The notes beneath the pieces are model-generated. The model saw nothing but the letters and a program-made list of their open reading frames with translations. It had not been told where the DNA came from and ran no database searches. Below are positions 1 to 64,000 of a DNA stretch of 64,000 nucleotides, one piece after another. The DNA comes from Orenia metallireducens (GTDB lineage: Bacteria; Bacillota; Halanaerobiia; Halobacteroidales; Halobacteroidaceae). The stretch is from NCBI RefSeq assembly GCF_001693735.1, contig NZ_LWDV01000007.1, positions 124,847 to 188,846 of the forward strand. Reading direction: 5' to 3'. The number at the start of each line of letters is the position of its first letter. The stretch's first letter is position 1. The position numbers and the translations under genes were made by a program.

Positions 1-48
1 CCACTATGGGTATTTTTTATTTAGTTCAATTTTATTTTACAATGAAGC
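1..48 (-). mobile_element. Right terminus of a second IS30-family copy (rest outside window)
   Basis: The first 48 bases nearly repeat 11321-11379, the terminal segment of the complete IS30 element at 10160-11379. They end at the same GAAGC and carry the same terminal inverted-repeat core (21-43, against 11352-11374, one mismatch). This copy lacks an 11-bp segment present in the other. Immediately after base 48 the sequence becomes IS3 orfA, so the element is inserted in that gene. The transposase would lie left of the window on the minus strand. What is seen is only the end; the rest is inferred. Confidence 0.75.
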
Positions 49-266
49 AATTTTTCATTTTCTTTCTTTATAGCTAATAATTCTTTATAAGTAACAGTAG
101 TATCTTCATCAATATCTATTTCTGTATAAAGTTCAATCCAGCTATCTATAGAAGTTCTAGAAACACCATATTCACGAGAAAGCTCTGATTTAGATTTACC
201 TGATTGGTAAAGTTCTATTATCATTTGTTTAAAATCTTCAGTATATCTTTTACCTGTTGATCACAT
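49..266 (-). pseudogene. IS3-family transposase orfA, truncated
   Basis: OrfA of IS3 elements is a small helix-turn-helix DNA-binding protein that is frameshift-fused to the integrase. Here the visible reading shows the HTH (SKSELSREYGVSRTSIDSWI) and the beginning of the leucine-zipper-like helix (KKENEKL). At base 48 the frame runs into IS30 DNA and stops. The natural start is probably the ATG at 264-266, but the next codon, 261-263, is TGA. The remnant therefore has a stop near its N-terminus as well as a lost C-terminus. Confidence 0.7.
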
Positions 267-319
267 ATGGACACACCCTTTCTTAATTATATTTTATAAT
301 GTTCAACTAAGTGTATCCA
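49..319 (-). mobile_element. IS3-family element remnant, left end
   Basis: This is the 5' end of an IS3-family insertion sequence, cut off by the IS30 copy at bases 1-48. The outer end is an IS3-type terminal repeat at 299-319, reading on the minus strand TGGATACACTTAGTTGAACA. It is followed by a ribosome-binding region and the start of orfA. The orfB integrase is not in the window. The element cannot be functional as it stands. Confidence 0.75.
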
Positions 320-711
320 TGATTTTATACTAACACCAAATATAAACTTATACATTTATTGGTTCATTTATTCGAACTTATCAAGACTTACTATATTTAA
401 TAAAGTAATATTAATATCTCCAATATATTTTAGAAAGTGATATATAGAGAAACCAATAAAGATTTTATATTATATATCTAGAACTTAAATATTCATAATC
501 ATTTAAGAACTAAAGTCAAAAGAATTTATTAGACGCATACTAACACAGACTAAAACATAATAAATAACGAAAATTACTAAAGGATTTAAGTCTGAACTTA
601 GTCTGTGAAAGTCAGTGTCAAAATAGGTTTTGATTTTAATTCATTGCAAAATAAATTTAAATTCTTTTTCATATTCTATATATTATCAATTAAAATATTA
701 TTCACTATTGC
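320..711. other. Gene-free gap between IS3 remnant and sulfotransferase gene
   Basis: AT-rich spacer with no reading frame of credible length. The only structure seen is a 10-bp perfect inverted repeat, CACAGACTAA at 544-553 and TTAGTCTGTG at 598-607, with a 44-base loop. No convincing terminator with a T-tract was found for the sulfotransferase gene that ends at 712. Confidence 0.6.
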
Positions 712-1527
712 TTAACCATTCCAAACACTAAGGTCTAATCCCGTTAATTCTTCTAACTGATTATTATAGTCTGAGAAATATTCTCTTAATTCTAATCTAA
801 TATTATTAGAGAGAGCAGGATAACCTGCCTTTTTTCCAAACGTATTTAATTTATATGTAATATTATATAACCTTGATTTATAACCAAATATTTTTCTAAA
901 TAACCATAATATTATCTTTGATCTAGGTACAGTTGTTTTATTACGAATTTCCTCAATATATTCAAACTTATCTGCATTAACATTCACAAAATTACATATT
1001 TTTTTTAGTTCCCTTTCAGGTTGATTCATAAAATCTTCAAATAATAAAAAAAGCATTTGTTCTTTATTAAAAAATTGAAGATATCTTTCTACCTGCTCCA
1101 CATATATGCTTCTTTTCAGATATCCTTTCCAAATATCTGTTTTTATACGATTGGGTTCTTTCTTTATTGCTTTGGAAAAGCTTAAATATTCGGCTCCTTT
1201 TTCCACAGCATGCCAATAATTTGAATAAGCCCTATCTATAGGATTTCTAAATATCCATATTATCTTTAGATTAGGATTAAACTTATAAATTCTTTCGGCA
1301 ACTTTATCCAAATAACTATATGTCGGAGTTTTTTCGCCAACAACCTTTTCACCCTCATATTCAAACAAACTTAAATAATACTTATATCCTCTTTTATAAT
1401 TATCCTCATTATCAAAAAAATGAAGTTCTCTTTGAGGAATATAAATATCAGGATGATTATTTAAATGAAAAGCTAAACTTGTTGTTCCAGCTTTCATAGC
1501 TCCTACTATAATAAAATCTACTGCCAT
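712..1527 (-). CDS. Sulfotransferase family protein
   Basis: Predicted PAPS-dependent sulfotransferase that would add sulfate to a carbohydrate of the glycan made by this cluster. The N-terminal 5'-phosphosulfate loop (VGAMKAGTTSL, about residues 8-18) and the 3'-phosphate-binding segment (RNPIDRAYSNYWH, from about residue 94) are both clear. At 271 residues it is a normal size for bacterial stand-alone members. A start five codons upstream is possible, but GGGAGG lies just before the ATG at 1527, so that start is chosen. It is the last gene of the cluster. The acceptor is unknown; sulfation of a flagellar or surface glycan is inferred from context only. Confidence 0.85.
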   Translation of the reverse strand: MAVDFIIVGAMKAGTTSLAFHLNNHPDIYIPQRELHFFDNEDNYKRGYKYYLSLFEYEGEKVVGEKTPTYSYLDKVAERIYKFNPNLKIIWIFRNPIDRAYSNYWHAVEKGAEYLSFSKAIKKEPNRIKTDIWKGYLKRSIYVEQVERYLQFFNKEQMLFLLFEDFMNQPERELKKICNFVNVNADKFEYIEEIRNKTTVPRSKIILWLFRKIFGYKSRLYNITYKLNTFGKKAGYPALSNNIRLELREYFSDYNNQLEELTGLDLSVWNG

Positions 1528-1560
1528 AAATATACCTCCCAAAATAGAAATTATTTAATA

Positions 1561-2094
1561 TCAATGGAATTTGCCTTCAGACTTTAATTTTTGGTAATGC
1601 TCTATATCTCTATATTTAAAAACTTTAGCTGGATGCCCCCCTGCAATAGCATATTTAGGTATATCACTTGTTACTACACTACCAGCTTGAATAATTGCAC
1701 CTTCTCCTATACTAACTCCACCTAAGACTATAACTCTTGCCCCTAACCAGACATTATCTTCAATTATTATTTCCTGCCTAATATAAGTATTGTCATAAGG
1801 AATAGCATTACCAGTGTCATAATTATGAATCCTAGTAATCATCAAAACATCAGGTCCGGAGTGAAAATTATCACCTATTGTTACTTTCCCATCTCCTCTC
1901 ATAATTAGACCGTTAAAATTAACATTATTACCCATAACCGTATTAGGAGTAACGCTTGACTTATAATTTACTTTTAGATTATCTCCAACCTTTTTAGCTT
2001 GTTGCCTAACCAAATAATTATAATATGATCTTTTAACGTTATATCTTATAAACTTTCTGAAGTTATTAATTTTTCTTTTAAACCACTTAAACAA
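1561..2094 (-). CDS. Left-handed beta-helix acyltransferase (WbbJ/maltose-acetyltransferase-like)
   Basis: A 177-residue hexapeptide-repeat transferase that probably moves an acetyl group onto a sugar. After a basic N-terminus, repeated I/V-G-x4 units run from about residue 50 to 160. A histidine in RIHNYD is placed like the catalytic base of this family, and the C-terminal [12 protein letters not shown] closure is typical. The start codon is TTG, preceded by AGGTGGG. It lies 84 bases downstream of the DegT aminotransferase gene. N-acylation of the amino sugar made there, or O-acetylation of the glycan, are both possible; the sequence does not decide. Confidence 0.8.
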
Positions 2095-2178
2095 TATAAT
2101 CCCACCTTTTATTAATATTCATTATATTAATTATAAATTAGAAATTTATTGTAATCATTCTAAGTATATTTTTAACTA

Positions 2179-3303
2179 TTATATTAGGTTTTCACAACAA
2201 ATTTTATTAATTATATTCGAAATATAATTAATTTTTTCTTCGTTCATTTCTACTAATACAGGTAAATTAATACCTTGTAAAGATATTTGTTCAGAAATTT
2301 CTAGATTATTATCAAAACCATATTTTTTATATATATCCATTTTGTTTAAAGGATAAAAAAATGGTCTACTATCTATATTATAATTTAATAATTCTTTGAT
2401 AAGTCTGTCTCTAGATATACTACAATTATTTGGATCAATTAATATAGAATATAACCAACAAACTTTATCTCTGTTTTTAAAACTCTTTTGAGTAATAATT
2501 CCTTTCATCTCTTTTAAATTTGCATCATATTTCCTTGCTATCTCTCTACGCTTTATTAATAATTCATCTATTCTCTCTAATTGAGCTAATCCAATAGCAG
2601 CCTGTAAATTAGTCATTCGGTAGTTATACCCAATTTCTTTATGCCAATATCTTTTCTTTGGATTCATTCCATGATCTCTTAGTATTCTCATTTTTTCATT
2701 TAACCTTTTATCGTTTGTAAGACAAATCCCACCTTCACCCGTAGTAATTATCTTATTCCCATAAAAAGAAAAGCAGGCTATATCTCCAAAACCCCCTACT
2801 TTCTGACCCTTATACTCTGCTCCATGAGCTTCTGCACAATCTTCAATAATATATAAATTATATTTATTAGCAATCTCAACTAGTCTATCCATATCACAAG
2901 GTTGTCCATAAAGATGTACAGGAATGATCGCTCTAGTTCTATTATTTATACCTTCTTCTATTTTTTTTACGTTAATATTCCAACTGTTTTCATCAATATC
3001 TACTAAAACTGGTATAGCTCCTGTGTATAAAACTGCATTAATTGTAGCAGCAAAAGTTAAATTTGGTATAATAACTTCGTCCCCTTCACCTATCCCTAAA
3101 GATTCTAATGCTAAATGTAAAGCTGTAGTTCCATTAGAAGTAGCTATCCCATACTTACTATTGCAATATTTAGCAAAACCCTCTTCAAACTCTTTGACAA
3201 ATCTCCCTTTAGAAGATATCCAATTTGTTTCAATACACTCTTGGACATATTTAAGTTCATTTCCAGTTAAATCAGAACTAGCTATAGGTATAAATTCACT
3301 CAT
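2179..3303 (-). CDS. DegT/DnrJ/EryC1 aminotransferase, probable GDP-perosamine synthase
   Basis: A PLP-dependent sugar aminotransferase of 374 residues. The PLP-forming lysine is K184 in SFYGNKIITTGEGG, so this is an aminotransferase and not a ColD-like dehydratase, which lacks the lysine. The opening (NWISSKGRFVKEFE), HLYGQPCDMD and HGMNPKKRYWH segments resemble GDP-perosamine synthases (Per/RfbE). The gene directly follows gmd, 15 bases apart, whose product GDP-4-keto-6-deoxymannose is the substrate of that enzyme. Perosamine is therefore the best guess; another 4-amino-6-deoxy sugar is possible. Confidence 0.85.
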   Translation of the reverse strand: MSEFIPIASSDLTGNELKYVQECIETNWISSKGRFVKEFEEGFAKYCNSKYGIATSNGTTALHLALESLGIGEGDEVIIPNLTFAATINAVLYTGAIPVLVDIDENSWNINVKKIEEGINNRTRAIIPVHLYGQPCDMDRLVEIANKYNLYIIEDCAEAHGAEYKGQKVGGFGDIACFSFYGNKIITTGEGGICLTNDKRLNEKMRILRDHGMNPKKRYWHKEIGYNYRMTNLQAAIGLAQLERIDELLIKRREIARKYDANLKEMKGIITQKSFKNRDKVCWLYSILIDPNNCSISRDRLIKELLNYNIDSRPFFYPLNKMDIYKKYGFDNNLEISEQISLQGINLPVLVEMNEEKINYISNIINKICCENLI

Positions 3304-3318
3304 AGTATCACCTCATAT

Positions 3319-4365
3319 CTATAGTTTTCCTTGTTTTACCTTATCCAAATCAGATTCTACCATTATTCTAACTAAATCTTTAAATTTATATTTAGGACTC
3401 CAGCCTAATTTCTTTTTTGCCTTTGAATAATCCCCTAGTAGAACATCTACTTCTGCTGGTCTAAAGTAATATGGATCAACTTCTATTAATAATTTTTCCG
3501 TTTTTTTATCATATCCTTTTTCATTTACCCCTTTACCTTTCCACTGGATTTCTACCCCCGCTACTTTAAATGATTCTTCTACAAATTCTCTTACTGTATG
3601 AGTCTCTCCAGTGGCAATCACAAAATCGTCTGGTTCTTCTTGCTGTAACATTAGCCACATTGCCTCTACATAATCTTTTGCATAACCCCAATCTCTCTTA
3701 GCATCTAAATTACCTAAGTATAACTTTTCCTGTAATCCATTTATAATTTTTGCTACTGCTAAGGAAATTTTTCTTGTCACAAAAGTTGTTCCTCTTCTAG
3801 GAGATTCATGATTGAATAGAATTCCATTACATCCAAATATATTATATGCTTCCCTGTAGTTTTTAGTAATCCAATATGAATAGAGTTTAGCTACACCATA
3901 TGGACTCCTTGGATAAAAGGGAGTCTTCTCTGTCTGAGGGGTTTCTCTCACTTTACCATATAACTCACTAGTTGAAGCTTGATAAAATCTTGTTTTATTT
4001 TCTAACCCTAGTATTCTAATAGCTTCTAAAATCCTTAAAGTTCCTAAAGCATCTACATCAGCTGTATATTCAGGGGCATCAAAGGACACTTTAACATGAC
4101 TTTGAGCTGCTAAGTTATAAATTTCATCTGGTTTAATTTCTTGTAATAGCCTAACTATATTAGATGTATCGGTTAAATCACCATAAGGCAAAAAGAAAGT
4201 AGCATCTTTTTTATGCAAGTCTTTATATAGATGCTTAACTCTCCCTATATTTAATGTACTTGATCTTCTTCTTACTCCATAAACTTCATATCCTTTATTT
4301 AATAAAAATTCAGCTAAATATGACCCATCTTGTCCTGTAATTCCAGTGATAAGTGCTTTTTTCAT
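3319..4365 (-). CDS. gmd: GDP-mannose 4,6-dehydratase
   Basis: Converts GDP-D-mannose to GDP-4-keto-6-deoxy-D-mannose, the branch point to GDP-fucose, GDP-rhamnose and GDP-perosamine. It is an extended short-chain dehydrogenase: NAD(P) loop [12 protein letters not shown] at about residues 8-19, the RRRSST segment that binds cofactor phosphate, and the Y156-x3-K160 catalytic pair in RSPYGVAK. At 348 residues the length is typical. AGGAGGG lies just before the ATG. No fucose synthase (GMER) is present, which favours the aminotransferase gene next door as the consumer. Confidence 0.95.
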
Positions 4366-4385
4366 AATTGCCCTCCTATAACACT

Positions 4386-5246
4386 CTAAACTCTCTTAGA
4401 AATTTTGTTTATTAAATTAAATGATAAATCCATTCCTTCAATTACAATCGGCTTGTCAAATAATTCATATCTTTCTATTAATTTTATCTGCCATCCATTC
4501 TCTGATATAGGCAAATGTTCATCTTTACTCCCACCATTATCAGATATATGAATTTCAAAAATCCTGTCCCTATACTCAGCTATTAAATAATCTAAAGCTT
4601 TATCTCTATCAAAACCCATATAATGAGCTGCAACATTTAAATGGCCAAAATCTATTAATAATCCTAAATATTTATTGTCTTTATACCTAAATAGCATTTC
4701 TTCAATCTCTCTTATTGTGCACATAATCGAATAGTTTTCTTGCTCATTGAAAGGAAATAAATTTTCTATCCCTATTCTTACTCCCTTTTTTGTAGCAAAA
4801 TATAATATTTCGTCTAATGATTTATAAAAAGTATTATAAGTCTTTTGCCAATCAATTTTTCCGGGATCAGGTTTAAAATATCCCTTACTAGTAACATTAA
4901 GTTTCTTAGCATAACCTGCATGAAAAGTGTATAACCGACTTTTAAATTTGCTTGCTAAGTTAATATTTTTTTTAACAAAATCTATACTCTTTTTTAAATT
5001 ATTTTCATCTTCTGATGCAATATTTAATACAAAATCTTCTTTCTGGGGAGGAAAGTAATTATGTAAAATAAAATTTAAATTATATTTATCATTTAAATCT
5101 AAAATATCACTTTCTATTCCCTCATAAAAATCTGCACCACCACTTAGTTCTATATTTATTATACCTTTTAATATAAATTCTTCAATTTTATCTTTAATAT
5201 TTCTTTCATTATATTCCGACCAAGCTGTTGATACAAATAATGTCAT
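4386..5246 (-). CDS. Sugar phosphate isomerase/epimerase-like TIM-barrel protein
   Basis: A 286-residue xylose-isomerase-like TIM barrel of the AP-endonuclease-2 superfamily. Metal-ligand candidates are ordered as in that family: H in FHAGYAKK, E in [10 protein letters not shown]-x-GH in [15 protein letters not shown] and a late IVIEGMD. The ATG at 5244-5246 is chosen over a GTG three codons upstream because TTAGGGGGTG sits at the right distance. It lies between gmd and neuD in one run of co-directional genes. The substrate cannot be read from sequence; a role in making or modifying the nonulosonic or deoxy sugar is inferred from position. Confidence 0.7.
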
Positions 5247-5263
5247 ATAATACACCCCCTAAT

Positions 5264-5887
5264 TTAGATTCTTTTAGCAGGTACTCCCACTACCTTTGCA
5301 TTGTCTTCTATATCTTTTATAATCACCGAGCCAGCACCAGCTATAACATTTTTTCCTATTGAAATATTATCTATAATACTACTTCCTACTCCAATAAAAG
5401 TATTGTTACCAATAATTACTCTACCAGCAATTTTAGTCCCAGGGGCAATATGAACATTATTACCTATAATAGATTCATGGTCTACTATAACCCCATTATT
5501 TATAATAGTATTATTCTTAATTATAACCTCTGCCCCCAGAATAACCCCTGCACCAATTACTACACCATTCCCTAACTTAACATTATCCTCAATAATTGCT
5601 GTGGGATGAATTACATTAAGAAAATTATAACCTCTTTTATTAAGCTCTTTAAAATAGTATTCTCTCTTTTTATTGTCCCCTAAGGCAAGTACAACATCCT
5701 GTATTTTTTGATTCTGAATATACGTAATTATATTTTCCACCTGAATAACATCTTTATTGACTATTTTCTCATTATCTTTCTTAAAACAATCTATAAAATT
5801 AATAATTTTAATATTATTCATTAACTTTAAAATGTTACCTATAGTTCTAGCATGTCCTCCTGCGCCAATAACAATAACCTCTCCCAT
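5264..5887 (-). CDS. neuD: NeuD/PglD-family sugar O/N-acetyltransferase
   Basis: A 207-residue two-domain acetyltransferase. The N-terminal Rossmann-like part (VIVIGAGGHARTIGNIL, residues 4-20) binds sugar nucleotide, and the C-terminal left-handed beta-helix binds acetyl-CoA (I-x-N-N repeats from about residue 90, ending KVVGVPAKRI). The histidine in VIVDHESIIG matches the catalytic base of PglD/NeuD. It is separated from neuB by two bases. In sialic or legionaminic acid loci this family acetylates the nonulosonic acid or the amino sugar precursor; which one is not determined. Confidence 0.88.
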   Translation of the reverse strand: MGEVIVIGAGGHARTIGNILKLMNNIKIINFIDCFKKDNEKIVNKDVIQVENIITYIQNQKIQDVVLALGDNKKREYYFKELNKRGYNFLNVIHPTAIIEDNVKLGNGVVIGAGVILGAEVIIKNNTIINNGVIVDHESIIGNNVHIAPGTKIAGRVIIGNNTFIGVGSSIIDNISIGKNVIAGAGSVIIKDIEDNAKVVGVPAKRI

Positions 5888-5889
5888 TG

Positions 5890-6954
5890 TTATTCATCCT
5901 CTAATATACTATATTCTATTATTCCATTCTTGGGAATGTCAGTTTTAACTTTTCTTCCAATTACCTCATCAATATATAATGGTGAAATACCAGTTCCAGG
6001 TCTTTTAGAGGTTAACATTTCTTTATTTAATACTTGTCCTTTAGAGATATTAGCTTTAGCAACTAAACTTTTCTGTAGTGAAGATTTAACAGCTTTTTCT
6101 TCTAAAATAGGTACCTTAATACCATTTCCCATAGCTTTCTCAACCTTCCTAATTAACTGCACACATTCTTTTAACTCTTTAGGATTTAAAGAAGCTTTAT
6201 GATCAGGTCCAGGTAATTTTTTATCTAAAGTAAAATGCTTTTCAATTACTTTAGCACCTAATGGAATAGCATAAGGAGCAACGCCCACCCCATATGTATG
6301 GTCAGAATAACCAATTAGAGTTTTAAATTCATCTTCTAAGGTTCTTATTGAAAGTAAATTTGCTTTTTCAAAAGCCACAGGGTAATTAGATATACAATGT
6401 AATAAAATTAGATTTCTTACACTATTTCTTTCAAAGATTTCAACAGCTTTTCTAACTTCACTTAAATAAGACATTCCCGTAGAAAGAATTATAGGTTTAT
6501 TTTTTTTAGATAGATATTCTAAGAAAGGTAAATTGGTAGTATCAGTAGAAGCTACCTTATAAGCGTCTACTCCTAATTCATCTAATAAATCGGCACTCTC
6601 TTCATCATAAGGAGTAGAAAGAAAAATTATCCCCTTTTCATTACAATAATCAACCAAAGTTTTATGATCTTCAAAGGTTAATTCTAATTTTTTTAACATA
6701 TTATATTGAGATTCTTGGGATTCTGTATTCTTCTTCTGGTATTCCGCTTTTTCAGTATCCTTTAAAATTAATCTATCAGTCGAGAAAGTTTGAAATTTAA
6801 CTGCATCTACACCAGCTTCAACAGATATATCAATTAACTTTTTAGCTAAATTAATATCACCATTATGATTTACACCAGCTTCAGCAATAATAAAACATGG
6901 ATTATCTTCGCTTATAATCTTACCCCCAATTTTTATCTCTTGACTAAACTTCAT
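5890..6954 (-). CDS. neuB: N-acetylneuraminate/legionaminate synthase
   Basis: Condenses a six-carbon N-acyl amino sugar with phosphoenolpyruvate to a nine-carbon nonulosonic acid. It has the NeuB TIM barrel (FIIAEAGVNHNGD at about 22-34, VKFQTF, STPYDEESADLL, ILSTGM, GYSDHT, EKHFTLDKKLPGPDH) and a C-terminal SAF antifreeze-like domain from about residue 285 (SLVAKANISKG, RPGTGISP). The RPGTGISP form is nearer NeuB/LegI than PseI; this is my judgement from remembered family patterns. It overlaps neuA by four bases, so the two are translationally coupled. Confidence 0.92.
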   Translation of the reverse strand: MKFSQEIKIGGKIISEDNPCFIIAEAGVNHNGDINLAKKLIDISVEAGVDAVKFQTFSTDRLILKDTEKAEYQKKNTESQESQYNMLKKLELTFEDHKTLVDYCNEKGIIFLSTPYDEESADLLDELGVDAYKVASTDTTNLPFLEYLSKKNKPIILSTGMSYLSEVRKAVEIFERNSVRNLILLHCISNYPVAFEKANLLSIRTLEDEFKTLIGYSDHTYGVGVAPYAIPLGAKVIEKHFTLDKKLPGPDHKASLNPKELKECVQLIRKVEKAMGNGIKVPILEEKAVKSSLQKSLVAKANISKGQVLNKEMLTSKRPGTGISPLYIDEVIGRKVKTDIPKNGIIEYSILEDE

Positions 6955-7655
6955 CTATTCCCCTCCTCTAGTAGTAATTCCGCTAACTTCCAATCTAACA
7001 TATCGTCAATATCTATAGACCTTTCTTTAGGCATTACATAAGGTATTATTTTCCCACACCAACGACATTTAGTTTGTAAAAATAATTTTGTTTTGGTTAT
7101 ATAAATAGCACCATTAATGTTATAAATTTTGGGCAAATCTTGCCTTCGAGTGTATTTACCTATTTCAGAGATAAAATAAAAAGCCTCTTCATTTTTAACT
7201 TCCATCATCCAGTAAGGATGTTTATTAGCTTCACATAGTCCCAATAGAGAATCACCATTACTCCTAGCAAATTTTTCAATTGCTCCATCTATATCTTGTA
7301 CTTTTCTTAATGGAGAAGTTGGTTGTAATAATATTACATAATCTGATTTATATTTTTCATTTAGTTTTAACCAATTAATAGCATGAATCATAGCATCTTC
7401 ACTGGTTGCTTCATCAGTCGCTAACTCTTTAGGTCTTATAAAAGGAACTTCAGCACCACACTGTTTTGCTACTTTTCTTATTTCAAAATCATCTGTCGAT
7501 ACAATAACTCTGTCAATATATTTTGATTTGATAGCTTCTTCTATTGTATAGGAAATTAATGGTTTACCTTTTAACTTTTTTATGTTTTTTTGTGAAATTC
7601 CTTTTGAACCACTTCGAGCTAAAATAATTGATAGAACCTCTCTATTATCTATCAT
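6951..7655 (-). CDS. neuA: Acylneuraminate (nonulosonate) cytidylyltransferase
   Basis: Activates the nonulosonic acid made by NeuB to its CMP form for transfer by a glycosyltransferase. The 234-residue chain has the NeuA signature near the N-terminus (ILARSGSKGISQKNIKKLKG), the QPTSPLR motif at about 110, and the C-terminal SIDIDDMLDWKLAE metal/dimer motif. GGAGG precedes the ATG. Together with neuB and neuD it makes a compact CMP-nonulosonate unit. CMP-legionaminate and CMP-sialate enzymes cannot be told apart here. Confidence 0.92.
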   Translation of the reverse strand: MIDNREVLSIILARSGSKGISQKNIKKLKGKPLISYTIEEAIKSKYIDRVIVSTDDFEIRKVAKQCGAEVPFIRPKELATDEATSEDAMIHAINWLKLNEKYKSDYVILLQPTSPLRKVQDIDGAIEKFARSNGDSLLGLCEANKHPYWMMEVKNEEAFYFISEIGKYTRRQDLPKIYNINGAIYITKTKLFLQTKCRWCGKIIPYVMPKERSIDIDDMLDWKLAELLLEEGNR

Positions 7656-7682
7656 ATGTTACCTCCATGTTTATTTGTATAA

Positions 7683-8525
7683 TTAGCCTTGATAATCATC
7701 AATAATCTTCATTTGTTTTATATAATTTGAATTATAGTTTTTTAATTTACTTCCTTTTTTGAATACCCCCCAAATTTCTGAGTTATTTGAATTAATCTTT
7801 ATAGGTCTAAAGTCTGCGATATCTAAAACCTTAATTAATGTTGTTTTAGAAAAATAATAAGCATGGACTACTCTAAACCAATAGTTGTATAATGAACCTT
7901 TGGGATTCATCATATCAGGAACAGCTATGTATAATATTCCATCTTCTGCTAATACATGATTTACTTTTTCAAGTACTTTTATAGGATTAAGAAAATGTTC
8001 TAGGACATGCCTCATTATAATCAAATCAAATTTACCTTTATTACCTATATGCCAATCTGAATCAATATCTTGAGATAATACTCTAGCACCAACATTATTA
8101 ATAAGATTATCTACACAGTAATCTGATGTTTCAATTCCAGTTATAGAAACATTTGAATCTAATTCATGAATATATTTTAAAAACCAACCCATACCACAGC
8201 CTATATCTAAAACTGAACCAACTTTATCAGTAACATAATTAGAAATTCTTTTCCATACAAGCTCAGTAATTGTATAACGCATTTTTTCTGTTCCATTTTT
8301 GAATATCGCATTTCTATAATAATCATCATATTGAGTAGAATAGAATTCTAAATACTTATCCTTTTTCCATCTAGGGTTTAAATATACCAAGCCACATTCA
8401 GGGCATATCGAAACATATAGTGATACATGATTGTCTTTATTTTCACCTTTATTGCTACTAAATAGCAAATCGCTTTCAAATATACCACAAATTAAACAAG
8501 GAACTTTTTCAAATTCTTCATTCAT
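7683..8525 (-). CDS. Class I SAM methyltransferase with N-terminal zinc ribbon
   Basis: A 280-residue protein. Two CxxC pairs (CLIC and CPEC, within residues 9-42) form a zinc knuckle followed by YLNPRW, as in many sugar C- or O-methyltransferases. The SAM-binding motif is VLDIGCGMGWFLKY at about residues 105-118, with MRHVLEHFLNP as the later catalytic-fold motif. It lies between neuA and an unknown transferase gene in the island. Methylation of a glycan or nucleotide sugar is inferred. It lacks the large C-terminal domain of NDP-hexose C-methyltransferases, so O-methylation is a fair alternative. Confidence 0.8.
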   Translation of the reverse strand: MNEEFEKVPCLICGIFESDLLFSSNKGENKDNHVSLYVSICPECGLVYLNPRWKKDKYLEFYSTQYDDYYRNAIFKNGTEKMRYTITELVWKRISNYVTDKVGSVLDIGCGMGWFLKYIHELDSNVSITGIETSDYCVDNLINNVGARVLSQDIDSDWHIGNKGKFDLIIMRHVLEHFLNPIKVLEKVNHVLAEDGILYIAVPDMMNPKGSLYNYWFRVVHAYYFSKTTLIKVLDIADFRPIKINSNNSEIWGVFKKGSKLKNYNSNYIKQMKIIDDYQG

Positions 8526-8584
8526 ATACTACCACCTACTTTTATTATTAAAATTTAGAGTTACAGATAAACTTAATTGATCTA

Positions 8585-10000
8585 TTACAAAATTTTATTA
8601 ATGAAATTTTTATAATTATTTTTCCAATCCTTTTCCCAATAATATCCAACATTTCCTGTTGGATTAACTTTATTATTGTTCAAAATTTCATAAAGTTCTT
8701 CTGCATCTTTAAATCTTTCTCCTATTTCCATTGGAATATGCATGTTAGATAATTCATGTTCATAGATAAATATAGGTTTATTAAAGCCGATGGCTTCAAA
8801 TAGTGTAGTTGAATAAACTCCAACTATACTATTACTTTGATATATTAAATCATAAATATCTCCTGAATCATTTATAGTTACATTGTTTAATTTTTGCAAA
8901 TCTGTATACCTATCATGAAAGGGTATTTCTCCTGGATGTAACCTATATATAATTTCAACATCCTGATTTTTAAGTAAATAAGATAAATTTTTAGTCAAAT
9001 TCACTAATTTGTTTGTAACAGAACCTTGAGAAACTATAAGAATTTTATTTTTTAAACTATTTTGATCTCTATTTTTATACTTCTCTAGTTTTTTATAAAA
9101 ATGAGGATTACCAATACTAATCTTATTTACAGGAATTTTTATATTTTCACCCCAATAATCTCCATATGTTAGCAGATAATCGGGCAAATATTTTTTATAA
9201 TCTAGATTATAAAAAATATTATCCCCATAATTATAAGCACTATGATTTCTAGATATCATTCCATGTTGAAACTCTCCAACTTTTATTCCAAAATCTTTAG
9301 CCCATTTAATGAGATAGCCTTTATCTCCATAACTAGCACACTTCAAAAATATAATCTTTGGGTTTAAAATAAGAAATAAAACTTTATAGTAAAGATGGTA
9401 AAATTTAAGTTTTTTAGATAAAATAATTAATTCATTTTTTATATTATTGCACATACTCTTATTAATATTAAATTTTAAATTCATTTTTAAAAAATTAATA
9501 AACTTTACAATTTCTTCTTCATCCTGTTTCTCTACTTTAACATCCTTTATTTTTGATGCAACTAAAAAATCTATAATGTCCAAAAATTTAACATTTTCAA
9601 AATATCTAGGCAACTTATATTTTCTCCTATATGACTTTTCTATAATTAATGTATTCTTACTAAATTGTAAAGCAAAATAATCATGTATAATATTAAAATA
9701 TTTTTCATCTTTTCGTATAATATTATTTCTTACATCACTAAACATTACTATATCAAACTCCAATCCTTGATTCTCAAAAGGATTAAAGGCAACAGTATTT
9801 AAATTATAATCGATTAAATCTGAAAATTTAAAATCGCCCATTGGAGCATGAGATATTTGTAAATCTAATTTACTATCAATAATATGTTGATAAACCTTTC
9901 TCCTTATATGAGGCCATATTAAAATATTATCATGCTTAAATTTGAAATTCATAACTTCTGGGTTATCTTCCTCAAATTTTAATAAACTATTTAATTTCAT
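8585..10000 (-). CDS. Putative GT-B-fold glycosyl/polyol-phosphate transferase, surface polysaccharide type
   Basis: A 471-residue soluble protein that I do not recognise with certainty. The C-terminal half looks like a GT-B nucleotide-binding domain: ILIVSQGSVT opens it, then IIYRLHPGEIPFH, then a DIYDLIYQSNSIVGVYSTT stretch and FEAIGFNKPIFIYE. That order (RLHPGE, ST-TLFEA, KPI) recurs in capsule and CDP-glycerol-type transferases. The N-terminal half is AT-rich and lysine/asparagine-rich with no motif I can name. It is the first gene of the downstream half, 45 bases from the end of the transposon, so its native promoter may have been displaced. Confidence 0.6.
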   Translation of the reverse strand: MKLNSLLKFEEDNPEVMNFKFKHDNILIWPHIRRKVYQHIIDSKLDLQISHAPMGDFKFSDLIDYNLNTVAFNPFENQGLEFDIVMFSDVRNNIIRKDEKYFNIIHDYFALQFSKNTLIIEKSYRRKYKLPRYFENVKFLDIIDFLVASKIKDVKVEKQDEEEIVKFINFLKMNLKFNINKSMCNNIKNELIILSKKLKFYHLYYKVLFLILNPKIIFLKCASYGDKGYLIKWAKDFGIKVGEFQHGMISRNHSAYNYGDNIFYNLDYKKYLPDYLLTYGDYWGENIKIPVNKISIGNPHFYKKLEKYKNRDQNSLKNKILIVSQGSVTNKLVNLTKNLSYLLKNQDVEIIYRLHPGEIPFHDRYTDLQKLNNVTINDSGDIYDLIYQSNSIVGVYSTTLFEAIGFNKPIFIYEHELSNMHIPMEIGERFKDAEELYEILNNNKVNPTGNVGYYWEKDWKNNYKNFINKIL

Positions 10001-10145
10001 CCTACTAATCCCCCTAATTAAAAATAAACCATATAACTAATACCTTATTGAATAATTAATTTGAGCTAAACTTTTAAATTTCAGAAATACCCTTTTAATT
10101 TATCTAATCCATGGAAAAGTATTAGTTATAATACCATTATCTTTA

Positions 10146-10159
10146 TCAATTAATTTTTC
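10146..10159. repeat. 14-bp direct repeat flanking IS30, left copy
   Basis: TCAATTAATTTTTC here is repeated exactly at 11380-11393, immediately outside the other end of the IS30 element. This is the expected mark of a target-site duplication. Fourteen base pairs is long for the IS30 family, where 2-3 bp is common, although some members make longer repeats. Confidence 0.75.
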
Positions 10160-11379
10160 TTAAATTGCAATAATAAATTGAACTAATCCTAAACTGTAAT
10201 AATTTGGTTGATCAATCATATAGAATATCTCTTAACTGATCTTCAAATGCTTCATCAGGTGTCAAGTAACCTAAGATTTTTCTTGGTAGAGTATTACACC
10301 AGTTTTGAATCCTAGCAATTTCTTTGACAGAGTATTCACTTATACTCCTACCTTTAGGAATAAAACGTCTTATAAGACCATTATGACGTTCATTAGTGCC
10401 TCTTTCACCTGATGAATACGGGTGTGCAAAATAAACTTTAGTATCAACAATTTGCTCTATTGATGATATCTCAGCAAACTCAGAGCCATTATCACAAGTG
10501 AAGCTTTTAAATACTTTTGAGAAACACTCTCCAGCTTCATTGATTAACTTAAGTACGGCATTTTGAACTGATTCAACTGTCTTTCCGGTAATTTTACGAA
10601 TGATTTCTTTTCGAGTCATACGTTCTGTCATAGTAAGTAGAACTGAATCATTCTTATTCTTTTTACCAATGACAGTGTCAATTTCCCAATGACCAAATTC
10701 ACTGCGATCATTAATACTTTCAGGACGTTCATCTATACTTCTACCTAGTTTCTTTTTATGACGCCTAAGGCGTCCTGATTTTGAAGATCTTTTAGTTTTC
10801 AATGGTAAATCAATATTACTAATTGAAAGTAATCCAGCGTCAACGTAATTATATAAAGTTTTAGTACATACCATCTCAGATTTTGGGAATATATTGTGAA
10901 GATGTGCTACACCACAAATAGCATCAAGAGATTGTTCTTTTTCATAAAATAATTCTATAACATACTCTATAAACTCTTCTCATTGTAAAAGTTTAAATTT
11001 GGTTCCACAATTTTTACGATTAGATTCATAAACACGTTGACCAACATCAGGAAAATAAATCTCAACAGTTTTATTTCCTTTAATTTGAGAGACTGTACCA
11101 CGCTTTAGTTCATTTCTAATTGTATTAGAAGCTCTGCCTAAGCGTTTTCCAATAGCATACGCAGACAAACCTTGAGAATGTAATAATTCAATTTGACCTC
11201 GTTCATAAGCATTTAAGTGTTTATTTTTTTGAGATTTTGGTGTATCATTTAAGTAGTCCATAGTGTGCACCTTCCTGTAATTAGTTATTTTGTGGTGATT
11301 TAATTATATTACAGTTTGGTCCACTATGGGTATTTTTTATTAATTTTTTATTTAGTTCAATTTAATTTTACAATGAAGC
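10160..11379 (-). mobile_element. IS30-family insertion sequence, about 1.22 kb
   Basis: Element boundaries follow from two independent signs: terminal inverted repeats at 10164-10186 and 11352-11374 (20 of 23 positions agree, core TAAATTGAACTAA), and a 14-bp direct repeat directly outside at 10146-10159 and 11380-11393. A subterminal inverted repeat (AAACTGTAAT, about 10191-10200 and 11309-11317) lies just inside. It holds one transposase gene with an in-frame stop. It is inserted in the tail of a decayed IS4/IS5-type transposase. Confidence 0.85.
10212..11270 (-). pseudogene. IS30-family transposase with an in-frame TGA
   Basis: One continuous frame of 353 codons broken by a single TGA at 10980-10982. 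Before it lies the HTH region (LNAYERGQIELLHSQGLSAY, KRLGRASNTIRNELKRG). After it the frame continues EEFIEYVIELFYEKEQSLDA into the DDE integrase core (WEIDTVIGKK, FTCDNGSEFA, YFAHPYSSGERGTNERHNGL). Catalytic D, D and E are all present. The likely initiation codon is the ATG at 11261, where AGGAAGG is well placed. A one-base change would restore it, so the decay looks recent. Confidence 0.85.
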
Positions 11380-11393
11380 TCAATTAATTTTTC
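11380..11393. repeat. 14-bp direct repeat flanking IS30, right copy
   Basis: Exact copy of 10146-10159, directly outside the right end of the IS30 element; target-site duplication. Confidence 0.75.
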
Positions 11394-12342
11394 AATTAGA
11401 TATAACAATAAATCCAAGAAACATGAGATTTATATTTCTTAAGCCCATATAATCTAGTAATCTAGGAGATTCTAAGTTATATTTTTCTTTAAAATAGAGA
11501 ATAATTATTCAATTATTAGTCTATTTTTAAATATTTGTTGTCCCATAGGAGAATTAAAATAAATTGCATTTTGGATTCTACAATTATCTTTAAAGGTATC
11601 TATAGACTTAGCGTTTCTGTAATTTACATCTGTGACTAGGCTAAAGCCTAGTTGATCAGATAGGTTAAATAGATTAACACTATCATATGCAGCACCTAAT
11701 AACATAAAAACACTATAATTATTTAGTTCTTTGATTAATTTATTACAACAACTATAAGTATTATCACACATTAGCTGTAGTGATCTCAAAAGATAATGGA
11801 ATAGAATCATTTGAACAAATTAGGTGTAACTTATATCCTTTGTAAAAACTCGAGAACTTCTTAAAGCAATACTATCAATAGAACATATTCTAGTATCAGG
11901 ATTCAATAATAGAACAACCATCTTATATAATTTATCGAAATCTCTATTTTCAATTTTATTAAACCCAATGCAAAATGTTGAATGATCTGGAACCTTTGCT
12001 AAACCAATTATACTACGAGCTATAAGGTCGCTAGATAGTTTCCATTCTAATTCTCTTAAGCAATAGATTTTGTTCATAACCATGTATAATTTACACTTTA
12101 TTATCTGTAAATCTGTGTATTTCTTAGGCCTACCACTTCTTATTTCATCAGAAGATGAAACAGAGTGATTATAAATAATACTTAATTTATCACAAAGTTT
12201 ATTAAATGGGTTTTCTTTTAGTTCATCAAATGGTATAATCATGTTAGTCGTCCTTTCTAGAATTTGTTTGTTCACACTTACATGATACCAGAAACGGGCG
12301 ACTTTTTCATTTTACCATTTGTAAAATTTAGTTATTCAACAA

Positions 12343-12878
12343 CCTCAACTAAATAAAAAAATTATAAATTTAATAACTACCAACTCCAATTAATAAAATA
12401 ATTTGACCACTAAAAGTGATATTCTGATCTAAAAACTACAAAAAAATATAGATTTGTCTATAAATTCTCCAACTTTAAATATATAACTTATAATGTTTTT
12501 TATAGTTTCTTCATTTAAACTTACTGTTATAATATAGAATTATTCTCTTGCATAAAAATATCGTTCCCAATATGCTTTTAAAAAGCTTTTATTTTTTTAA
12601 TCTAAAAATATTTATTATTAATAGTAGAATCTCCATTATTCTTTATTTATCTATAAAGTTTAATCTAACTATGTATAGAAGATCCAGAAGCAAATATTTA
12701 TAAGCAAGCTCTAATTTGAATTTACCTGTAATTAAAACTCCATCAGCATTTTTGTTTGTAGTTTGGATTTTATTTGTTGTCACTTGATCTCAACAAACTT
12801 CTTTCTTCTAAATTTATATTTTCAACTAATTATGTTAATATTTTTATACTGTTATTAAAATATTAATTAATTTCATTT
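12343..12878. other. Gene-free gap right of the nested transposon
   Basis: About 530 AT-rich bases with no start-to-stop frame of credible length. On the minus strand about 12640-12800 there is an open stretch of some 50 codons without a start (reading TTNKNADGVLITGKFKLELA near its middle), which may be the remains of a lost gene or chance. No promoter or terminator could be supported. Confidence 0.45.
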
Positions 12879-13364
12879 CTAAAAAATCGAAATAATTTTA
12901 TTTTTTCTTACTCCCATTTTTAAAAGTTGTTTTTTAATCTCTTTTTTCCAAGTAGATGCTATAATTATTCTATCTACACTCTTTAAAATTTCTAATTTAG
13001 GTTCTAAAATTTTAATTCCACGGAGTTCTTCCCCCCATTTGCAAGAATTATTATCTAAAAAAAATTTAATTTGAATATTTGTTTTATTATTATAATTAAA
13101 GTCTTGAATAAAATCTAAAATACTCACTCCAAAATTACCAGCTCCAAAAATAGAAATCGCCTTGTCAGAATACATATTTATAAAATTCATAAATTCAGAA
13201 AAAGAAGACTCCCCTTCTTTAGATATCTCATTAATTTCTTCTCTAATAGAATTAACTAATGCACTCAAAACAAATTCTTCAGATTTATCATCTATATTAT
13301 AATCTAATTTTCCTAAATATGAAGTTCCCAACTTATAAATTTGCCTAACTTTATCTTTATCCAT
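12879..13364 (-). CDS. Small Rossmann-like protein of the glycan island, function unknown
   Basis: A 161-residue protein. Residues from about 68 on form a nucleotide-binding-like half: AISIFGAGNFGVSILDFI (a GxGxxG-type turn), then FFLDNN, then VDRIIIASTWKKEIKKQLL and a hydrophobic end. The pattern is like the CoA/NAD-binding N-terminal part of sugar-modifying enzymes (PglD-like, or the C-terminal domain of sugar C-methyltransferases) without the catalytic partner. The N-terminal 65 residues are helical and acidic. It precedes nothing but the decayed transposon on its downstream side and follows pseC by 38 bases. It could be a truncated or accessory factor. Confidence 0.6.
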   Translation of the reverse strand: MDKDKVRQIYKLGTSYLGKLDYNIDDKSEEFVLSALVNSIREEINEISKEGESSFSEFMNFINMYSDKAISIFGAGNFGVSILDFIQDFNYNNKTNIQIKFFLDNNSCKWGEELRGIKILEPKLEILKSVDRIIIASTWKKEIKKQLLKMGVRKNKIISIF

Positions 13365-13402
13365 TTATAATAATACCACCTTTATATTTATAAAAGATAA
13401 CT

Positions 13403-14545
13403 TTAAATAGAAGATAAAACTTTTATAACTCTATCTATATCTATATCATCCATTTTGGGGTATATAGGAAGACTAATTGCTTTTATATATATTCTTTCTG
13501 CAACCTCACAAAGTTTCTTATTATATCCCAACTTTTCATAATAAGGATGCCAATAAACAGGTATATAATGGATTTGAACACCTAATCCCTCCTTTCTTAA
13601 ATAATCAAAGACTTCTCTTCTACTTTTGTCCAATTTTTTCTCATCTATCTGTACTATATATAAATGCCAAGAGCTCTCTCTTTCACTTTCCTGATAGGGC
13701 AACTTAATCCACTCAATATCCTTTAATTCTTGATTATAGATTTGAGCAATCTCTCTTCTTCTTTCTAAAAAATTATCACTCTTGTTAAGTTGACTAACTC
13801 CCAAAGCAGCCTGGATATCAGTCATTCGATAATTATATCCTAAAAACTGTTGTTCATGATACCAGCTACCATGACTTTCGTTTATGTAATTATCCTCATT
13901 CTTAGTTATCCCATGAGATCGAAATTGTATTAATTTATTATATAATTCCTTAGAATTGGTGGTTATCATCCCACCTTCTCCTGTAGTAATATGCTTAACT
14001 GGATGAAAGCTAAAGATAGACATATCGCTTAATCCACCAATCTTCTTACCTCTATATCTAGCTCCCAAAGCATGGGCAGCATCTTCAATTACGATTAAAT
14101 TGTATTCTCTAGCTATCTGATGAATTTCATCAATATCACAGGGTTGTCCAGTAAAATGGACTGGGATAATAGCCTTGGTTTTACTAGTAATCTTTTTTCT
14201 TATCTCTTCAGGATTAATATTATATGTATCTGGGTCAACATCTGCAAATACTGGTACTCCATTTTGATATAAGATACAGTTAGCTGATGCTGCAAAGGTC
14301 AAAGGAGTTGTAATAACTTCATCACCTTCTTTAATCCCTGCAGCAAAAGAAGCAGCATGAAGTGCAGCAGTTCCATTTGATACAGCTACTGCATATTTAG
14401 CGCCTACATACTCTGCAAACTTCTCTTCAAACTCTTTAACTGTTGGACCAGTAGTTAAATAATCACTTTTTAATACTTCTACCACAGCTTGAATATCATC
14501 TTCATCAATCCATTGTTTTCCGTATGGAATAAATCTATTTGTCAC
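13403..14545 (-). CDS. pseC: UDP-4-amino-4,6-dideoxy-N-acetyl-L-altrosamine transaminase
   Basis: Second enzyme of the pseudaminic acid route: transfers an amino group from glutamate to C4 of the PseB product. The 380-residue PLP enzyme has the PseC hallmark SFHPVKHITTGEGG with the PLP lysine, HFTGQPCDIDEI and the N-terminal IPYGKQWIDEDD start. The initiation codon is GTG, with AGGAGGA upstream. It directly follows pseB with a 30-bp perfect palindrome between them. A different UDP-sugar aminotransferase is possible, but the pairing with pseB makes PseC by far the best fit. Confidence 0.92.
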   Translation of the reverse strand: MTNRFIPYGKQWIDEDDIQAVVEVLKSDYLTTGPTVKEFEEKFAEYVGAKYAVAVSNGTAALHAASFAAGIKEGDEVITTPLTFAASANCILYQNGVPVFADVDPDTYNINPEEIRKKITSKTKAIIPVHFTGQPCDIDEIHQIAREYNLIVIEDAAHALGARYRGKKIGGLSDMSIFSFHPVKHITTGEGGMITTNSKELYNKLIQFRSHGITKNEDNYINESHGSWYHEQQFLGYNYRMTDIQAALGVSQLNKSDNFLERRREIAQIYNQELKDIEWIKLPYQESERESSWHLYIVQIDEKKLDKSRREVFDYLRKEGLGVQIHYIPVYWHPYYEKLGYNKKLCEVAERIYIKAISLPIYPKMDDIDIDRVIKVLSSI

Positions 14546-14567
14546 TATTATTCCTCCTAGATTAACA

Positions 14568-14597
14568 GTAATTATTCATTAGCTAATGAATAATTAC
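14568..14597. terminator. 30-bp perfect palindrome between pseB and pseC
   Basis: Perfect 15+15 bp dyad with centre TTAGCTAA that contains the stop codon of pseB. There is no T-tract of note. It could weaken read-through into pseC or stabilise the upstream message; it may also be an operator. Confidence 0.45.
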
Positions 14598-15565
14598 ATT
14601 TTATCTACAAATTTTCGCATCTCTTCAATAGTTAGCCATTCTTTATTTGTATCACTTCGATATTCAAAATCTTCTGCTATAGGTTGTCCATCTTTATGCC
14701 TATCAGCACCCCACCAATTAAATTGAGGTTGAATAATGTAATAATTATCGAATTCTAAAGTATGTCTAGCATCTGCTTCACTGATTAAAGATTCATAGAG
14801 TTTTTCACCAGGTCTGATTCCAACTATCTCTTGTTTACATTCAGGTGCTATAGCAGTTGCTAAATCTGTAATTCTCATACTTGGAATTTTCGGTACAAAT
14901 ATCTCCCCACCTTCCATCTTATCTAGAGCTAATAGAACCATATCTACAGCATCTTCTAAAGTAATCCAAAATCGAGTCATTCTATTATCTGTAATTGGTA
15001 AAAGACCTGTCTCTTTCATCTTCTTAAAGAAAGGAATTACACTTCCTCGACTTCCCATTACATTCCCATACCTAACTACAGAAAATCTAGTATCTTTCTG
15101 CCCTGCATAAGCATTCCCAGAAATAAATAATTTGTCTGAACATAATTTAGTAGCACCATATAAGTTAATAGGGTTACAAGCTTTATCAGTGCTAAGTGCA
15201 ACTACCTTTTCTACACCTTTATCTATAGAAGCATTGATAATATTCTCAGCTCCTATTACATTAGTTTTGATAGCTTCAAAAGGATTATACTCACACTCTG
15301 GCACCCTCTTTAAAGCTGCCGCATGAATTACAATATCAACATCTTCAAAAGCACGATAAAGTCTATCCTTATCTCTAACATCACCTATGAAAAACCTTAA
15401 TTTAGGATTATTCCCAAACTCAGCTCTCATTTCAGCCTGTTTTAATTCGCCACGACTAAAGATTATTATCTTTTTAACATTATATCTTTCTAATATGATT
15501 TCAGTGAATTTTTTCCCAAAAGAGCCTGTCCCGCCTGTAACTAATAATGTCTTATCCTCTAGCAT
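14594..15565 (-). CDS. pseB: UDP-N-acetylglucosamine 4,6-dehydratase (inverting)
   Basis: First enzyme of pseudaminic acid synthesis: removes water from UDP-GlcNAc and inverts C5. The 323-residue SDR protein has the NADP loop LVTGGTGSFGKKF (about residues 8-20), AALKRVPECEYNPFEA, the LSTDKA segment and the Y-x3-K pair in NLYGATKLCSDK, all characteristic of PseB rather than of membrane-bound CapD dehydratases. Start ATG has AAGGAG in front. With pseC it should make UDP-4-amino-4,6-dideoxy-AltNAc; the later steps (PseH, PseG, PseI, PseF) are not in this window. Confidence 0.94.
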   Translation of the reverse strand: MLEDKTLLVTGGTGSFGKKFTEIILERYNVKKIIIFSRGELKQAEMRAEFGNNPKLRFFIGDVRDKDRLYRAFEDVDIVIHAAALKRVPECEYNPFEAIKTNVIGAENIINASIDKGVEKVVALSTDKACNPINLYGATKLCSDKLFISGNAYAGQKDTRFSVVRYGNVMGSRGSVIPFFKKMKETGLLPITDNRMTRFWITLEDAVDMVLLALDKMEGGEIFVPKIPSMRITDLATAIAPECKQEIVGIRPGEKLYESLISEADARHTLEFDNYYIIQPQFNWWGADRHKDGQPIAEDFEYRSDTNKEWLTIEEMRKFVDKM

Positions 15566-15817
15566 CTAAGCAACTCCTTTTCTATCAAATCATCAAATTC
15601 TTTCATCATCTTTTAAAAAGATGAATATTATCGACTTTTGTCATATAAATATTTCTATATATATACTAATACTCCTTTAATATATTATTGTAATAGAAGT
15701 TAAGATTTAGTTATCTACCTACTTTAGATCATATCTATAATAAATTAGTAATTTATTGCTTGAAAACGATGTTCTTAAACGATATCGTTAACACCTTCCA
15801 ACAATTTATTTAAAAGT

Positions 15818-17284
15818 CTATATTTCTTCCTTAATAATTCTCTTTATCTCTTCAATATGAGTATTATATTCTCTAAAATTATGAGCTTGAATTATATTAT
15901 TTATAATTTCTTCTTTATTAATAAATTCTTTACAAAAATTATTTATAGCACTCAATAAAGTCATTATCTCTGTTCCAATAATTTTAGCTCCACCTTCTGT
16001 AGCATCAATATATATACGGTCTGATTGCGTGGAAATATATCTTTCAAATTCTCTTAAATACAGATAGTAATTAGTATCAGTATATACAAAGTCACCATAA
16101 ATTCCCTCTATCCTTCTTAGTAAGGACTTATCCTTCTTTCTATTTCCATAAAAAGTACTTGAAGCATGTGTCATTCCATCTTCAGCAAAAGCAAAATCTT
16201 GCCCTACACATATAATTGGATTCCCTCCTAATTTATAAGCGAAATCTAAGGCTGCAATTGCTACAGTTCCTCCTGTCTTTATTCTGCCCTTATCTATAAA
16301 TTTCTCTATCTTATCTGTTAATAAGTCATCTTTAGATAGCCCAAGAATTTTAGGCCCCTTATAATTCTTGATAAGCTTTGATGTTGTTCCTAAAGAATAA
16401 ACTAAAGGTATATCCATATTAGGAAGATTCTTAAATACCATTTTATAAATCCTCTCATTAGGCTCATTGCTTATAATAAAATCTGGACTTATACCCTCTT
16501 TTGTTAAGACTGTAAGTGCCGTATCAACACTAATTATTATTCCTTTAGTTCCTATTTTTTTTAACCTACTAATATTTTTATCTAAAGAAGGACCTGCTGC
16601 TACAATAAATATGGGCTTGTCAATAAAGGCATTTTTAAAAGACTTTACCCCTACACTAACATCGATAAAATCAATATTATTAATAATATTATCTCTAATA
16701 GCAGATTTTAATCGTTTATTATTATACTGACTGATCTTTATCTCCTCTAAAATATCTTTTAAGAAGATCATTTCCTTTGGTATAGATTTAAGAGATTGAG
16801 GGTGAACTAATAATTTACTATTTTTAGATGATAAATTTTCAAGAGAATTTTTCAAATTACTAATAAGTTCATCAGGGTTTAATTCTAAAATCATCTCTAA
16901 CCTTTCATCTTTTAAAATATTAGTTAAATCCCTATTCTCCAAAGCAACTTTAAAGATATAAGGATTAGTAATCACTATCTTTAATCTTTGATCTGATTTT
17001 AATTTATTTAATATAGTTTCTACATGATATCCTAAGGCAAAGCCTATTAAAATTAAAGAACCGTATTGATCTAATCTATATTCACTAATAAATCTTTCAG
17101 CTTCTTTTTTAGGGTCATATTTACTATGGAGAAATAATTCTTTATTATCCAAGTATAATTTAATAGTTAAATCTTGGCTTTTTGTTGTAATCAGCTCTAA
17201 ATCTTCTGGTAACTTTATTTTATTTAGCTTATTTCTAATATTAAGGTTAAGATAATTTAAATTGCTATTATAAATACTTCTCAT
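15818..17284 (-). CDS. Maf-type flagellin glycosyltransferase (6-hydroxymethylpterin pyrophosphokinase MptE-like)
   Basis: A 488-residue motility-associated factor. Maf proteins transfer CMP-nonulosonic acids onto flagellin before export. The core DUF115/MptE-like domain starts at about residue 225 with IFIVAAGPSLDKNISRLKKI, continues with IIISVDTALTVLTKEGISPDFIISNEP, and includes GGTVAIAALDFAYKLGGNPIICVGQDFAF. It is a paralogue of the gene ending at 17896 and shares these motifs. The first gene of this run is the larger copy; both lie directly after fliD in reading order, the usual place for maf genes. Which sugar it uses is not shown. Confidence 0.88.
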   Translation of the reverse strand: MRSIYNSNLNYLNLNIRNKLNKIKLPEDLELITTKSQDLTIKLYLDNKELFLHSKYDPKKEAERFISEYRLDQYGSLILIGFALGYHVETILNKLKSDQRLKIVITNPYIFKVALENRDLTNILKDERLEMILELNPDELISNLKNSLENLSSKNSKLLVHPQSLKSIPKEMIFLKDILEEIKISQYNNKRLKSAIRDNIINNIDFIDVSVGVKSFKNAFIDKPIFIVAAGPSLDKNISRLKKIGTKGIIISVDTALTVLTKEGISPDFIISNEPNERIYKMVFKNLPNMDIPLVYSLGTTSKLIKNYKGPKILGLSKDDLLTDKIEKFIDKGRIKTGGTVAIAALDFAYKLGGNPIICVGQDFAFAEDGMTHASSTFYGNRKKDKSLLRRIEGIYGDFVYTDTNYYLYLREFERYISTQSDRIYIDATEGGAKIIGTEIMTLLSAINNFCKEFINKEEIINNIIQAHNFREYNTHIEEIKRIIKEEI

Positions 17285-17308
17285 ATAAAATCCCCTACTC
17301 TTCTTATT

Positions 17309-17896
17309 TTAACTTAGCTTTATATTTAAATCTTTAGCTAAGTTAAAGTAATCCTTTAGCACAGGTGTTACTTCATACTCTAGTATATCACTCAAAAATA
17401 TTGTATCTTGATTTTCCATAGCACTTAGCAATTCTTCTATAGAATTTTGCCATTGATCAACAAATTCAGCTTTATTTATAATATTAAACATCATTTCGTT
17501 TATCTGCATATCTTTTTCCATATGACCCAATAACATATTTAACCACTCTATACCTTCAAATAATTGCATTAACAATTGATATCCTTCTGGTTCATTCCCT
17601 TGAGTAAATAATTTAACAATATTATCTATACCTTCAATAAGTCGAGGTATATAATTCTCCACTTCCTCTAAACTATCAATTATCAAATCTTTTTTACTTT
17701 TAGCTATTATTTTTAAATCTTTTATAGGCATAATTGCTTCTAGTTCTGCAGCAGAAAAGTTAGTAATATCTTCTTCATCTGCTATTACTTCTACAACTAT
17801 AGCACCTTGAGATTCTATAGTATCTATTATATCCCCTACATTTTTATATTCTGTTTCTTTTAAATCAATATCTACTCCAAAAACAGTTATCTTCAC
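17309..17896 (-). CDS. Unknown helical acidic protein between two maf genes
   Basis: A 195-residue protein that I do not recognise. It starts with a short beta-rich stretch (MKITVFGVDIDLKETE), followed from residue 75 by amphipathic helices with a regular pattern (EVENYIPRLIEGIDNIVKLF, EGYQLLMQLFEGIEWLNMLL). It is acidic and has no signal or membrane segment. The GTG start overlaps the stop of the upstream maf gene by one base and the second maf follows 24 bases later, so all three are almost surely one transcript. No fliS gene is seen next to fliD; a chaperone or adaptor role for flagellin or Maf is possible but only inferred. Confidence 0.7.
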   Translation of the reverse strand: MKITVFGVDIDLKETEYKNVGDIIDTIESQGAIVVEVIADEEDITNFSAAELEAIMPIKDLKIIAKSKKDLIIDSLEEVENYIPRLIEGIDNIVKLFTQGNEPEGYQLLMQLFEGIEWLNMLLGHMEKDMQINEMMFNIINKAEFVDQWQNSIEELLSAMENQDTIFLSDILEYEVTPVLKDYFNLAKDLNIKLS

Positions 17897-19734
17897 TATT
17901 TATCCCCCTCGTCAATTAACCTTTTATAATGAATATTTAAAATTTCAAGAGAATTATTGCTTCCCTCAATTAATTTATTATAAAAAGTTACTAATCTATT
18001 TAAAATTTCCATATTATTTTCAACTTCAAATCTTATGTCCTTATATATATCATAAATTTGAGATTCAAAGAACATAACATTATTACCTAATTTATTAATT
18101 TGATTATTAATCAATGTTAATTGTGAATTAAATTCTTTAATCTTTTCAGAAAACTGGTTATCAAGTATCTGGTCAATTAACTGAAGTCCTCTTCTAGCTA
18201 GAACCTCAATTTCTTTAACATCTTCTATTACTTTTTCAAATTCTAAGATAATATCTTTATTCCACTTAACTTGATAAGAATTAATTTTATTTAAAACCTC
18301 TTTATTTATATTATTATTCTCTTGACAGTATAAATTAATAACCTCTTTTAAGGTCATTATCTCTGTTCCCTCAATTCTAGCTCCACCTTCTGTTGCATCA
18401 ATGAATTCTGTCTGATTTCCATTATCTTTTAAATCTTTAATGAATTTATTAAACCATTCTAGAAATAGATAGAAATCATCCCTCGTCCATACATCTTCTC
18501 CATTAATATCTTTTATCTTATAATACTTTCTGTTTGTATCTTTAAATTGTTCTTTAAGACTCTTCCTATAGTCACTACCAGATGCATGGGTTACACCACC
18601 TGTAAGGGCAAGATCTTGGCCTACAAAGACGATTGGATCTGCTTTTAGAATGCAAGCTAACCCAAAACTCAAATGAGCAACTGAACCTCCAGTAGGTATT
18701 CTACCTTTATAATCACTAAAGCTCTCTACCCAACCTATAATCTCTTCTCCAACACCATACCCTGGGCTAAAGACTACAGGACCTGGCCACTCTTCTATTA
18801 CGTGTCCATAAAATTGGGGGGATGTAACTAAAACAACATCATTTAACCTATTATAATCTAAACCTTCAAAATATTTCAATATATGTTTATAACCATCAAT
18901 AACAGTTACAATATCAGGCACAATATCATGTTTTAATAATTTCTTTAATACTGCATCAGCTGCAATTATTAAAGCTTTACCCTTAACCTCTTTTAATAGA
19001 TCAATATTTTTGTCTAAAGATGGTCCTGCAGCTACTAAAATTGCAGGTTTATCTTGACTAGTCCCATGTAAAACATTAATACCTGGTTTTGTAAGGAACA
19101 AATATAAATTTTGTAGCAAATTACTCTCCCATTCTCCTCCACGATTAGTTACTGTATACTTGTTTGCTCCTAAGATCTTATATATATATTTTAAACTCTC
19201 CATAATAATTCCATAATCTTCCTTAGCATACTTAACTAAAGAAGGCAAAAAAGACACAGCTATATTTTCAAAAACCATATCAACATTATCTTCAATAAAG
19301 GCAATTAATTCGTTACTATTAATTTTATTACTTAATAACAAATAAAAATTATCACTACTAAATAACTCAGTAAAGTCTTGATACTTTAAGGCTTCTTTAA
19401 ACAGCAAAGGAGTAGTTGCTACTACAAAAATCTTAATATCTTTATCCTTCAATTTCTGAAACAAATTAACAACATGATAACCCAATCCAAAACCAAGAAC
19501 TATTATAGAACTTACTCCATTTAAATTTATCTCTTCTACTATTCTTTCTGCTTCTCTTTTAGGGTCATATTTACTGTGTACTAAAATAAAGCTATCACCA
19601 ACTTGTACTTCTGCTGTCTTATCTCCATTTTTAGCATCAATAATATTGAAGTTAACCTTTTGTGTATTTTCTGATAAAGCCTGAAAACTTTCTGGATATC
19701 TTTCTTTTAATATTTCAAGATTCTTTTCTAACAT
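17896..19734 (-). CDS. Maf-type flagellin glycosyltransferase, larger paralogue
   Basis: A 612-residue motility-associated factor with the same core as its neighbour: ILVAAGPSLDKNIDLLKEV at about residue 235, ALIIAADAVLKKLLKHDIVPDIV, then PTGGSVAHLSFGLACILKADPIVFVGQDLALTGG. The C-terminal 130 residues are a long helical coil absent from the shorter copy. A TTG nine codons upstream is possible, but the ATG at 19732-19734 has AGGAGTGGGG in front and avoids the fliD terminator. It would glycosylate flagellin in the cytoplasm with an activated nonulosonic acid. Confidence 0.88.
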   Translation of the reverse strand: MLEKNLEILKERYPESFQALSENTQKVNFNIIDAKNGDKTAEVQVGDSFILVHSKYDPKREAERIVEEINLNGVSSIIVLGFGLGYHVVNLFQKLKDKDIKIFVVATTPLLFKEALKYQDFTELFSSDNFYLLLSNKINSNELIAFIEDNVDMVFENIAVSFLPSLVKYAKEDYGIIMESLKYIYKILGANKYTVTNRGGEWESNLLQNLYLFLTKPGINVLHGTSQDKPAILVAAGPSLDKNIDLLKEVKGKALIIAADAVLKKLLKHDIVPDIVTVIDGYKHILKYFEGLDYNRLNDVVLVTSPQFYGHVIEEWPGPVVFSPGYGVGEEIIGWVESFSDYKGRIPTGGSVAHLSFGLACILKADPIVFVGQDLALTGGVTHASGSDYRKSLKEQFKDTNRKYYKIKDINGEDVWTRDDFYLFLEWFNKFIKDLKDNGNQTEFIDATEGGARIEGTEIMTLKEVINLYCQENNNINKEVLNKINSYQVKWNKDIILEFEKVIEDVKEIEVLARRGLQLIDQILDNQFSEKIKEFNSQLTLINNQINKLGNNVMFFESQIYDIYKDIRFEVENNMEILNRLVTFYNKLIEGSNNSLEILNIHYKRLIDEGDK

Positions 19735-19759
19735 ATCCCCACTCCTATCTAGTTCACTC

Positions 19760-19792
19760 AAAAATAACTTAGGAAAATCCTAAGTTATTTTT
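19760..19792 (-). terminator. Terminator after fliD
   Basis: A 15-bp perfect stem (AAAAATAACTTAGGA with its complement) around a three-base loop, ending in TTTTT on the minus strand. It lies between fliD and the maf gene, so maf transcription from the fliD promoter would be limited to read-through. Confidence 0.75.
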
Positions 19793-19819
19793 GAAACAAA
19801 AGAAGATTTATTTACCTAA

Positions 19820-21559
19820 CTAATATGACCCCATTGATCCCGTTATTCCAGACAACCAATTCCCTTGGTTTTGCATTTGGGATATAAGCTGTTCCATTTG
19901 TGTGAATTTAGCTTTAAGTCTCTCTTCGCGTAAAACCAATCTTCTCTCTAAATTCTCAATATCATCATCAACATACTTTCGTTGATTTTGCAAACCTTCA
20001 ATACTACCTTTTACATAACCCTGATATTCTTTACCATTAGCAGCTTTAAAATACCCTGTAGCTTTATCTACTTCCGCTTTAATATTATACTTTATTTTAG
20101 TAAATAACTGATCTACATCAGATAGATTATTCTCTAAAGCTTTCTCTAGCTTACTCTCATTAATAGATAGCTTACCTTTTTCATCCATCTCAATTCCAAT
20201 TAATGAGACGGTATTTTTTTGAAGACCTTGAGGTAATGCTAAATCCTTTAAAACACTAGAATCACTACCTGATAAAGATATCTCTGAAATGCTAGAGTCT
20301 GTACTTTCTATTACTAACCTTCCCTCAATACCCTCAATAATTCTAGCATCAATTCCAGTTGCAGATTTAATCTTATTTACAATACCATCCAATGTTAGAC
20401 TAGTATCGCTAAGGTCAATAGTCTGAGAAGATGTTGTTCCATCATAATTTGTAGTAGTTATCTTTAAGTTTCCTCCTTGAGATAAAGGACGGGTATCTTT
20501 AGAACCTACAAACTCTTCAGAAATAACACCATTAACAGGATACATTACAGCATTATATAAGGAAGATTGGATTGTACTTAAATTAGCATCTCCACTTAAA
20601 ACAGCAGCCCCCTGCTCTCCATTTTCTATATTCTCTTGGCGAGGATGGCCATAGGTTTCTAACATATCTATTATAGAGTTGTATTGATTAACAAATTCTT
20701 TAATCTTACTCTTCATAGCATCTTTATCGGTACCTATTGTTATAGTAGTTGATTCTCCTACTAGATGCTCTTTTTCTAAATTCAAAGTCAAACCTTCAAT
20801 AACATCATCTAACCCTTTATTGGTATATCTTCCTGTTATATCTATTCCATTTACAGTAAACACCGCTGCTGCAGGCGCTTCTTCTATAGGCTGTACTAAA
20901 GGATCTGCAGAAGAAGAATCTAATTTTAATGCAGCTAATAATCCAGAACCCCCATCTGACAGGGTCAATTTATTATCTTTTGTGACATCATTATTTACAA
21001 TTGCCTCATCAGATGATTTAAGAATCAAACGTCCTTCAACTACTGTTGCTTCAGCAAGATGAATTTCGTTAGTTGCATCATCACCATCATGATCAACAGT
21101 TGCTTTATTAATAGCTTCTGCCACATCCTGTAAAGTTGTACTAGAAGTAACATCTATATTTAAACTACTACCATTAATTCCTATTGTAATGGAACCAGAT
21201 GTGCTAAAGGGGCTATCAGCAACTGCAGAACCAGAAGTAAGGGTATGTTTCTTTGCCAAACTAGTTACCTCAACCTCATAACTTCCCGAAATTGCATTAG
21301 ATTCAGCAGTAGCAGACAAGTACTTTTTATCATCATCACTAGTAGATACTGACATTTCGCTAAATACACTTTCTAAATCTTCAGCTTTTCTCTTAAAGGT
21401 ATCTAAAGTAGTATTAATCTTTTGCCAAGCTGTAATTTGTTTACCTATATCTACTTGTTTTTGCTGCAGACTTCTAAGGGGTTGTTCCTCAATATACATT
21501 AATTGACTAATAATACTATCTGTATCTAACCCGCTAAATCCACCTAAACTAATCCCCAT
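19820..21559 (-). CDS. fliD: Flagellar hook-associated protein 2 (filament cap)
   Basis: Forms the cap at the filament tip and guides flagellin assembly. The 579-residue protein has the FliD N-terminal domain (LSGFSGLDTDSIISQLM-type start: LGGFSGLDTDSIISQLMYIE, then PLRSLQQKQ) and the C-terminal domain with LYNAVMYP, GIEMDEKGKLSINESKL and a final coiled coil (ENLERRLVLREERLKAKF) ending in IT-rich residues. The ATG at 21559 is chosen over an upstream GTG because AGGAGGTG is placed for it. It lies between flagellin and the maf genes. Confidence 0.93.
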   Translation of the reverse strand: MGISLGGFSGLDTDSIISQLMYIEEQPLRSLQQKQVDIGKQITAWQKINTTLDTFKRKAEDLESVFSEMSVSTSDDDKKYLSATAESNAISGSYEVEVTSLAKKHTLTSGSAVADSPFSTSGSITIGINGSSLNIDVTSSTTLQDVAEAINKATVDHDGDDATNEIHLAEATVVEGRLILKSSDEAIVNNDVTKDNKLTLSDGGSGLLAALKLDSSSADPLVQPIEEAPAAAVFTVNGIDITGRYTNKGLDDVIEGLTLNLEKEHLVGESTTITIGTDKDAMKSKIKEFVNQYNSIIDMLETYGHPRQENIENGEQGAAVLSGDANLSTIQSSLYNAVMYPVNGVISEEFVGSKDTRPLSQGGNLKITTTNYDGTTSSQTIDLSDTSLTLDGIVNKIKSATGIDARIIEGIEGRLVIESTDSSISEISLSGSDSSVLKDLALPQGLQKNTVSLIGIEMDEKGKLSINESKLEKALENNLSDVDQLFTKIKYNIKAEVDKATGYFKAANGKEYQGYVKGSIEGLQNQRKYVDDDIENLERRLVLREERLKAKFTQMEQLISQMQNQGNWLSGITGSMGSY

Positions 21560-21584
21560 TTTTTCCACCTCCTTTTATTAAAAA

Positions 21585-21612
21585 AGCCAACCGACAAATA
21601 TGCCGGTCGGCT
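21585..21612 (-). terminator. Terminator after flagellin
   Basis: GC-rich hairpin, arms AGCCGACCG and CGGTTGGCT with one mismatch, followed on the minus strand by TTTTTT. It lies 18 bases past the flagellin stop and before fliD, as expected for a very highly expressed message. Confidence 0.85.
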
Positions 21613-21629
21613 CACATAAGTCCTTTTAA

Positions 21630-22448
21630 TTATCCAAGAAGACTTAATACACTTTGAGACTTTTGGTTAGCTTGAGCTAACATAGCAGTACCTGCTTGTT
21701 GAAGAATCTGAGTTTTAGTTAACTTAGACATTTCAGCAGCCATGTCAGTATCTCTAATTCTAGATTCAGAAGCTTGTAAATTCTCTTCAGTAGTAGCTAA
21801 GTTCTTAATAGTATGCTCTAATCTGTTTTGAACAGCTCCTAATTTCGCACGGAAACCTGATACTGAACTGATTGCAGCATCGATACTATCAAGTGCAGCT
21901 TGTGCTGTACTAGCAGTACTTACAGACACACTACCAACATTTAAACCAGAAGAACCTGCACTCATAGATTGTAAGCTAACTGAAATCATTTGACCTTTGT
22001 TAGCACCAATTTGGAAAGAAGCACTTGTTTTAGTTCCATCAAGTAAAGTCATTCCGTTAAATTGAGTTCTACCAGCAATACCACTGATTTCAGCAATTAA
22101 TTGCTCAACCTCAGCTTGAACCTTACCTCTATCAGCACTAGTATATGTTCCATTAGAAGCTTGAACAGCTAAGTCTCTCATTCTTCTTAACATGTTATGA
22201 ACTTCACCTAAAGCACCTTCAGCAGTTTGAATTAAAGAAATACCATCTTGTGCATTTCTTTGAGCTTGATTTAAACCACTGATTTGAGCTCTCATCTTTT
22301 CAGAAATAGCTAATCCTGCAGCATCGTCAGCAGCACGATTAATTCTATAACCTGAAGATAATTTCTCCATAGATTTGTTCATAAAGCTATTATTAACATT
22401 TAAATTTCTTAAAGCATTCATTGAACTGATATTATTCTGTATTCTCAT
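21630..22448 (-). CDS. hag: Flagellin
   Basis: The filament subunit, exported through the flagellar secretion system. At 272 residues it has the conserved D0/D1 ends ([16 protein letters not shown] at the start and [28 protein letters not shown] at the end) and almost no variable D2/D3 region. The only surface-loop candidate is the Ser/Thr-rich stretch at about residues 160-200, which includes [20 protein letters not shown], a probable target of the Maf enzymes. Expression is likely controlled by a sigma-28 type promoter and by CsrA at the leader hairpin 22483-22500. Confidence 0.96.
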
Positions 22449-22482
22449 TAAAAATCATCCTCCTTGATATTTTGGTTTTTTT

Positions 22483-22500
22483 GAAAGCATCCTTGCTTTC
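22483..22500 (-). promoter_or_regulatory. CsrA-binding hairpin in the flagellin leader
   Basis: On the minus strand GAAAGCA-AGGA-TGCTTTC, a perfect 7-bp stem with AGGA in a four-base loop. This is the ideal CsrA site. The second GGA lies in the Shine-Dalgarno AAGGAGGA about 30 bases downstream, the same two-site layout known for the Bacillus subtilis hag leader. CsrA and its antagonist FliW are encoded just upstream. Confidence 0.85.
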
Positions 22501-22514
22501 TTTGAATATAGTGT

Positions 22515-22572
22515 ATTGTTCAGAATTAACATTTTATATGTGGCCACTGATATAAAATAATTAGTGAACAAT
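22515..22572. promoter_or_regulatory. Long imperfect inverted repeat in the flagellin leader
   Basis: Arms of 29 bases around a central GTGGCCAC; the outer eight bases (ATTGTTCA/TGAACAAT) and an inner ATTTTATAT block pair well with small bulges. As RNA it would form a long hairpin between the CsrA hairpin and the 22576-22607 dyad. Its role is unknown: message stabilisation, insulation or an operator. Confidence 0.6.
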
Positions 22573-22575
22573 CAC

Positions 22576-22607
22576 CACAATTAGATTTAAATTTAAATCT
22601 AATTGTG
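22576..22607. promoter_or_regulatory. 32-bp perfect palindrome upstream of flagellin
   Basis: A 16+16 bp perfect dyad (arm CACAATTAGATTTAAA). If the sigma-28 type promoter at 22628-22654 is real, the dyad falls at about +13 to +44 of the flagellin message and would make a 5'-terminal stem. It could also end the csrA transcript, but there is no T-tract after it. Confidence 0.55.
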
Positions 22608-22627
22608 CTAATTATTCTATATTATTA

Positions 22628-22654
22628 TTATCGTAAAAAAGTTAAAATGATTAA
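22628..22654 (-). promoter_or_regulatory. Candidate sigma-28 promoter for flagellin
   Basis: On the minus strand TTAA, 16 bases, ACGATAA, a fair match to the flagellar sigma-28 consensus (TAAA, 15-16, CCGATAA-like). It would give a leader of about 170 bases containing three hairpins. Confidence 0.4.
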
Positions 22655-22707
22655 TTATATAAGTCATCCAGAATAATAGATTAGAAGAGATTAGATCAAA
22701 ATAAAGC

Positions 22708-22974
22708 TTAATTACTATCTATTTTAGCCTTTTCTCTCCTTTTTAGCTCTTTTTTCAATAAATCAGATAAATTAAGAGAAAATTTATCTTCAAAAGTAGC
22801 TGCTAACCTATTCTCTTCTTGAATTTGCTGATAAATTTCTTCACGATAAATAGTTATGGCTTCAGGAGCATCAATACCAATTTGGACTCGATTATTATCT
22901 AATTCTACTACCTTAATCTTAATATTATCATCAATAATTATACTCTCATCTTTTTTACGAGTTAAAATTAACAT
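22708..22974 (-). CDS. csrA: Carbon storage regulator CsrA
   Basis: An RNA-binding dimer that blocks translation of flagellin mRNA when FliW is sequestered by flagellin. The 88-residue chain starts MLILTRKKDESIIIDDNIKIKVVEL, and residues 37-46 (VQIGIDAPEA) carry the conserved core. The RNA-binding arginine in LTRKKDE and the late Y-R-E-E-I-Y segment are present. It is longer at the C-terminus than E. coli CsrA, as is common in Firmicutes. It follows fliW by 22 bases. Confidence 0.95.
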   Translation of the reverse strand: MLILTRKKDESIIIDDNIKIKVVELDNNRVQIGIDAPEAITIYREEIYQQIQEENRLAATFEDKFSLNLSDLLKKELKRREKAKIDSN

Positions 22975-22996
22975 AATCTTTCGCCCCCTAACCTAA

Positions 22997-23431
22997 TTAT
23001 TCTTCTAACCCCTTTTTAATAAGATAATACTTACTTGGATAGTCATCTTCCAAAATAATTTGTCCTCCAATTTTATTCTTTGCATTAATAATAATAGGTG
23101 CTTTTAAATTAATACTGAGATCACTTTTCCCTACGGTAGCTAAAGTATTAATAATTATTTCTTCATCTTTTACAGAGTTAAGCTCTAATTGATTTTGAAA
23201 TCCTTCTGATAAATTAATAATATAATTATCTACAAAATTAAAAGGATTGACCATAATAAAAGCTAAAGAAGGCTCTGTTAATGATTGTAACCAATAAAAG
23301 AGGTTATCATCTAAGCTATCTATAATTGTAAATTTAGTATAATCCTCAAACCCTAGTATGGGTTTTTTAAATTCAATAACCTTATCTTCTTCAATATCTA
23401 TTATACCAAAGTTTCTAGTTTTTATTTTCAT
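22997..23431 (-). CDS. fliW: Flagellar assembly factor FliW
   Basis: Protein antagonist of CsrA; binds free flagellin and so couples flagellin translation to filament assembly. The 144-residue sequence shows the family pattern: KTRNFGIIDIEEDKVIEF, PILGFEDYTKFTIID, FYWLQSLTEPSLAFIMVNPF. An ATG ten codons upstream exists, but GGGGGTTGGAG is placed for the internal ATG at 23431. It sits between a DUF6470 gene and csrA, the usual Firmicute order. Confidence 0.95.
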   Translation of the reverse strand: MKIKTRNFGIIDIEEDKVIEFKKPILGFEDYTKFTIIDSLDDNLFYWLQSLTEPSLAFIMVNPFNFVDNYIINLSEGFQNQLELNSVKDEEIIINTLATVGKSDLSINLKAPIIINAKNKIGGQIILEDDYPSKYYLIKKGLEE

Positions 23432-23463
23432 TTCTCCAACCCCCTTATTTAAAATACTCAAAC

Positions 23464-24048
23464 TTATATATGATAATCTACATTATTAACTACCTCTATC
23501 TCTAATTTTCCCTTATGCTTTAAATAAATATCCACTTGATCACCGCTGGCTTTAACCTTAGGAAAAGAGAAATTATTCTTAACCTCTATATTCGCAGGTT
23601 TAAATTTTACACTAATAGTGTTTGTTTTCACTTTAATATCAGGCGGAGAAATAGATTTAATAGTTATATTGGGTTTATCCTCAACCAACTCTTTTTTAGC
23701 TAGTTGAGCTATCATATTCCCTTTATTTTCAATTTTAGCTAACTGATCACCTTCACTTGCTATCTCAGTTGTCCCTTGAATTATCTTCTTTTTAGCTAAA
23801 CCTTTTAAATGCTTAACTAGAGATTTAAACTTTCTAAATTGAACATCCTCTAAAAATTCTGTCTTATCTATTGTTAATTTAGCAGGCGGCTGATCAATCT
23901 GAGGTTGAGCCAAGATTTGAAAAGGCTTAGGATTACCATAATCTATCTCTATTGTGGCAGAAGAAACCTCCATATCAAAGCTACCCCTTTGCCACCTAAT
24001 TCCAATCTGTCCCATACTTTGATTAATTTGAAGTTGAGGAATTCTCAT
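23464..24048 (-). CDS. DUF6470 family protein (flagellar cluster)
   Basis: A 194-residue protein commonly found between flgL and fliW in Firmicutes; its function is not known to me. It opens MRIPQLQINQSMGQIGIR, has a mid region of charged helices (FRKFKSLVKHLKGLAKKK) and a beta-rich end with alternating I/V (ITIKSISPPDIKVKT, KLEIEVVNNVDYHI). There is no signal peptide or membrane segment. The ATG has a weak GTGGGTGA ribosome-binding site. Part of the flgM-to-csrA transcript. Confidence 0.85.
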   Translation of the reverse strand: MRIPQLQINQSMGQIGIRWQRGSFDMEVSSATIEIDYGNPKPFQILAQPQIDQPPAKLTIDKTEFLEDVQFRKFKSLVKHLKGLAKKKIIQGTTEIASEGDQLAKIENKGNMIAQLAKKELVEDKPNITIKSISPPDIKVKTNTISVKFKPANIEVKNNFSFPKVKASGDQVDIYLKHKGKLEIEVVNNVDYHI

Positions 24049-24077
24049 CTAAATCACCCACATCACTTAAAGATTGA

Positions 24078-24980
24078 TTATCTTAAGAAGTCCATTAAAG
24101 TAGGCTGAATTATCCGTGCTCCTACTGACAGTGAAGCTCGATAAACATTCTCAGCATTTTTTAAATTTGTAATAGCTTCAGCCATATCAACATCCTGAGT
24201 ATCTGATAGAATTTGAGTATTATTAATCTTCTCACTCTCTAACCTATCCTTGGTAAATTCTAAGCGATTTTGAATAGCTCCAACCCTTCCTCTAGCAGAT
24301 AAAGCACTATCAATATGTTGATCTATTCGATCAATGGAAGCTTCAATTTCACCTGTATCAGTTGGACTTTCTAAAGCAGTACTAAGTTTGTTTAAATCAG
24401 CTAACATATCTTCAAAACCTACCTCACTACCAGAGACATTGATAGGAACAACAGTACCCGGAGATATTTCCCGCTTAAGTTTACTAGTAGATATTGCTCC
24501 ATTTGCTAAGTAATTAGCTGGGGTATCTGTATTAGCAGATTGGTATGGCTCAGTTTTAGTCTTAGTGCCATTAAAAATATATAGTCCATTATAAGAAGAG
24601 TTGGATATTTGTAACAAATGATCCTTTAATTGGTCTACCTCAGCCTTTAACTTTTCACGGTCATCATCAGTCATCGTACCATTAGCACCTCGAACAGCTA
24701 AATCTCTTGCCGATCGTAAAGTAGTTATTGTATCAGATAGGGCTTGGTCGGTAATATTCAACCATGAAATTCCATCATTAGCATTTTCAACATATCGCTC
24801 ACTAAATTTAATAGTTGATTTCAAGTCTAAAACTTTAGTCCCAGCAATAGTATCCTCAGAAATTTTATTAAATTTGTTACCAGTAGAGATTTGATTCATA
24901 TACTTATTTAATTGCTGAGCATTATTTTGATAGTTACCCCTAAAATTATTAATAATCATATTATTGGTAATTCTAGTCAT
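24078..24980 (-). CDS. flgL: Flagellar hook-associated protein 3 (FlgL)
   Basis: Junction protein between hook and filament. The 300-residue protein is flagellin-like at both ends: MTRITNNMIINNFRGNYQNN at the start, EDTIAGTKVLDLKSTIKF, NDGISWLNITDQAL, and the C-terminal AITNLKNAENVYRASLSVGA. It has FlgL rather than flagellin features (TR-N-N start). AGGAGGA precedes the ATG. Located directly after flgK with an 11-base gap. Confidence 0.93.
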   Translation of the reverse strand: MTRITNNMIINNFRGNYQNNAQQLNKYMNQISTGNKFNKISEDTIAGTKVLDLKSTIKFSERYVENANDGISWLNITDQALSDTITTLRSARDLAVRGANGTMTDDDREKLKAEVDQLKDHLLQISNSSYNGLYIFNGTKTKTEPYQSANTDTPANYLANGAISTSKLKREISPGTVVPINVSGSEVGFEDMLADLNKLSTALESPTDTGEIEASIDRIDQHIDSALSARGRVGAIQNRLEFTKDRLESEKINNTQILSDTQDVDMAEAITNLKNAENVYRASLSVGARIIQPTLMDFLR

Positions 24981-24991
24981 AAATCTTCCTC

Positions 24992-26458
24992 CTATCTTCC
25001 TATCCCATTAATTAAAGTATCTATCATCTGATCTATAGTAGAAATGATTTTTGCTGCAGCATTATATCCTTGTTGATATTGAATCATTTTAGTCATTTCT
25101 TCATCTAATGATACCCCTGATTGCTCTTCTTTTCTACTTTGCAAATCATCTACTAATATTTGTTGGTTAGATTTCATCTGTGCTGCTCTATCAATATCTA
25201 CTCCCAATTCACTAGCTTGAGTCTGCCAAAAATCACTAAAGCTATCCTCTCCATTAACAGCATCTTCTTTATCCTTTAACTGAGCAATCTTCAAAGCAAT
25301 AGAGCCATTACCTTCCTCATCATTGGCAGAAGAAGCTGCTATTTGATTTGGATCATCAATTAATAACTGGTTAACCTCCATATTACCAGCTTCAGTGCTA
25401 CCATTAAATACAAAGAAATCTACACCGGGATTCCCATTTGAGTCGTATCCTGTTTGATGAAGGTCATTAACCTCTTGTGCTAACTCTCTAGTTAGTTCAT
25501 CTAAATTATTTACTTTATAGCCAATAATACCACCATCAAAATTTCCTTCTTTTAATTGATCATCACCCCTAAGTTGGAGCAACCCACCAATTTTACCGCC
25601 ATTAACCTCTACTTCATTTCCCCCAACCTTAAAAGTATAATATTCAAATCCATAGTTAGTACCATCTATAGTAGTAGTCGCTGTTTCTAGAGGATCAGTA
25701 ATTTCAAGATCAAATTGACTAACTCCTTGCACTACAGTAGCTCCATTTAAGCGAACATTTACTTGATTATTATTAAAGCTATAATCAATATCTGCTAACT
25801 TTGATAATTCATCAAGCTTAGCATCACGTTTATCCATTAAATCATTAGCGTTTGTATTTCCATCTTCTACTGCAGCTATCTGAGCATTAAGATCGGCTAT
25901 TTCAGAAATAATAGAATTAAATTTTTTAACATTGGTTTCAACTTCACTACCTAATTGATCTCTATAGGTCGCAAGGCTATCATTAATCTGATTGATTTGA
26001 GTGGTTAAAGTAACTGCATTCTGCACAACTGTTTCTCTAACTGATGCATCTGTTGGATTATTATTTAACTCTTGGAAACTATCAAAGAAGTTATTCATAT
26101 TGGAAGTTAAGCCACCAGAGTCTAACTCGTTGAAAATCATTTCAATATATTCTAAACCATCACTTACTGTAGACCATTTACTTAAAGATTGCTGATTATT
26201 TCTTAAATTTTGATTTATATAGTCATCTACAATCCGTTTAATAGCTGAAACCTTAACTCCTGTACCCATTTGCCCTGCATTAACACTATTATGCACTGAA
26301 GGGGCAGCATAAGCATCTGTAGTTGATTGCACAGCAACTTGTCTTGAATAATTCTCATTATTTGCATTAGCAATATTATGACCTACTACTTCTAAAGACT
26401 TTTGCTGAGTAGCTAAAGCCCTTTTTGCTAATTCTATCCCACTAAAGGTTGAACTCAT
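24992..26458 (-). CDS. flgK: Flagellar hook-associated protein 1 (FlgK)
   Basis: Hook-filament junction protein, 488 residues. The N-terminus SSTFSGIELAKRALATQQKS, VVGHNIANANNENYSRQ is the FlgK/rod-protein signature, and the C-terminal SLDEEMTKMIQYQQGYNAAA followed by STIDQMIDTLIN is the closing helix. The middle domain (about 120-400) is the variable part. It is translated from ATG with GGGGTGA. Exported by the flagellar secretion apparatus with FlgN as its chaperone. Confidence 0.95.
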   Translation of the reverse strand: MSSTFSGIELAKRALATQQKSLEVVGHNIANANNENYSRQVAVQSTTDAYAAPSVHNSVNAGQMGTGVKVSAIKRIVDDYINQNLRNNQQSLSKWSTVSDGLEYIEMIFNELDSGGLTSNMNNFFDSFQELNNNPTDASVRETVVQNAVTLTTQINQINDSLATYRDQLGSEVETNVKKFNSIISEIADLNAQIAAVEDGNTNANDLMDKRDAKLDELSKLADIDYSFNNNQVNVRLNGATVVQGVSQFDLEITDPLETATTTIDGTNYGFEYYTFKVGGNEVEVNGGKIGGLLQLRGDDQLKEGNFDGGIIGYKVNNLDELTRELAQEVNDLHQTGYDSNGNPGVDFFVFNGSTEAGNMEVNQLLIDDPNQIAASSANDEEGNGSIALKIAQLKDKEDAVNGEDSFSDFWQTQASELGVDIDRAAQMKSNQQILVDDLQSRKEEQSGVSLDEEMTKMIQYQQGYNAAAKIISTIDQMIDTLINGIGR

Positions 26459-26506
26459 TTTATCACCCCAACTAATTAATAATCTGCTTTAAATAATAAC
26501 TTTTAA

Positions 26507-26974
26507 CTATGCTTTATGGTTAATAAGTTTATGTTGATCTTTATTTGAACTAACCATACCTTTTTTACCATAAGTTAATCGTCGATTATTAGAGTTTAAA
26601 AAAGCCATTGTCATATTATTTAGATTTAAAGATATATCAAGTAGCTCTTTATTTAAAGAATTAATATTTTTTAAATCTTCAAACAAAGTAACCAAATTAT
26701 CTCTAATTAAATTTAGTTCTGTTCTATAAGGAGCATTCACCGTCTTTAATATCTCAGTAAGCGAATTTTCTTTACAAATTTCAATTCTTTTTTCTTCAAG
26801 CTTGGCTGTTTTAGTCAAATAAGTCTCTTCTTTTTTGACTATTTCTCTTAACTGATCAATATCACGGTTGATTATAACTTCTTTCTTAGTTTTAGCTAAA
26901 TTATAGATATTCTGATATAGCTCATACTCTGATTTTAAAATAGATATTAATTTATCTAAATCTATATTAAACAA
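26507..26974 (-). CDS. flgN: Flagellar export chaperone FlgN
   Basis: A 155-residue all-helical protein in the FlgN position between flgM and flgK, where it would bind FlgK/FlgL before export. Sequence features are coiled-coil heptads (KTKKEVIINRDIDQLREIVK, EETYLTKTAKLEEKRIEI) and LNLNNMTMAFLNS near the end, consistent with the FlgN family. The start is TTG with AAAGGAGTG upstream. Confidence 0.85.
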   Translation of the reverse strand: MFNIDLDKLISILKSEYELYQNIYNLAKTKKEVIINRDIDQLREIVKKEETYLTKTAKLEEKRIEICKENSLTEILKTVNAPYRTELNLIRDNLVTLFEDLKNINSLNKELLDISLNLNNMTMAFLNSNNRRLTYGKKGMVSSNKDQHKLINHKA

Positions 26975-26988
26975 TTCAACGCACTCCT

Positions 26989-27273
26989 TTAAATTGATTT
27001 ATTAATAACTTGCTCCAGCATCTTCTTAGCTATATCTTCTCCAGAAACATTATAATTTCCTTGTTTAATATCTCTTTTTAACTTAGTAATTCTTTCCTCT
27101 CTCTTTTTAGAAGCAGCTTGTAGTTTACCTTCAAACTCCTGCAATTCTATCGCTTCTTTAGATAGGGAAACTTGATCTTTCTTACAGGTCTTATCTAATT
27201 TCTTATCCTGTTTAACTTGACTTTTACTATAATTTTTCATAATCTGCGATATCCTACTTTGGTCAATTTTCAT
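26989..27273 (-). CDS. flgM: Anti-sigma-28 factor FlgM
   Basis: Holds sigma-28 inactive until the hook is complete and FlgM is exported. The 94-residue protein is disordered and basic at the start (MKIDQSRISQIMKNYSKSQV, KKLDKTCKKDQVSLSKEAIE) and ends with the sigma-binding helices (REERITKLKRDIKQGNYNVS, EDIAKKMLEQVINKSI). The DQVSLS segment is typical of Gram-positive FlgM. It is first in the flgM-flgN-flgK-flgL order. Confidence 0.9.
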   Translation of the reverse strand: MKIDQSRISQIMKNYSKSQVKQDKKLDKTCKKDQVSLSKEAIELQEFEGKLQAASKKREERITKLKRDIKQGNYNVSGEDIAKKMLEQVINKSI

Positions 27274-27463
27274 TTAATCACCCACTTTCCTACAGACTAA
27301 CATACTAATCACAACTTTAAACTTAACCCTAAACTTAAAGCTACTACAATATAAAAATTAAATTTAGACTTAAACTTAAACTTTACACAATTAGTACTTA
27401 TTTACTTAAAGTTATCGATAAATTAAGTTACTATTTTAATTCTTCTTTTAGATAATAAAAAAG

Positions 27464-27481
27464 GGTTAAAGTAAATTAACC
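27464..27481 (-). terminator. Terminator after yvyF
   Basis: Hairpin GGTTAA-six bases-TTAACC followed on the minus strand by CTTTTTT. It separates yvyF from the flgM operon, so flgM probably has its own promoter in 27274-27460. Confidence 0.65.
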
Positions 27482-27523
27482 GCCTATAGGTCAGTTTTTC
27501 TACCTTACCCCTCTAAATTCAAC

Positions 27524-27937
27524 TTATCTCCTTTTAATTCTATCTCCCAAGAACATCCTATCATTATTATCTTCTTCTTTTGATCTTTTAGAACTATCAG
27601 CCTTTTTAATCTTCTCTATACCAGACCTCAACTTATCACTACATGCTGGGCAAAAGCGTCCACTCTTGATTGGTGCTCCACAACGTTCACACTCTATAGT
27701 TATTTCAACACCATTTATCTGTAAAAATCTCCCTTCTTTTGCAAATTTTCTAATTATCTTTTCATCTACCCCTGTTGCCTCATGGAGTTCTGCAATTGTA
27801 GAACCTGGATAATCCCATAAATACTCTTTTACAATTAAAAATTTATCCTCTTCTTCTTGTATGCATCTAGGACATACTTTAGCATCAGCTACAGGAGCAA
27901 ATATTTTTCTACACCTTTTACACTTTTTTAACCCCAT
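27524..27937 (-). CDS. yvyF: Flagellar operon protein YvyF (TIGR03826 type)
   Basis: A 137-residue protein with two zinc knuckles: CKRCRKIF...CPRC near the N-terminus and CERCGAP...CPAC at about residues 88-107, separated by a winged-helix-like stretch (GSTIAELHEATGVDEKIIRK). It is present upstream of flgM in many Firmicutes; the function is not clear, though DNA or protein binding fits. Charged tail at the C-terminus. AAGGAGG precedes the ATG. A shorter paralogue lies 102 bases upstream. Confidence 0.85.
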   Translation of the reverse strand: MGLKKCKRCRKIFAPVADAKVCPRCIQEEEDKFLIVKEYLWDYPGSTIAELHEATGVDEKIIRKFAKEGRFLQINGVEITIECERCGAPIKSGRFCPACSDKLRSGIEKIKKADSSKRSKEEDNNDRMFLGDRIKRR

Positions 27938-28039
27938 AATCAGACCTCCTTAAGCAAAATTCTCAATATAAATATAACTTCTTGAAATTTTATAAAAATC
28001 CTCTTATTAAGATTTTATTTCATAATAAAAGCATAATAG

Positions 28040-28261
28040 TTATAGTCTTTTAAAGCGACCTTCTCTAACGAACTTTCTAATTATATTTTTAGATATTCCA
28101 GTTGCTTGATGTATCTCATCTATTGTTGCTTTAGAATTATCCCAAAGGTAATCTTTCACCTTGATATACTTTTCTTCTTGTTCTTGGTGGCATTTATCAC
28201 ATAATTCATTATATCTTTTAATAAAAACCTTACCACAAATCTTACAATTTCTTAATTCCAT
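28040..28261 (-). CDS. Short YvyF paralogue, one zinc knuckle plus helical domain
   Basis: A 73-residue protein that matches only the first 73 residues of YvyF: CKICGKVF and CDKCHQEQEEKYIKVKDYLW, then ATIDEIHQATGISKNIIRKF. It stops where YvyF goes on to the second zinc knuckle. It has its own ribosome-binding site (AGAGGAG) and no damage, so it looks like a functional tandem duplicate. Role unknown; a binding partner or competitor of YvyF is one guess. Confidence 0.8.
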   Translation of the reverse strand: MELRNCKICGKVFIKRYNELCDKCHQEQEEKYIKVKDYLWDNSKATIDEIHQATGISKNIIRKFVREGRFKRL

Positions 28262-28311
28262 ACTCTCACTCCTCTAAACTAATCTAAAACAACCTATTAT
28301 TAAATTTCGTC

Positions 28312-29067
28312 TTAGGAATTACATTTCCTTTTTAAATTTAAATCTCTACCTGATGCTAAAGTAATTACTTTAATAGATTCAGCTCTATTATTTAATAAAA
28401 TACGGGATAATTCATTAACTGTTGCTCCAGTTGTATAGACATCATCAACTAATAATATCCTCTTGCCATCAATATTTATATTGCCTTTAATCTTAAACTT
28501 ACTCTTTAAATTCCTTAATCGCTCCTTTCTTGATAACTTACTCTGTTTAATGGTATCCTTATTTCTTATTAATAAACTCTCTACATCAATCTTTAAATTT
28601 TCACCTATCCTCTTTGCTAATAAAAACGCTTGGTTAAAGCCTCTTTCATCCAAGCGTTTTTTGTGAACTGGTACATATGTTATAATATCAAAATCATTTA
28701 TATTATAGAATCTATTAGTATAGCTACTCATCAAATCACCTAAAGGTTCCGTTAGTGTTCTATACTTGCTATATTTAAATAATTTAATATACTCCTTTAA
28801 ACCGCTATCATATAGACCTACTGACCTAGCTTGGTCAAAATAATGGTTGCTGTGCTGACAATCATAGCAGAATTCTTGATTTGGTAAGATTAACTTACCA
28901 CACTTTAGGCAATAGTCCTCTTTAATAAAGTTTATCTTATCAATACATCTTTTACAAAGATTAATTTCACCATGATTAAATTCCTTACCACAGACAGGGC
29001 ATTGTGGTAACTTAGGGAAGATTAAATCGATTAAGCCTTGGTATAGTTTAGAGAAGATAACCTTCAC
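28312..29067 (-). CDS. comFC: ComF-family phosphoribosyltransferase-like protein
   Basis: A 251-residue double-zinc-ribbon protein with a type I PRTase domain, needed for DNA uptake in competent Firmicutes. N-terminal CPVCGKEF...CKRCIDK and CLKCGKLI...CYDC are zinc ligands; ILLVDDVYTTGATVNEL at about residue 205 is the PRPP loop, and VHKKRLDERGFNQAFLLA the family motif. The start appears to be GTG with AAAGGA directly abutting it, an unusually close spacing; no better start was found. It forms a pair with comFA upstream but is separated from it by a 318-base repeat. Confidence 0.88.
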   Translation of the reverse strand: MKVIFSKLYQGLIDLIFPKLPQCPVCGKEFNHGEINLCKRCIDKINFIKEDYCLKCGKLILPNQEFCYDCQHSNHYFDQARSVGLYDSGLKEYIKLFKYSKYRTLTEPLGDLMSSYTNRFYNINDFDIITYVPVHKKRLDERGFNQAFLLAKRIGENLKIDVESLLIRNKDTIKQSKLSRKERLRNLKSKFKIKGNINIDGKRILLVDDVYTTGATVNELSRILLNNRAESIKVITLASGRDLNLKRKCNS

Positions 29068-29385
29068 TCCTTTTATAAAGTATTATTGTTTAATTTTTCA
29101 AGTGAGACTTTATGACTATATTGTGCTACTTTTGAAAAAGTAGACAATATATTAGGTTCCGCCTAATGACAGGTTATGTTTTCAGCCCAAGACTACTTCC
29201 ACGGGGCGTCCTCGATGAAAAAGTAACCAAAAAATCAAACTCACTCAGCAATCAAAATAATAAGTGTTACCAATTACTAGGCTCTCTAATTAAAATTTTA
29301 TTTTACTCTAAATTCTAGTTCAATTTTTGCCTCGTTTAAACAGAAATTTTTTTCGGTTTAAAGATCTTTAAAATCTTTTTAATTT
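29068..29385. repeat. Dispersed intergenic repeat, copy 1 (comFA-comFC gap)
   Basis: Gene-free spacer that shares blocks in order with 46858-47113: AAAAGTAACCAAAA, a CTCAC..GCAA block, CTAATTAAAATTTTATT, and TTTGCCTCGTTTAAACAG with TTTTTTTCGGTTTAAA. This copy also has a less AT-rich insert of about 90 bases (about 29150-29210) inside what is a simple hairpin in copy 2. No reading frame. The element's end may supply the last codons of comFA. Confidence 0.7.
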
Positions 29386-31251
29386 TCAACTGTATACTGC
29401 TAACTGTCCACTACTCTTGAGATACCCCTTCTCTGCTGATTCTTCATTTAACATCTTTATCTTCTCTCTAGCTTTTTCCATTTCCCCACTAATACTCTCT
29501 CCAACAAACCAGACTTTTCCTTGAGGATATTTTAATGATCGACCAGAGCGACCAGCCATCTGAATTAGAGTCTCTTCACTAAAGACATACTCCCAATCAG
29601 CAAAAAGAACCATTACATTTGCCTTCTCAACTGTTACCCCTCTTTCCATGATAGTTGTTGAGACTAGAATTGGATAATCACCTGCTAGAAAGGATTCTCT
29701 TTTTTCTTCTCGTTGCCTATCTTGAGAATGGCTACCCTGTACCCAACTTTGACCATTGATATCAGGAAAATACTCTGCTAACTTTTGAGTAACTACCTCT
29801 ACCAACTCCCTACTGGGAAGAAAGATAAAGACTTGATATAGTTCTTGTTCTACTGATAATTTAATTTTTTCAATCACTACCTTAGGCAATATCAACTTCT
29901 TAGATTCTTTATCATACTTTATTTCAGATTGAATAAACTCTGGCTCTGGCAGTGGATGACCATGGTATCTAGCTGATAATTTGATCAACTTAGTATTACT
30001 AGCTTCTAAAGCTGTAAGTTCCTCTTCACTAGGAGTTGCTGTCATATAAACTAGTTTCCCCTTTGGTTTTTTAGCCTGATGAAGAGCTCTTTTAAGAGTA
30101 TCACTACCTTTATAGGGAAAAGCATCCATCTCATCTAAGATAATCAATTCAAAAGCCTGATAATACCTTAAAACCTGATGAGTAGTAGCTACCACCAACT
30201 TTGCAGATTTATACTTAAGTTCACTACCGCCATAAAGCGCTTTTACTTTAACCTCAGGAAATGCCTCTTTTAACCGTTCAGCTAATTCTATCACAACATC
30301 CTTTCTGGGAATAGCAAAAAGCACCTTCCCTCCTCGACTGAGAGTATCTGCAATGACTTCAAAGCTAACTTCAGTCTTTCCTGCTCCACAAACAGCCCAA
30401 ACCAATGCTTGTTGGTAATCCTCATATAAAAAGTCTATCAACTTATCAGATACTACCTGCTGTAAGGGAGTTAAATTAAATCTATATGTTGGCTCAACTA
30501 TATTAAAGCTTTGAGAATAGTTAATAGACGGGATTAAATATAAAGACCTACACAAACGGGATTCACCCATCAAGATACATTCTTTGCAATAATAATCTTT
30601 ACCTTGACAATAATTACAGTCTACCTCTATTAAATTCTTTTCATTTCCACAACGTTGGCAGATTAGCTTATCATCAATGTAGCTAAGTGATGGTATCACT
30701 TCTAATTTACCTAACAATTTAAGATAGGCTAACACTTTATCTAAGTTCTTAGCAGTTATCCTATTTTGGCGCAAAACTTGCCTAATTTCACTATAATATA
30801 GCTTTCTACCTTGAATAAATTGGTATATTTGCTTCCACTCCCTATCCTCAGGGAGAGATATTTTATTAATTTGACTGATCTCTATCTCATTTCCATCTAA
30901 TTTATCCTCTATATCAAACTTATTTAAGATTTTTTTTAATTTAAGTAACTTTTCTTCAACAATCTTCCCTAAAGTATCAAACTCCCAAAAGAAGGATAGC
31001 AATCTTGTTATAACAAAATCACTCTCTATAATTGCTCCTTTTCGCTCATTGAGGGTACTGATCCTTTGGAAGATATGGTCTGCTAACCCCAGATTTAAAG
31101 GTTTATTTAAATAAAAGAGTCTACTATTATCAGAAGATATGATTCCCTTGTATAAATAAAACTTAATATCTACTTCTGGAAAGTCAGATAATCCAATTAT
31201 ATACTTTTTATTATCAGCTAATAAATAAATTATCACTCCTTTATCAGTCAT
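29386..31251 (-). CDS. comFA: ComFA-type DNA helicase/translocase
   Basis: A 621-residue superfamily 2 ATPase that drives DNA uptake in competent Firmicutes. A four-cysteine zinc finger lies at about residues 200-230 (CQRCGNEK, CNYCQGKDYYCKEC). Walker A is ALVWAVCGAGKTEVS (about 285-299), Walker B is ILDEMDAFPY, and motif VI is QMAGRSGRS at about residue 570. The start is the ATG at 31251 (GGGGTGGAG in front), not the one six codons up. The last residues (QLAVYS) look derived from the adjoining repeat. A strong sigma-A promoter lies at 31287-31315. Confidence 0.92.
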   Translation of the reverse strand: MTDKGVIIYLLADNKKYIIGLSDFPEVDIKFYLYKGIISSDNSRLFYLNKPLNLGLADHIFQRISTLNERKGAIIESDFVITRLLSFFWEFDTLGKIVEEKLLKLKKILNKFDIEDKLDGNEIEISQINKISLPEDREWKQIYQFIQGRKLYYSEIRQVLRQNRITAKNLDKVLAYLKLLGKLEVIPSLSYIDDKLICQRCGNEKNLIEVDCNYCQGKDYYCKECILMGESRLCRSLYLIPSINYSQSFNIVEPTYRFNLTPLQQVVSDKLIDFLYEDYQQALVWAVCGAGKTEVSFEVIADTLSRGGKVLFAIPRKDVVIELAERLKEAFPEVKVKALYGGSELKYKSAKLVVATTHQVLRYYQAFELIILDEMDAFPYKGSDTLKRALHQAKKPKGKLVYMTATPSEEELTALEASNTKLIKLSARYHGHPLPEPEFIQSEIKYDKESKKLILPKVVIEKIKLSVEQELYQVFIFLPSRELVEVVTQKLAEYFPDINGQSWVQGSHSQDRQREEKRESFLAGDYPILVSTTIMERGVTVEKANVMVLFADWEYVFSEETLIQMAGRSGRSLKYPQGKVWFVGESISGEMEKAREKIKMLNEESAEKGYLKSSGQLAVYS

Positions 31252-31286
31252 ACTCCACCCCTTTTCCATATATTTACATACACCTC

Positions 31287-31315
31287 ATTATACTCTCATG
31301 TCAACCACTTGTCAA
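31287..31315 (-). promoter_or_regulatory. Consensus sigma-A promoter for comFA
   Basis: On the minus strand TTGACA, 17 bases, TATAAT: a perfect match to the vegetative consensus. Expected start of transcription about 31280, some 30 bases before the comFA ATG. Confidence 0.8.
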
Positions 31316-31520
31316 ATTTTGGATAAAACTTGTGAGATAATTCATTATAATAACCTTATTACAATTTTATATACTATTTATTTTAAGATCAGGAAGTGGT
31401 TATAACTTATATGACTTTAAGTAAATTTATAGATGAAAGCTTACTTTGCAGGTATATAGGATTTGATGACTATAATAAATAGTACGAATGCAAAATTAGA
31501 TCTTTATGTTCCAAAAAAAA

Positions 31521-31549
31521 ATAAAAGTTACCTATTAGGTAACTTTTAT
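31521..31549 (-). terminator. Terminator after sigH
   Basis: A 14-bp perfect stem with a one-base centre (TTACCTA-T-TAGGTAA core), ending in TTTTAT and followed by TTTTTTTT on the minus strand, ten bases past the sigH stop. Confidence 0.8.
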
Positions 31550-31558
31550 AAGTCAGAA

Positions 31559-32215
31559 TTAGTATGTATCATATAACTCACTTTTTAGTTTCTCTTTCAA
31601 TTCATCAATCTTACGCCGGGCACGTTGTAAGGCATTATCTACAGTCTTTACACTACCATCAATCTCATCAGATATCTCTTTATAGGATTTTCCTTCTATG
31701 TACTTATTAAATACATCCCATTCTAATTGAGTCAACATCTGTTTTAGTTGATAACTTACCTCTTTTACTAGTTCCCGATTTACATAATTCTTCTCTGGAT
31801 CATTATGATGGTCTGGCAAGATATCCAATAGTGTCCGTCCTCTTCCTCCATCATCTTTAGAATAACTTATCTTCTTATCAATAGAGGTGGAATTATTAAG
31901 CGGCATATGCTTTTGACGATTAGCTGTTTTAATCGCTGAAATAAGCTGTCGATTAACACATAAGTGAGCAAAACCACGAAAAGATGCTTCTCTTTTTACC
32001 TTATAATCTCTGATTGCTTTATATAATCCTACCAATCCTTCTTGAATAACATCATCATTATCTAGCCCTTTAATATAAAATAATTTTGACTTAGCATAAA
32101 CAATATCAATATTATTATTGATTAGGTACTTTTCAGCAAGCTTGTCTCCATTTTGTGCTAAAATAATTAGTTCATGCTCAGACATCTTATTATATTTATT
32201 ACAGGCTTTACTCAT
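31559..32215 (-). CDS. sigH: RNA polymerase sigma-30 (SigH) of the sporulation/competence type
   Basis: A 218-residue sigma-70-family factor. Region 2 reads DNDDVIQEGLVGLYKAIRDY at about 48-67, followed by ASFRGFAHLCVNRQLISAIK and TANRQKHMPLNNSTSIDKKI, the classic SigH pattern. Region 4 (YIEGKSYKEISDEIDGSVKT, VDNALQRARRK) closes the protein. In spore-formers SigH drives entry to stationary phase and early sporulation genes, and in some also competence. GGTGGGGA precedes the ATG. Confidence 0.92.
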   Translation of the reverse strand: MSKACNKYNKMSEHELIILAQNGDKLAEKYLINNNIDIVYAKSKLFYIKGLDNDDVIQEGLVGLYKAIRDYKVKREASFRGFAHLCVNRQLISAIKTANRQKHMPLNNSTSIDKKISYSKDDGGRGRTLLDILPDHHNDPEKNYVNRELVKEVSYQLKQMLTQLEWDVFNKYIEGKSYKEISDEIDGSVKTVDNALQRARRKIDELKEKLKSELYDTY

Positions 32216-32394
32216 CCTATCCCCACCTTATTTGGATGTTTTAACGTTGGTCCATAATAAACACAAATAATTATACCATATTATAGTTAGCTAGTCAAAG
32301 TATAGTTAACTACTATAGTGATCATTGATATAAAATTAATTTCGAGCTTAAGATCAAGATACATAATCAAACTTATACTTAAACTCAATAACCA

Positions 32395-32520
32395 TTATAC
32401 CAACTTTGATAATAGAACATCTAAGTTACCACCACTAGCTAGATAAATAACAAAGACCAAAATCACCACCATAAGTACAAGTATACCATATTCCATTAAA
32501 CTAAAATTATTATTTCCCAT
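32395..32520 (-). CDS. 41-residue single-span membrane peptide, unknown
   Basis: A small frame with a good ribosome-binding site (GGAGGTAAATT before ATG). The product begins MGNNNFSLMEYG, has one hydrophobic helix of about 17 residues (ILVLMVVILVFVIYLA) and a short tail (SGGNLDVLLSKLV). The topology looks like N-in or N-out single-span; charges are too few to decide. It lies between the hydrogenase terminator and sigH and is separate from both. I do not recognise it; a small membrane regulator or toxin is possible, without evidence. Confidence 0.6.
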   Translation of the reverse strand: MGNNNFSLMEYGILVLMVVILVFVIYLASGGNLDVLLSKLV

Positions 32521-32606
32521 AATAATTTACCTCCATAAATAGTGAGAGTATTAATATTATCAGAATAAAAACATTAAATCAAACAACTCACACTAAGATT
32601 AAAAAA

Positions 32607-32630
32607 GGCAGATAGATTAATCTATCTGCC
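32607..32630 (-). terminator. Terminator after hydA
   Basis: Perfect 12+12 bp palindrome (GGCAGATAGATT with its complement) followed on the minus strand by TTTTTT, 18 bases past the hydA stop. It ends the hydrogenase operon. Confidence 0.9.
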
Positions 32631-32647
32631 TAAGATAAGAACTAATA

Positions 32648-34348
32648 TTAGTTCTTATCTCTCTTCTGATATTTTGTATGAAGTAGATGATGTGAATGTC
32701 CACCTAAAGGCTCACCTAAATAATCATCATATAATTTTTTAATCATTGGATTTTCATGAGATTTTCTGATAATTCCAGATTCATCTATATTTCTTAATCC
32801 TAAAGCACGTTTTTGCTTAATCTCTTTACTAGTTGGAAGAGGTTGACCTCCACCTCCAACACAACCATTAGGACAAGCCATAACTTCAATAAAATGATAC
32901 TTACTATTTCCTGCACGTACTTCATCCAATAATTTAGCTGCATTTGCCAATCCATTAGCAATAGCTACATTAACTGTTTGACCTGCAACCTCTAATGATG
33001 CTTCTTGAATACCTTCAAACCCTAAGCCAAGTCTTCCTAAAGGCTCTCCATCTAATTCTTCTTTAACAGTTCTTAATGCTGCTTCAGTTACCCCACCAGT
33101 AGTACCAAAGATAGTAGCAGCACCAGTATGAGATCCTAACATTTCATCATATTTTTCATCTGCTAAAGTAGTAAATTTAATACCCATCTCTTTAATCATA
33201 CGAGCTAATTCACGAGTAGTCAATACAGCATCAGTATCTCCTAGTAACTCCTCACGTTCTTTTTCAAACTTCTTAGCTGTACAAGGCATAACTGCAACAG
33301 TATAGATATCTTTAGCATCAATGTCAGTCTGCTCCGCATAATAGCTCTTAGAAATAGCAGAGAACATAGACATTGGAGATTTAGCACTTGATAAATTATC
33401 GATTAAGTCAGGGTAGTTATGCTCACAGAACTTAACCCACCCAGGACAGCAAGAAGTAATATGAGGTAAATTCTTATTACCTTTAAATCTCTGAATAAAT
33501 TCATTTCCTTCTTCCATAATTGTTAAATCAGCTGCAAAGTCTGTAGTAAATACCTTATCAAAGCCTAATCTTCTTAAAGCAGCAGCCATCTTACCAGTTA
33601 CTACTGTACCAGCTTCCATTCCAAACTCTTCACCAAGAGTAGATTGGATAGATGGAGCAGTTTGTACTACAACATGTTTACTATCATCTTCTAAAGCAGC
33701 CCATACTTTGTCTACCTCACTTATTTCAGTAATTGCAGCAGTAGGACAAACAGTAGCACATTGTCCACAGTTAGCACAGTTAACTTCACTTTGTGGTAAG
33801 TTAAATCCTGTACTTACAATAGAATTAAACCCACGCTCTGTAAATTCTAAAGCAGATACTCCTTGTACCTCTTCACATACTCTTACACAACGTCCACAAA
33901 GAATACATTTATTTGGTTCACGTTTTAGTGATGGTCCACTAGCATCTACTGGTAAGTCTCTCTTTTCACCTTCAAAGTCAACTCTAGTAATCCCTAAATC
34001 ATGAGTAATATCTTGTAATTCACAAGTTCCGTTTCTATCACATCCTAAACAATCATTAGGATGGTTAGCCAACAATAACTCTACATTTGTTTTTCTAGCA
34101 GCCCTTGCTTTAGAACTATTAGTACTGATCTCCATTCCGTCATTAACTGGAGCTACACAAGATGCTAATAGTCTTCCACTCTTTACATCTTCTACAACAC
34201 AGACACGACAAGAACCATGTAAAGATAAATCAGGATGATAACAAAGAGTTGGAATCTCGATTCCTAACTCACGAGCAGCTTCTAACAAAGTAGCTCCTTG
34301 TTGAACTTCGACTTGCTGACCATCTATTGTCAAAGTAATGGTATCCAT
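32648..34348 (-). CDS. hydA: [FeFe] hydrogenase catalytic subunit (NAD-linked, bifurcating type)
   Basis: Makes or consumes H2 at an H-cluster. The 566-residue chain has an N-terminal 2Fe-2S domain (CYHPDLSLHGSCRVC), a His/Cys 4Fe-4S motif, two 4Fe-4S sites (CILCGRCVRVC at about 150; CANCGQCATVCP) and the three H-cluster motifs: TSCCPGW, MPCTAKKFE and EVMACPNGCVGGGGQP. With hydB and hydC it matches the trimeric complex that couples NADH and reduced ferredoxin to H2. The C-terminal residues GGHSHHLLHTKY resemble other HydA ends. Cytoplasmic; needs HydEFG for maturation, not seen here. Confidence 0.95.
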   Translation of the reverse strand: MDTITLTIDGQQVEVQQGATLLEAARELGIEIPTLCYHPDLSLHGSCRVCVVEDVKSGRLLASCVAPVNDGMEISTNSSKARAARKTNVELLLANHPNDCLGCDRNGTCELQDITHDLGITRVDFEGEKRDLPVDASGPSLKREPNKCILCGRCVRVCEEVQGVSALEFTERGFNSIVSTGFNLPQSEVNCANCGQCATVCPTAAITEISEVDKVWAALEDDSKHVVVQTAPSIQSTLGEEFGMEAGTVVTGKMAAALRRLGFDKVFTTDFAADLTIMEEGNEFIQRFKGNKNLPHITSCCPGWVKFCEHNYPDLIDNLSSAKSPMSMFSAISKSYYAEQTDIDAKDIYTVAVMPCTAKKFEKEREELLGDTDAVLTTRELARMIKEMGIKFTTLADEKYDEMLGSHTGAATIFGTTGGVTEAALRTVKEELDGEPLGRLGLGFEGIQEASLEVAGQTVNVAIANGLANAAKLLDEVRAGNSKYHFIEVMACPNGCVGGGGQPLPTSKEIKQKRALGLRNIDESGIIRKSHENPMIKKLYDDYLGEPLGGHSHHLLHTKYQKRDKN

Positions 34349-34389
34349 TCTTTAGTCACTCCTTCTTAATTTCTTGATTTCTTATTCAA

Positions 34390-36192
34390 TTATGCTTGAG
34401 AAATTGCATCAAACTTACATTTACTTACACAAGCTCCACAAGAGATACATTTATCTAAATCTATTGTATGTGGCTCTTTTACAGAACCTTCAATTGCATC
34501 AACTGGACAGACTCTAGCACAGGCTGTACATCCGATACAAGCATCTTCATCTATTACATAGCCCTTTAACATATCTTGACAAGCTCCAGCAGGGCATGTT
34601 TCATCATAAATATGAGCCTCATACTCATGACGGAAATATTTTAAAGTACTTAATACTGGATTAGGAGCAGTTTGACCTAAACCACATAAAGAAGTAGATT
34701 TGATATTCTCTGCTAATCTTTCTAACATCTCAATATCTCCATCTTTACCTTCACCAGAAGTAATTCTATTAAGAATTTCTAACATACGTTTTGTACCTTC
34801 ACGACATGGGGTACACTTACCACAAGACTCGCTTTGAGTAAAGTTAAGGAAGAACCTAGCTACGTCAACCATACAAGTACTATCATCCATTACTACTAAT
34901 CCACCAGATCCCATCATTGCTCCAACTTCTGTCAAGGAATCATAGTCAACTGGTAAATCTAATAGTTCCTCTGGTAAACATCCACCAGAAGGTCCACCGA
35001 TTTGAACAGCCTTGAATTTGTTACCATCAGAGATTCCTCCACCAATATCATAGATAATCTCTTTCATAGTAATACCCATTGGCACTTCAGCAAGACCAGT
35101 ATTATTAATCTTACCAGTTAAGGCAAATACTTTAGTACCCTTACTTCCTTCAGTACCGATTGCTTTATAAGCCTTAGCACCATCTCTAATAATATTTGGT
35201 ACATTAGCATAACTCTCTACATTATTAATGTTAGATGGTTTACCCCATAAACCTTTTTCCGCTGGAAATGGTGGTCTTGGACGAGGCATACCACGCTTAC
35301 CTTCAATTGAGTTCATTAATGCAGTCTCTTCACCACATACAAAAGCTCCTGCTCCTGCTTTAATGTGTAAATCAAAGTTAAAATCTGTACCAAAGATATT
35401 TTCTCCTAATAATCCATACTCTCTAGCATCATCAAGGGCTTTTTGTAGACGCTCAATAGCTAAAGGATACTCTGCACGTACATAAACATAACCTTCATCG
35501 GCACCAGTAGCATAAGCACCAATCATCATACCTTCAATAATTCTATGAGGATCTCCTTCTAATAAACTTCTATCCATGAATGCACCTGGATCACCCTCAT
35601 CGGCATTACAAATAACATACTTCTTATCACTTTCTGCAGCAGCAGCAAATTGCCATTTTAGTCCTGTAGGAAATCCTCCACCACCACGACCTCTTAATCC
35701 TGCTTCTTTAACTTCTTCGATAACTTCTTGTGGAGTCATCTCAGTTAATGCCTTACCAATAGCTTCATACCCACCATTAGCAATATATTCTTCAATACTT
35801 TCTGGGTCCATATGACCACAGTTTGCTAAAACTAATCTTTGTTGTTTTTTATAGAAATCAATCTCTTCATAAGAAGGAATGTTCTTTTTAGTATTTGGTT
35901 CAGTATACAATAATCTCTCTACAGTTCTTCCCTTTAAGATATGCTCCTCTACTAATTCAGGCATATCTTCTGGAGTAAGTTCACAATAAAATACTCCTTC
36001 AGGATACATAATCATAATAGGTCCCTTTTCACAGAAACCATGACAACCAGTCTCTACTATTTTAATTTCGCTAGTTAAATCATGCTTAGCTAACTCTTCT
36101 TTTAAAGCATCTTGAGCCTGTTTACAACCAGAAGAAACACAACCTGTTCCTCCACAGACCAGAATATGCGATCTATAAATTGATTGTTCCAT
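34390..36192 (-). CDS. hydB: Hydrogenase flavoprotein subunit (NuoF-like)
   Basis: The NADH-oxidising, FMN-containing subunit, 600 residues. Domain order: thioredoxin-like 2Fe-2S (CGGTGCVSSGC, TGCHGFCEKGP; 1-95), NuoF FMN/NADH core with GLRGRGGGGFPTGLKW at about 168-183 and NADEGDPGAFMDR, an SLBB-like part, the 4Fe-4S motif ESCGKCTPCREG at about 458, and a C-terminal two-cluster ferredoxin (CIGCTACARVCP, CISCGACVSKC). This is the fused form found in electron-bifurcating hydrogenases. GGAGGT before the ATG. Confidence 0.95.
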   Translation of the reverse strand: MEQSIYRSHILVCGGTGCVSSGCKQAQDALKEELAKHDLTSEIKIVETGCHGFCEKGPIMIMYPEGVFYCELTPEDMPELVEEHILKGRTVERLLYTEPNTKKNIPSYEEIDFYKKQQRLVLANCGHMDPESIEEYIANGGYEAIGKALTEMTPQEVIEEVKEAGLRGRGGGGFPTGLKWQFAAAAESDKKYVICNADEGDPGAFMDRSLLEGDPHRIIEGMMIGAYATGADEGYVYVRAEYPLAIERLQKALDDAREYGLLGENIFGTDFNFDLHIKAGAGAFVCGEETALMNSIEGKRGMPRPRPPFPAEKGLWGKPSNINNVESYANVPNIIRDGAKAYKAIGTEGSKGTKVFALTGKINNTGLAEVPMGITMKEIIYDIGGGISDGNKFKAVQIGGPSGGCLPEELLDLPVDYDSLTEVGAMMGSGGLVVMDDSTCMVDVARFFLNFTQSESCGKCTPCREGTKRMLEILNRITSGEGKDGDIEMLERLAENIKSTSLCGLGQTAPNPVLSTLKYFRHEYEAHIYDETCPAGACQDMLKGYVIDEDACIGCTACARVCPVDAIEGSVKEPHTIDLDKCISCGACVSKCKFDAISQA

Positions 36193-36225
36193 TATCTTTT
36201 TACCTCCTTGATAACTTGGAATTGA

Positions 36226-36591
36226 TTAGTCTTCTAATTTAGCAACAGCTAAATCTTCTACAACCTTACCGTTAACTATATGCTCAACAACAATCTTACT
36301 TACGTCATCTTTAGTTAAATTACCATAAGTTATTCTCTCTTTACCTGGCATTTGAACATCTAACAATGGTTCCTTTTCACACATTCCGATACAGCCAGTT
36401 TGTGTTACGATTACATCTAAGTTACGCTTATTTATCTCCGCCATAACAGCTTTTAAAATCTCTCTAGCACCAGCAGCAATTCCACAAGTACCCATACCTA
36501 TAATCACTTTAGCCTTATTACTAGTCTTTCTAGCCTGTATATCCTTTTGAGCTTTCTCTCTTAACTTTCTTAATTCTTCTAATGATTTCAT
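36226..36591 (-). CDS. 2Fe-2S thioredoxin-like ferredoxin of the hydrogenase operon
   Basis: A 121-residue protein homologous to the N-terminal domain of HydB. Its 2Fe-2S ligands are in IGMGTCGIAAGAREI and TQTGCIGMCEKEPLLDV. The N-terminus is a basic helix (LRKLREKAQKDIQARKTS). It lies between the ATPase gene and hydB, 33 bases before hydB. It probably relays electrons or assists cluster assembly; which one is not known from sequence. Confidence 0.85.
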   Translation of the reverse strand: MKSLEELRKLREKAQKDIQARKTSNKAKVIIGMGTCGIAAGAREILKAVMAEINKRNLDVIVTQTGCIGMCEKEPLLDVQMPGKERITYGNLTKDDVSKIVVEHIVNGKVVEDLAVAKLED

Positions 36592-36598
36592 TAATTAT

Positions 36599-37141
36599 TC
36601 ACCTCCGCAAGTCTTCTAAACCTTCAGTTAGATAACTTTCTAGCCAAGACAATATTTCAGGAAGATTAATCTGAACATCTTCAAGTTCCTCTTTAATTAT
36701 CCTTGTATCAAAAATAAACTCATTATCATTGATTAAATGCCTATATAATAGGTCAAGATCTGGATTTACCGATAAAATAGTAATTATAGTCCCTACTAAA
36801 TCTCCCAAAGGAGCCCTATCAATATGACTATATTTGAAATCAACAGTTATCACAGTTCCCTCTCCAAGGGTTGACTCAATCTTTAAATCACCTTCACACT
36901 GTTTAGCAGCCTGTTGGAACAAGGATAATCCTAACCCAACTTTTCTAGTGGTTCGAGAAGTTACAAAAGGATCTAAAACTCTTTTTTGTAACTCTTCACT
37001 CATTCCACAGCCATCATCAATAATTTTAATTAATAACTTATCATTTTTTATATCTTCATCGATTAATAATTGAATCAACTCTGCTTTTGCTTTAATAGAA
37101 TTCTGGATAATATCTAAAATATGCAAAGATAATTCTCTCAT
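36599..37141 (-). CDS. Histidine-kinase-like ATPase in the hydrogenase operon
   Basis: A 180-residue stand-alone GHKL ATPase domain with no histidine-phosphotransfer helix. N box HILDIIQNSIKAKA (about 7-20), G1 box IIDDGCGMSEELQKRV, G2/F box VGLGLSLFQQAAKQCEG and GEGTVITVDF are all there. The C-terminal 70 residues are acidic helices. The start has no strong ribosome-binding site and begins four bases past the hydC stop, so it is probably coupled to hydC. An anti-sigma or serine-kinase regulator of the complex is possible; its job in such operons is not known to me. Confidence 0.85.
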   Translation of the reverse strand: MRELSLHILDIIQNSIKAKAELIQLLIDEDIKNDKLLIKIIDDGCGMSEELQKRVLDPFVTSRTTRKVGLGLSLFQQAAKQCEGDLKIESTLGEGTVITVDFKYSHIDRAPLGDLVGTIITILSVNPDLDLLYRHLINDNEFIFDTRIIKEELEDVQINLPEILSWLESYLTEGLEDLRR

Positions 37142-37145
37142 AATC

Positions 37146-37643
37146 TTAAGCTTTATATTTCTCTAAAATAGCTGGAATCTTATCAGGTGTTAAACGACCA
37201 TGAGTATCATCATTAATCATAATTACTGGAGCTAAACCACAAGCACCGATACAAGCTACTGATTCCAAAGTAAACTTAAGATCTTCAGTAGTCTCTCCAT
37301 CATCTACACCTAATTCCTCTTTTATCTTGTTTAACACTTGACCACCACCACGTACATGGCAAGCAGTCCCCATACATACACGGATAATATTTTCACCGCG
37401 TGGCTCTAAATGAAATTGAGAATAAAAAGTTACAACACCATAAACTTGGCTTAAGGAAAGATTTAATCTATTAGCAATTTCCTTAATAACCTCTTCTGGT
37501 AAGTAACCATATTCATCTTGAGCTTTTTGTAATACAGGAATTAAATCCTTTTGCTTTCCTTCATATCCTTCTAAGATAGTTTTTAATGGAGCTAAATACT
37601 TCTCTTTACTCTCTGTAGAATTTCCACATTGGCATTGACCCAT
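37146..37643 (-). CDS. hydC: Hydrogenase NuoE-like 2Fe-2S subunit
   Basis: A 165-residue subunit with the NuoE helical part (LKTILEGYEGKQKDLIPVLQ, YGYLPEEVIKEIANRLNL) and thioredoxin-fold 2Fe-2S domain (CMGTACHVRGG and CIGACGLAP). It connects the flavin subunit to the catalytic one. The Cys-rich N-terminus (GQCQCGN) is an addition that I cannot explain. First gene of the operon, with AGGAGGT upstream and a 150-base leader. Confidence 0.95.
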   Translation of the reverse strand: MGQCQCGNSTESKEKYLAPLKTILEGYEGKQKDLIPVLQKAQDEYGYLPEEVIKEIANRLNLSLSQVYGVVTFYSQFHLEPRGENIIRVCMGTACHVRGGGQVLNKIKEELGVDDGETTEDLKFTLESVACIGACGLAPVIMINDDTHGRLTPDKIPAILEKYKA

Positions 37644-37685
37644 TGTATTTCGCTACCTCCTTTAGTATAATTTACAAATTGATAA

Positions 37686-37701
37686 TGTGATATATATTAC
37701 A
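37686..37701. promoter_or_regulatory. Weaker CRP/FNR-like site in the hyd leader
   Basis: TGTGA, six bases, TTACA; one mismatch from TGTGA-N6-TCACA. Its centre lies 83 bases from that of the stronger site. Confidence 0.45.
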
Positions 37702-37703
37702 GC

Positions 37704-37729
37704 AATTATAACTCATATAAGTTATAATT
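37704..37729. promoter_or_regulatory. 10-6-10 perfect dyad in the hyd leader
   Basis: AATTATAACT, six bases, AGTTATAATT. Perfect arms with the same six-base spacing as the CRP-like sites but a different core. In RNA it would be a hairpin about 60 bases before the hydC start codon. Confidence 0.5.
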
Positions 37730-37763
37730 ATTTTAAAACTTAATGATAATAATAATCAAACCC

Positions 37764-37789
37764 AGAAATGTGAATTATATCACATTTCT
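37764..37789. promoter_or_regulatory. CRP/FNR-family operator upstream of hydC
   Basis: AGAAATGTGA, six bases, TCACATTTCT: perfect 10-bp arms around the CRP core TGTGA-N6-TCACA. Relative to the promoter at 37804-37833 it lies at about +8 to +33, a position suited to repression. Confidence 0.7.
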
Positions 37790-37803
37790 AACTTACGAAT
37801 CTA

Positions 37804-37833
37804 ATTATACAGTGTACCTCAATATAATGTCAA
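37804..37833 (-). promoter_or_regulatory. Sigma-A promoter for the hydrogenase operon
   Basis: On the minus strand TTGACA, 18 bases, TATAAT: both hexamers are consensus and the spacer is one over the ideal. Start of transcription expected near 37797, giving a leader of about 154 bases. Confidence 0.8.
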
Positions 37834-37907
37834 AATTGATATTAGTTTAACAAAGTATAAGGAATTAAGTAATAACTAGGTTTAGATAGGGTTACTCGAT
37901 TTTAATT

Positions 37908-37926
37908 GATAATGATTTTCATTATT
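37908..37926. promoter_or_regulatory. Fur-box-like dyad
   Basis: GATAATGATTTTCATTATT; 16 of 19 positions match the classical Fur box and the 7-3-7 arms ATAATGA/TCATTAT are perfect. It sits about 75 bases upstream of the hyd promoter -35. Whether a Fur-type regulator uses it is unknown. Confidence 0.5.
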
Positions 37927-38017
37927 TTTTGCAAAAGAATAGCCTTGCTTGATATCCAATTAACAATTAATAATATGTAATTCCATTATATGCTTAATTC
38001 ATCCAAAAAATAAAAAA

Positions 38018-38034
38018 GAGAGATCTAATCTCCC
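38018..38034 (-). terminator. Terminator after rfaE2
   Basis: Stem GGGAGAT-TAG-ATCTCTC (one G-T pair) followed by TTTTTT on the minus strand, directly after the rfaE2 stop codon. Confidence 0.8.
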
Positions 38035-38517
38035 TTAATATCTCTTTAGTATCTCTCCTATAATGTTAGTTGTAGATGCACCTTTTATCTCTGATACCAA
38101 ATCAATCTTTCCTCCATAACTTGCTACTACTTCAGCTTCTGGCAACTCTTCTATCTGATAATCTCCACCTTTAATGTAGATATCAGGTTTTAAGATAGCA
38201 ATAGTTTCGTTAGCTGTCTTTTCTGAGAAGATAGTTACATAATCAACCACTTCAAGATTTGCTAACATTTCTGCTCTTTCTATTTCAGGAATTATCGGTC
38301 TCTTATCCCCCTTAAGTAACTTAACTGATGAATCACTATTTAGAGCAATTACCAATAAATCCCCCCTGGCTTTAGCTTCTGCTAGATAACGGGTATGCCC
38401 TACATGAAGAATATCAAAGCACCCATTGGTAAAGACAATCTTCTTGCCTTCTGTTTTCTTCTCTTTTAAAATAATCTTTAACTGATCTCTTGGTTGAATC
38501 TTCTCTATAATACTCAT
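38035..38517 (-). CDS. rfaE2: D-glycero-beta-D-manno-heptose 1-phosphate adenylyltransferase
   Basis: Adds AMP to heptose-1-phosphate to make ADP-heptose for lipopolysaccharide core or other surface glycans. A 160-residue nucleotidyltransferase with FTNGCFDILHVGHTRYLAEA (HxGH motif, about 30-49), ARGDLLVIALNSDSSV and the late GASTTNIIGEIL, matching the HldE C-terminal domain. It is a separate gene, not fused. Its start overlaps the end of rfaE1 by four bases. Confidence 0.93.
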   Translation of the reverse strand: MSIIEKIQPRDQLKIILKEKKTEGKKIVFTNGCFDILHVGHTRYLAEAKARGDLLVIALNSDSSVKLLKGDKRPIIPEIERAEMLANLEVVDYVTIFSEKTANETIAILKPDIYIKGGDYQIEELPEAEVVASYGGKIDLVSEIKGASTTNIIGEILKRY

Positions 38518-39503
38518 TGAGCATCACCAATAACCTCTGCTAATTCTTCCCGACTTGTTGTAGCAACACCGGACTTCTTAACTACAATCCCAGCAGCATA
38601 ATTGGATAATTTCATAGCTTCTACCATTTCTGCACCACTTGCTAAAGCTAAAGTTAGAGTAGCTATTACTGTATCACCAGCACCTGTCACATCAAAAACT
38701 TCCGTATAATTTGAAGCCGGAATATGGGTTGTTCCAGTGTCAGTAAAGACTTGCATACCTTCTCCACCTAAAGTTACTAACATTGCTTTAGAGTTTAAAT
38801 CCTCTTTTAACTTCCATCCAGCCTTTTCAATATCATTAGCTGATTTTAATTTAAACCCCACTGCTTTTTCTGTCTCCTCTTTATTAGGTGTGGCAATAGT
38901 AATACCTTTGAAGGTCATCAATTCATACCTAGAATCAACAGCTATAATCTTATTATGTTTATTAGCAATAGAGATTACCTCTTCTTTTATCCTGTCAGTA
39001 AAGACACCATTACCATAATCCGATAAGATTAAAGCATCAACTTCAACAATAACCTCTTCTACATAATTAATTAATTCATCTTCAATTTCTTTGGAGATAT
39101 CATGGGTCTCTAATTTATCTACCCTTACCATCTGTTGCTTTACAGTCTGACCACCACCAGCTAAAATTCGAGTCTTAACTGAAGTGGGGCGAGAACTATC
39201 TACAATCAGACCATCAGTTATCATTCCATCTGCTTTTAAGTTATCTACTAACTTTTCTCCTACTATATCATTTCCAATTACTCCTGCTAAATAGACCTGT
39301 CCATCTAAAGCAGCCACATTATTAGCAGCATTGGTCCCTCCACCAGGTAATATCTTATGATCAGTATGCCTTAATATTAAAACAGGAGCTTCACGAGATA
39401 AACGTTCTGGTTGTCCAATAATAAATTCATCTGCAATCATGTCTCCAAGCACCAAAATCCTCCGTTTATCAAAAGAAGTTAAATAATCAAGCAATTTAAC
39501 CAT
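38514..39503 (-). CDS. rfaE1: D-glycero-beta-D-manno-heptose-7-phosphate kinase
   Basis: PfkB-family kinase of ADP-heptose synthesis, 329 residues. Substrate glycine pair in LPGGGTNAANNVAALDG at about 50, ATP/anion-hole motif DVTGAGDTVIATL near residue 268, and GQPERLSREAPV at the start are as in the HldE N-terminal domain. It overlaps gmhB by one base and rfaE2 by four, so the three genes form one unit. Confidence 0.93.
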   Translation of the reverse strand: MVKLLDYLTSFDKRRILVLGDMIADEFIIGQPERLSREAPVLILRHTDHKILPGGGTNAANNVAALDGQVYLAGVIGNDIVGEKLVDNLKADGMITDGLIVDSSRPTSVKTRILAGGGQTVKQQMVRVDKLETHDISKEIEDELINYVEEVIVEVDALILSDYGNGVFTDRIKEEVISIANKHNKIIAVDSRYELMTFKGITIATPNKEETEKAVGFKLKSANDIEKAGWKLKEDLNSKAMLVTLGGEGMQVFTDTGTTHIPASNYTEVFDVTGAGDTVIATLTLALASGAEMVEAMKLSNYAAGIVVKKSGVATTSREELAEVIGDAQ

Positions 39504-40096
39504 TAATCTTCCCTCGCTTCAATATCCATTAGTATCCATTCAACTGCATCAAATAAGTCTTCAGCTATATAGTCAGGCTCTACCTTCCAATTATCTTGTG
39601 CATTTTGGTAATCTCCCATTCCATAGCCAGTCAAAACTAAAATACCTTTAGCTCCTACTCGATGAGCTACCTCAACATCACTTATCTTATCACCAATCAT
39701 ATAGGATTTTTTTAAATCTACGCCAAACTCTTCTTTCCCCTGTAATAACATTCCAGGTTCTGGTTTGCGACAGTTACATTCTTTCTTAAACTTACCTTCT
39801 CCTACCCGAGGATGATGATGGCAATAATAGATTGCATCTAAATAAGCCCCTTCAGATTTTAATAACTCTTCTAATCTATTATGAACTTGTCCAATCATCT
39901 CTTCTTTAAAATAACCTCTAGCAACACCTGCTTGATTAGTTGCTAAGATTGCTTTAATTCCAGATTGATTTAATTTCTTGATTGCTAGTCCACTTCTTGG
40001 AAGCAATTCATATCTATTAGGATGATTTACATAACCAATCTCTTTACTTACTGTTCCATCTCTATCCATAAAAACCGCTACATCACTTAAATCCAT
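39503..40096 (-). CDS. gmhB: D-glycero-beta-D-manno-heptose 1,7-bisphosphate 7-phosphatase
   Basis: HAD-superfamily phosphatase of 197 residues. The nucleophile motif is FMDRDGTVSKEIGYV (about 9-23), ATNQAGVARGYF is motif II, and zinc ligands CHHHPRVGEGKFKKECNC form the loop unique to GmhB. KKSYMIGDKISDVEVA is motif IV. First gene of the heptose unit; gmhA is not in this window. Confidence 0.93.
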   Translation of the reverse strand: MDLSDVAVFMDRDGTVSKEIGYVNHPNRYELLPRSGLAIKKLNQSGIKAILATNQAGVARGYFKEEMIGQVHNRLEELLKSEGAYLDAIYYCHHHPRVGEGKFKKECNCRKPEPGMLLQGKEEFGVDLKKSYMIGDKISDVEVAHRVGAKGILVLTGYGMGDYQNAQDNWKVEPDYIAEDLFDAVEWILMDIEARED

Positions 40097-40115
40097 CTAA
40101 ATAAACCCCTCTTCC

Positions 40116-40697
40116 TTAAAAATAATATCTAGTTCCAATATTTAAACCTTCAGTATCCTCTTGTCCTGAAAACTTTCTATGTCCAACCTCTAAGTATATA
40201 TTTTCAGTTAATCTATAATCAAAGCCTAGCATATATCCTAAATAATTACTATCTTTCTTTAATAAGACATCTATTCCTAAATTTAAATCTAAAAGTTTAT
40301 TCTCTTTTTTAGAATATAAAACACCAATTCGCGGATAACCTTCCTCAAAATCAGTGTGATAACCTACAACAGCAGTTACATCATAATCAAGCTCATTTAC
40401 AATATTAAGTTTAGCATTAATATCTAATTTGTTATCTTTCTCATCATCAATACTTTGATCATCAGACTCACCAATATAAGTATATATTCCCTCAATTCCA
40501 AAGTTTGAAGATAATCCAAATTCTGTTTCTAGATTTAAAGCTCTAATCTCTCCATCTAAAACTTGAATTCCATAGGCTAAAGAAGAATCTCCTTTACCTA
40601 TTTCAGCCTGTGACATAGCATTAGCACTACCACTATTAAAAACAGCCATAAAGCAGAATACTAACAATTGTATAATTAGTACATTTTTTATTCTCAC
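40116..40697 (-). CDS. Secreted beta-rich protein, probable outer-membrane beta-barrel
   Basis: A 193-residue protein with a clear signal peptide (VLIIQLLVFCFMAVFN, cleavage probably after GSANA at residue 27). The mature part is made of alternating-residue strands (SSLAYGIQVLD, LNLETEFGL, FGIEGIYTYIG, YDVTAVVGYH, YLGYMLGFDYRL, IYLEVGHRKF) and ends GLNIGTRYYF. A terminal Phe after alternating aromatics is the outer-membrane-protein sorting signal. The start is GTG after AAGGAGGA. Function unknown. Its place before the heptose genes supports a diderm envelope. Confidence 0.7.
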   Translation of the reverse strand: MRIKNVLIIQLLVFCFMAVFNSGSANAMSQAEIGKGDSSLAYGIQVLDGEIRALNLETEFGLSSNFGIEGIYTYIGESDDQSIDDEKDNKLDINAKLNIVNELDYDVTAVVGYHTDFEEGYPRIGVLYSKKENKLLDLNLGIDVLLKKDSNYLGYMLGFDYRLTENIYLEVGHRKFSGQEDTEGLNIGTRYYF

Positions 40698-40709
40698 TAT
40701 GAGTCCTCC

Positions 40710-41774
40710 TTAATTATAGATTACCCTACTTATCTTAAAGTTATCATTATGTATCAGATCAACCTCTTTAATATCTTCTATCTTATTACCATGCTCATCT
40801 TTAATGATTCTAACAATAGGTCGGCTCAAATCCTCTTTGTTAACATCTACTACTATGCCAACTTGATTATTACTCAATTCTACCATTGCTCCTACTGGGA
40901 AAATAGCTACATGCTTAAGTAAAGCATCTACACATTCAGGATTTAATTTAACCCCCTTTAATTCATTGATAATCTTTAAAGCCTCATGGGGCATTAATTT
41001 ACGCTTATAAACTCTATCACTAGTTAAAGCATCATAAATATCAGCTACTGTAACTATCTGAGCCCATTTGCTAATCTCTTCACCTTTAAGACCTCTTGGA
41101 TAGCCAGATCCATCAACATATTCATGATGTTGATAAGCAATATGTGCAGAAAGAATACTTATCCCTGCTACTTCTCTAATAATATGATAGCCATAGGTTG
41201 AATGCTTCTTAACCTCCTCATATTCTTCTTCTGTTAGCTTACCTGGTTTCATAATTATATCTTTATCTACTTTAATCTTACCTACATCATGTAAAAATGC
41301 CCCTATTGCTATTTTCTTAACATCTTCTCTTGTATAGTTAAAATGTAATGACATTAAAATTGACAGTATTGTTACACCAACAGAGTGCTGAAAAGTATAA
41401 CTATCGTAAGTTCTAATATCATTTAAGTGTATAACTACATGATTTTGTAGAAGAATCTCATCTAAAATACTATCTACTGCCTGATTAACCTTAGCAAGGT
41501 CAATTTCTGAGCCAGATTTAATAGATTCCATAGTATTCTTTACAACTCTGATTGCTTCTAATCTTGTTTTATCAGAGATAGGTTCTGGGGCCTTTACATC
41601 TGGAAAATTATCATCCATAATATAAATTTCAGGTATATTCATCTTTTTTAGTCGCTCAATATAATTATCTTTTAAAGCCATACCTGCACCAAGTAATAAT
41701 TGTCCTGATTCATTGTAAATTGTCTTTGCTAGTTTCATTCCTTCTTCTAACTTATCAATTGGAATCGGCTTCAT
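40710..41774 (-). CDS. HD-GYP domain protein (cyclic-di-GMP phosphodiesterase type)
   Basis: A 354-residue protein with an N-terminal PilZ/DUF3391-like part (IPIDKLEEGMKLAKTIYNES, up to about 110) and a C-terminal HD-GYP domain. The HD motif is FLHDVGKIKVDKDI, the GYP motif is HHEYVDGSGYPRGLKG, and VADIYDALTSDRVYK follows, all intact. It likely hydrolyses c-di-GMP. The ATG at 41774 is preferred over an upstream TTG. It is 12 bases before the outer-membrane-like gene, but their link is not obvious. Confidence 0.87.
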   Translation of the reverse strand: MKPIPIDKLEEGMKLAKTIYNESGQLLLGAGMALKDNYIERLKKMNIPEIYIMDDNFPDVKAPEPISDKTRLEAIRVVKNTMESIKSGSEIDLAKVNQAVDSILDEILLQNHVVIHLNDIRTYDSYTFQHSVGVTILSILMSLHFNYTREDVKKIAIGAFLHDVGKIKVDKDIIMKPGKLTEEEYEEVKKHSTYGYHIIREVAGISILSAHIAYQHHEYVDGSGYPRGLKGEEISKWAQIVTVADIYDALTSDRVYKRKLMPHEALKIINELKGVKLNPECVDALLKHVAIFPVGAMVELSNNQVGIVVDVNKEDLSRPIVRIIKDEHGNKIEDIKEVDLIHNDNFKISRVIYN

Positions 41775-42048
41775 ATTATCCCACCATTTCCTCAATTATT
41801 CTAGTTTTATAGCTAACACCTCTTTTTTGTGCTACCCATTTAATCACTAGTTAATAAGATATACCAACTACAACATTATAAAGTATAATCCCAAGGTATT
41901 GCCTAAAGAGCTTCTATTTATTATAACATATTTGAATCAACAATTCATTTTCAACTTTAAATTTATTATAAATTTATAATTATAACCTAATCTAGTATTA
42001 GTAATAACAAATAATAGCTAAATCATTCATACTAAAATCTACTTTAAT

Positions 42049-42315
42049 TTATTCTTCACCAAATTTGTTATTAATAACTTCAATAATCTTATCTAAAGCT
42101 GTTTGTTCATCCTTACCATCAGCTCTAATAATAATCTTTTCTCCATAACCAATAGCCAAAGACATAACACTTATTATACTTTTTAAATTAGCTTCTCTAT
42201 TTTCATGAATAATTTGAAGGCTACAATCAAATTTATTAGCTGCATCTATTAATAGTGAAGCAGGTCTTGCATGTAATCCAGTCTTATTTTGAATAGTAAC
42301 TTTTTTAGTTAACAT
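42049..42315 (-). CDS. ptsH: Phosphocarrier protein HPr
   Basis: Carries phosphate from enzyme I to PTS IIA domains. 88 residues with the active-site histidine in KTGLHARPASLLID (His15) and a regulatory-serine region in NLKSIISVMSLAIGYGEKI (Ser46 position). Both present, so it is HPr and not the His-less Crh type. It stands alone, without ptsI. Confidence 0.9.
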   Translation of the reverse strand: MLTKKVTIQNKTGLHARPASLLIDAANKFDCSLQIIHENREANLKSIISVMSLAIGYGEKIIIRADGKDEQTALDKIIEVINNKFGEE

Positions 42316-42975
42316 TCTATCACCTCTTAACTATAATTTTTTTATTATTTCTATATTCAATAAGTAAATCCCTTTTAAATTTTAATTTTCCACTGTAGTA
42401 ATGATTATATCAGTTTATAAATGATCTGTTCCTTATAGGCTTCTCATCTCTTCATAAATAATCAACCACAATAATATAGTAGTTTATTTACGTGTTTAAA
42501 AACAACTATAGCATAGCCAAAAATAAAATGTTTATAGTACTCGAGTAGAATTTTTCATACAAATTTAGACATATATTAATCTCAAAAGATCATAAAATTA
42601 AGCTTATATACTATAATAATTATCATTTTTTATTTATATTACTATTTAATTATTATAAATATTTTATTAATTTTTACCAAAAAAAATTTATTGATTATAA
42701 AAAATTAATATATCCTATAAATTTTCAACTCTAAAACAAAATTTATAATCTCAGACTTTACTCATCATTTGTTATTAATTACTTCATCACTGTTATCTAA
42801 CATAAAGTATAGAAGAGTTGCTAAAGCAACTCTTCTAATTAATATTAATCTTCAACTTAAAAGAATCTTTTCTATAATTTTAATAGTAGATCATTAAATA
42901 ATTCAGTTTGCCTATTCACAATAAATTTATCTTTAAACTAGTAATTTACTTTCTTATTTTTTGAAAAAGTAAATC
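42316..42975. other. Gap between ptsH and a zinc-ribbon gene
   Basis: 660 very AT-rich bases, no gene supported. The only clear structure is the 11-bp stem terminator at 42811-42836. Confidence 0.6.
42811..42836. terminator. Terminator-like hairpin
   Basis: Perfect 11-bp stem (AGAAGAGTTGC) with a four-base loop. There is no long T-tract on either side; it is about 140 bases past the zinc-ribbon gene and may end that message. Confidence 0.55.
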
Positions 42976-43134
42976 CTATATCCATGGTAAAAATCGGATG
43001 ATTCCTGAATGTATAGAGATAAATTCAATAATACTTCTACCTTTGAAGTTTTCAAATAATTTCCCACTACACTTCTGGCAGTATTCTTGGAAGGAACTAT
43101 TTACCTCTCCACAATACCTACACTTAACTTTCAT
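42976..43134 (-). CDS. 52-residue zinc-ribbon protein, unknown
   Basis: A short gene with AAGGAGGGGA before its ATG. The product starts MKVKCRYCGEVNSSFQEYCQ, with a second pair KCSG, giving four cysteines (CxxC...CxxC) for one zinc. The C-terminal half (LFENFKGRSIIEFISIHSGIIR-type, ending FLPWI) is hydrophobic and may touch the membrane. I do not know its role. Alone between gaps on both sides. Confidence 0.65.
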   Translation of the reverse strand: MKVKCRYCGEVNSSFQEYCQKCSGKLFENFKGRSIIEFISIHSGIIRFLPWI

Positions 43135-43335
43135 GTTATCCCCTCCTTATATAGACTTGTAAACTTATAGGGTTATATTATATGTTACATTATATTTGGA
43201 GGATATTAAAATGTTCCAACTTTTTATTTCAATCTAAGAAATGTAAACCTCATCTAAGAATTAACTTTAAATTGAAGTATAGTCGGATAATATGATTAGT
43301 AGTTAAAAATATTATAAGTTTTACTCTAAAATTAG

Positions 43336-43373
43336 AAAGAGCAGCCTGTAATTATAATTACAGGCTGCTCTTT
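43336..43373. terminator. Terminator after the first cold-shock gene
   Basis: A 38-bp perfect palindrome (arm AAAGAGCAGCCTGTAATTA) between the csp stop and the zinc-ribbon gene. The arm ends in A/T tracts on both strands, so it can end transcription either way. Confidence 0.85.
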
Positions 43374-43418
43374 TCTTTAAATAATATCTATATATTACTA
43401 ATTATAGCTAACACATAA

Positions 43419-43619
43419 TTATAGCTTAACTACATTAGCAGCTTGAGGACCTCTATCTCCCTCAGTAATTTCAAACTCTACTTCTTGTCCTTCTTCTAAA
43501 GTCTTGAATCCTTCATCTTGGATAGATGAAAAATGTACAAACACATCATCTCCAGCTTCTCTTTCAATAAATCCATAACCTTTTGCTCCATCAAACCATT
43601 TAACTGTTCCTCTTTCCAT
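43419..43619 (-). CDS. Cold-shock protein
   Basis: Single OB-fold RNA/DNA-binding protein of 66 residues with RNP1 (KGYGFIERE, about 14-22) and RNP2 (DVFVHFSSI, 25-33). AGGAGGAG before the ATG. 70-80% like the second copy at 45045-45245 by eye. RNA chaperone at low temperature or in rapid growth. Confidence 0.93.
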
Positions 43620-43980
43620 AAAACTTAACTCCTCCTATTTCTTAACTATTAGTTGATTTCATTATAACATAACAAGGAAATATTGGCAAAATTATTTAGT
43701 CATTATTACCCGTTAGCTTCATATATTCTAATAATTTTAATAAGTAACTATGATGTTAAACTTTTTATATAGAGTTATATATACGGCTACTATCAATTTC
43801 AATTTACTAAGTAATTTAGCTAAAAGTTTATATAATACGCGTATTATGTGGGTGATTGTGAAGCTAACCGTATTCCCAGTTATAGTATATCAAATTATAG
43901 AGATTTAATTCTGTAATAAAGAATTTTTTGATAATTATTTTCTTGCTATTAGGTTATAGTGGATAATTAGTAGCACTAAA
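43620..43980. other. Gap upstream of the cold-shock gene
   Basis: 360 bases, no gene. Contains a 16-bp perfect palindrome at 43832-43847 (ATAATACGCGTATTAT), the only GC-containing dyad of the gap, which may be an operator. A long leader is expected for a cold-shock gene, but no promoter could be placed with confidence. Confidence 0.5.
43832..43847. promoter_or_regulatory. 16-bp perfect palindrome ATAATACGCGTATTAT
   Basis: Perfect dyad in a gene-free stretch; it lies about 210 bases upstream of the cold-shock start and 130 bases past the msrC stop. The regulator is unknown. Confidence 0.4.
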
Positions 43981-44460
43981 CTAAATTGAATATCTCCACT
44001 CAGTCTCTTTTATTAAGATTGAAACCACTTCTTCTAGATACTTCTGGTCCACTTCATCAAACCTTGCTTTAATTGGACTATCTATATCCAATACGCCTTT
44101 TATTTGATTGTCAATAATAATTGGTACTACAATCTCTGAACTGGAAGCTGCATCACAGGCAATATGTCCAGAAAAATCATGAACATCTTTGACAACTAAA
44201 GTCTCCTTCTTTTCAACAGAAGTACCACATACCCCTTTACCTTTAGCTATTCTAACACAAGCAGATTTCCCTTGGAAGGGTCCTAACACTAGCTGATCTT
44301 CTTTCCATAAATAGAAGCCTGCCCAATTAACTTCTTCTAAATTATTATATAGTACTGCTGAAACATTGGCTAAGTTAGCCATTAGATCACTCTCAGCTGA
44401 GGTCAACCCTTTTACTTGTAAGATTATATTTTGATAGATTTCTTCTTTAGTCATATCCAT
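43981..44460 (-). CDS. msrC: Free methionine-(R)-sulfoxide reductase (GAF domain)
   Basis: Reduces free methionine-R-sulfoxide. The 159-residue GAF protein has the fRMsr cysteine pattern: GPFQGKSACVRIAKGKGVCG with two cysteines, then HDFSGHIACDAASSSEIV with the third, which is the catalytic one. NWAGFYLW is the family motif. The ATG has AAAAGGAG. Stands alone and probably protects against oxidation in an anaerobe. Confidence 0.9.
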   Translation of the reverse strand: MDMTKEEIYQNIILQVKGLTSAESDLMANLANVSAVLYNNLEEVNWAGFYLWKEDQLVLGPFQGKSACVRIAKGKGVCGTSVEKKETLVVKDVHDFSGHIACDAASSSEIVVPIIIDNQIKGVLDIDSPIKARFDEVDQKYLEEVVSILIKETEWRYSI

Positions 44461-44497
44461 TAGCTCCTTTTAGTTATGATAATATAAATATCTTATA

Positions 44498-44722
44498 TTA
44501 GCCTAAATTCATACCATTAAGAGTATCTCTTAATCTTTTTAATTCTTCTTTAGTTAAGGTAATACCTTTCCCCATCTTCTCATGGTCAGGAGCCCAGTCT
44601 CTTAAATCATATTTTGCTGCTCTACCATTCCAACTAATAAGGTTTAATTCCTTGGTCCAACCCTTAGGTGATTCTGAAATTTTTCCTATCTTTTCAAGAA
44701 TTTCATACTTTATATTTGCCAT
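44498..44722 (-). CDS. ydbC: YdbC-like PC4/Sub1-type nucleic-acid-binding protein
   Basis: A 74-residue protein matching the PC4-like YdbC family of Firmicutes: IGKISESPKGWTKELNLISW, then RAAKYDLRDWAPDHEKMGKG and LTKEELKRLRDTLN. An upstream in-frame start exists 37 codons earlier, but AAGGAGG directly before the ATG at 44722 decides for the short form. It probably binds single-stranded DNA or RNA. It lies between two cold-shock genes. Confidence 0.88.
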   Translation of the reverse strand: MANIKYEILEKIGKISESPKGWTKELNLISWNGRAAKYDLRDWAPDHEKMGKGITLTKEELKRLRDTLNGMNLG

Positions 44723-44965
44723 TAATATCCTCCTTGTTTTATAAGCATTATTAGTAAATTCAATCAAGTAAATCCATGATATATTTTCTAATAAATAAAA
44801 ATTATTCTTTAAAGAATAATTTTTGTAGTTCATTATTCTTCTATATTATTTCTATTATTCCTGCCGATAAACTTGATTTTTCAATTAATCCCTATAGAAA
44901 TTAAACTATGGACAGTAAATCTTAAAATATTAACCCTATACCAGTTTCATATATCTAATAAAAAA

Positions 44966-44992
44966 GAGCCTCCCAAATAACTTGGAAGACTC
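44966..44992 (-). terminator. Terminator after the second cold-shock gene
   Basis: Stem GAGTCTTCCA/TGGGAGGCTC with two G-T pairs and a seven-base loop, followed by TTTTTT on the minus strand. Confidence 0.75.
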
Positions 44993-45044
44993 CTTTTTTA
45001 CCTAAGTAATAATCTATATATTACTGCTTACGCATAATATCCAA

Positions 45045-45245
45045 TTATAACTTAATTACATTTGCTGCTTGAGGACCTCTATCTCCTTCAACGATATCAA
45101 ACTCAACAGCCTGACCTTCGTCTAGAGATTTGAATCCGTCACCTTCGATAGCTGAGAAATGTACGAATACATCATTTCCACCTTCTTGTTCAATAAATCC
45201 ATAACCTTTTTCTGCATTAAACCATTTTACTGTACCTTTGTTCAT
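45045..45245 (-). CDS. Cold-shock protein, second copy
   Basis: A 66-residue single OB-fold protein with RNP1 KGYGFIEQE and RNP2 DVFVHFSAI. Its ribosome-binding site is AGGAGGA. It differs from the 43419 copy at about 15 positions. A leader typical of cold-shock genes is plausible but the promoter was not placed. Confidence 0.93.
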
Positions 45246-45357
45246 AAAAAATAATTCCTCCTATTTATCGCCTTGTTAGGCCTTAATGACTTAATTATAG
45301 CATATTATATTAATATCGTCAAAGAAAATTTAGAAATAAATTTAAAAAAGTCATTTA

Positions 45358-46722
45358 TTATCCTTTGACTAGTCTTGCTACTGTCTCTACATGCCCAGTA
45401 TGTGGGAACATATCCACACATTTAACCTCTTCTATCTTATATCCTGCATCTTGAAATTCCTTTAAGTTTGGTGCCAAAGTCTTAGGATTACAGGATACAT
45501 AGACCATCTCTTCACATCCAAAATTAATTATCTTCGGTAAAGCTTTAGGATGAATACCTGCACGAGGTGGGTCAATAATGATTAAATCAGGTTTCTCTTC
45601 TAACTCATCGATTTTCTCTAATACATCTCCTGCAATAAAGCGGCAATTATCCAGTCCATTCAACTGAGCATTCTCTTTAGCCATCTCCACAGCTTCTTCT
45701 ACTATCTCAATTCCCACTACCTCTTTCGCTTTAGATGCTACAATCTGCCCAATAGTTCCTGTTCCACAGTATAAATCATAGACTAGCTTATTATCAGCAT
45801 CACCTAAAAATTCTTTGACTACAGAATATAGTTTCTCTGCTCCAAAGGTATTTGGCTGAAAGAAGGAAAAGGGCTTAACTTTAAATCTTAATCCTAGTAA
45901 CTCTTCATAATAATGATCTCTACCATAATGAACAATTAATTCTTCACATTTAACAGCATCAGAGAAGTCATCATTAATAGTTTGCAAAAATCCAACTAGT
46001 TCTCCCTTATAATCTAGCTTTTGCAGCTTTTCACTTAATTCAATAGGATCATGATTTATTTGGGATGTTGTCACAAGGTTAATTAAAATCTCACCTGTAT
46101 TCAAACCTTTTCTTACTACCAAGTGGCGTAGATACCCTTCTCTACTTTGAATATGATATTTCTTAAATCCTTTTTCTCTAAAGTAATCTAAAACCGTTGT
46201 TAAAACTAAGGTGAAATCATCATCTACTAGCTTACAACCACCTACACTAATAATATCAAAGCGCCTTGCTCTAGGATGCATTCCTAATTGAAGTTGTCCA
46301 TCCCGTTCTAAATCTCCAAAACTGAACTCCATCTTATTTCTATATTCAAAGATACTAGGACTAGGCTCAATTCCTAGAAATTTATAATCCTCTATTCCAT
46401 TTTCATCAAGTAACTTCTTAACTTGCTTTTCCTTATTATCAATCTGTAATTTATACTCGATACTCTGCTGACTACATCCTCCACACTCTCCGTAATGAGG
46501 GCACTTTGCTTCTATCTCTAAAGGGGAGCTCTCTAGTACTTCTAATAGCTTCCCTTTGTAATGGTTACTTCTCTTTCTAGCAAGAAAGGTCTTAACCTTC
46601 TGCCCTGGTAGAGCATTCTTGACTCTAATCTCATGCCCATCTACATAAGCAACACCTGTATTAGGAAAGACAGTATCCTCTATTGTGACCTCTAATACTG
46701 CTCTTTTTTTGACTTTAGCCAT
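45358..46722 (-). CDS. rlmD: 23S rRNA (uracil-C5)-methyltransferase, RlmD/TrmA family
   Basis: A 454-residue SAM enzyme that makes m5U in 23S rRNA (the Firmicute RlmCD type could do two sites). It has an N-terminal TRAM domain (to about 62), a 4Fe-4S knuckle CPHYGECGGCSQQ at about 75, the SAM motif VYDLYCGTGTIGQIVA, IIIDPPRAGIHPKAL and the catalytic VSCNPKTLAPNL. The start is ATG at 46722 with GAGGAG, not the one six codons up. A paralogue follows upstream. Confidence 0.92.
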   Translation of the reverse strand: MAKVKKRAVLEVTIEDTVFPNTGVAYVDGHEIRVKNALPGQKVKTFLARKRSNHYKGKLLEVLESSPLEIEAKCPHYGECGGCSQQSIEYKLQIDNKEKQVKKLLDENGIEDYKFLGIEPSPSIFEYRNKMEFSFGDLERDGQLQLGMHPRARRFDIISVGGCKLVDDDFTLVLTTVLDYFREKGFKKYHIQSREGYLRHLVVRKGLNTGEILINLVTTSQINHDPIELSEKLQKLDYKGELVGFLQTINDDFSDAVKCEELIVHYGRDHYYEELLGLRFKVKPFSFFQPNTFGAEKLYSVVKEFLGDADNKLVYDLYCGTGTIGQIVASKAKEVVGIEIVEEAVEMAKENAQLNGLDNCRFIAGDVLEKIDELEEKPDLIIIDPPRAGIHPKALPKIINFGCEEMVYVSCNPKTLAPNLKEFQDAGYKIEEVKCVDMFPHTGHVETVARLVKG

Positions 46723-47113
46723 AGTTATTTCTCCTCTCATCTTATATATGATAACTATATTTATATATAATGGTATAGAAACTTTTAAAAGTGAACTAAC
46801 CTTTAACTAAGTTAATTAAAAAATTATTACGAGAAAGCTTATCAGCTTTTTTCTCGTGTTACTTTTGTCATTGCCACAAAAGTAACCAAAAGGTCTAGAA
46901 AAAATTCAACTCACTTCGCAACTAAATTATTTATTATTAGTATTAATTAGATTCTTTAATTAAAATTTTATTAAAAATTTAAATTTTAGCTCACCTTTTG
47001 CTTCGTTCAAACAGGAATTTTTTCGGTCTAAAACCTTTAATTCTCGATTCTAAATTCTCAATTTAAAATAAAACCGCTATATAAATTAAATTTTACTTTA
47101 TAACTGTACACCA
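46723..47113. repeat. Dispersed intergenic repeat, copy 2 (between the two rlmD genes)
   Basis: Gene-free. It starts with a terminator-type hairpin (46829-46857), then a perfect 11-bp hairpin GTTACTTTTGT/ACAAAAGTAAC at 46858-46886, then blocks shared in order with 29068-29385: AAAAGTAACCAAAA, TTTAATTAAAATTTTATT, CTTTTGCTTCGTTCAAACAG and AATTTTTTCGGTCTAAAA. Ends in short AACTAT/AACTG repeats next to the upstream gene's stop. Confidence 0.7.
46829..46857. terminator. Hairpin ACGAGAAAGCT...CTCGT
   Basis: Arms ACGAGAAAGCT and AGCTTTTTTCTCGT pair with three unpaired T's and a four-base loop. It lies directly next to the 46858-46886 hairpin; together they form the left boundary of the dispersed repeat. 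Confidence 0.55.
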
Positions 47114-48487
47114 TCAACTATCAACTCTTTTTATCAACGCTACACTCTCGATATGATAGGTCTGTGGAAACATATCTACAGGTTGAACCTCTATAGTCTT
47201 ATAGCCGTGTTCATCTAGATACTTCAAATCCCTTGCTAAACTACTTGGATTACAGGAGACATAAACTATTCTCTCAGGCTCTATCTCTACAAAGCTCTTG
47301 AGAACATCTTCATGACACCCTTTACGTGGTGGATCTACTATAATTACCTCAGGGATAAAGATCTTCTTAAGTTCTGGTAAGACCTCTCTTACCTTACCTG
47401 CTTGGAAATGACAATTCTCTATTCCATTCAACTGAGCATTCTCTTTAGCAGCTTCAATCGCTTCTTCTACAACCTCTATCCCATAAACCTCTTTAGCTTG
47501 ATCTGCAACATAAAGGGTAATTGAGCCCAATCCACAGTAAGCATCAATTACCTTCTCCTGACCAGTTAATCCTGCATACTCTACAGCTTGGTCATATAAT
47601 ACCTTGGCTTGTAAGGTATTGACTTGGAAGAAGGATAGTGGCGATATCTTATACTTAACCTTTCCTATGTAATCGAAGATATGATCCTCTCCTGCTAAAG
47701 TTTTGGTTAATTTACCTAAGACTACATTAGTCTTTTTAGAGTTGATATTATGCTGTACACTAACTAACTCAGGAATATCAGCCATCAATCTATCAGCTAT
47801 CTCTCTTCCTTCAGGGAACTTGTTATCTTTAGTAACAAAGATTAACATAGCTTGATTGGTACAGACTCCTACCCTAACTACTAGATGTCGCATCAATCCC
47901 TTATGAACTTTCTCATCATAAATACTTGTACCATACTCTTCAAGTAATTTTATGGTTTCTCTAGATATTCTATTAATTAAAGGATGCTGAATCCCACAAT
48001 CATTAATATCAATAATATCATGGCTTCCAGGTGCATAAAACCCTGTGATCACATTATTATCCTTGTCTAATCCCAAAGGAAACTGAGCTTTATTTCGATA
48101 AAAGAGGGGATTCTCCATTCCTTTGACAGGATTGATTTTAATATCTTTTAATTTCCCAATTCTCTCAATATTATCCCTGACAATCTCCCTTTTATGCTCC
48201 AATTGAGCCTGATAATTTATATGTTGAACCTGACACCCTCCACATTCTGTACTAAAGGAACATAATGGAATAATTCTATGCTCTGATTCATCAAGAACCT
48301 CTAATATCTCACCTCTTCCATAACTCTTCTTAACTTGAATTATCTTTACTCTTACTCTCTCCCCAGGGATACCCTTAGGAACAAAGATAGCAAAACCATC
48401 AATTCTTCCTACTACATCTCCTCCATGGGCTAAGCTCTCTAATTCAATAGTTACTACATCTCCAATATTTACTGGTCTTTTAGCCAT
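47114..48487 (-). CDS. Second RlmD/TrmA-family RNA (uracil-C5)-methyltransferase
   Basis: A 457-residue paralogue of the downstream gene. TRAM domain to about residue 60, CSFSTECGGCQVQ iron-sulfur knuckle, SAM motif VIDAYCGLGSITLYVADQ, VDPPRKGCHEDVL and VSCNPSSLARDL are intact. Firmicutes often carry two such enzymes, so one may be RlmCD and the other TrmFO-independent or of unknown target. AAGGAG precedes the ATG. The last codons (RVDS) adjoin the repeat. Confidence 0.88.
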   Translation of the reverse strand: MAKRPVNIGDVVTIELESLAHGGDVVGRIDGFAIFVPKGIPGERVRVKIIQVKKSYGRGEILEVLDESEHRIIPLCSFSTECGGCQVQHINYQAQLEHKREIVRDNIERIGKLKDIKINPVKGMENPLFYRNKAQFPLGLDKDNNVITGFYAPGSHDIIDINDCGIQHPLINRISRETIKLLEEYGTSIYDEKVHKGLMRHLVVRVGVCTNQAMLIFVTKDNKFPEGREIADRLMADIPELVSVQHNINSKKTNVVLGKLTKTLAGEDHIFDYIGKVKYKISPLSFFQVNTLQAKVLYDQAVEYAGLTGQEKVIDAYCGLGSITLYVADQAKEVYGIEVVEEAIEAAKENAQLNGIENCHFQAGKVREVLPELKKIFIPEVIIVDPPRKGCHEDVLKSFVEIEPERIVYVSCNPSSLARDLKYLDEHGYKTIEVQPVDMFPQTYHIESVALIKRVDS

Positions 48488-48673
48488 TAATCTCGCTCCT
48501 TAATAAAATTATTATTATATTTTCTCATTATTAAGCATATATATTATCACATAAAGCAAATTTATAGTTATAAAATCCTATAAATTATTCATGTTAATAG
48601 CATTGGCTAAGTCTTTAGCTATGATTCTATTTTCTATATAAAAAAGAACTTACCTTCTTAAAGGAGTGAGAAA

Positions 48674-48823
48674 ATGCTCAGAGAAGAGACTCTAGATAAC
48701 ATTGAGAAGCTAATTCAAGAATTAATTTGGAAGAGAAAGAAGAGTAAAGACACTAAAGAAAAGTTTAAATTAACTGCCAGAATAGAACAATTAAAACTAT
48801 TAAAAAGTATTAAAAATAAATAA
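48674..48823 (+). CDS. 49-residue basic helical protein, unknown
   Basis: A small frame on the plus strand with AAAGGAG at the right distance from ATG. The product (MLREETLDNIEKLIQELIWK, then lysine-rich to the end SIKNK) is a two-helix, highly basic protein. Good codon texture and signal, but I do not recognise it. It may be an RNA-binding or Spo0E-like regulator; the Spo0E SQELD-type motif is not seen, so the latter is weak. Confidence 0.5.
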   Translation: MLREETLDNIEKLIQELIWKRKKSKDTKEKFKLTARIEQLKLLKSIKNK

Positions 48824-48893
48824 TATTTTAAGTTTTATTTAACCTCTTGTGAATTAATGTAATTAAAGGGTGGGTAATGTTGTAATTTATCTA

Positions 48894-48922
48894 TTGATTT
48901 GTAATTCTTTTACTGTTATAAT
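48894..48922 (+). promoter_or_regulatory. Promoter for the 49075 gene
   Basis: TTGATT, 17 bases, TATAAT. Start of transcription expected near 48929, leaving a leader of about 145 bases that holds the hairpin at 48986-49019. Confidence 0.6.
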
Positions 48923-48965
48923 AATATAAATATTCATAAAAAAACAAATCATAATAAAAGGAGCA

Positions 48966-48995
48966 ATGAAATATAATCTGTACCTGGTCACCTAG
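48966..48995 (+). other. Possible nine-codon leader peptide
   Basis: ATG AAA TAT AAT CTG TAC CTG GTC ACC TAG (MKYNLYLVT) preceded by AAAAGGAG two bases away, which is closer than normal. The stop codon lies inside the left arm of the hairpin 48986-49019. This is the layout of translational attenuators, but it is weakly supported. Confidence 0.35.
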
Positions 48996-49019
48996 ATTAT
49001 ATGGAGCTAATGGTGAACC
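48986..49019 (+). promoter_or_regulatory. Leader hairpin upstream of the 49075 gene
   Basis: GGTCACCTAG pairs with CTAATGGTGAACC (two small bulges) around an 11-base loop. It lies in the predicted 5' leader. It does not match a riboswitch class I can name. Confidence 0.5.
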
Positions 49020-49074
49020 CACCCTATATTTTTTATAAAAAATACTTCTATTATAGAAGATTAGGGGGGGAAAT

Positions 49075-49614
49075 ATGAACACATTCTTTAAAAAATTATT
49101 TAAATCTAATGTAATTAAGAGTTCACAGGTAGCAGATGAGTTAAACCAACTCATTAGAGAAGAAACAGATAAGAAGTTAAGCTCTCTAAATTTAATCAAT
49201 AGTAAAGAATCTGATTTCGATTTTATCTTAAACTGTAGTTATTTCTTTAGCTATCTACTAGCCACACGTAATAATGATATAAATATAAGTTCAACAGCTA
49301 TAGAAAATGTAACTCATAATTTTGCTACTTACCTTATAGAGACTTATATAGACCAATATAATTTAGAAAAAGATAAAGATAAATACTTAAACAGGTTATA
49401 TAAAGAGACAAAAGATTTAGTTAATCTTTATGAGAATAGCAAAGAAAAAAGAAAGATGAATTCTATCAAGCAAGTAGCTGAAAATCTACTTACTAATTTG
49501 GAAGGAGATAATTCTAATAAACTAGAATTGTTATCGAATCTAATTGTTCATAATATGACCTTATCCCAAGATTACTTACTTAATATCTCTCGTAGATATT
49601 CACTCTCCAACTAA
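49075..49614 (+). CDS. Unknown 179-residue helical protein
   Basis: Real-looking gene: TTAGGGGGGG ribosome-binding run before ATG, own promoter, and a terminator after it. The product is helical and charged (ELNQLIREETDKKLSSL, RLYKETKDLVNLYENSKEKR, SIKQVAENLLTNLE). There is no signal peptide or membrane helix and no motif that I recognise. An in-frame minus-strand reading at 48891-49199 is a shadow. Function cannot be assigned. Confidence 0.6.
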   Translation: MNTFFKKLFKSNVIKSSQVADELNQLIREETDKKLSSLNLINSKESDFDFILNCSYFFSYLLATRNNDINISSTAIENVTHNFATYLIETYIDQYNLEKDKDKYLNRLYKETKDLVNLYENSKEKRKMNSIKQVAENLLTNLEGDNSNKLELLSNLIVHNMTLSQDYLLNISRRYSLSN

Positions 49615-49662
49615 AATTTCTTACTTTGATATTAAAGACCTTCCAAAAACAAGGTTAAAGAT

Positions 49663-49686
49663 TAGCAGTATAGACTGTTACTGCTA
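49663..49686 (+). terminator. Stem-loop after the 49075 gene
   Basis: TAGCAGTA pairs with TACTGCTA around an eight-base loop, 50 bases past the stop and directly before the long palindrome at 49695-49736. Confidence 0.45.
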
Positions 49687-49694
49687 GCTAAATT

Positions 49695-49736
49695 AAATAA
49701 TAAAGACCTCTGTATATACAGAGGTCTTTATTATTT
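49695..49736. terminator. 42-bp perfect palindrome, bidirectional terminator
   Basis: Perfect 21+21 bp dyad (core AAAGACCTCTGTA) between the convergent 49075 gene and icd, reaching into the icd stop codon. A/T tracts flank the core on both strands, so it should stop transcription from either side. Confidence 0.85.
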
Positions 49737-50754
49737 AAACACTCTTCTCTAAATTCTTTTTAACCTTATTTATAATCTCAGCAGTTATATCTGTAGTACT
49801 AGCAGTACCACCTAAATCTCCAGTTAGTACCTTTCCTTCAGCCAATATCTCTGCTACTGCATCTTCAATTGCCACTGCTGCCTGTTTCTCTCCTAAATGA
49901 TTTAACATCATACAAGCAGATAATAATAGAGCAATAGGATTAGCCTTATTCTGCCCTGCTATATCTGGAGCTGAACCATGGACAGCCTCAAAGACAGCAA
50001 GCTCATCATTTAAGTTAGCACCTGGAGTCAAACCTAAACCTCCAATTAATCCAGCACAAAGATCTGAAACAATATCACCATAAAGATTAGGCAATACCAA
50101 TACATCATAATTTTCAGGATATTGTACTAATTGCATACACATATTATCAACAATCTTATTGTCAAATTCAATTTCAGGATAATCCTTTGCTATCTCTTCT
50201 GCAACAGCTTTAAATAATCCATCACTTAACTTTAAGATATTTGCCTTATGTACAGCAGTTACCTTCTTACGATTATTCTCCTTAGCATATTCAAAGGCTG
50301 CTCTAACAATTCGTTCTGAAGCCTTACGAGTAATAATCTTAATACTCTCAGCAGCATCCTCACCGACCATATGCTCAATTCCTGCATATAACCCTTCAGT
50401 ATTCTCTCTAAAGATAACAACATCTAGATTTTCAAACTTAGTCGGAGCACCTTTCATAGTCTTAGCTGGTCTTAGATTAACATATAAATCTAGCTTCTGT
50501 CTGATAGCAACATTTACACTTCTAAATCCACTACCTACAGGAGTAGTAATAGGCCCTTTTAAAGCCACTTTATTCTTCTTAATTGATTCTAATACCTCTT
50601 CAGGTAAAGGAGTTCCATACTGATCCATTACCCCTTCTCCAGCATTAACTATCTCCCAATTAATCTTAACTCCTGTTGCTTCTATAATTTCACGAATTGA
50701 TTTAGTAATCTCTGGTCCAATTCCGTCACCAGGTATCAAAGTTACATCATACAT
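49735..50754 (-). CDS. icd: NAD-type isocitrate dehydrogenase family protein
   Basis: A 339-residue beta-decarboxylating dehydrogenase that most likely turns isocitrate into 2-oxoglutarate for glutamate synthesis. Substrate motif [20 protein letters not shown] with S-N-x-x-x-R, the K/Y catalytic region [14 protein letters not shown], and [17 protein letters not shown] with the NAD-type loop all fit a short NAD-IDH. 3-isopropylmalate dehydrogenase is the alternative, but leu genes are absent and citrate synthase is next door. AGGAGTGAG precedes the ATG. Confidence 0.88.
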
Positions 50755-51170
50755 TAATTCTCACTCCTCACTACTTTTATTAATTTATTGTATAAATATA
50801 CATAAACTCTATTATAAAAGGCTATTAAAATAACACAAATAATATTATCATTATTATATCTATTAATGAACTATTTGTCAATTAGACGTTAATTAGACAG
50901 ATAATTAACACTTATCTTCCTACAACTCCTAATATAATATATCTCTAACTATAAAATTGGTTAATTCACATCTAGTTGTCAAAAAGTTAAAAATATGATA
51001 GTATAATAACACTACCAATCAATTTGTATTTATTCTTTATAAAGTATATTTATAATTAAAATTAAATATATATTAAGATTTTATACAATCATGACTTATT
51101 TTATAGATAGTGGCTTAAATATAGGAAATCCAATGAAAAAACGAAGTCGAGTAGTAAAGGAGTTGTTATT
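50755..51170. other. Divergent control region between icd and citrate synthase
   Basis: 416 AT-rich bases with no gene. TTGTCA...TATAAT near 50977-51003 on the plus strand has a 20-base spacer, too wide for a confident promoter. No dyad common to both sides was found. Confidence 0.5.
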
Positions 51171-52409
51171 ATGTTAGAAAGAATAAATGAATGTCTATGC
51201 TTTTGCAATATCACAGAAGAGAGAATGAAAAAAGAATACTCAGAGATAATGGTTACTTTACTTGATAAGGGTTACTTTCCAGGTCTTAAAGGAATACCGA
51301 TAGTTGAATCCAAAATTAGTAATATTGATGGAGAGAAAGGAATACTTACCTTTAGAGGATATCCAGTAGAAGAATTAGCAAAGCATTGCTCCTATGAAGA
51401 TGTCTGCTATCTCTTACTCAAAGAAGATTTACCAACTGAAGATGAAAGAACTGAGTTAAGAAAAGAACTTCTTAAATATAAGGATGTGGATATTAATATA
51501 GCTAATTCAATTGCACATATGGATAGAAATCTGCATCCTATGTATATGTTAAGTATCAGTGTACTATTGCTACAAGGTAGTGATTCTACCTCTTTTAATA
51601 TTAAAAATCAAGAAGAGAATATACAAAGAGCTATCCGCTTAATAGCAAAGCTACCTACGTTGATTGGAATATACAGAACCAAAGATCCTGACTTTGCTCA
51701 AGGTAAAGAGTTTGATTCTTTTGCTCACTATGCTTTATACTGCCTTGATGAACAATCAGCTAAAAATCAGGATTTAGTAAACATATTTGAACAGTTATTG
51801 ATTTTACATGCTGACCATACTATAAATAATAGTACCTTCTCAGTTAGAGCTGTGGGGTCTTCTCATGCAAGTATCTTTGCTTCTATCTCTTCAGCTATCA
51901 ATTCACTATCAGGACCACTTCATGGTGGGGCTAATGAGAAGGTAATTAGCATGTTGGAAGAGATTAAATCACCTGAGAACATAGAAGCTTATATTGAAAG
52001 TAAAATATCTGAAGGAGAGAAGATAATGGGGCTAGGTCATCGAGTTTATAAGACCTATGACCCTCGCGGAGTCTACTTTAAAAAGGAATTATTGCCTAAA
52101 ATATTCAATGAAGATAATCCTTTTAAAATAGACAAACATTTAGATAACTTATATAATATAGCTCAAGGTGTTGAAGAAGTTGCTCTAAAACGTTTCGGTA
52201 ATAAAGGTATCTACCCAAATGTAGATTTCTGGTCAGGCTTGATTCTTAAGGCGATGAACATTGAACCAAATTACTTTACAACTATATTTGCTTTAGGAAG
52301 AATTATGGGTTGGGCTGCTCATTGGCTAGAGAATATAGAATCTAAGAATGCTATATTTAGACCAAAGCAGTTATATAAAGGTTTAGATATAAGACATATA
52401 GATAAGTAG
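51171..52409 (+). CDS. gltA: Citrate synthase
   Basis: Condenses acetyl-CoA and oxaloacetate. A 412-residue enzyme with catalytic histidines in SGPLHGGANEKV and GLGHRVYKTYDPRG and the late aspartate in YPNVDFWSGLIL. The first 30 residues (LCFCNITEERMKKE) precede the normal KGIPIVESKISNIDGEKGIL start of short synthases; AAAGGAG is well placed for the given ATG. Pairs with icd, divergently. Aconitase is not in the window. Confidence 0.93.
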   Translation: MLERINECLCFCNITEERMKKEYSEIMVTLLDKGYFPGLKGIPIVESKISNIDGEKGILTFRGYPVEELAKHCSYEDVCYLLLKEDLPTEDERTELRKELLKYKDVDINIANSIAHMDRNLHPMYMLSISVLLLQGSDSTSFNIKNQEENIQRAIRLIAKLPTLIGIYRTKDPDFAQGKEFDSFAHYALYCLDEQSAKNQDLVNIFEQLLILHADHTINNSTFSVRAVGSSHASIFASISSAINSLSGPLHGGANEKVISMLEEIKSPENIEAYIESKISEGEKIMGLGHRVYKTYDPRGVYFKKELLPKIFNEDNPFKIDKHLDNLYNIAQGVEEVALKRFGNKGIYPNVDFWSGLILKAMNIEPNYFTTIFALGRIMGWAAHWLENIESKNAIFRPKQLYKGLDIRHIDK

Positions 52410-52460
52410 ACTAGAGTCTATTTTAATAACAAGTAAAGGCTAATAAAAATTATTAATAAT

Positions 52461-52508
52461 ATAAAATAAAAGGTTGTCACCAGTACTGGTGACAACCTTT
52501 TATTTTAT
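52461..52508. terminator. 48-bp perfect palindrome, bidirectional terminator
   Basis: Perfect 24+24 bp dyad (core AAAAGGTTGTCACCAGTACT) between convergent citrate synthase and gatB; it includes the gatB stop codon (52505-52507). Confidence 0.88.
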
Positions 52509-53956
52509 CCCTCTAATTTCTCTCTTAAAATCTTATTAACCATTCCTGGATTTGCTTTTCCACGAGTAGCTTTCATCGTCTGACCAATGAAGAAACCAAA
52601 TACATTCTTATTACCTCCACGGTAATCTTCTAATGCACTTTGATTATCAGCAATAACTTGATCAATAATCTTTTCTAATTCACTTGTATCACTAATCTGT
52701 TTTAGACCCTTCTCTTCTACAATAGTATCTGGATCTTTCCCTGTAGCAAACATCTCTTCAAAAACAGTCTTAGCAATCTTACTTGAAATTGTTCCTTCAT
52801 CCATTAATTTTAGCATTTTAGCTAAATCTGCTGGCTTGAATTTAACCTCTGCGATAGTAATTGACTCTTCATTTAAAAGTCTTGAGAAGTCTCCCATTAT
52901 CCAGTTACTGATAGCTTTAGCATCATTATGCTCTTCAACAACTGCTTCAAAAAAGTCAGCCATCTCTCTATCAGCAGTAATAACCATTGCATCATACTCT
53001 GGAATCCCTAACTCTTCTACATATCTCTTCTGACGAGCATCTGGTAATTCCGGAAGGGTCTCTCTAATCCCCTCTATCCATTCCTGGTCTAGAATAACAG
53101 GTACTAAATCTGGCTCAGGGAAGTAACGATAATCATGAGCCTCTTCTTTACTTCTCATTGGAATAGTCTTTCCTGCCTCATCATCCCAAGTCAAAGTACC
53201 TTGAATAATCTCTCCACCAGATTCTAAAACCTTAATCTGACGCTTTGGCTCATACTTTAAAGCCTTCTCAATAGCTTTAAAAGAGTTCATATTCTTCAAC
53301 TCTGTTCTAGTTCCTAATTTATCTGAACCTTTAGGAGCAACAGAGATATTAACATCTGCTCTCATTGACCCTTGAGACATATCACAATCGGAAACTCCAA
53401 TATACTCTAAGATACTCTTAATCTTCTTTAAGTATGCAATAGCTTGTTCTGGAGAGTGAATATCTGGTTCACTTACAATCTCAATTAATGGAGTCCCAAC
53501 TCGGTTATAATCAACTAGACTAGAGTCAGAGCTTGCTATACCCTCACCTGCATGATTTAATTTACCAGCATCCTCCTCTAAATGGATTCGAGTAATACCT
53601 ATCTTCATATCTGCTCCATCTTCAAGTTGAATCATAACATGTCCATCTTCACAGAAAGGTAAGTCAAATTGAGAAATCTGATAAGCCTTTGGCAAATCAG
53701 CATAGAAGTAATTCTTACGATCAAATTTACTAAAAGTATTGATTTCACAATTTAAAGCAAGCCCTGCTTTAACTATGTACTCTACTGCTTTTTCATTTAA
53801 AACTGGTAATGTTCCTGGTAAACCTAAACAGATTGGACAAGTGTGGTTATTTGGTTCTGCTCCAAATTCGTTCTTGCAACCACAGAAAATTTTTGTATCT
53901 GTATCTAATTGAACGTGGATCTCTAATCCAACGGTCATCTCATATCCGTCTAACAT
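52505..53956 (-). CDS. gatB: Asp/Glu-tRNA amidotransferase subunit B
   Basis: The tRNA-binding kinase subunit of GatCAB, which makes Gln-tRNA(Gln) and Asn-tRNA(Asn) by transamidation. 483 residues; GLEIHVQLDTDTKIFCGC with the zinc-ligand pair, CPICLGLPGTLPVLN, KNYFYADLPKAYQISQ at about 85-100, and the helical tail domain with the YqeY-like end (GNKNVFGFFIGQTMKATRG). GCGGAGGTG before the ATG. Confidence 0.95.
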   Translation of the reverse strand: MLDGYEMTVGLEIHVQLDTDTKIFCGCKNEFGAEPNNHTCPICLGLPGTLPVLNEKAVEYIVKAGLALNCEINTFSKFDRKNYFYADLPKAYQISQFDLPFCEDGHVMIQLEDGADMKIGITRIHLEEDAGKLNHAGEGIASSDSSLVDYNRVGTPLIEIVSEPDIHSPEQAIAYLKKIKSILEYIGVSDCDMSQGSMRADVNISVAPKGSDKLGTRTELKNMNSFKAIEKALKYEPKRQIKVLESGGEIIQGTLTWDDEAGKTIPMRSKEEAHDYRYFPEPDLVPVILDQEWIEGIRETLPELPDARQKRYVEELGIPEYDAMVITADREMADFFEAVVEEHNDAKAISNWIMGDFSRLLNEESITIAEVKFKPADLAKMLKLMDEGTISSKIAKTVFEEMFATGKDPDTIVEEKGLKQISDTSELEKIIDQVIADNQSALEDYRGGNKNVFGFFIGQTMKATRGKANPGMVNKILREKLEG

Positions 53957-54076
53957 TTATTACACCTCCGCTATATTAAGTGTGAGTTATTAGTGACAGC
54001 GCAAGTTATATTCTTATATAAAGTTCTATTAATTAATTATCTTTTACTGGCACCGACTACTGACACTAATTGCTAA

Positions 54077-55534
54077 TTATAAACTAGCTCTCTTTTTATG
54101 GAAATCAGTTGCTTGTTCAAAGGCATGAGCAATCTGTAAAATCTTCTCTTCTCCAAAGTGATTACCCATAATCTGTAATCCAATCGGTAATCCATTACTG
54201 TCTAATCCACAAGGCATAGATAATGCAGGAATACCTGCTAAGTTAATTGGAATAGTACAGATATCTGATAAATACATCTCTAATGGATCCTTTTTAGCCC
54301 CTGCTTTAAAAGATGTAGTTGGAGTTGTTGGTGAAATTAAGACATCATACTTCTCAAAGGCTCTATCAAAATCTTGTTTAACCAAGGTTCTTACCTTTTG
54401 AGCCTTCTTATAGTAAGCATCATAGTAACCAGAACTTAAAGCATAAGTTCCTAACATAATTCTACGCTTAACCTCATCACCAAATCCTTCTTGACGAGTC
54501 TTCTTATACATATCAACTAAACCTTTTACCTCTTCACTTCTTAAACCATAACGAACTCCATCATAACGAGCTAAGTTAGAACTAGCCTCTGCTGGAGCAA
54601 TTAGATAATATGCAGATAGTGCATATTCAGTATGGGGTAATGATACCTCTTCATACTCTGCACCCAACTCTTCTAACTTCTTGATTGCAGTCCAAACAGC
54701 ATCTTTAACCTCTTGATCGATTCCATCACCAAAGTATTCACTTGGCACACCTATCTTCATTCCTGTGATATCTTTATTCAGACTTGCTGTATAATCTGGC
54801 ACCTCTCTATTTGCAGAAGTAGAATCAAATTCATCATGACCAGCTATGTAATTTAAAGCGATAGCACAATCAGTTATATCTTTAGAAAATGGACCGATTT
54901 GATCTAAAGAAGAAGCAAAGGCTACCAATCCATAACGGGATACTAAACCATAAGTTGGCTTCATTCCTACTACTCCACAGAAAGCAGCTGGTTGTCTAAT
55001 AGATCCTCCTGTATCTGAACCTAAAGAGATAATAGCTTCTCCAGCAGCTACTGCTGCAGCAGAACCACCACTAGAACCTCCTGGCACCCTTGTTAAATCC
55101 CAAGGATTTGCTGTTGGATAGAATCCAGAGTTCTCATTAGAAGAGCCCATAGCAAATTCGTCCATATTGGTCTTACCTACCATAATATAATCCTCAGCTG
55201 ATAACTTCTTAATTACTGTAGCGTCATAAGGTGGTTTGTAATTATGTAATATTTTAGAAGCACAAGTAGTCTTTACACCTTCAGTTGACATATTATCCTT
55301 AATTGCAATTGGAATCCCTGCTAATGGTCCAATCTCTTCACCATTAGCTATCTTTTCATCCACCTTATCAGCTTGCTTTAAAGCATCTTCCTTCGTTAAA
55401 GTTATGTAAGCTTTCACATCTTCTTCAACTGCTTCAATTCTATTATATATAGATTCTGTAATCTCTCTAGCAGTGACCTCTTTATTCACTAACTTCTCAT
55501 GCAACTGATGAGCAGTCAATTGGTAAAGTTCCAT
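54077..55534 (-). CDS. gatA: Asp/Glu-tRNA amidotransferase subunit A
   Basis: Amidase subunit that releases ammonia from glutamine. The 485-residue chain has the Lys-cisSer-Ser triad: K in [30 protein letters not shown] with the cis-serine, and [15 protein letters not shown] with the nucleophile serine. Its start has AAGGAGGG. Middle gene of gatC-gatA-gatB. Confidence 0.96.
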
Positions 55535-55590
55535 ATTATTTCCCTCCTTGTTTATTGGCTGTTAGTTATTAGCTACTAGCCATCAACTAA

Positions 55591-55887
55591 TTAGTCCACA
55601 ATTTGTGGGACTTTGAACATACCCTCATCCTTCTCAGGTGCATTAGCTAATACAGCTTCCCGATCAAGAGAATCTCTAACCTCATCTTTTCTGAATACAT
55701 TCTTAATTGGTAGAGCATGGGCTGTTGGAGCTATATCCTCAGTATCAAGCTCATTTAATTTCTCAGCATGATCTAAAATATCACTTAACTGATGAGCAAA
55801 CATATCCTTTTCCTCTTCACTTACCTCTAATCTTGCTAAATGGGCAACCTTCTCAACAGTCTCCTTATTGATTTTCACTTTTTTCAC
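55591..55887 (-). CDS. gatC: Asp/Glu-tRNA amidotransferase subunit C
   Basis: A 98-residue small subunit that stabilises GatA. Typical features: VEKVAHLARLEVSEEEKDMF, then HQLSDILDHAEKLNELDTED and late FRKDEVRDSL, KDEGMFKVPQIV. The start codon is GTG; a second GTG four codons later is also possible since AAGGGA lies between. Confidence 0.93.
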   Translation of the reverse strand: MKKVKINKETVEKVAHLARLEVSEEEKDMFAHQLSDILDHAEKLNELDTEDIAPTAHALPIKNVFRKDEVRDSLDREAVLANAPEKDEGMFKVPQIVD

Positions 55888-56042
55888 ATCCCTTCATTAT
55901 ATTATATATATTGTACAGTTTATAGTATATAGTTAATAGTTAAAATTAATTTTAACTATTAACTATTTCTGATTATTTAACTAGTTATTCATTATATCAC
56001 AAGGTACTAATCACTTCAATATTATAGAAAATTATTAAAAAT

Positions 56043-57410
56043 CTAATATTCAAGTTTTGAAAAAGTATTATCTAGATTATCATTTCTCTTCTTATACTCT
56101 TTCCAAGTTATATAAATTAAGAAAGAGACTATAGGTAAGATCCCTATCGCCCATATATTTCCTTGGAATAAGTATACCCAGTAGATTCTAAATAGATTAC
56201 CACCATCTAAAAAAGAGGTTATATTGCCTTTATATTGACTAATAACGATCCCGGCTCTATCTAGTAAATTAGTATATGTACTTGACATTGCAGAGGCAAT
56301 ATATAATTTACCAATTATGATAGGAATGAATGCAACAACCGCTCTGAATAAATTTCCTCTAGTTGCTACAACAATTAAAGTTACTGCACCTATCATATTA
56401 GGTAGGTCAGCAAGGGGAATAAATTTTATCCCAGGTAATAAGATTGCAAGTATTAGTGCAATTGGCATCAAAATAATCCCTGCTACAATAACCGCTGGAT
56501 AGCCAATTAGAACAGCCAAATCCATACCAATGCGAGCATCCTCCATACCAGGAAATTTATTGAGTAAATAATTTTTAGCCCCTGTTGATATAGGCATTAA
56601 ACCTTCTCCTAAAATTCCAGCCATTCTAGGTAATATAAATACAACAGCTGCAATATTAATAGCTAAATCGGCTACTTCTTTTAAATTATAACCTGCAATT
56701 ATCCCTAACCCTATTCCTAATAGTAGACCAATAAACATCGGTTCACCAAAAAAGCCTAATCTCTTTTGTATATGCTCAGGGTTACCATTAATCCGATTGA
56801 TTTTTGGGATTTTTTCAATTAATTTATCTGTAGCTAAAGCAATTGGATAATAGGCTGTAGCAGATAAAGTGGTAATGGAAATCCCCGTAATGCCTGAAAA
56901 TTCTTCAGTAGCTTCAGCACTCCAGTCAGCTAACTTTATAATTATAACCATAGATGTGATACTAGAGATTATTGAAAGTGTCATATCTTGTGACATAGTA
57001 TAAACCAATTGTCCTGTAAAGAGAAAATGCCAAAAATTCCAGATATCAATATTAAAGGTATTGGTTAATTTCAACCATAACATAATTATATTGATAACAA
57101 TAAAAATAACCATCAAGATTGGTGCAATCTTAAATGACCAGGCTGTTGCAGCTAAAGGAGGCCAACCTACATCTAAAACAGTCAAATCACTTCCTGTCTG
57201 CTCCACCACTTGCTCAATTACAGGAGCAATCTTAGCCACAAAATGATCAAGGGTCATAAAGATACCGATAAATCCTATACCCAAAGTCAATGCATGCTTC
57301 ATTGCCTTCTTAATTGGTATTTGTATAATTAAACTAACAGTAAACATAACAATAGGCAGCATAACATAAACTGGGAAATCTAAAATATAATTGATTATAG
57401 TGTCGAACAT
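56043..57410 (-). CDS. PTS galactitol-type IIC permease, orphan
   Basis: A 455-residue membrane protein with about ten hydrophobic segments and the PTS-GatC family form: FPVYVMLPIVMFTVSLIIQI at the start, VGWPPLAATAWSFKIAPILM, and a late FIPLADLPNMIGAVTLIVVA. No IIA or IIB gene is nearby, so it is orphan; HPr is 14 kb away. The substrate (galactitol or another polyol) cannot be shown. AGAAGGGAC before the ATG. Confidence 0.8.
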   Translation of the reverse strand: MFDTIINYILDFPVYVMLPIVMFTVSLIIQIPIKKAMKHALTLGIGFIGIFMTLDHFVAKIAPVIEQVVEQTGSDLTVLDVGWPPLAATAWSFKIAPILMVIFIVINIIMLWLKLTNTFNIDIWNFWHFLFTGQLVYTMSQDMTLSIISSITSMVIIIKLADWSAEATEEFSGITGISITTLSATAYYPIALATDKLIEKIPKINRINGNPEHIQKRLGFFGEPMFIGLLLGIGLGIIAGYNLKEVADLAINIAAVVFILPRMAGILGEGLMPISTGAKNYLLNKFPGMEDARIGMDLAVLIGYPAVIVAGIILMPIALILAILLPGIKFIPLADLPNMIGAVTLIVVATRGNLFRAVVAFIPIIIGKLYIASAMSSTYTNLLDRAGIVISQYKGNITSFLDGGNLFRIYWVYLFQGNIWAIGILPIVSFLIYITWKEYKKRNDNLDNTFSKLEY

Positions 57411-57515
57411 GAAATTTAGTCCCTTCTTTATATAGTTACAAATTCTATACTAATTGAACCTCTATATAAATAATATCATTTGATAGAGATATTATCTCAT
57501 AGATTTATCAATACA

Positions 57516-57557
57516 AAGTACTGTCTATAATATTGCAATATTATAAAGACAGTACTT
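57516..57557. terminator. Terminator after cyclophilin gene
   Basis: Long imperfect stem AAGTACTGTCT...AGACAGTACTT with an inner ATAATATTGCAATATTAT dyad. The T-tract is poor, so it may be a processing stem instead. Confidence 0.6.
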
Positions 57558-57571
57558 ACTTTTATACCTTA

Positions 57572-58012
57572 CTATTCACCTTCAATAATAGTTACTTTAT
57601 TAATTACATCACCTTGTCTGATATTATCTATTACTTCAAGACCTTCTACTACCTTGCCAAAGCAGGTATGATTTTTATCTAAGTGCTGGGTATTCTCTCG
57701 ATTATGGCAGATAAAAAATTGAGACCCCCCTGTATTCCTTCCAGCATGGGCCATTGATAATACTCCACGGTCATGATATTGGTTATCTCCATCTAATTCA
57801 CAATCGATAGTATATCCAGGTCCTCCTGTTCCAGTTCCATTAGGGCATCCACCTTGAATTACAAAGTTAGGGATTACTCGATGGAAGGTCAAGCCATCAT
57901 AAAACCCTTCCTCAGCTAATTTACAGAAGTTATTTACTGTATTTGGTGCATCCTGCTCATAAAATTCAATCTTCATTGTTCCTTTTTCAGTTTCCATGAT
58001 TGCTTTTCTCAT
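57572..58012 (-). CDS. ppiB: Peptidyl-prolyl cis-trans isomerase (cyclophilin)
   Basis: A 146-residue cytosolic cyclophilin. [19 protein letters not shown] (catalytic arginine) at about 45-63, [19 protein letters not shown] and [19 protein letters not shown] are the family blocks. No signal peptide. AAGGAGG before ATG. Speeds proline isomerisation in folding. Confidence 0.95.
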
Positions 58013-58020
58013 ATTAAATC

Positions 58021-58109
58021 CTCCTTATTTTTAACAGTGACTAGTAACTAGTGACGAGTGACTAGCAAAAACTTAAATACTTGTTACCTGTTACCGTTAC
58101 TGGTTACTA
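58021..58109. repeat. Short degenerate GTGACTAGTAAC repeats
   Basis: The gap has several near copies of GTGACTAGTAACTAGTGAC followed by GTTACCTGTTACCGTTACTGG. Similar stretches appear in the gatB-gatA gap (53980-54070), after gatA (about 55555-55590) and at 47103-47125. They are short and degenerate and may be replication-slippage products. Confidence 0.5.
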
Positions 58110-60591
<2,482 letters not shown>

Positions 60592-61269
60592 ATGAAAATA
60601 ATTATTGTTGGCGGAGGTAAAAAAGGATATCAACTGGCAAAATACTGCCATAAATTCGGACATCAAGTTACAGTTATTGAATCTGATGAGAGTAAAGTTA
60701 ATAAATTAAAGGATGAATTAGAAGTTGATGTTATCTTAGGTGACGGAACTCAAAGAAAGCTTTTAGAGAAGGCTAAAACTGAGGAAGCAGATACAGTTGT
60801 TGCTGTTACTAGTAATGACCAAGATAACCTAGTAATCTGCCAATTAGCTGAAAGGCAGTTCAATGTTCCAAAGACGTTGACATTGGTGAATAACCCTGGT
60901 AATGAAAAACTTTTTGAATGGTTAGGTGTAAATCAAGTCATTAGCTCAACCTCACTGATGCTGGGACTAATTCAGGAAGAGATAGCTATTAAAGAGACAT
61001 CAAAGTTATGGGCTGATAGTATTAAAGACTTGAAGATGCATTATATCCAAGTAGATGAAAACTCTCCTATTCAGGACACAATGGTAAAGGATATTAAACT
61101 CCCTGATGAGGCCATTTTAATCACAATTCTACGAGGAGATGAAGCAATTGTCCCTCGTGGAAATACTATAATCAAAGCTAATGATACTGTAATTGCCTTA
61201 GCAGACCCTGAAATTAAAGAAAAACTATTAGAAATAATGTCTGGTACAGAAAAAGAAAAAGCCTCTTAA
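60592..61269 (+). CDS. trkA: TrkA-family potassium uptake regulator (KtrA/TrkA type)
   Basis: A 225-residue cytosolic regulator of a K+ channel (KtrB/TrkH). RCK_N Rossmann domain (IIIVGGGKKGYQLAKYCHK, about 3-21; GDGTQRKLLEKA) and C-terminal RCK_C domain from about 140. It lies alone with its own promoter and a terminator; the transporter subunit is not in this window. K+ uptake matters in a salt-in halophile, which fits the presumed host. AAGGAGGT before ATG. Confidence 0.9.
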   Translation: MKIIIVGGGKKGYQLAKYCHKFGHQVTVIESDESKVNKLKDELEVDVILGDGTQRKLLEKAKTEEADTVVAVTSNDQDNLVICQLAERQFNVPKTLTLVNNPGNEKLFEWLGVNQVISSTSLMLGLIQEEIAIKETSKLWADSIKDLKMHYIQVDENSPIQDTMVKDIKLPDEAILITILRGDEAIVPRGNTIIKANDTVIALADPEIKEKLLEIMSGTEKEKAS

Positions 61270-61316
61270 ATATAATAAAGAGGAACCTTAAATTTAAGGT
61301 TCCTCTTTATTATATT
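61269..61316. terminator. 48-bp perfect palindrome, bidirectional terminator
   Basis: Perfect 24+24 bp dyad (core AAAGAGGAACCTTAAA) between convergent trkA and ppaC. It starts in the trkA stop codon. A/T tracts on both sides. Confidence 0.88.
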
Positions 61317-61325
61317 GAAACTATC

Positions 61326-62249
61326 TTAAGCAAAGTAGTCAGATAACACAGGGATAATCTGCTTCTTTCTAGATAATACACCATCTAGATAGACTTCATT
61401 CTCTCCAGCATCTACATCAAAGGCTCCAGCTACAATATCCCTAGCTTCAACATTATAAGTCAATAAAGTACCTTCAGCCATAATATCTGTTATCATTAGT
61501 AATAAGGCTTTATAACCTTCTGCTTCAACTAACTCATTAATAGCAGCTAAAATCTCCTCTTTCTTATCAGCATTAACCTCATCTAAGCTCATAATCTCGA
61601 TTTGACCCACTGCAATCTTGTCTCCAGCAAATTCATACTCCTTATAATCATTCTGTACCAACTCTTTAGGAGATAATGTGTTTATTACAGAACCAGCTTG
61701 GAATAACTCTTTACCATACTCTTCAATATCTACTCCTAACTGTTTAGCTAACTCCTTAACAATCACCTTATCCTCTTTAGTACAAGTAGGTGACTTAAAG
61801 ATTACTGTATCAGATAGAATTGCAGATAATAATAATCCTGCCATAGAATCATTAATCTCTACATTATTCTCTTTGTATAATTTAGTAACAATTGTACTTG
61901 TACAACCTACTGGCTCATTTCTAAAGTAAATTGGATTTCCAGTAGAGATGCCACCAATACGGTGATGGTCAACTACACCAACTATCTCAGCCTCTTCAAT
62001 TCCAGCAATAGCTTGGCTTAATTCATTGTGATCGACCAAAAATACTTGGTCACCTGCAGAAACCTTCTCCACTAGCTTAGGTGCTTTTACACCAAACTTA
62101 TCTAAAACAAACTCTGTTTCTGCATTGATCTTACCACATCTGATTGCTTCTACATCTTCTCCTAGCTCTTTTCTTAAATTAGCAAGAGTAATCGCTGCAC
62201 AGATAGAATCTGTATCAGGATTCTGGTGACCTACAATATAAATAGACAT
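61326..62249 (-). CDS. ppaC: Manganese-dependent inorganic pyrophosphatase (family II)
   Basis: Hydrolyses pyrophosphate. The 307-residue DHH-family enzyme has HQNPDTDSICAAITLANL (metal ligands, about 8-25), VFLVDHNELSQ, GVVDHHRIGG and the C-terminal DHHA2 loop SRKKQIIPVL. AAAAGGAGG before the ATG. Not regulated by CBS domains (no insert). Confidence 0.95.
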   Translation of the reverse strand: MSIYIVGHQNPDTDSICAAITLANLRKELGEDVEAIRCGKINAETEFVLDKFGVKAPKLVEKVSAGDQVFLVDHNELSQAIAGIEEAEIVGVVDHHRIGGISTGNPIYFRNEPVGCTSTIVTKLYKENNVEINDSMAGLLLSAILSDTVIFKSPTCTKEDKVIVKELAKQLGVDIEEYGKELFQAGSVINTLSPKELVQNDYKEYEFAGDKIAVGQIEIMSLDEVNADKKEEILAAINELVEAEGYKALLLMITDIMAEGTLLTYNVEARDIVAGAFDVDAGENEVYLDGVLSRKKQIIPVLSDYFA

Positions 62250-62344
62250 TTAAAATTCCTCCTTTTATGTAATTTACAATATACGATTAACAGTTATCAT
62301 TCTTTTTTATTGTAAAGTGTAGATTATATATTGTCAATTATCTT

Positions 62345-64000
62345 TTATAATTTAGTCAACTTAGCATATTGGGTAGCCAACTCTTTGATACCTTCATTGG
62401 GAAAAGCAATCGTTAATTTTTCCAATCCATTATCCATAGCTACTGCAATTATAGTTCCTTTCCCCCATTTTTGGTGAAGTACCCTATCACCAGCATTAAA
62501 GTTATCAGTCTTAATACTTTCGGTTTCCTTTTCAGCTACAGCCTCTAGTTTGTTAACCTTCTTCTCTTCTTTTAAACCAAAGAGAACCTTAGGAATTTCA
62601 CTGATAAAACGGGAAGGAGCATTATACTGAGTCTTACCATAAACAGTACGGTAAGTGGCATAGGTTAAATATAATAACTCTTCTGCTCTAGTAATTCCTA
62701 CATAACATAGTCTCCTCTCTTCTTCAACCTCTGATTCACTATCCATAGACATACTATGAGGAAATAAACCCTCTTCCATTCCTGCCAAAAATACTATAGG
62801 AAACTCTAATCCTTTAGCACTGTGTAAGGTCATCAAGACTACAGCCTCAGCATCCTTATCCAAATTATCTACATCAGCAATCAAAGAGACCTCTTCAAGA
62901 TAATCCCCCAATTTTCCTTCTGAGTTCTCTTTATTGAACTCCTTCATATCAGTTAACAGCTCATTGATATTCTCGATTCTACTCTCTGCTTCAATTGTTC
63001 CTTCTAATTTAAGCTCTTCTAAATAACCTGTCTTATCTAAAACTTCCTCTGTCAAAGATAATACAGATAACTCCTCAGCTTTATCTCTAAACTTGCTTAT
63101 CATCTCACCAAAGCCTCTTACCTGAGAGCTTGCCCTTGCCCCAAGAATATCAATCTTATCGGCCTGATAAACAGCCTCTAACAAGCTAATCCCCTCTTTT
63201 AAAGCATAATCCTGTAAACGCCCAATAGTGGTATTACCAATTCCCCGTTTTGGTACATTAATAATCCGCTCTAAACTGATATCATCATTAGGGTTATAGA
63301 TAAGACGCAGATAAGCTAAGATATCCTTAATCTCTTTACGGTCATAGAACTTCAAGCCCCCAATTATTCTATAAGGAATCTCTTTTCTAATCAAGGCTTG
63401 CTCCAAACTTCTTGATTGGGCATTGGTACGATAAAGAATAGAAAAATCATTAAGACTATAGTTCTTTTCTTCTCTAAGCTTAATAATCTCAGTAGCTATA
63501 TAATCTGCTTCCTCTTGTCCATTAGAGGCTTTATATAACTTTAAATCTTGACCTTGATCATTCTCAGTCCATAACTTTTTATCTTTTCTATCTATGTTAT
63601 TACTTACTACACCAAAGGCAGCCTCTAAAATCTTCTTAGTAGAACGATAATTCTGTTCAAGCTTAATCACTTTAGTATCAGGATAATCATTCTCAAAACT
63701 TAAAATATTACTAATATCTGCACCTCTAAAACCATAAATTCCTTGGTCATCATCACCAACAACACAGATATTCTTATATTTTTCTGCTAATAAATTTATC
63801 AATTTATATTGGGCGTGATTCACATCCTGATACTCATCAACTAATATGTATTTAAATCGCTCTTGATAATGTTCTAAAACCAGAGGATAATCCTCAAATA
63901 GTTCGACAGTCTTCATAATCAAATCATCAAAATCTAGGGCATTATTACCCTTTAATTTTTTTTGATATAATTCATAGACCTGTCTAACTATCTCTTCAAA
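62345..64000 (-). CDS. pcrA: PcrA/UvrD-type DNA helicase, 3' part
   Basis: The C-terminal 551 residues of an SF1A helicase; the gene's start lies right of the window. Motif II is ILVDEYQDVNHAQY, III is VGDDDQGIYGFRGAD, IV is LEQNYRSTKKIL, V is TLHSAKGLEFPIVFLAGMEE and VI is EERRLCYVGITRAEE. The Tudor-like tail (GDRVLHQKWGKGTII, ending AKLTKL) is typical of PcrA. It acts in repair and replication. The first 26 codons inside the window read NALDFDDLIM just before the internal ATG at 63922. Confidence 0.93.
   Translation of the reverse strand, partial: FEEIVRQVYELYQKKLKGNNALDFDDLIMKTVELFEDYPLVLEHYQERFKYILVDEYQDVNHAQYKLINLLAEKYKNICVVGDDDQGIYGFRGADISNILSFENDYPDTKVIKLEQNYRSTKKILEAAFGVVSNNIDRKDKKLWTENDQGQDLKLYKASNGQEEADYIATEIIKLREEKNYSLNDFSILYRTNAQSRSLEQALIRKEIPYRIIGGLKFYDRKEIKDILAYLRLIYNPNDDISLERIINVPKRGIGNTTIGRLQDYALKEGISLLEAVYQADKIDILGARASSQVRGFGEMISKFRDKAEELSVLSLTEEVLDKTGYLEELKLEGTIEAESRIENINELLTDMKEFNKENSEGKLGDYLEEVSLIADVDNLDKDAEAVVLMTLHSAKGLEFPIVFLAGMEEGLFPHSMSMDSESEVEEERRLCYVGITRAEELLYLTYATYRTVYGKTQYNAPSRFISEIPKVLFGLKEEKKVNKLEAVAEKETESIKTDNFNAGDRVLHQKWGKGTIIAVAMDNGLEKLTIAFPNEGIKELATQYAKLTKL

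Follow-up and report, generated by a model that had tools for sequence, protein, structure and literature searches.

A conserved two-hairpin RNA element with a palindromic loop in predicted flagellin mRNA leaders of one bacterial class

Few bacterial proteins are made in larger amounts than flagellin, whose mRNA is a textbook target of CsrA and FliW. In Bacillus subtilis this control acts on hag (Yakhnin 2007, Mukherjee 2011; reviewed in PMC7652899), and the flagellin leader described here resembles hag in its hairpin with GGA in the loop, in a further GGA at the ribosome site, in having csrA and fliW as neighbours and in the flagellin target itself. The Bacillus leader as reviewed has only two CsrA sites, whereas here two further hairpins, P1 and P2, are added upstream (PMC7652899). 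The flaA leader of Campylobacter jejuni is similar in that its CsrA hairpins show compensatory changes and FliW acts as antagonist, but it is 45 nt long, holds two GGA hairpins only and lacks a hairpin with a palindromic loop (PMC4894983). A first-pass annotation of the present locus had already set the two large hairpins apart from the Bacillus scheme, correctly, and all three inverted repeats that it reported are found in the leader.

Architecture of the flagellin leader

Within the window, which is the whole 64-kb stretch of DNA analysed, the minus strand carries flgL, an unnamed gene, fliW, csrA, a 259-nt gap, flagellin and fliD in this order. All hairpins of the flagellin leader lie inside the csrA–flagellin gap on the minus strand, in the same sense as the flagellin mRNA (Table 1). 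The true start of fliW is probably an internal ATG of its open frame. Elsewhere in the neighbourhood, a 194-residue frame between flgL and fliW (23464-24048, minus strand) has zero NCBIfam matches, and two large proteins encoded downstream of fliD (15818-17284 and 17896-19761, minus strand) look alike by eye, the product of the latter matching the flagellin modification protein PseD below cut-off.

Table 1 Features of the flagellin locus in the window.
Feature	Position	Strand	Basis or detail
Flagellin intrinsic terminator	21584..21613	-	13-pair stem and U run
Flagellin gene (hag)	21630..22448	-	NCBIfam flagellin Hag PRK12804, E = 2.5e-93, short of the curated cut-off for this model
Ribosome-binding site AGGAGG, second GGA site	22459..22464	-	Sequence, in AUCAAGGAGGAUGAU
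P3, CsrA-type hairpin GAAAGCA-AGGA-UGCUUUC	22483..22500	-	Arms 22483-22489/22494-22500, 100% complementary; 4-nt loop AGGA
58-base imperfect repeat of the first-pass annotation	22515..22572	-	Perfect 9-bp core 22531-22539/22550-22558; 6-bp outer arm 22515-22520/22567-22572
P2	22531..22558	-	Position from covariance-model match; stem 22550-22558/22531-22539; 10-nt loop CAGUGGCCAC (22540-22549) with palindrome GUGGCCAC (22540-22547)
P1	22566..22617	-	Fold and covariance-model match; outer helix 22609-22617/22566-22574, G.G mismatch 22608/22575, inner helix 22594-22607/22576-22589, loop 22590-22593
Predicted sigma-28-type promoter	22628..22654	-	Consensus match 9/12; TTAA (22651-22654), 15 nt, TACGATAA (22628-22635)
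csrA	22708..22974	-	NCBIfam TIGR00202, E = 3.3e-25, above cut-off
fliW (open frame)	22997..23461	-	NCBIfam FliW models, best E = 6e-35; all below their cut-offs

By prediction, the flagellin mRNA has a structured leader about 172 nt long, with the order sigma-28-type promoter, P1, P2, CsrA hairpin P3, CsrA/ribosome site and start codon. Leaders of related genomes share the order promoter, P1, P2, CsrA hairpin and ribosome site. Folding, which the first-pass annotation had proposed as a check, gave −45.6 kcal/mol for the leader, far more stable than dinucleotide shuffles (−26.8 ± 3.8 kcal/mol; z = −5.0, reached by 0/200 shuffles). The same annotation had noted that a start site downstream of 22515 would leave the large repeats outside the flagellin transcript. 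The sequence instead points to a start near 22619-22623, and P1 and P2 would both be inside the message because the predicted sigma-28-like promoter lies just upstream of P1. In 21 of 35 related elements a CGATA −10 core precedes P1 by 15-130 nt, usually by 20-60 nt.

P3 folds with a pair probability of 0.99 or more. Some 30 nt ahead of the start codon, nearly every related leader carries a hairpin with AGGA, CGGA or GGGA in its loop, on a stem that is free in sequence or covarying, and nearly all have an AAGGAGG-type ribosome-binding site. Together with the GGA-loop hairpin, the AGGAGG site and the CsrA and FliW model matches in the window, these relatives lend good support to the two-site CsrA control first proposed for this leader, and we consider it very likely that such control operates here. 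It is the already known Bacillus hag scheme.

P1 and P2 as an RNA element

P1 extends beyond the 32-bp perfect palindrome CACAATTAGATTTAAATTTAAATCTAATTGTG (22576-22607) that was originally annotated; the palindrome is present, but as the inner part of a longer hairpin rather than as a complete unit. Pair probability is about 0.75 in the outer helix and 0.98 in the inner helix. Across 35 elements including the window, 90% of P1 cells are paired and 180 cells have changed on both sides, compared with 56 in shuffles (shuffle maximum 72). Three P1 pairs have changed on both sides between the window and its sister genome (G002) alone.

The 58-base repeat also survives in part. Its inner core is the conserved hairpin P2, but the repeat is not conserved as one unit: the outer arm overlaps the base of P1 at 22567-22572, the P1 fold is preferred by 2.2 kcal/mol (−41.7 vs −39.5 kcal/mol), and the sister genome has P2 without the outer arm. 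A conserved two-state switch between the P1 base and this arm is unsupported because the arm is absent there. In the window, the P2 stem alone is moderately stable, with a fold probability of 0.37-0.53. Three genomes (L182, L176 and L202) carry the palindromic-loop hairpin without P1 upstream of flagellin genes, so P1 and P2 are separable modules.

We then searched with a covariance model (R1) built from ten related genomes, with the window and its sister genome held out. In the 64-kb window this model gave one match (22618-22524, minus strand; 23.7 bits; E = 0.002, the E-values of this model being rough), which is exactly P1 plus P2. Matches at E up to 0.1 occur in 27 of 59 class genomes, and every distinct sense-strand element (35/35) lies upstream of a flagellin start, at a distance of 40-333 nt. 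Covariation among related flagellin leaders, whose lack would have counted against the original annotation, is strong in both hairpins: in an alignment of 25 sequences 86% of cells pair, and both sides have changed at 36 of 38 pairs. The alignment scores 0.566 for covariation, against 0.234 for shuffled and at most 0.135 for slid controls; it was fitted to the structure, and the slid controls are nevertheless far lower. Our shuffles preserve two-base blocks and ignore kinship between genomes. Wobble pairs fall on the mRNA strand, with 96 G.U against 26 A.C in mRNA sense, a real excess that is smaller than the raw count suggests, as shuffling alone gives a ratio of 1.8. On this comparative evidence, selection has maintained P1 and P2 as RNA structures in the flagellin mRNAs of one bacterial class, and we are nearly certain that the leader holds a conserved RNA element.

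The element matches no catalogued family. A permissive Rfam 15 search placed no family near threshold over P1 or P2 in the window, ten class loci gave no matches, and eighteen phylum loci gave only an unrelated tRNA and a c-di-GMP-I riboswitch, both elsewhere; identity with a known riboswitch or Rfam family was rejected on these searches. That riboswitch (L049:6708-6795) lies about 3 kb downstream of a flagellin gene in a Bacillota genome. No description of the P1–P2 element was found in an open-access literature search of one library. In a 398-genome phylum sample the full element matches class members only, and R1 returned nothing from 80 named flagellin loci of other groups because those loci are without P1. 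P1 plus P2 appears limited to one bacterial class, with an approximate boundary, as genome-wide filters miss divergent members. The home genome is itself such a miss: a second model, R2, built from 25 sequences, gave no match there up to E = 5 because the window element is a divergent member lost by those filters, and absence claims from genome scans are therefore soft.

Placement varies between families. In nine loci of family f3 (L146-L150, L153-L155 and L158), an upstream frame with a FlgL-like C terminus reaches its stop codon 0-13 nt before P1 begins, and no sigma-28 site was seen within 170 nt of P1. Here the element appears intercistronic rather than 5′-terminal, and its position right behind a stop codon with no visible promoter would fit processing of a joint transcript. 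Between the tandem flagellin genes of another genome (G003; L187, L188 and L190), long hairpins, two of them near-perfect (TATAGCGTTTAGCTAGTAAATTTACTAGCTAAACGCTATA), take the place of P1 and P2, and a CsrA hairpin comes next. A weak R1 match in genome G011 near 2468 kb looks like coding sequence.

The palindromic loop of P2

The apical loop of P2 holds CGGCCG in 30 of the 34 class elements, usually as a 9-nt loop of the form NN-CGGCCG-purine. Among the four variants, UGGCCA (in the window, within GUGGCCAC), CGUACG and CCUAGG are palindromic and UAGCCU is not, the one clear homologue with a non-palindromic P2 loop being that of G011. On stems of at least 5 pairs, a purine adjoins the palindrome on its 3′ side in 21/21 class and 26/28 phylum cases, and the 5′ side is mixed. 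The window loop has C at the usual 3′ purine position, as part of its 8-base palindrome.

In the named flagellin loci that gave R1 no match, P2-type hairpins came to light only through a direct scan for the loop, in Thermoanaerobacter, Salisediminibacterium and others. Our phylum sample comprises 101 flagellin leaders, those with an automatically unrecognised flagellin start being left out. CGGCCG is the most enriched palindromic hexamer in these leaders, with 51 occurrences in 44 leaders against 2.8 expected, and 28 of the 51 sit in a loop closed by at least 5 contiguous pairs, as opposed to 7% with shuffled flanks. Counted by leader, about 28 of the 101 have a hairpin with CGGCCG in its loop. 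The sequences of P2-type stems vary between genomes. Judged by these counts, many flagellin leaders across the wider phylum retain the palindromic-loop hairpin. Many others, in Paenibacillus and Lysinibacillus, are without P2. Several such leaders from these genera (L083, L090, L100, L074 and L078) tend to have a small hairpin, AAGGCU..AGCCU, directly after the sigma-28-type promoter, which is another possible 5′-end hairpin.

Substitutions were counted on stems of at least 6 pairs with loops within 160 nt. Besides 36 exact hexamers, this set contains one single-substituted loop (0.9 expected) and five palindromic double substitutions (0.3 expected). The sole single-substituted case (L240) holds a palindrome in another frame, GCCGGC. 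Of the five doubles, one (L147) sits in a different hairpin position. With stems of at least 4 pairs the contrast is weaker, single-substituted loops also rising above shuffles (16 vs 7.3). No enrichment was seen for palindromes that differ from CGGCCG at four positions. The central pair of the hexamer changes as well (CGUACG, CGCGCG), and the hairpin cannot pair those bases within itself.

Message pairing and its alternatives

A close structural parallel is the HIV-1 dimerisation initiation site (DIS). Like P2, it presents a six-base GC-rich palindrome in an apical loop; the palindrome there has purines on its flanks, dimerisation is proven and compensatory palindromes restore pairing (PMC7357161). 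Unlike that viral genome, the flagellin leader belongs to a bacterial mRNA whose dimerisation is inferred, and its 5′ loop bases are often non-purine. The computed duplex energy of CGGCCG equals that of the HIV-type GCGCGC. The kissing loop in the Drosophila oskar 3′UTR is also a conserved six-base GC-rich palindromic loop in an mRNA, where dimerisation serves localisation (PMC7357161); oskar differs in being a eukaryotic 3′UTR and has no homology to the flagellin leader.

In the mechanism we propose, the P2 loop would pair with the identical loop on a second flagellin mRNA through a six-base GC-rich kissing interaction, and flagellin messages would thereby associate in pairs. P1 would be a rigid hairpin, placed at the 5′ end or close to it, that guards the message against decay; a protective role, which the first-pass annotation had suggested for the large repeats, would be compatible with the data. 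P3 and the ribosome site would form the CsrA/FliW switch by which translation keeps pace with filament export. Paired messages could serve decay protection, shared CsrA capture or local translation; in Campylobacter jejuni, the polar localisation of flagellin mRNA depends on translation (PMC4894983). Taken whole, this is the best explanation we have, and we give it an even chance of being right. Loop–loop pairing itself we hold to be plausible, if slightly short of even, because the loop stays self-complementary while its sequence shifts and because its architecture is that of the HIV-1 DIS and oskar loops, with a computed strength equal to that of GCGCGC. The palindrome as such only permits pairing. 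Points against pairing are the non-palindromic loop in G011, the rise of single substitutions on weaker stems, the lack of enrichment for palindromes four changes away, the moderate stability of the P2 stem and the missing 3′ purine in the window, and the many flagellin leaders that have no P2. That P2 is a dedicated dimerisation element across a large phylum, whose self-complementary CGGCCG loop would join two messages head to head beside the CsrA switch, is possible rather than probable. P1 probably protects the 5′ end of the flagellin message, and its function as an mRNA stabiliser is put forward tentatively.

Alternatively, P1 and P2 could be mRNA-stability hairpins only, blocking 5′-end-dependent decay or marking the 5′ end that is created when a longer transcript is cleaved, with the P2 loop sequence incidental or merely stabilising. 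P1 begins right after the predicted start site in the window, a few nucleotides from it, and its position in the nine f3 loci, 0-13 nt past the stop codon of a FlgL-like frame with no sigma-28 site seen, suits processing. In Clostridium, selective processing and stabilisation by stem-loops is known; operon hairpins there tune mRNA abundance, in line with the f3 placement of P1, but they are described at 3′ ends and have no conserved loop (PMC4423207). A stability role alone leaves unexplained the near-invariant CGGCCG loop on stems of free sequence across the phylum, as well as why both bases of the central loop pair have changed (CGUACG, CGCGCG), and we regard it as unlikely, if a serious contender. 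A protein, ligand or trans-acting RNA that reads the loop would agree with the conservation of the loop sequence itself, beyond its palindromic character, and with the rank of CGGCCG as the most enriched palindromic hexamer in the leaders. Such a partner should tolerate single substitutions before paired ones, yet on long stems the singles are at chance, and no known riboswitch or other Rfam family was found in the window, the ten class loci or the eighteen phylum loci; this reading is distinctly unlikely.

The inverted repeats are palindromic in DNA too and lie between csrA and the flagellin gene, where an operator for a transcription factor or a csrA terminator might be sought. Stem sequences are free, however, loop lengths vary widely, the wobble pairs fall on the mRNA strand, and the element persists where csrA is not upstream. 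An operator was rejected on the wobble strand and the free spacing. P1 has 3 G–C pairs, then GTGATTGTTC, and is listed as a terminator only by a loose rule; on inspection of the leader sequence no U run follows P1 or P2, and a csrA terminator was rejected for lack of one. We consider the operator and terminator readings together to be very improbable.

Pairing of the flagellin messages through the P2 loop would, if true, amount to a pairing signal built into a bacterial mRNA, comparable to those of the retroviral DIS and oskar. Loop–loop mRNA pairing of this sort is known from retroviruses and was not found for bacterial messages in the open-access papers searched. A review stresses how few functional RNA homodimers are known (PMC7357161), and a loop that pairs messages would make the flagellin mRNA a natural bacterial homodimer. 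Flagellin mRNA is polar in Campylobacter (PMC4894983), and the loop would, if it does pair messages, offer a simple genetic handle on the storage or localisation of flagellin mRNA. An uncatalogued element before flagellin across the class, and its loop hairpin across the phylum, imply that part of flagellin control lies outside the known CsrA/FliW scheme.
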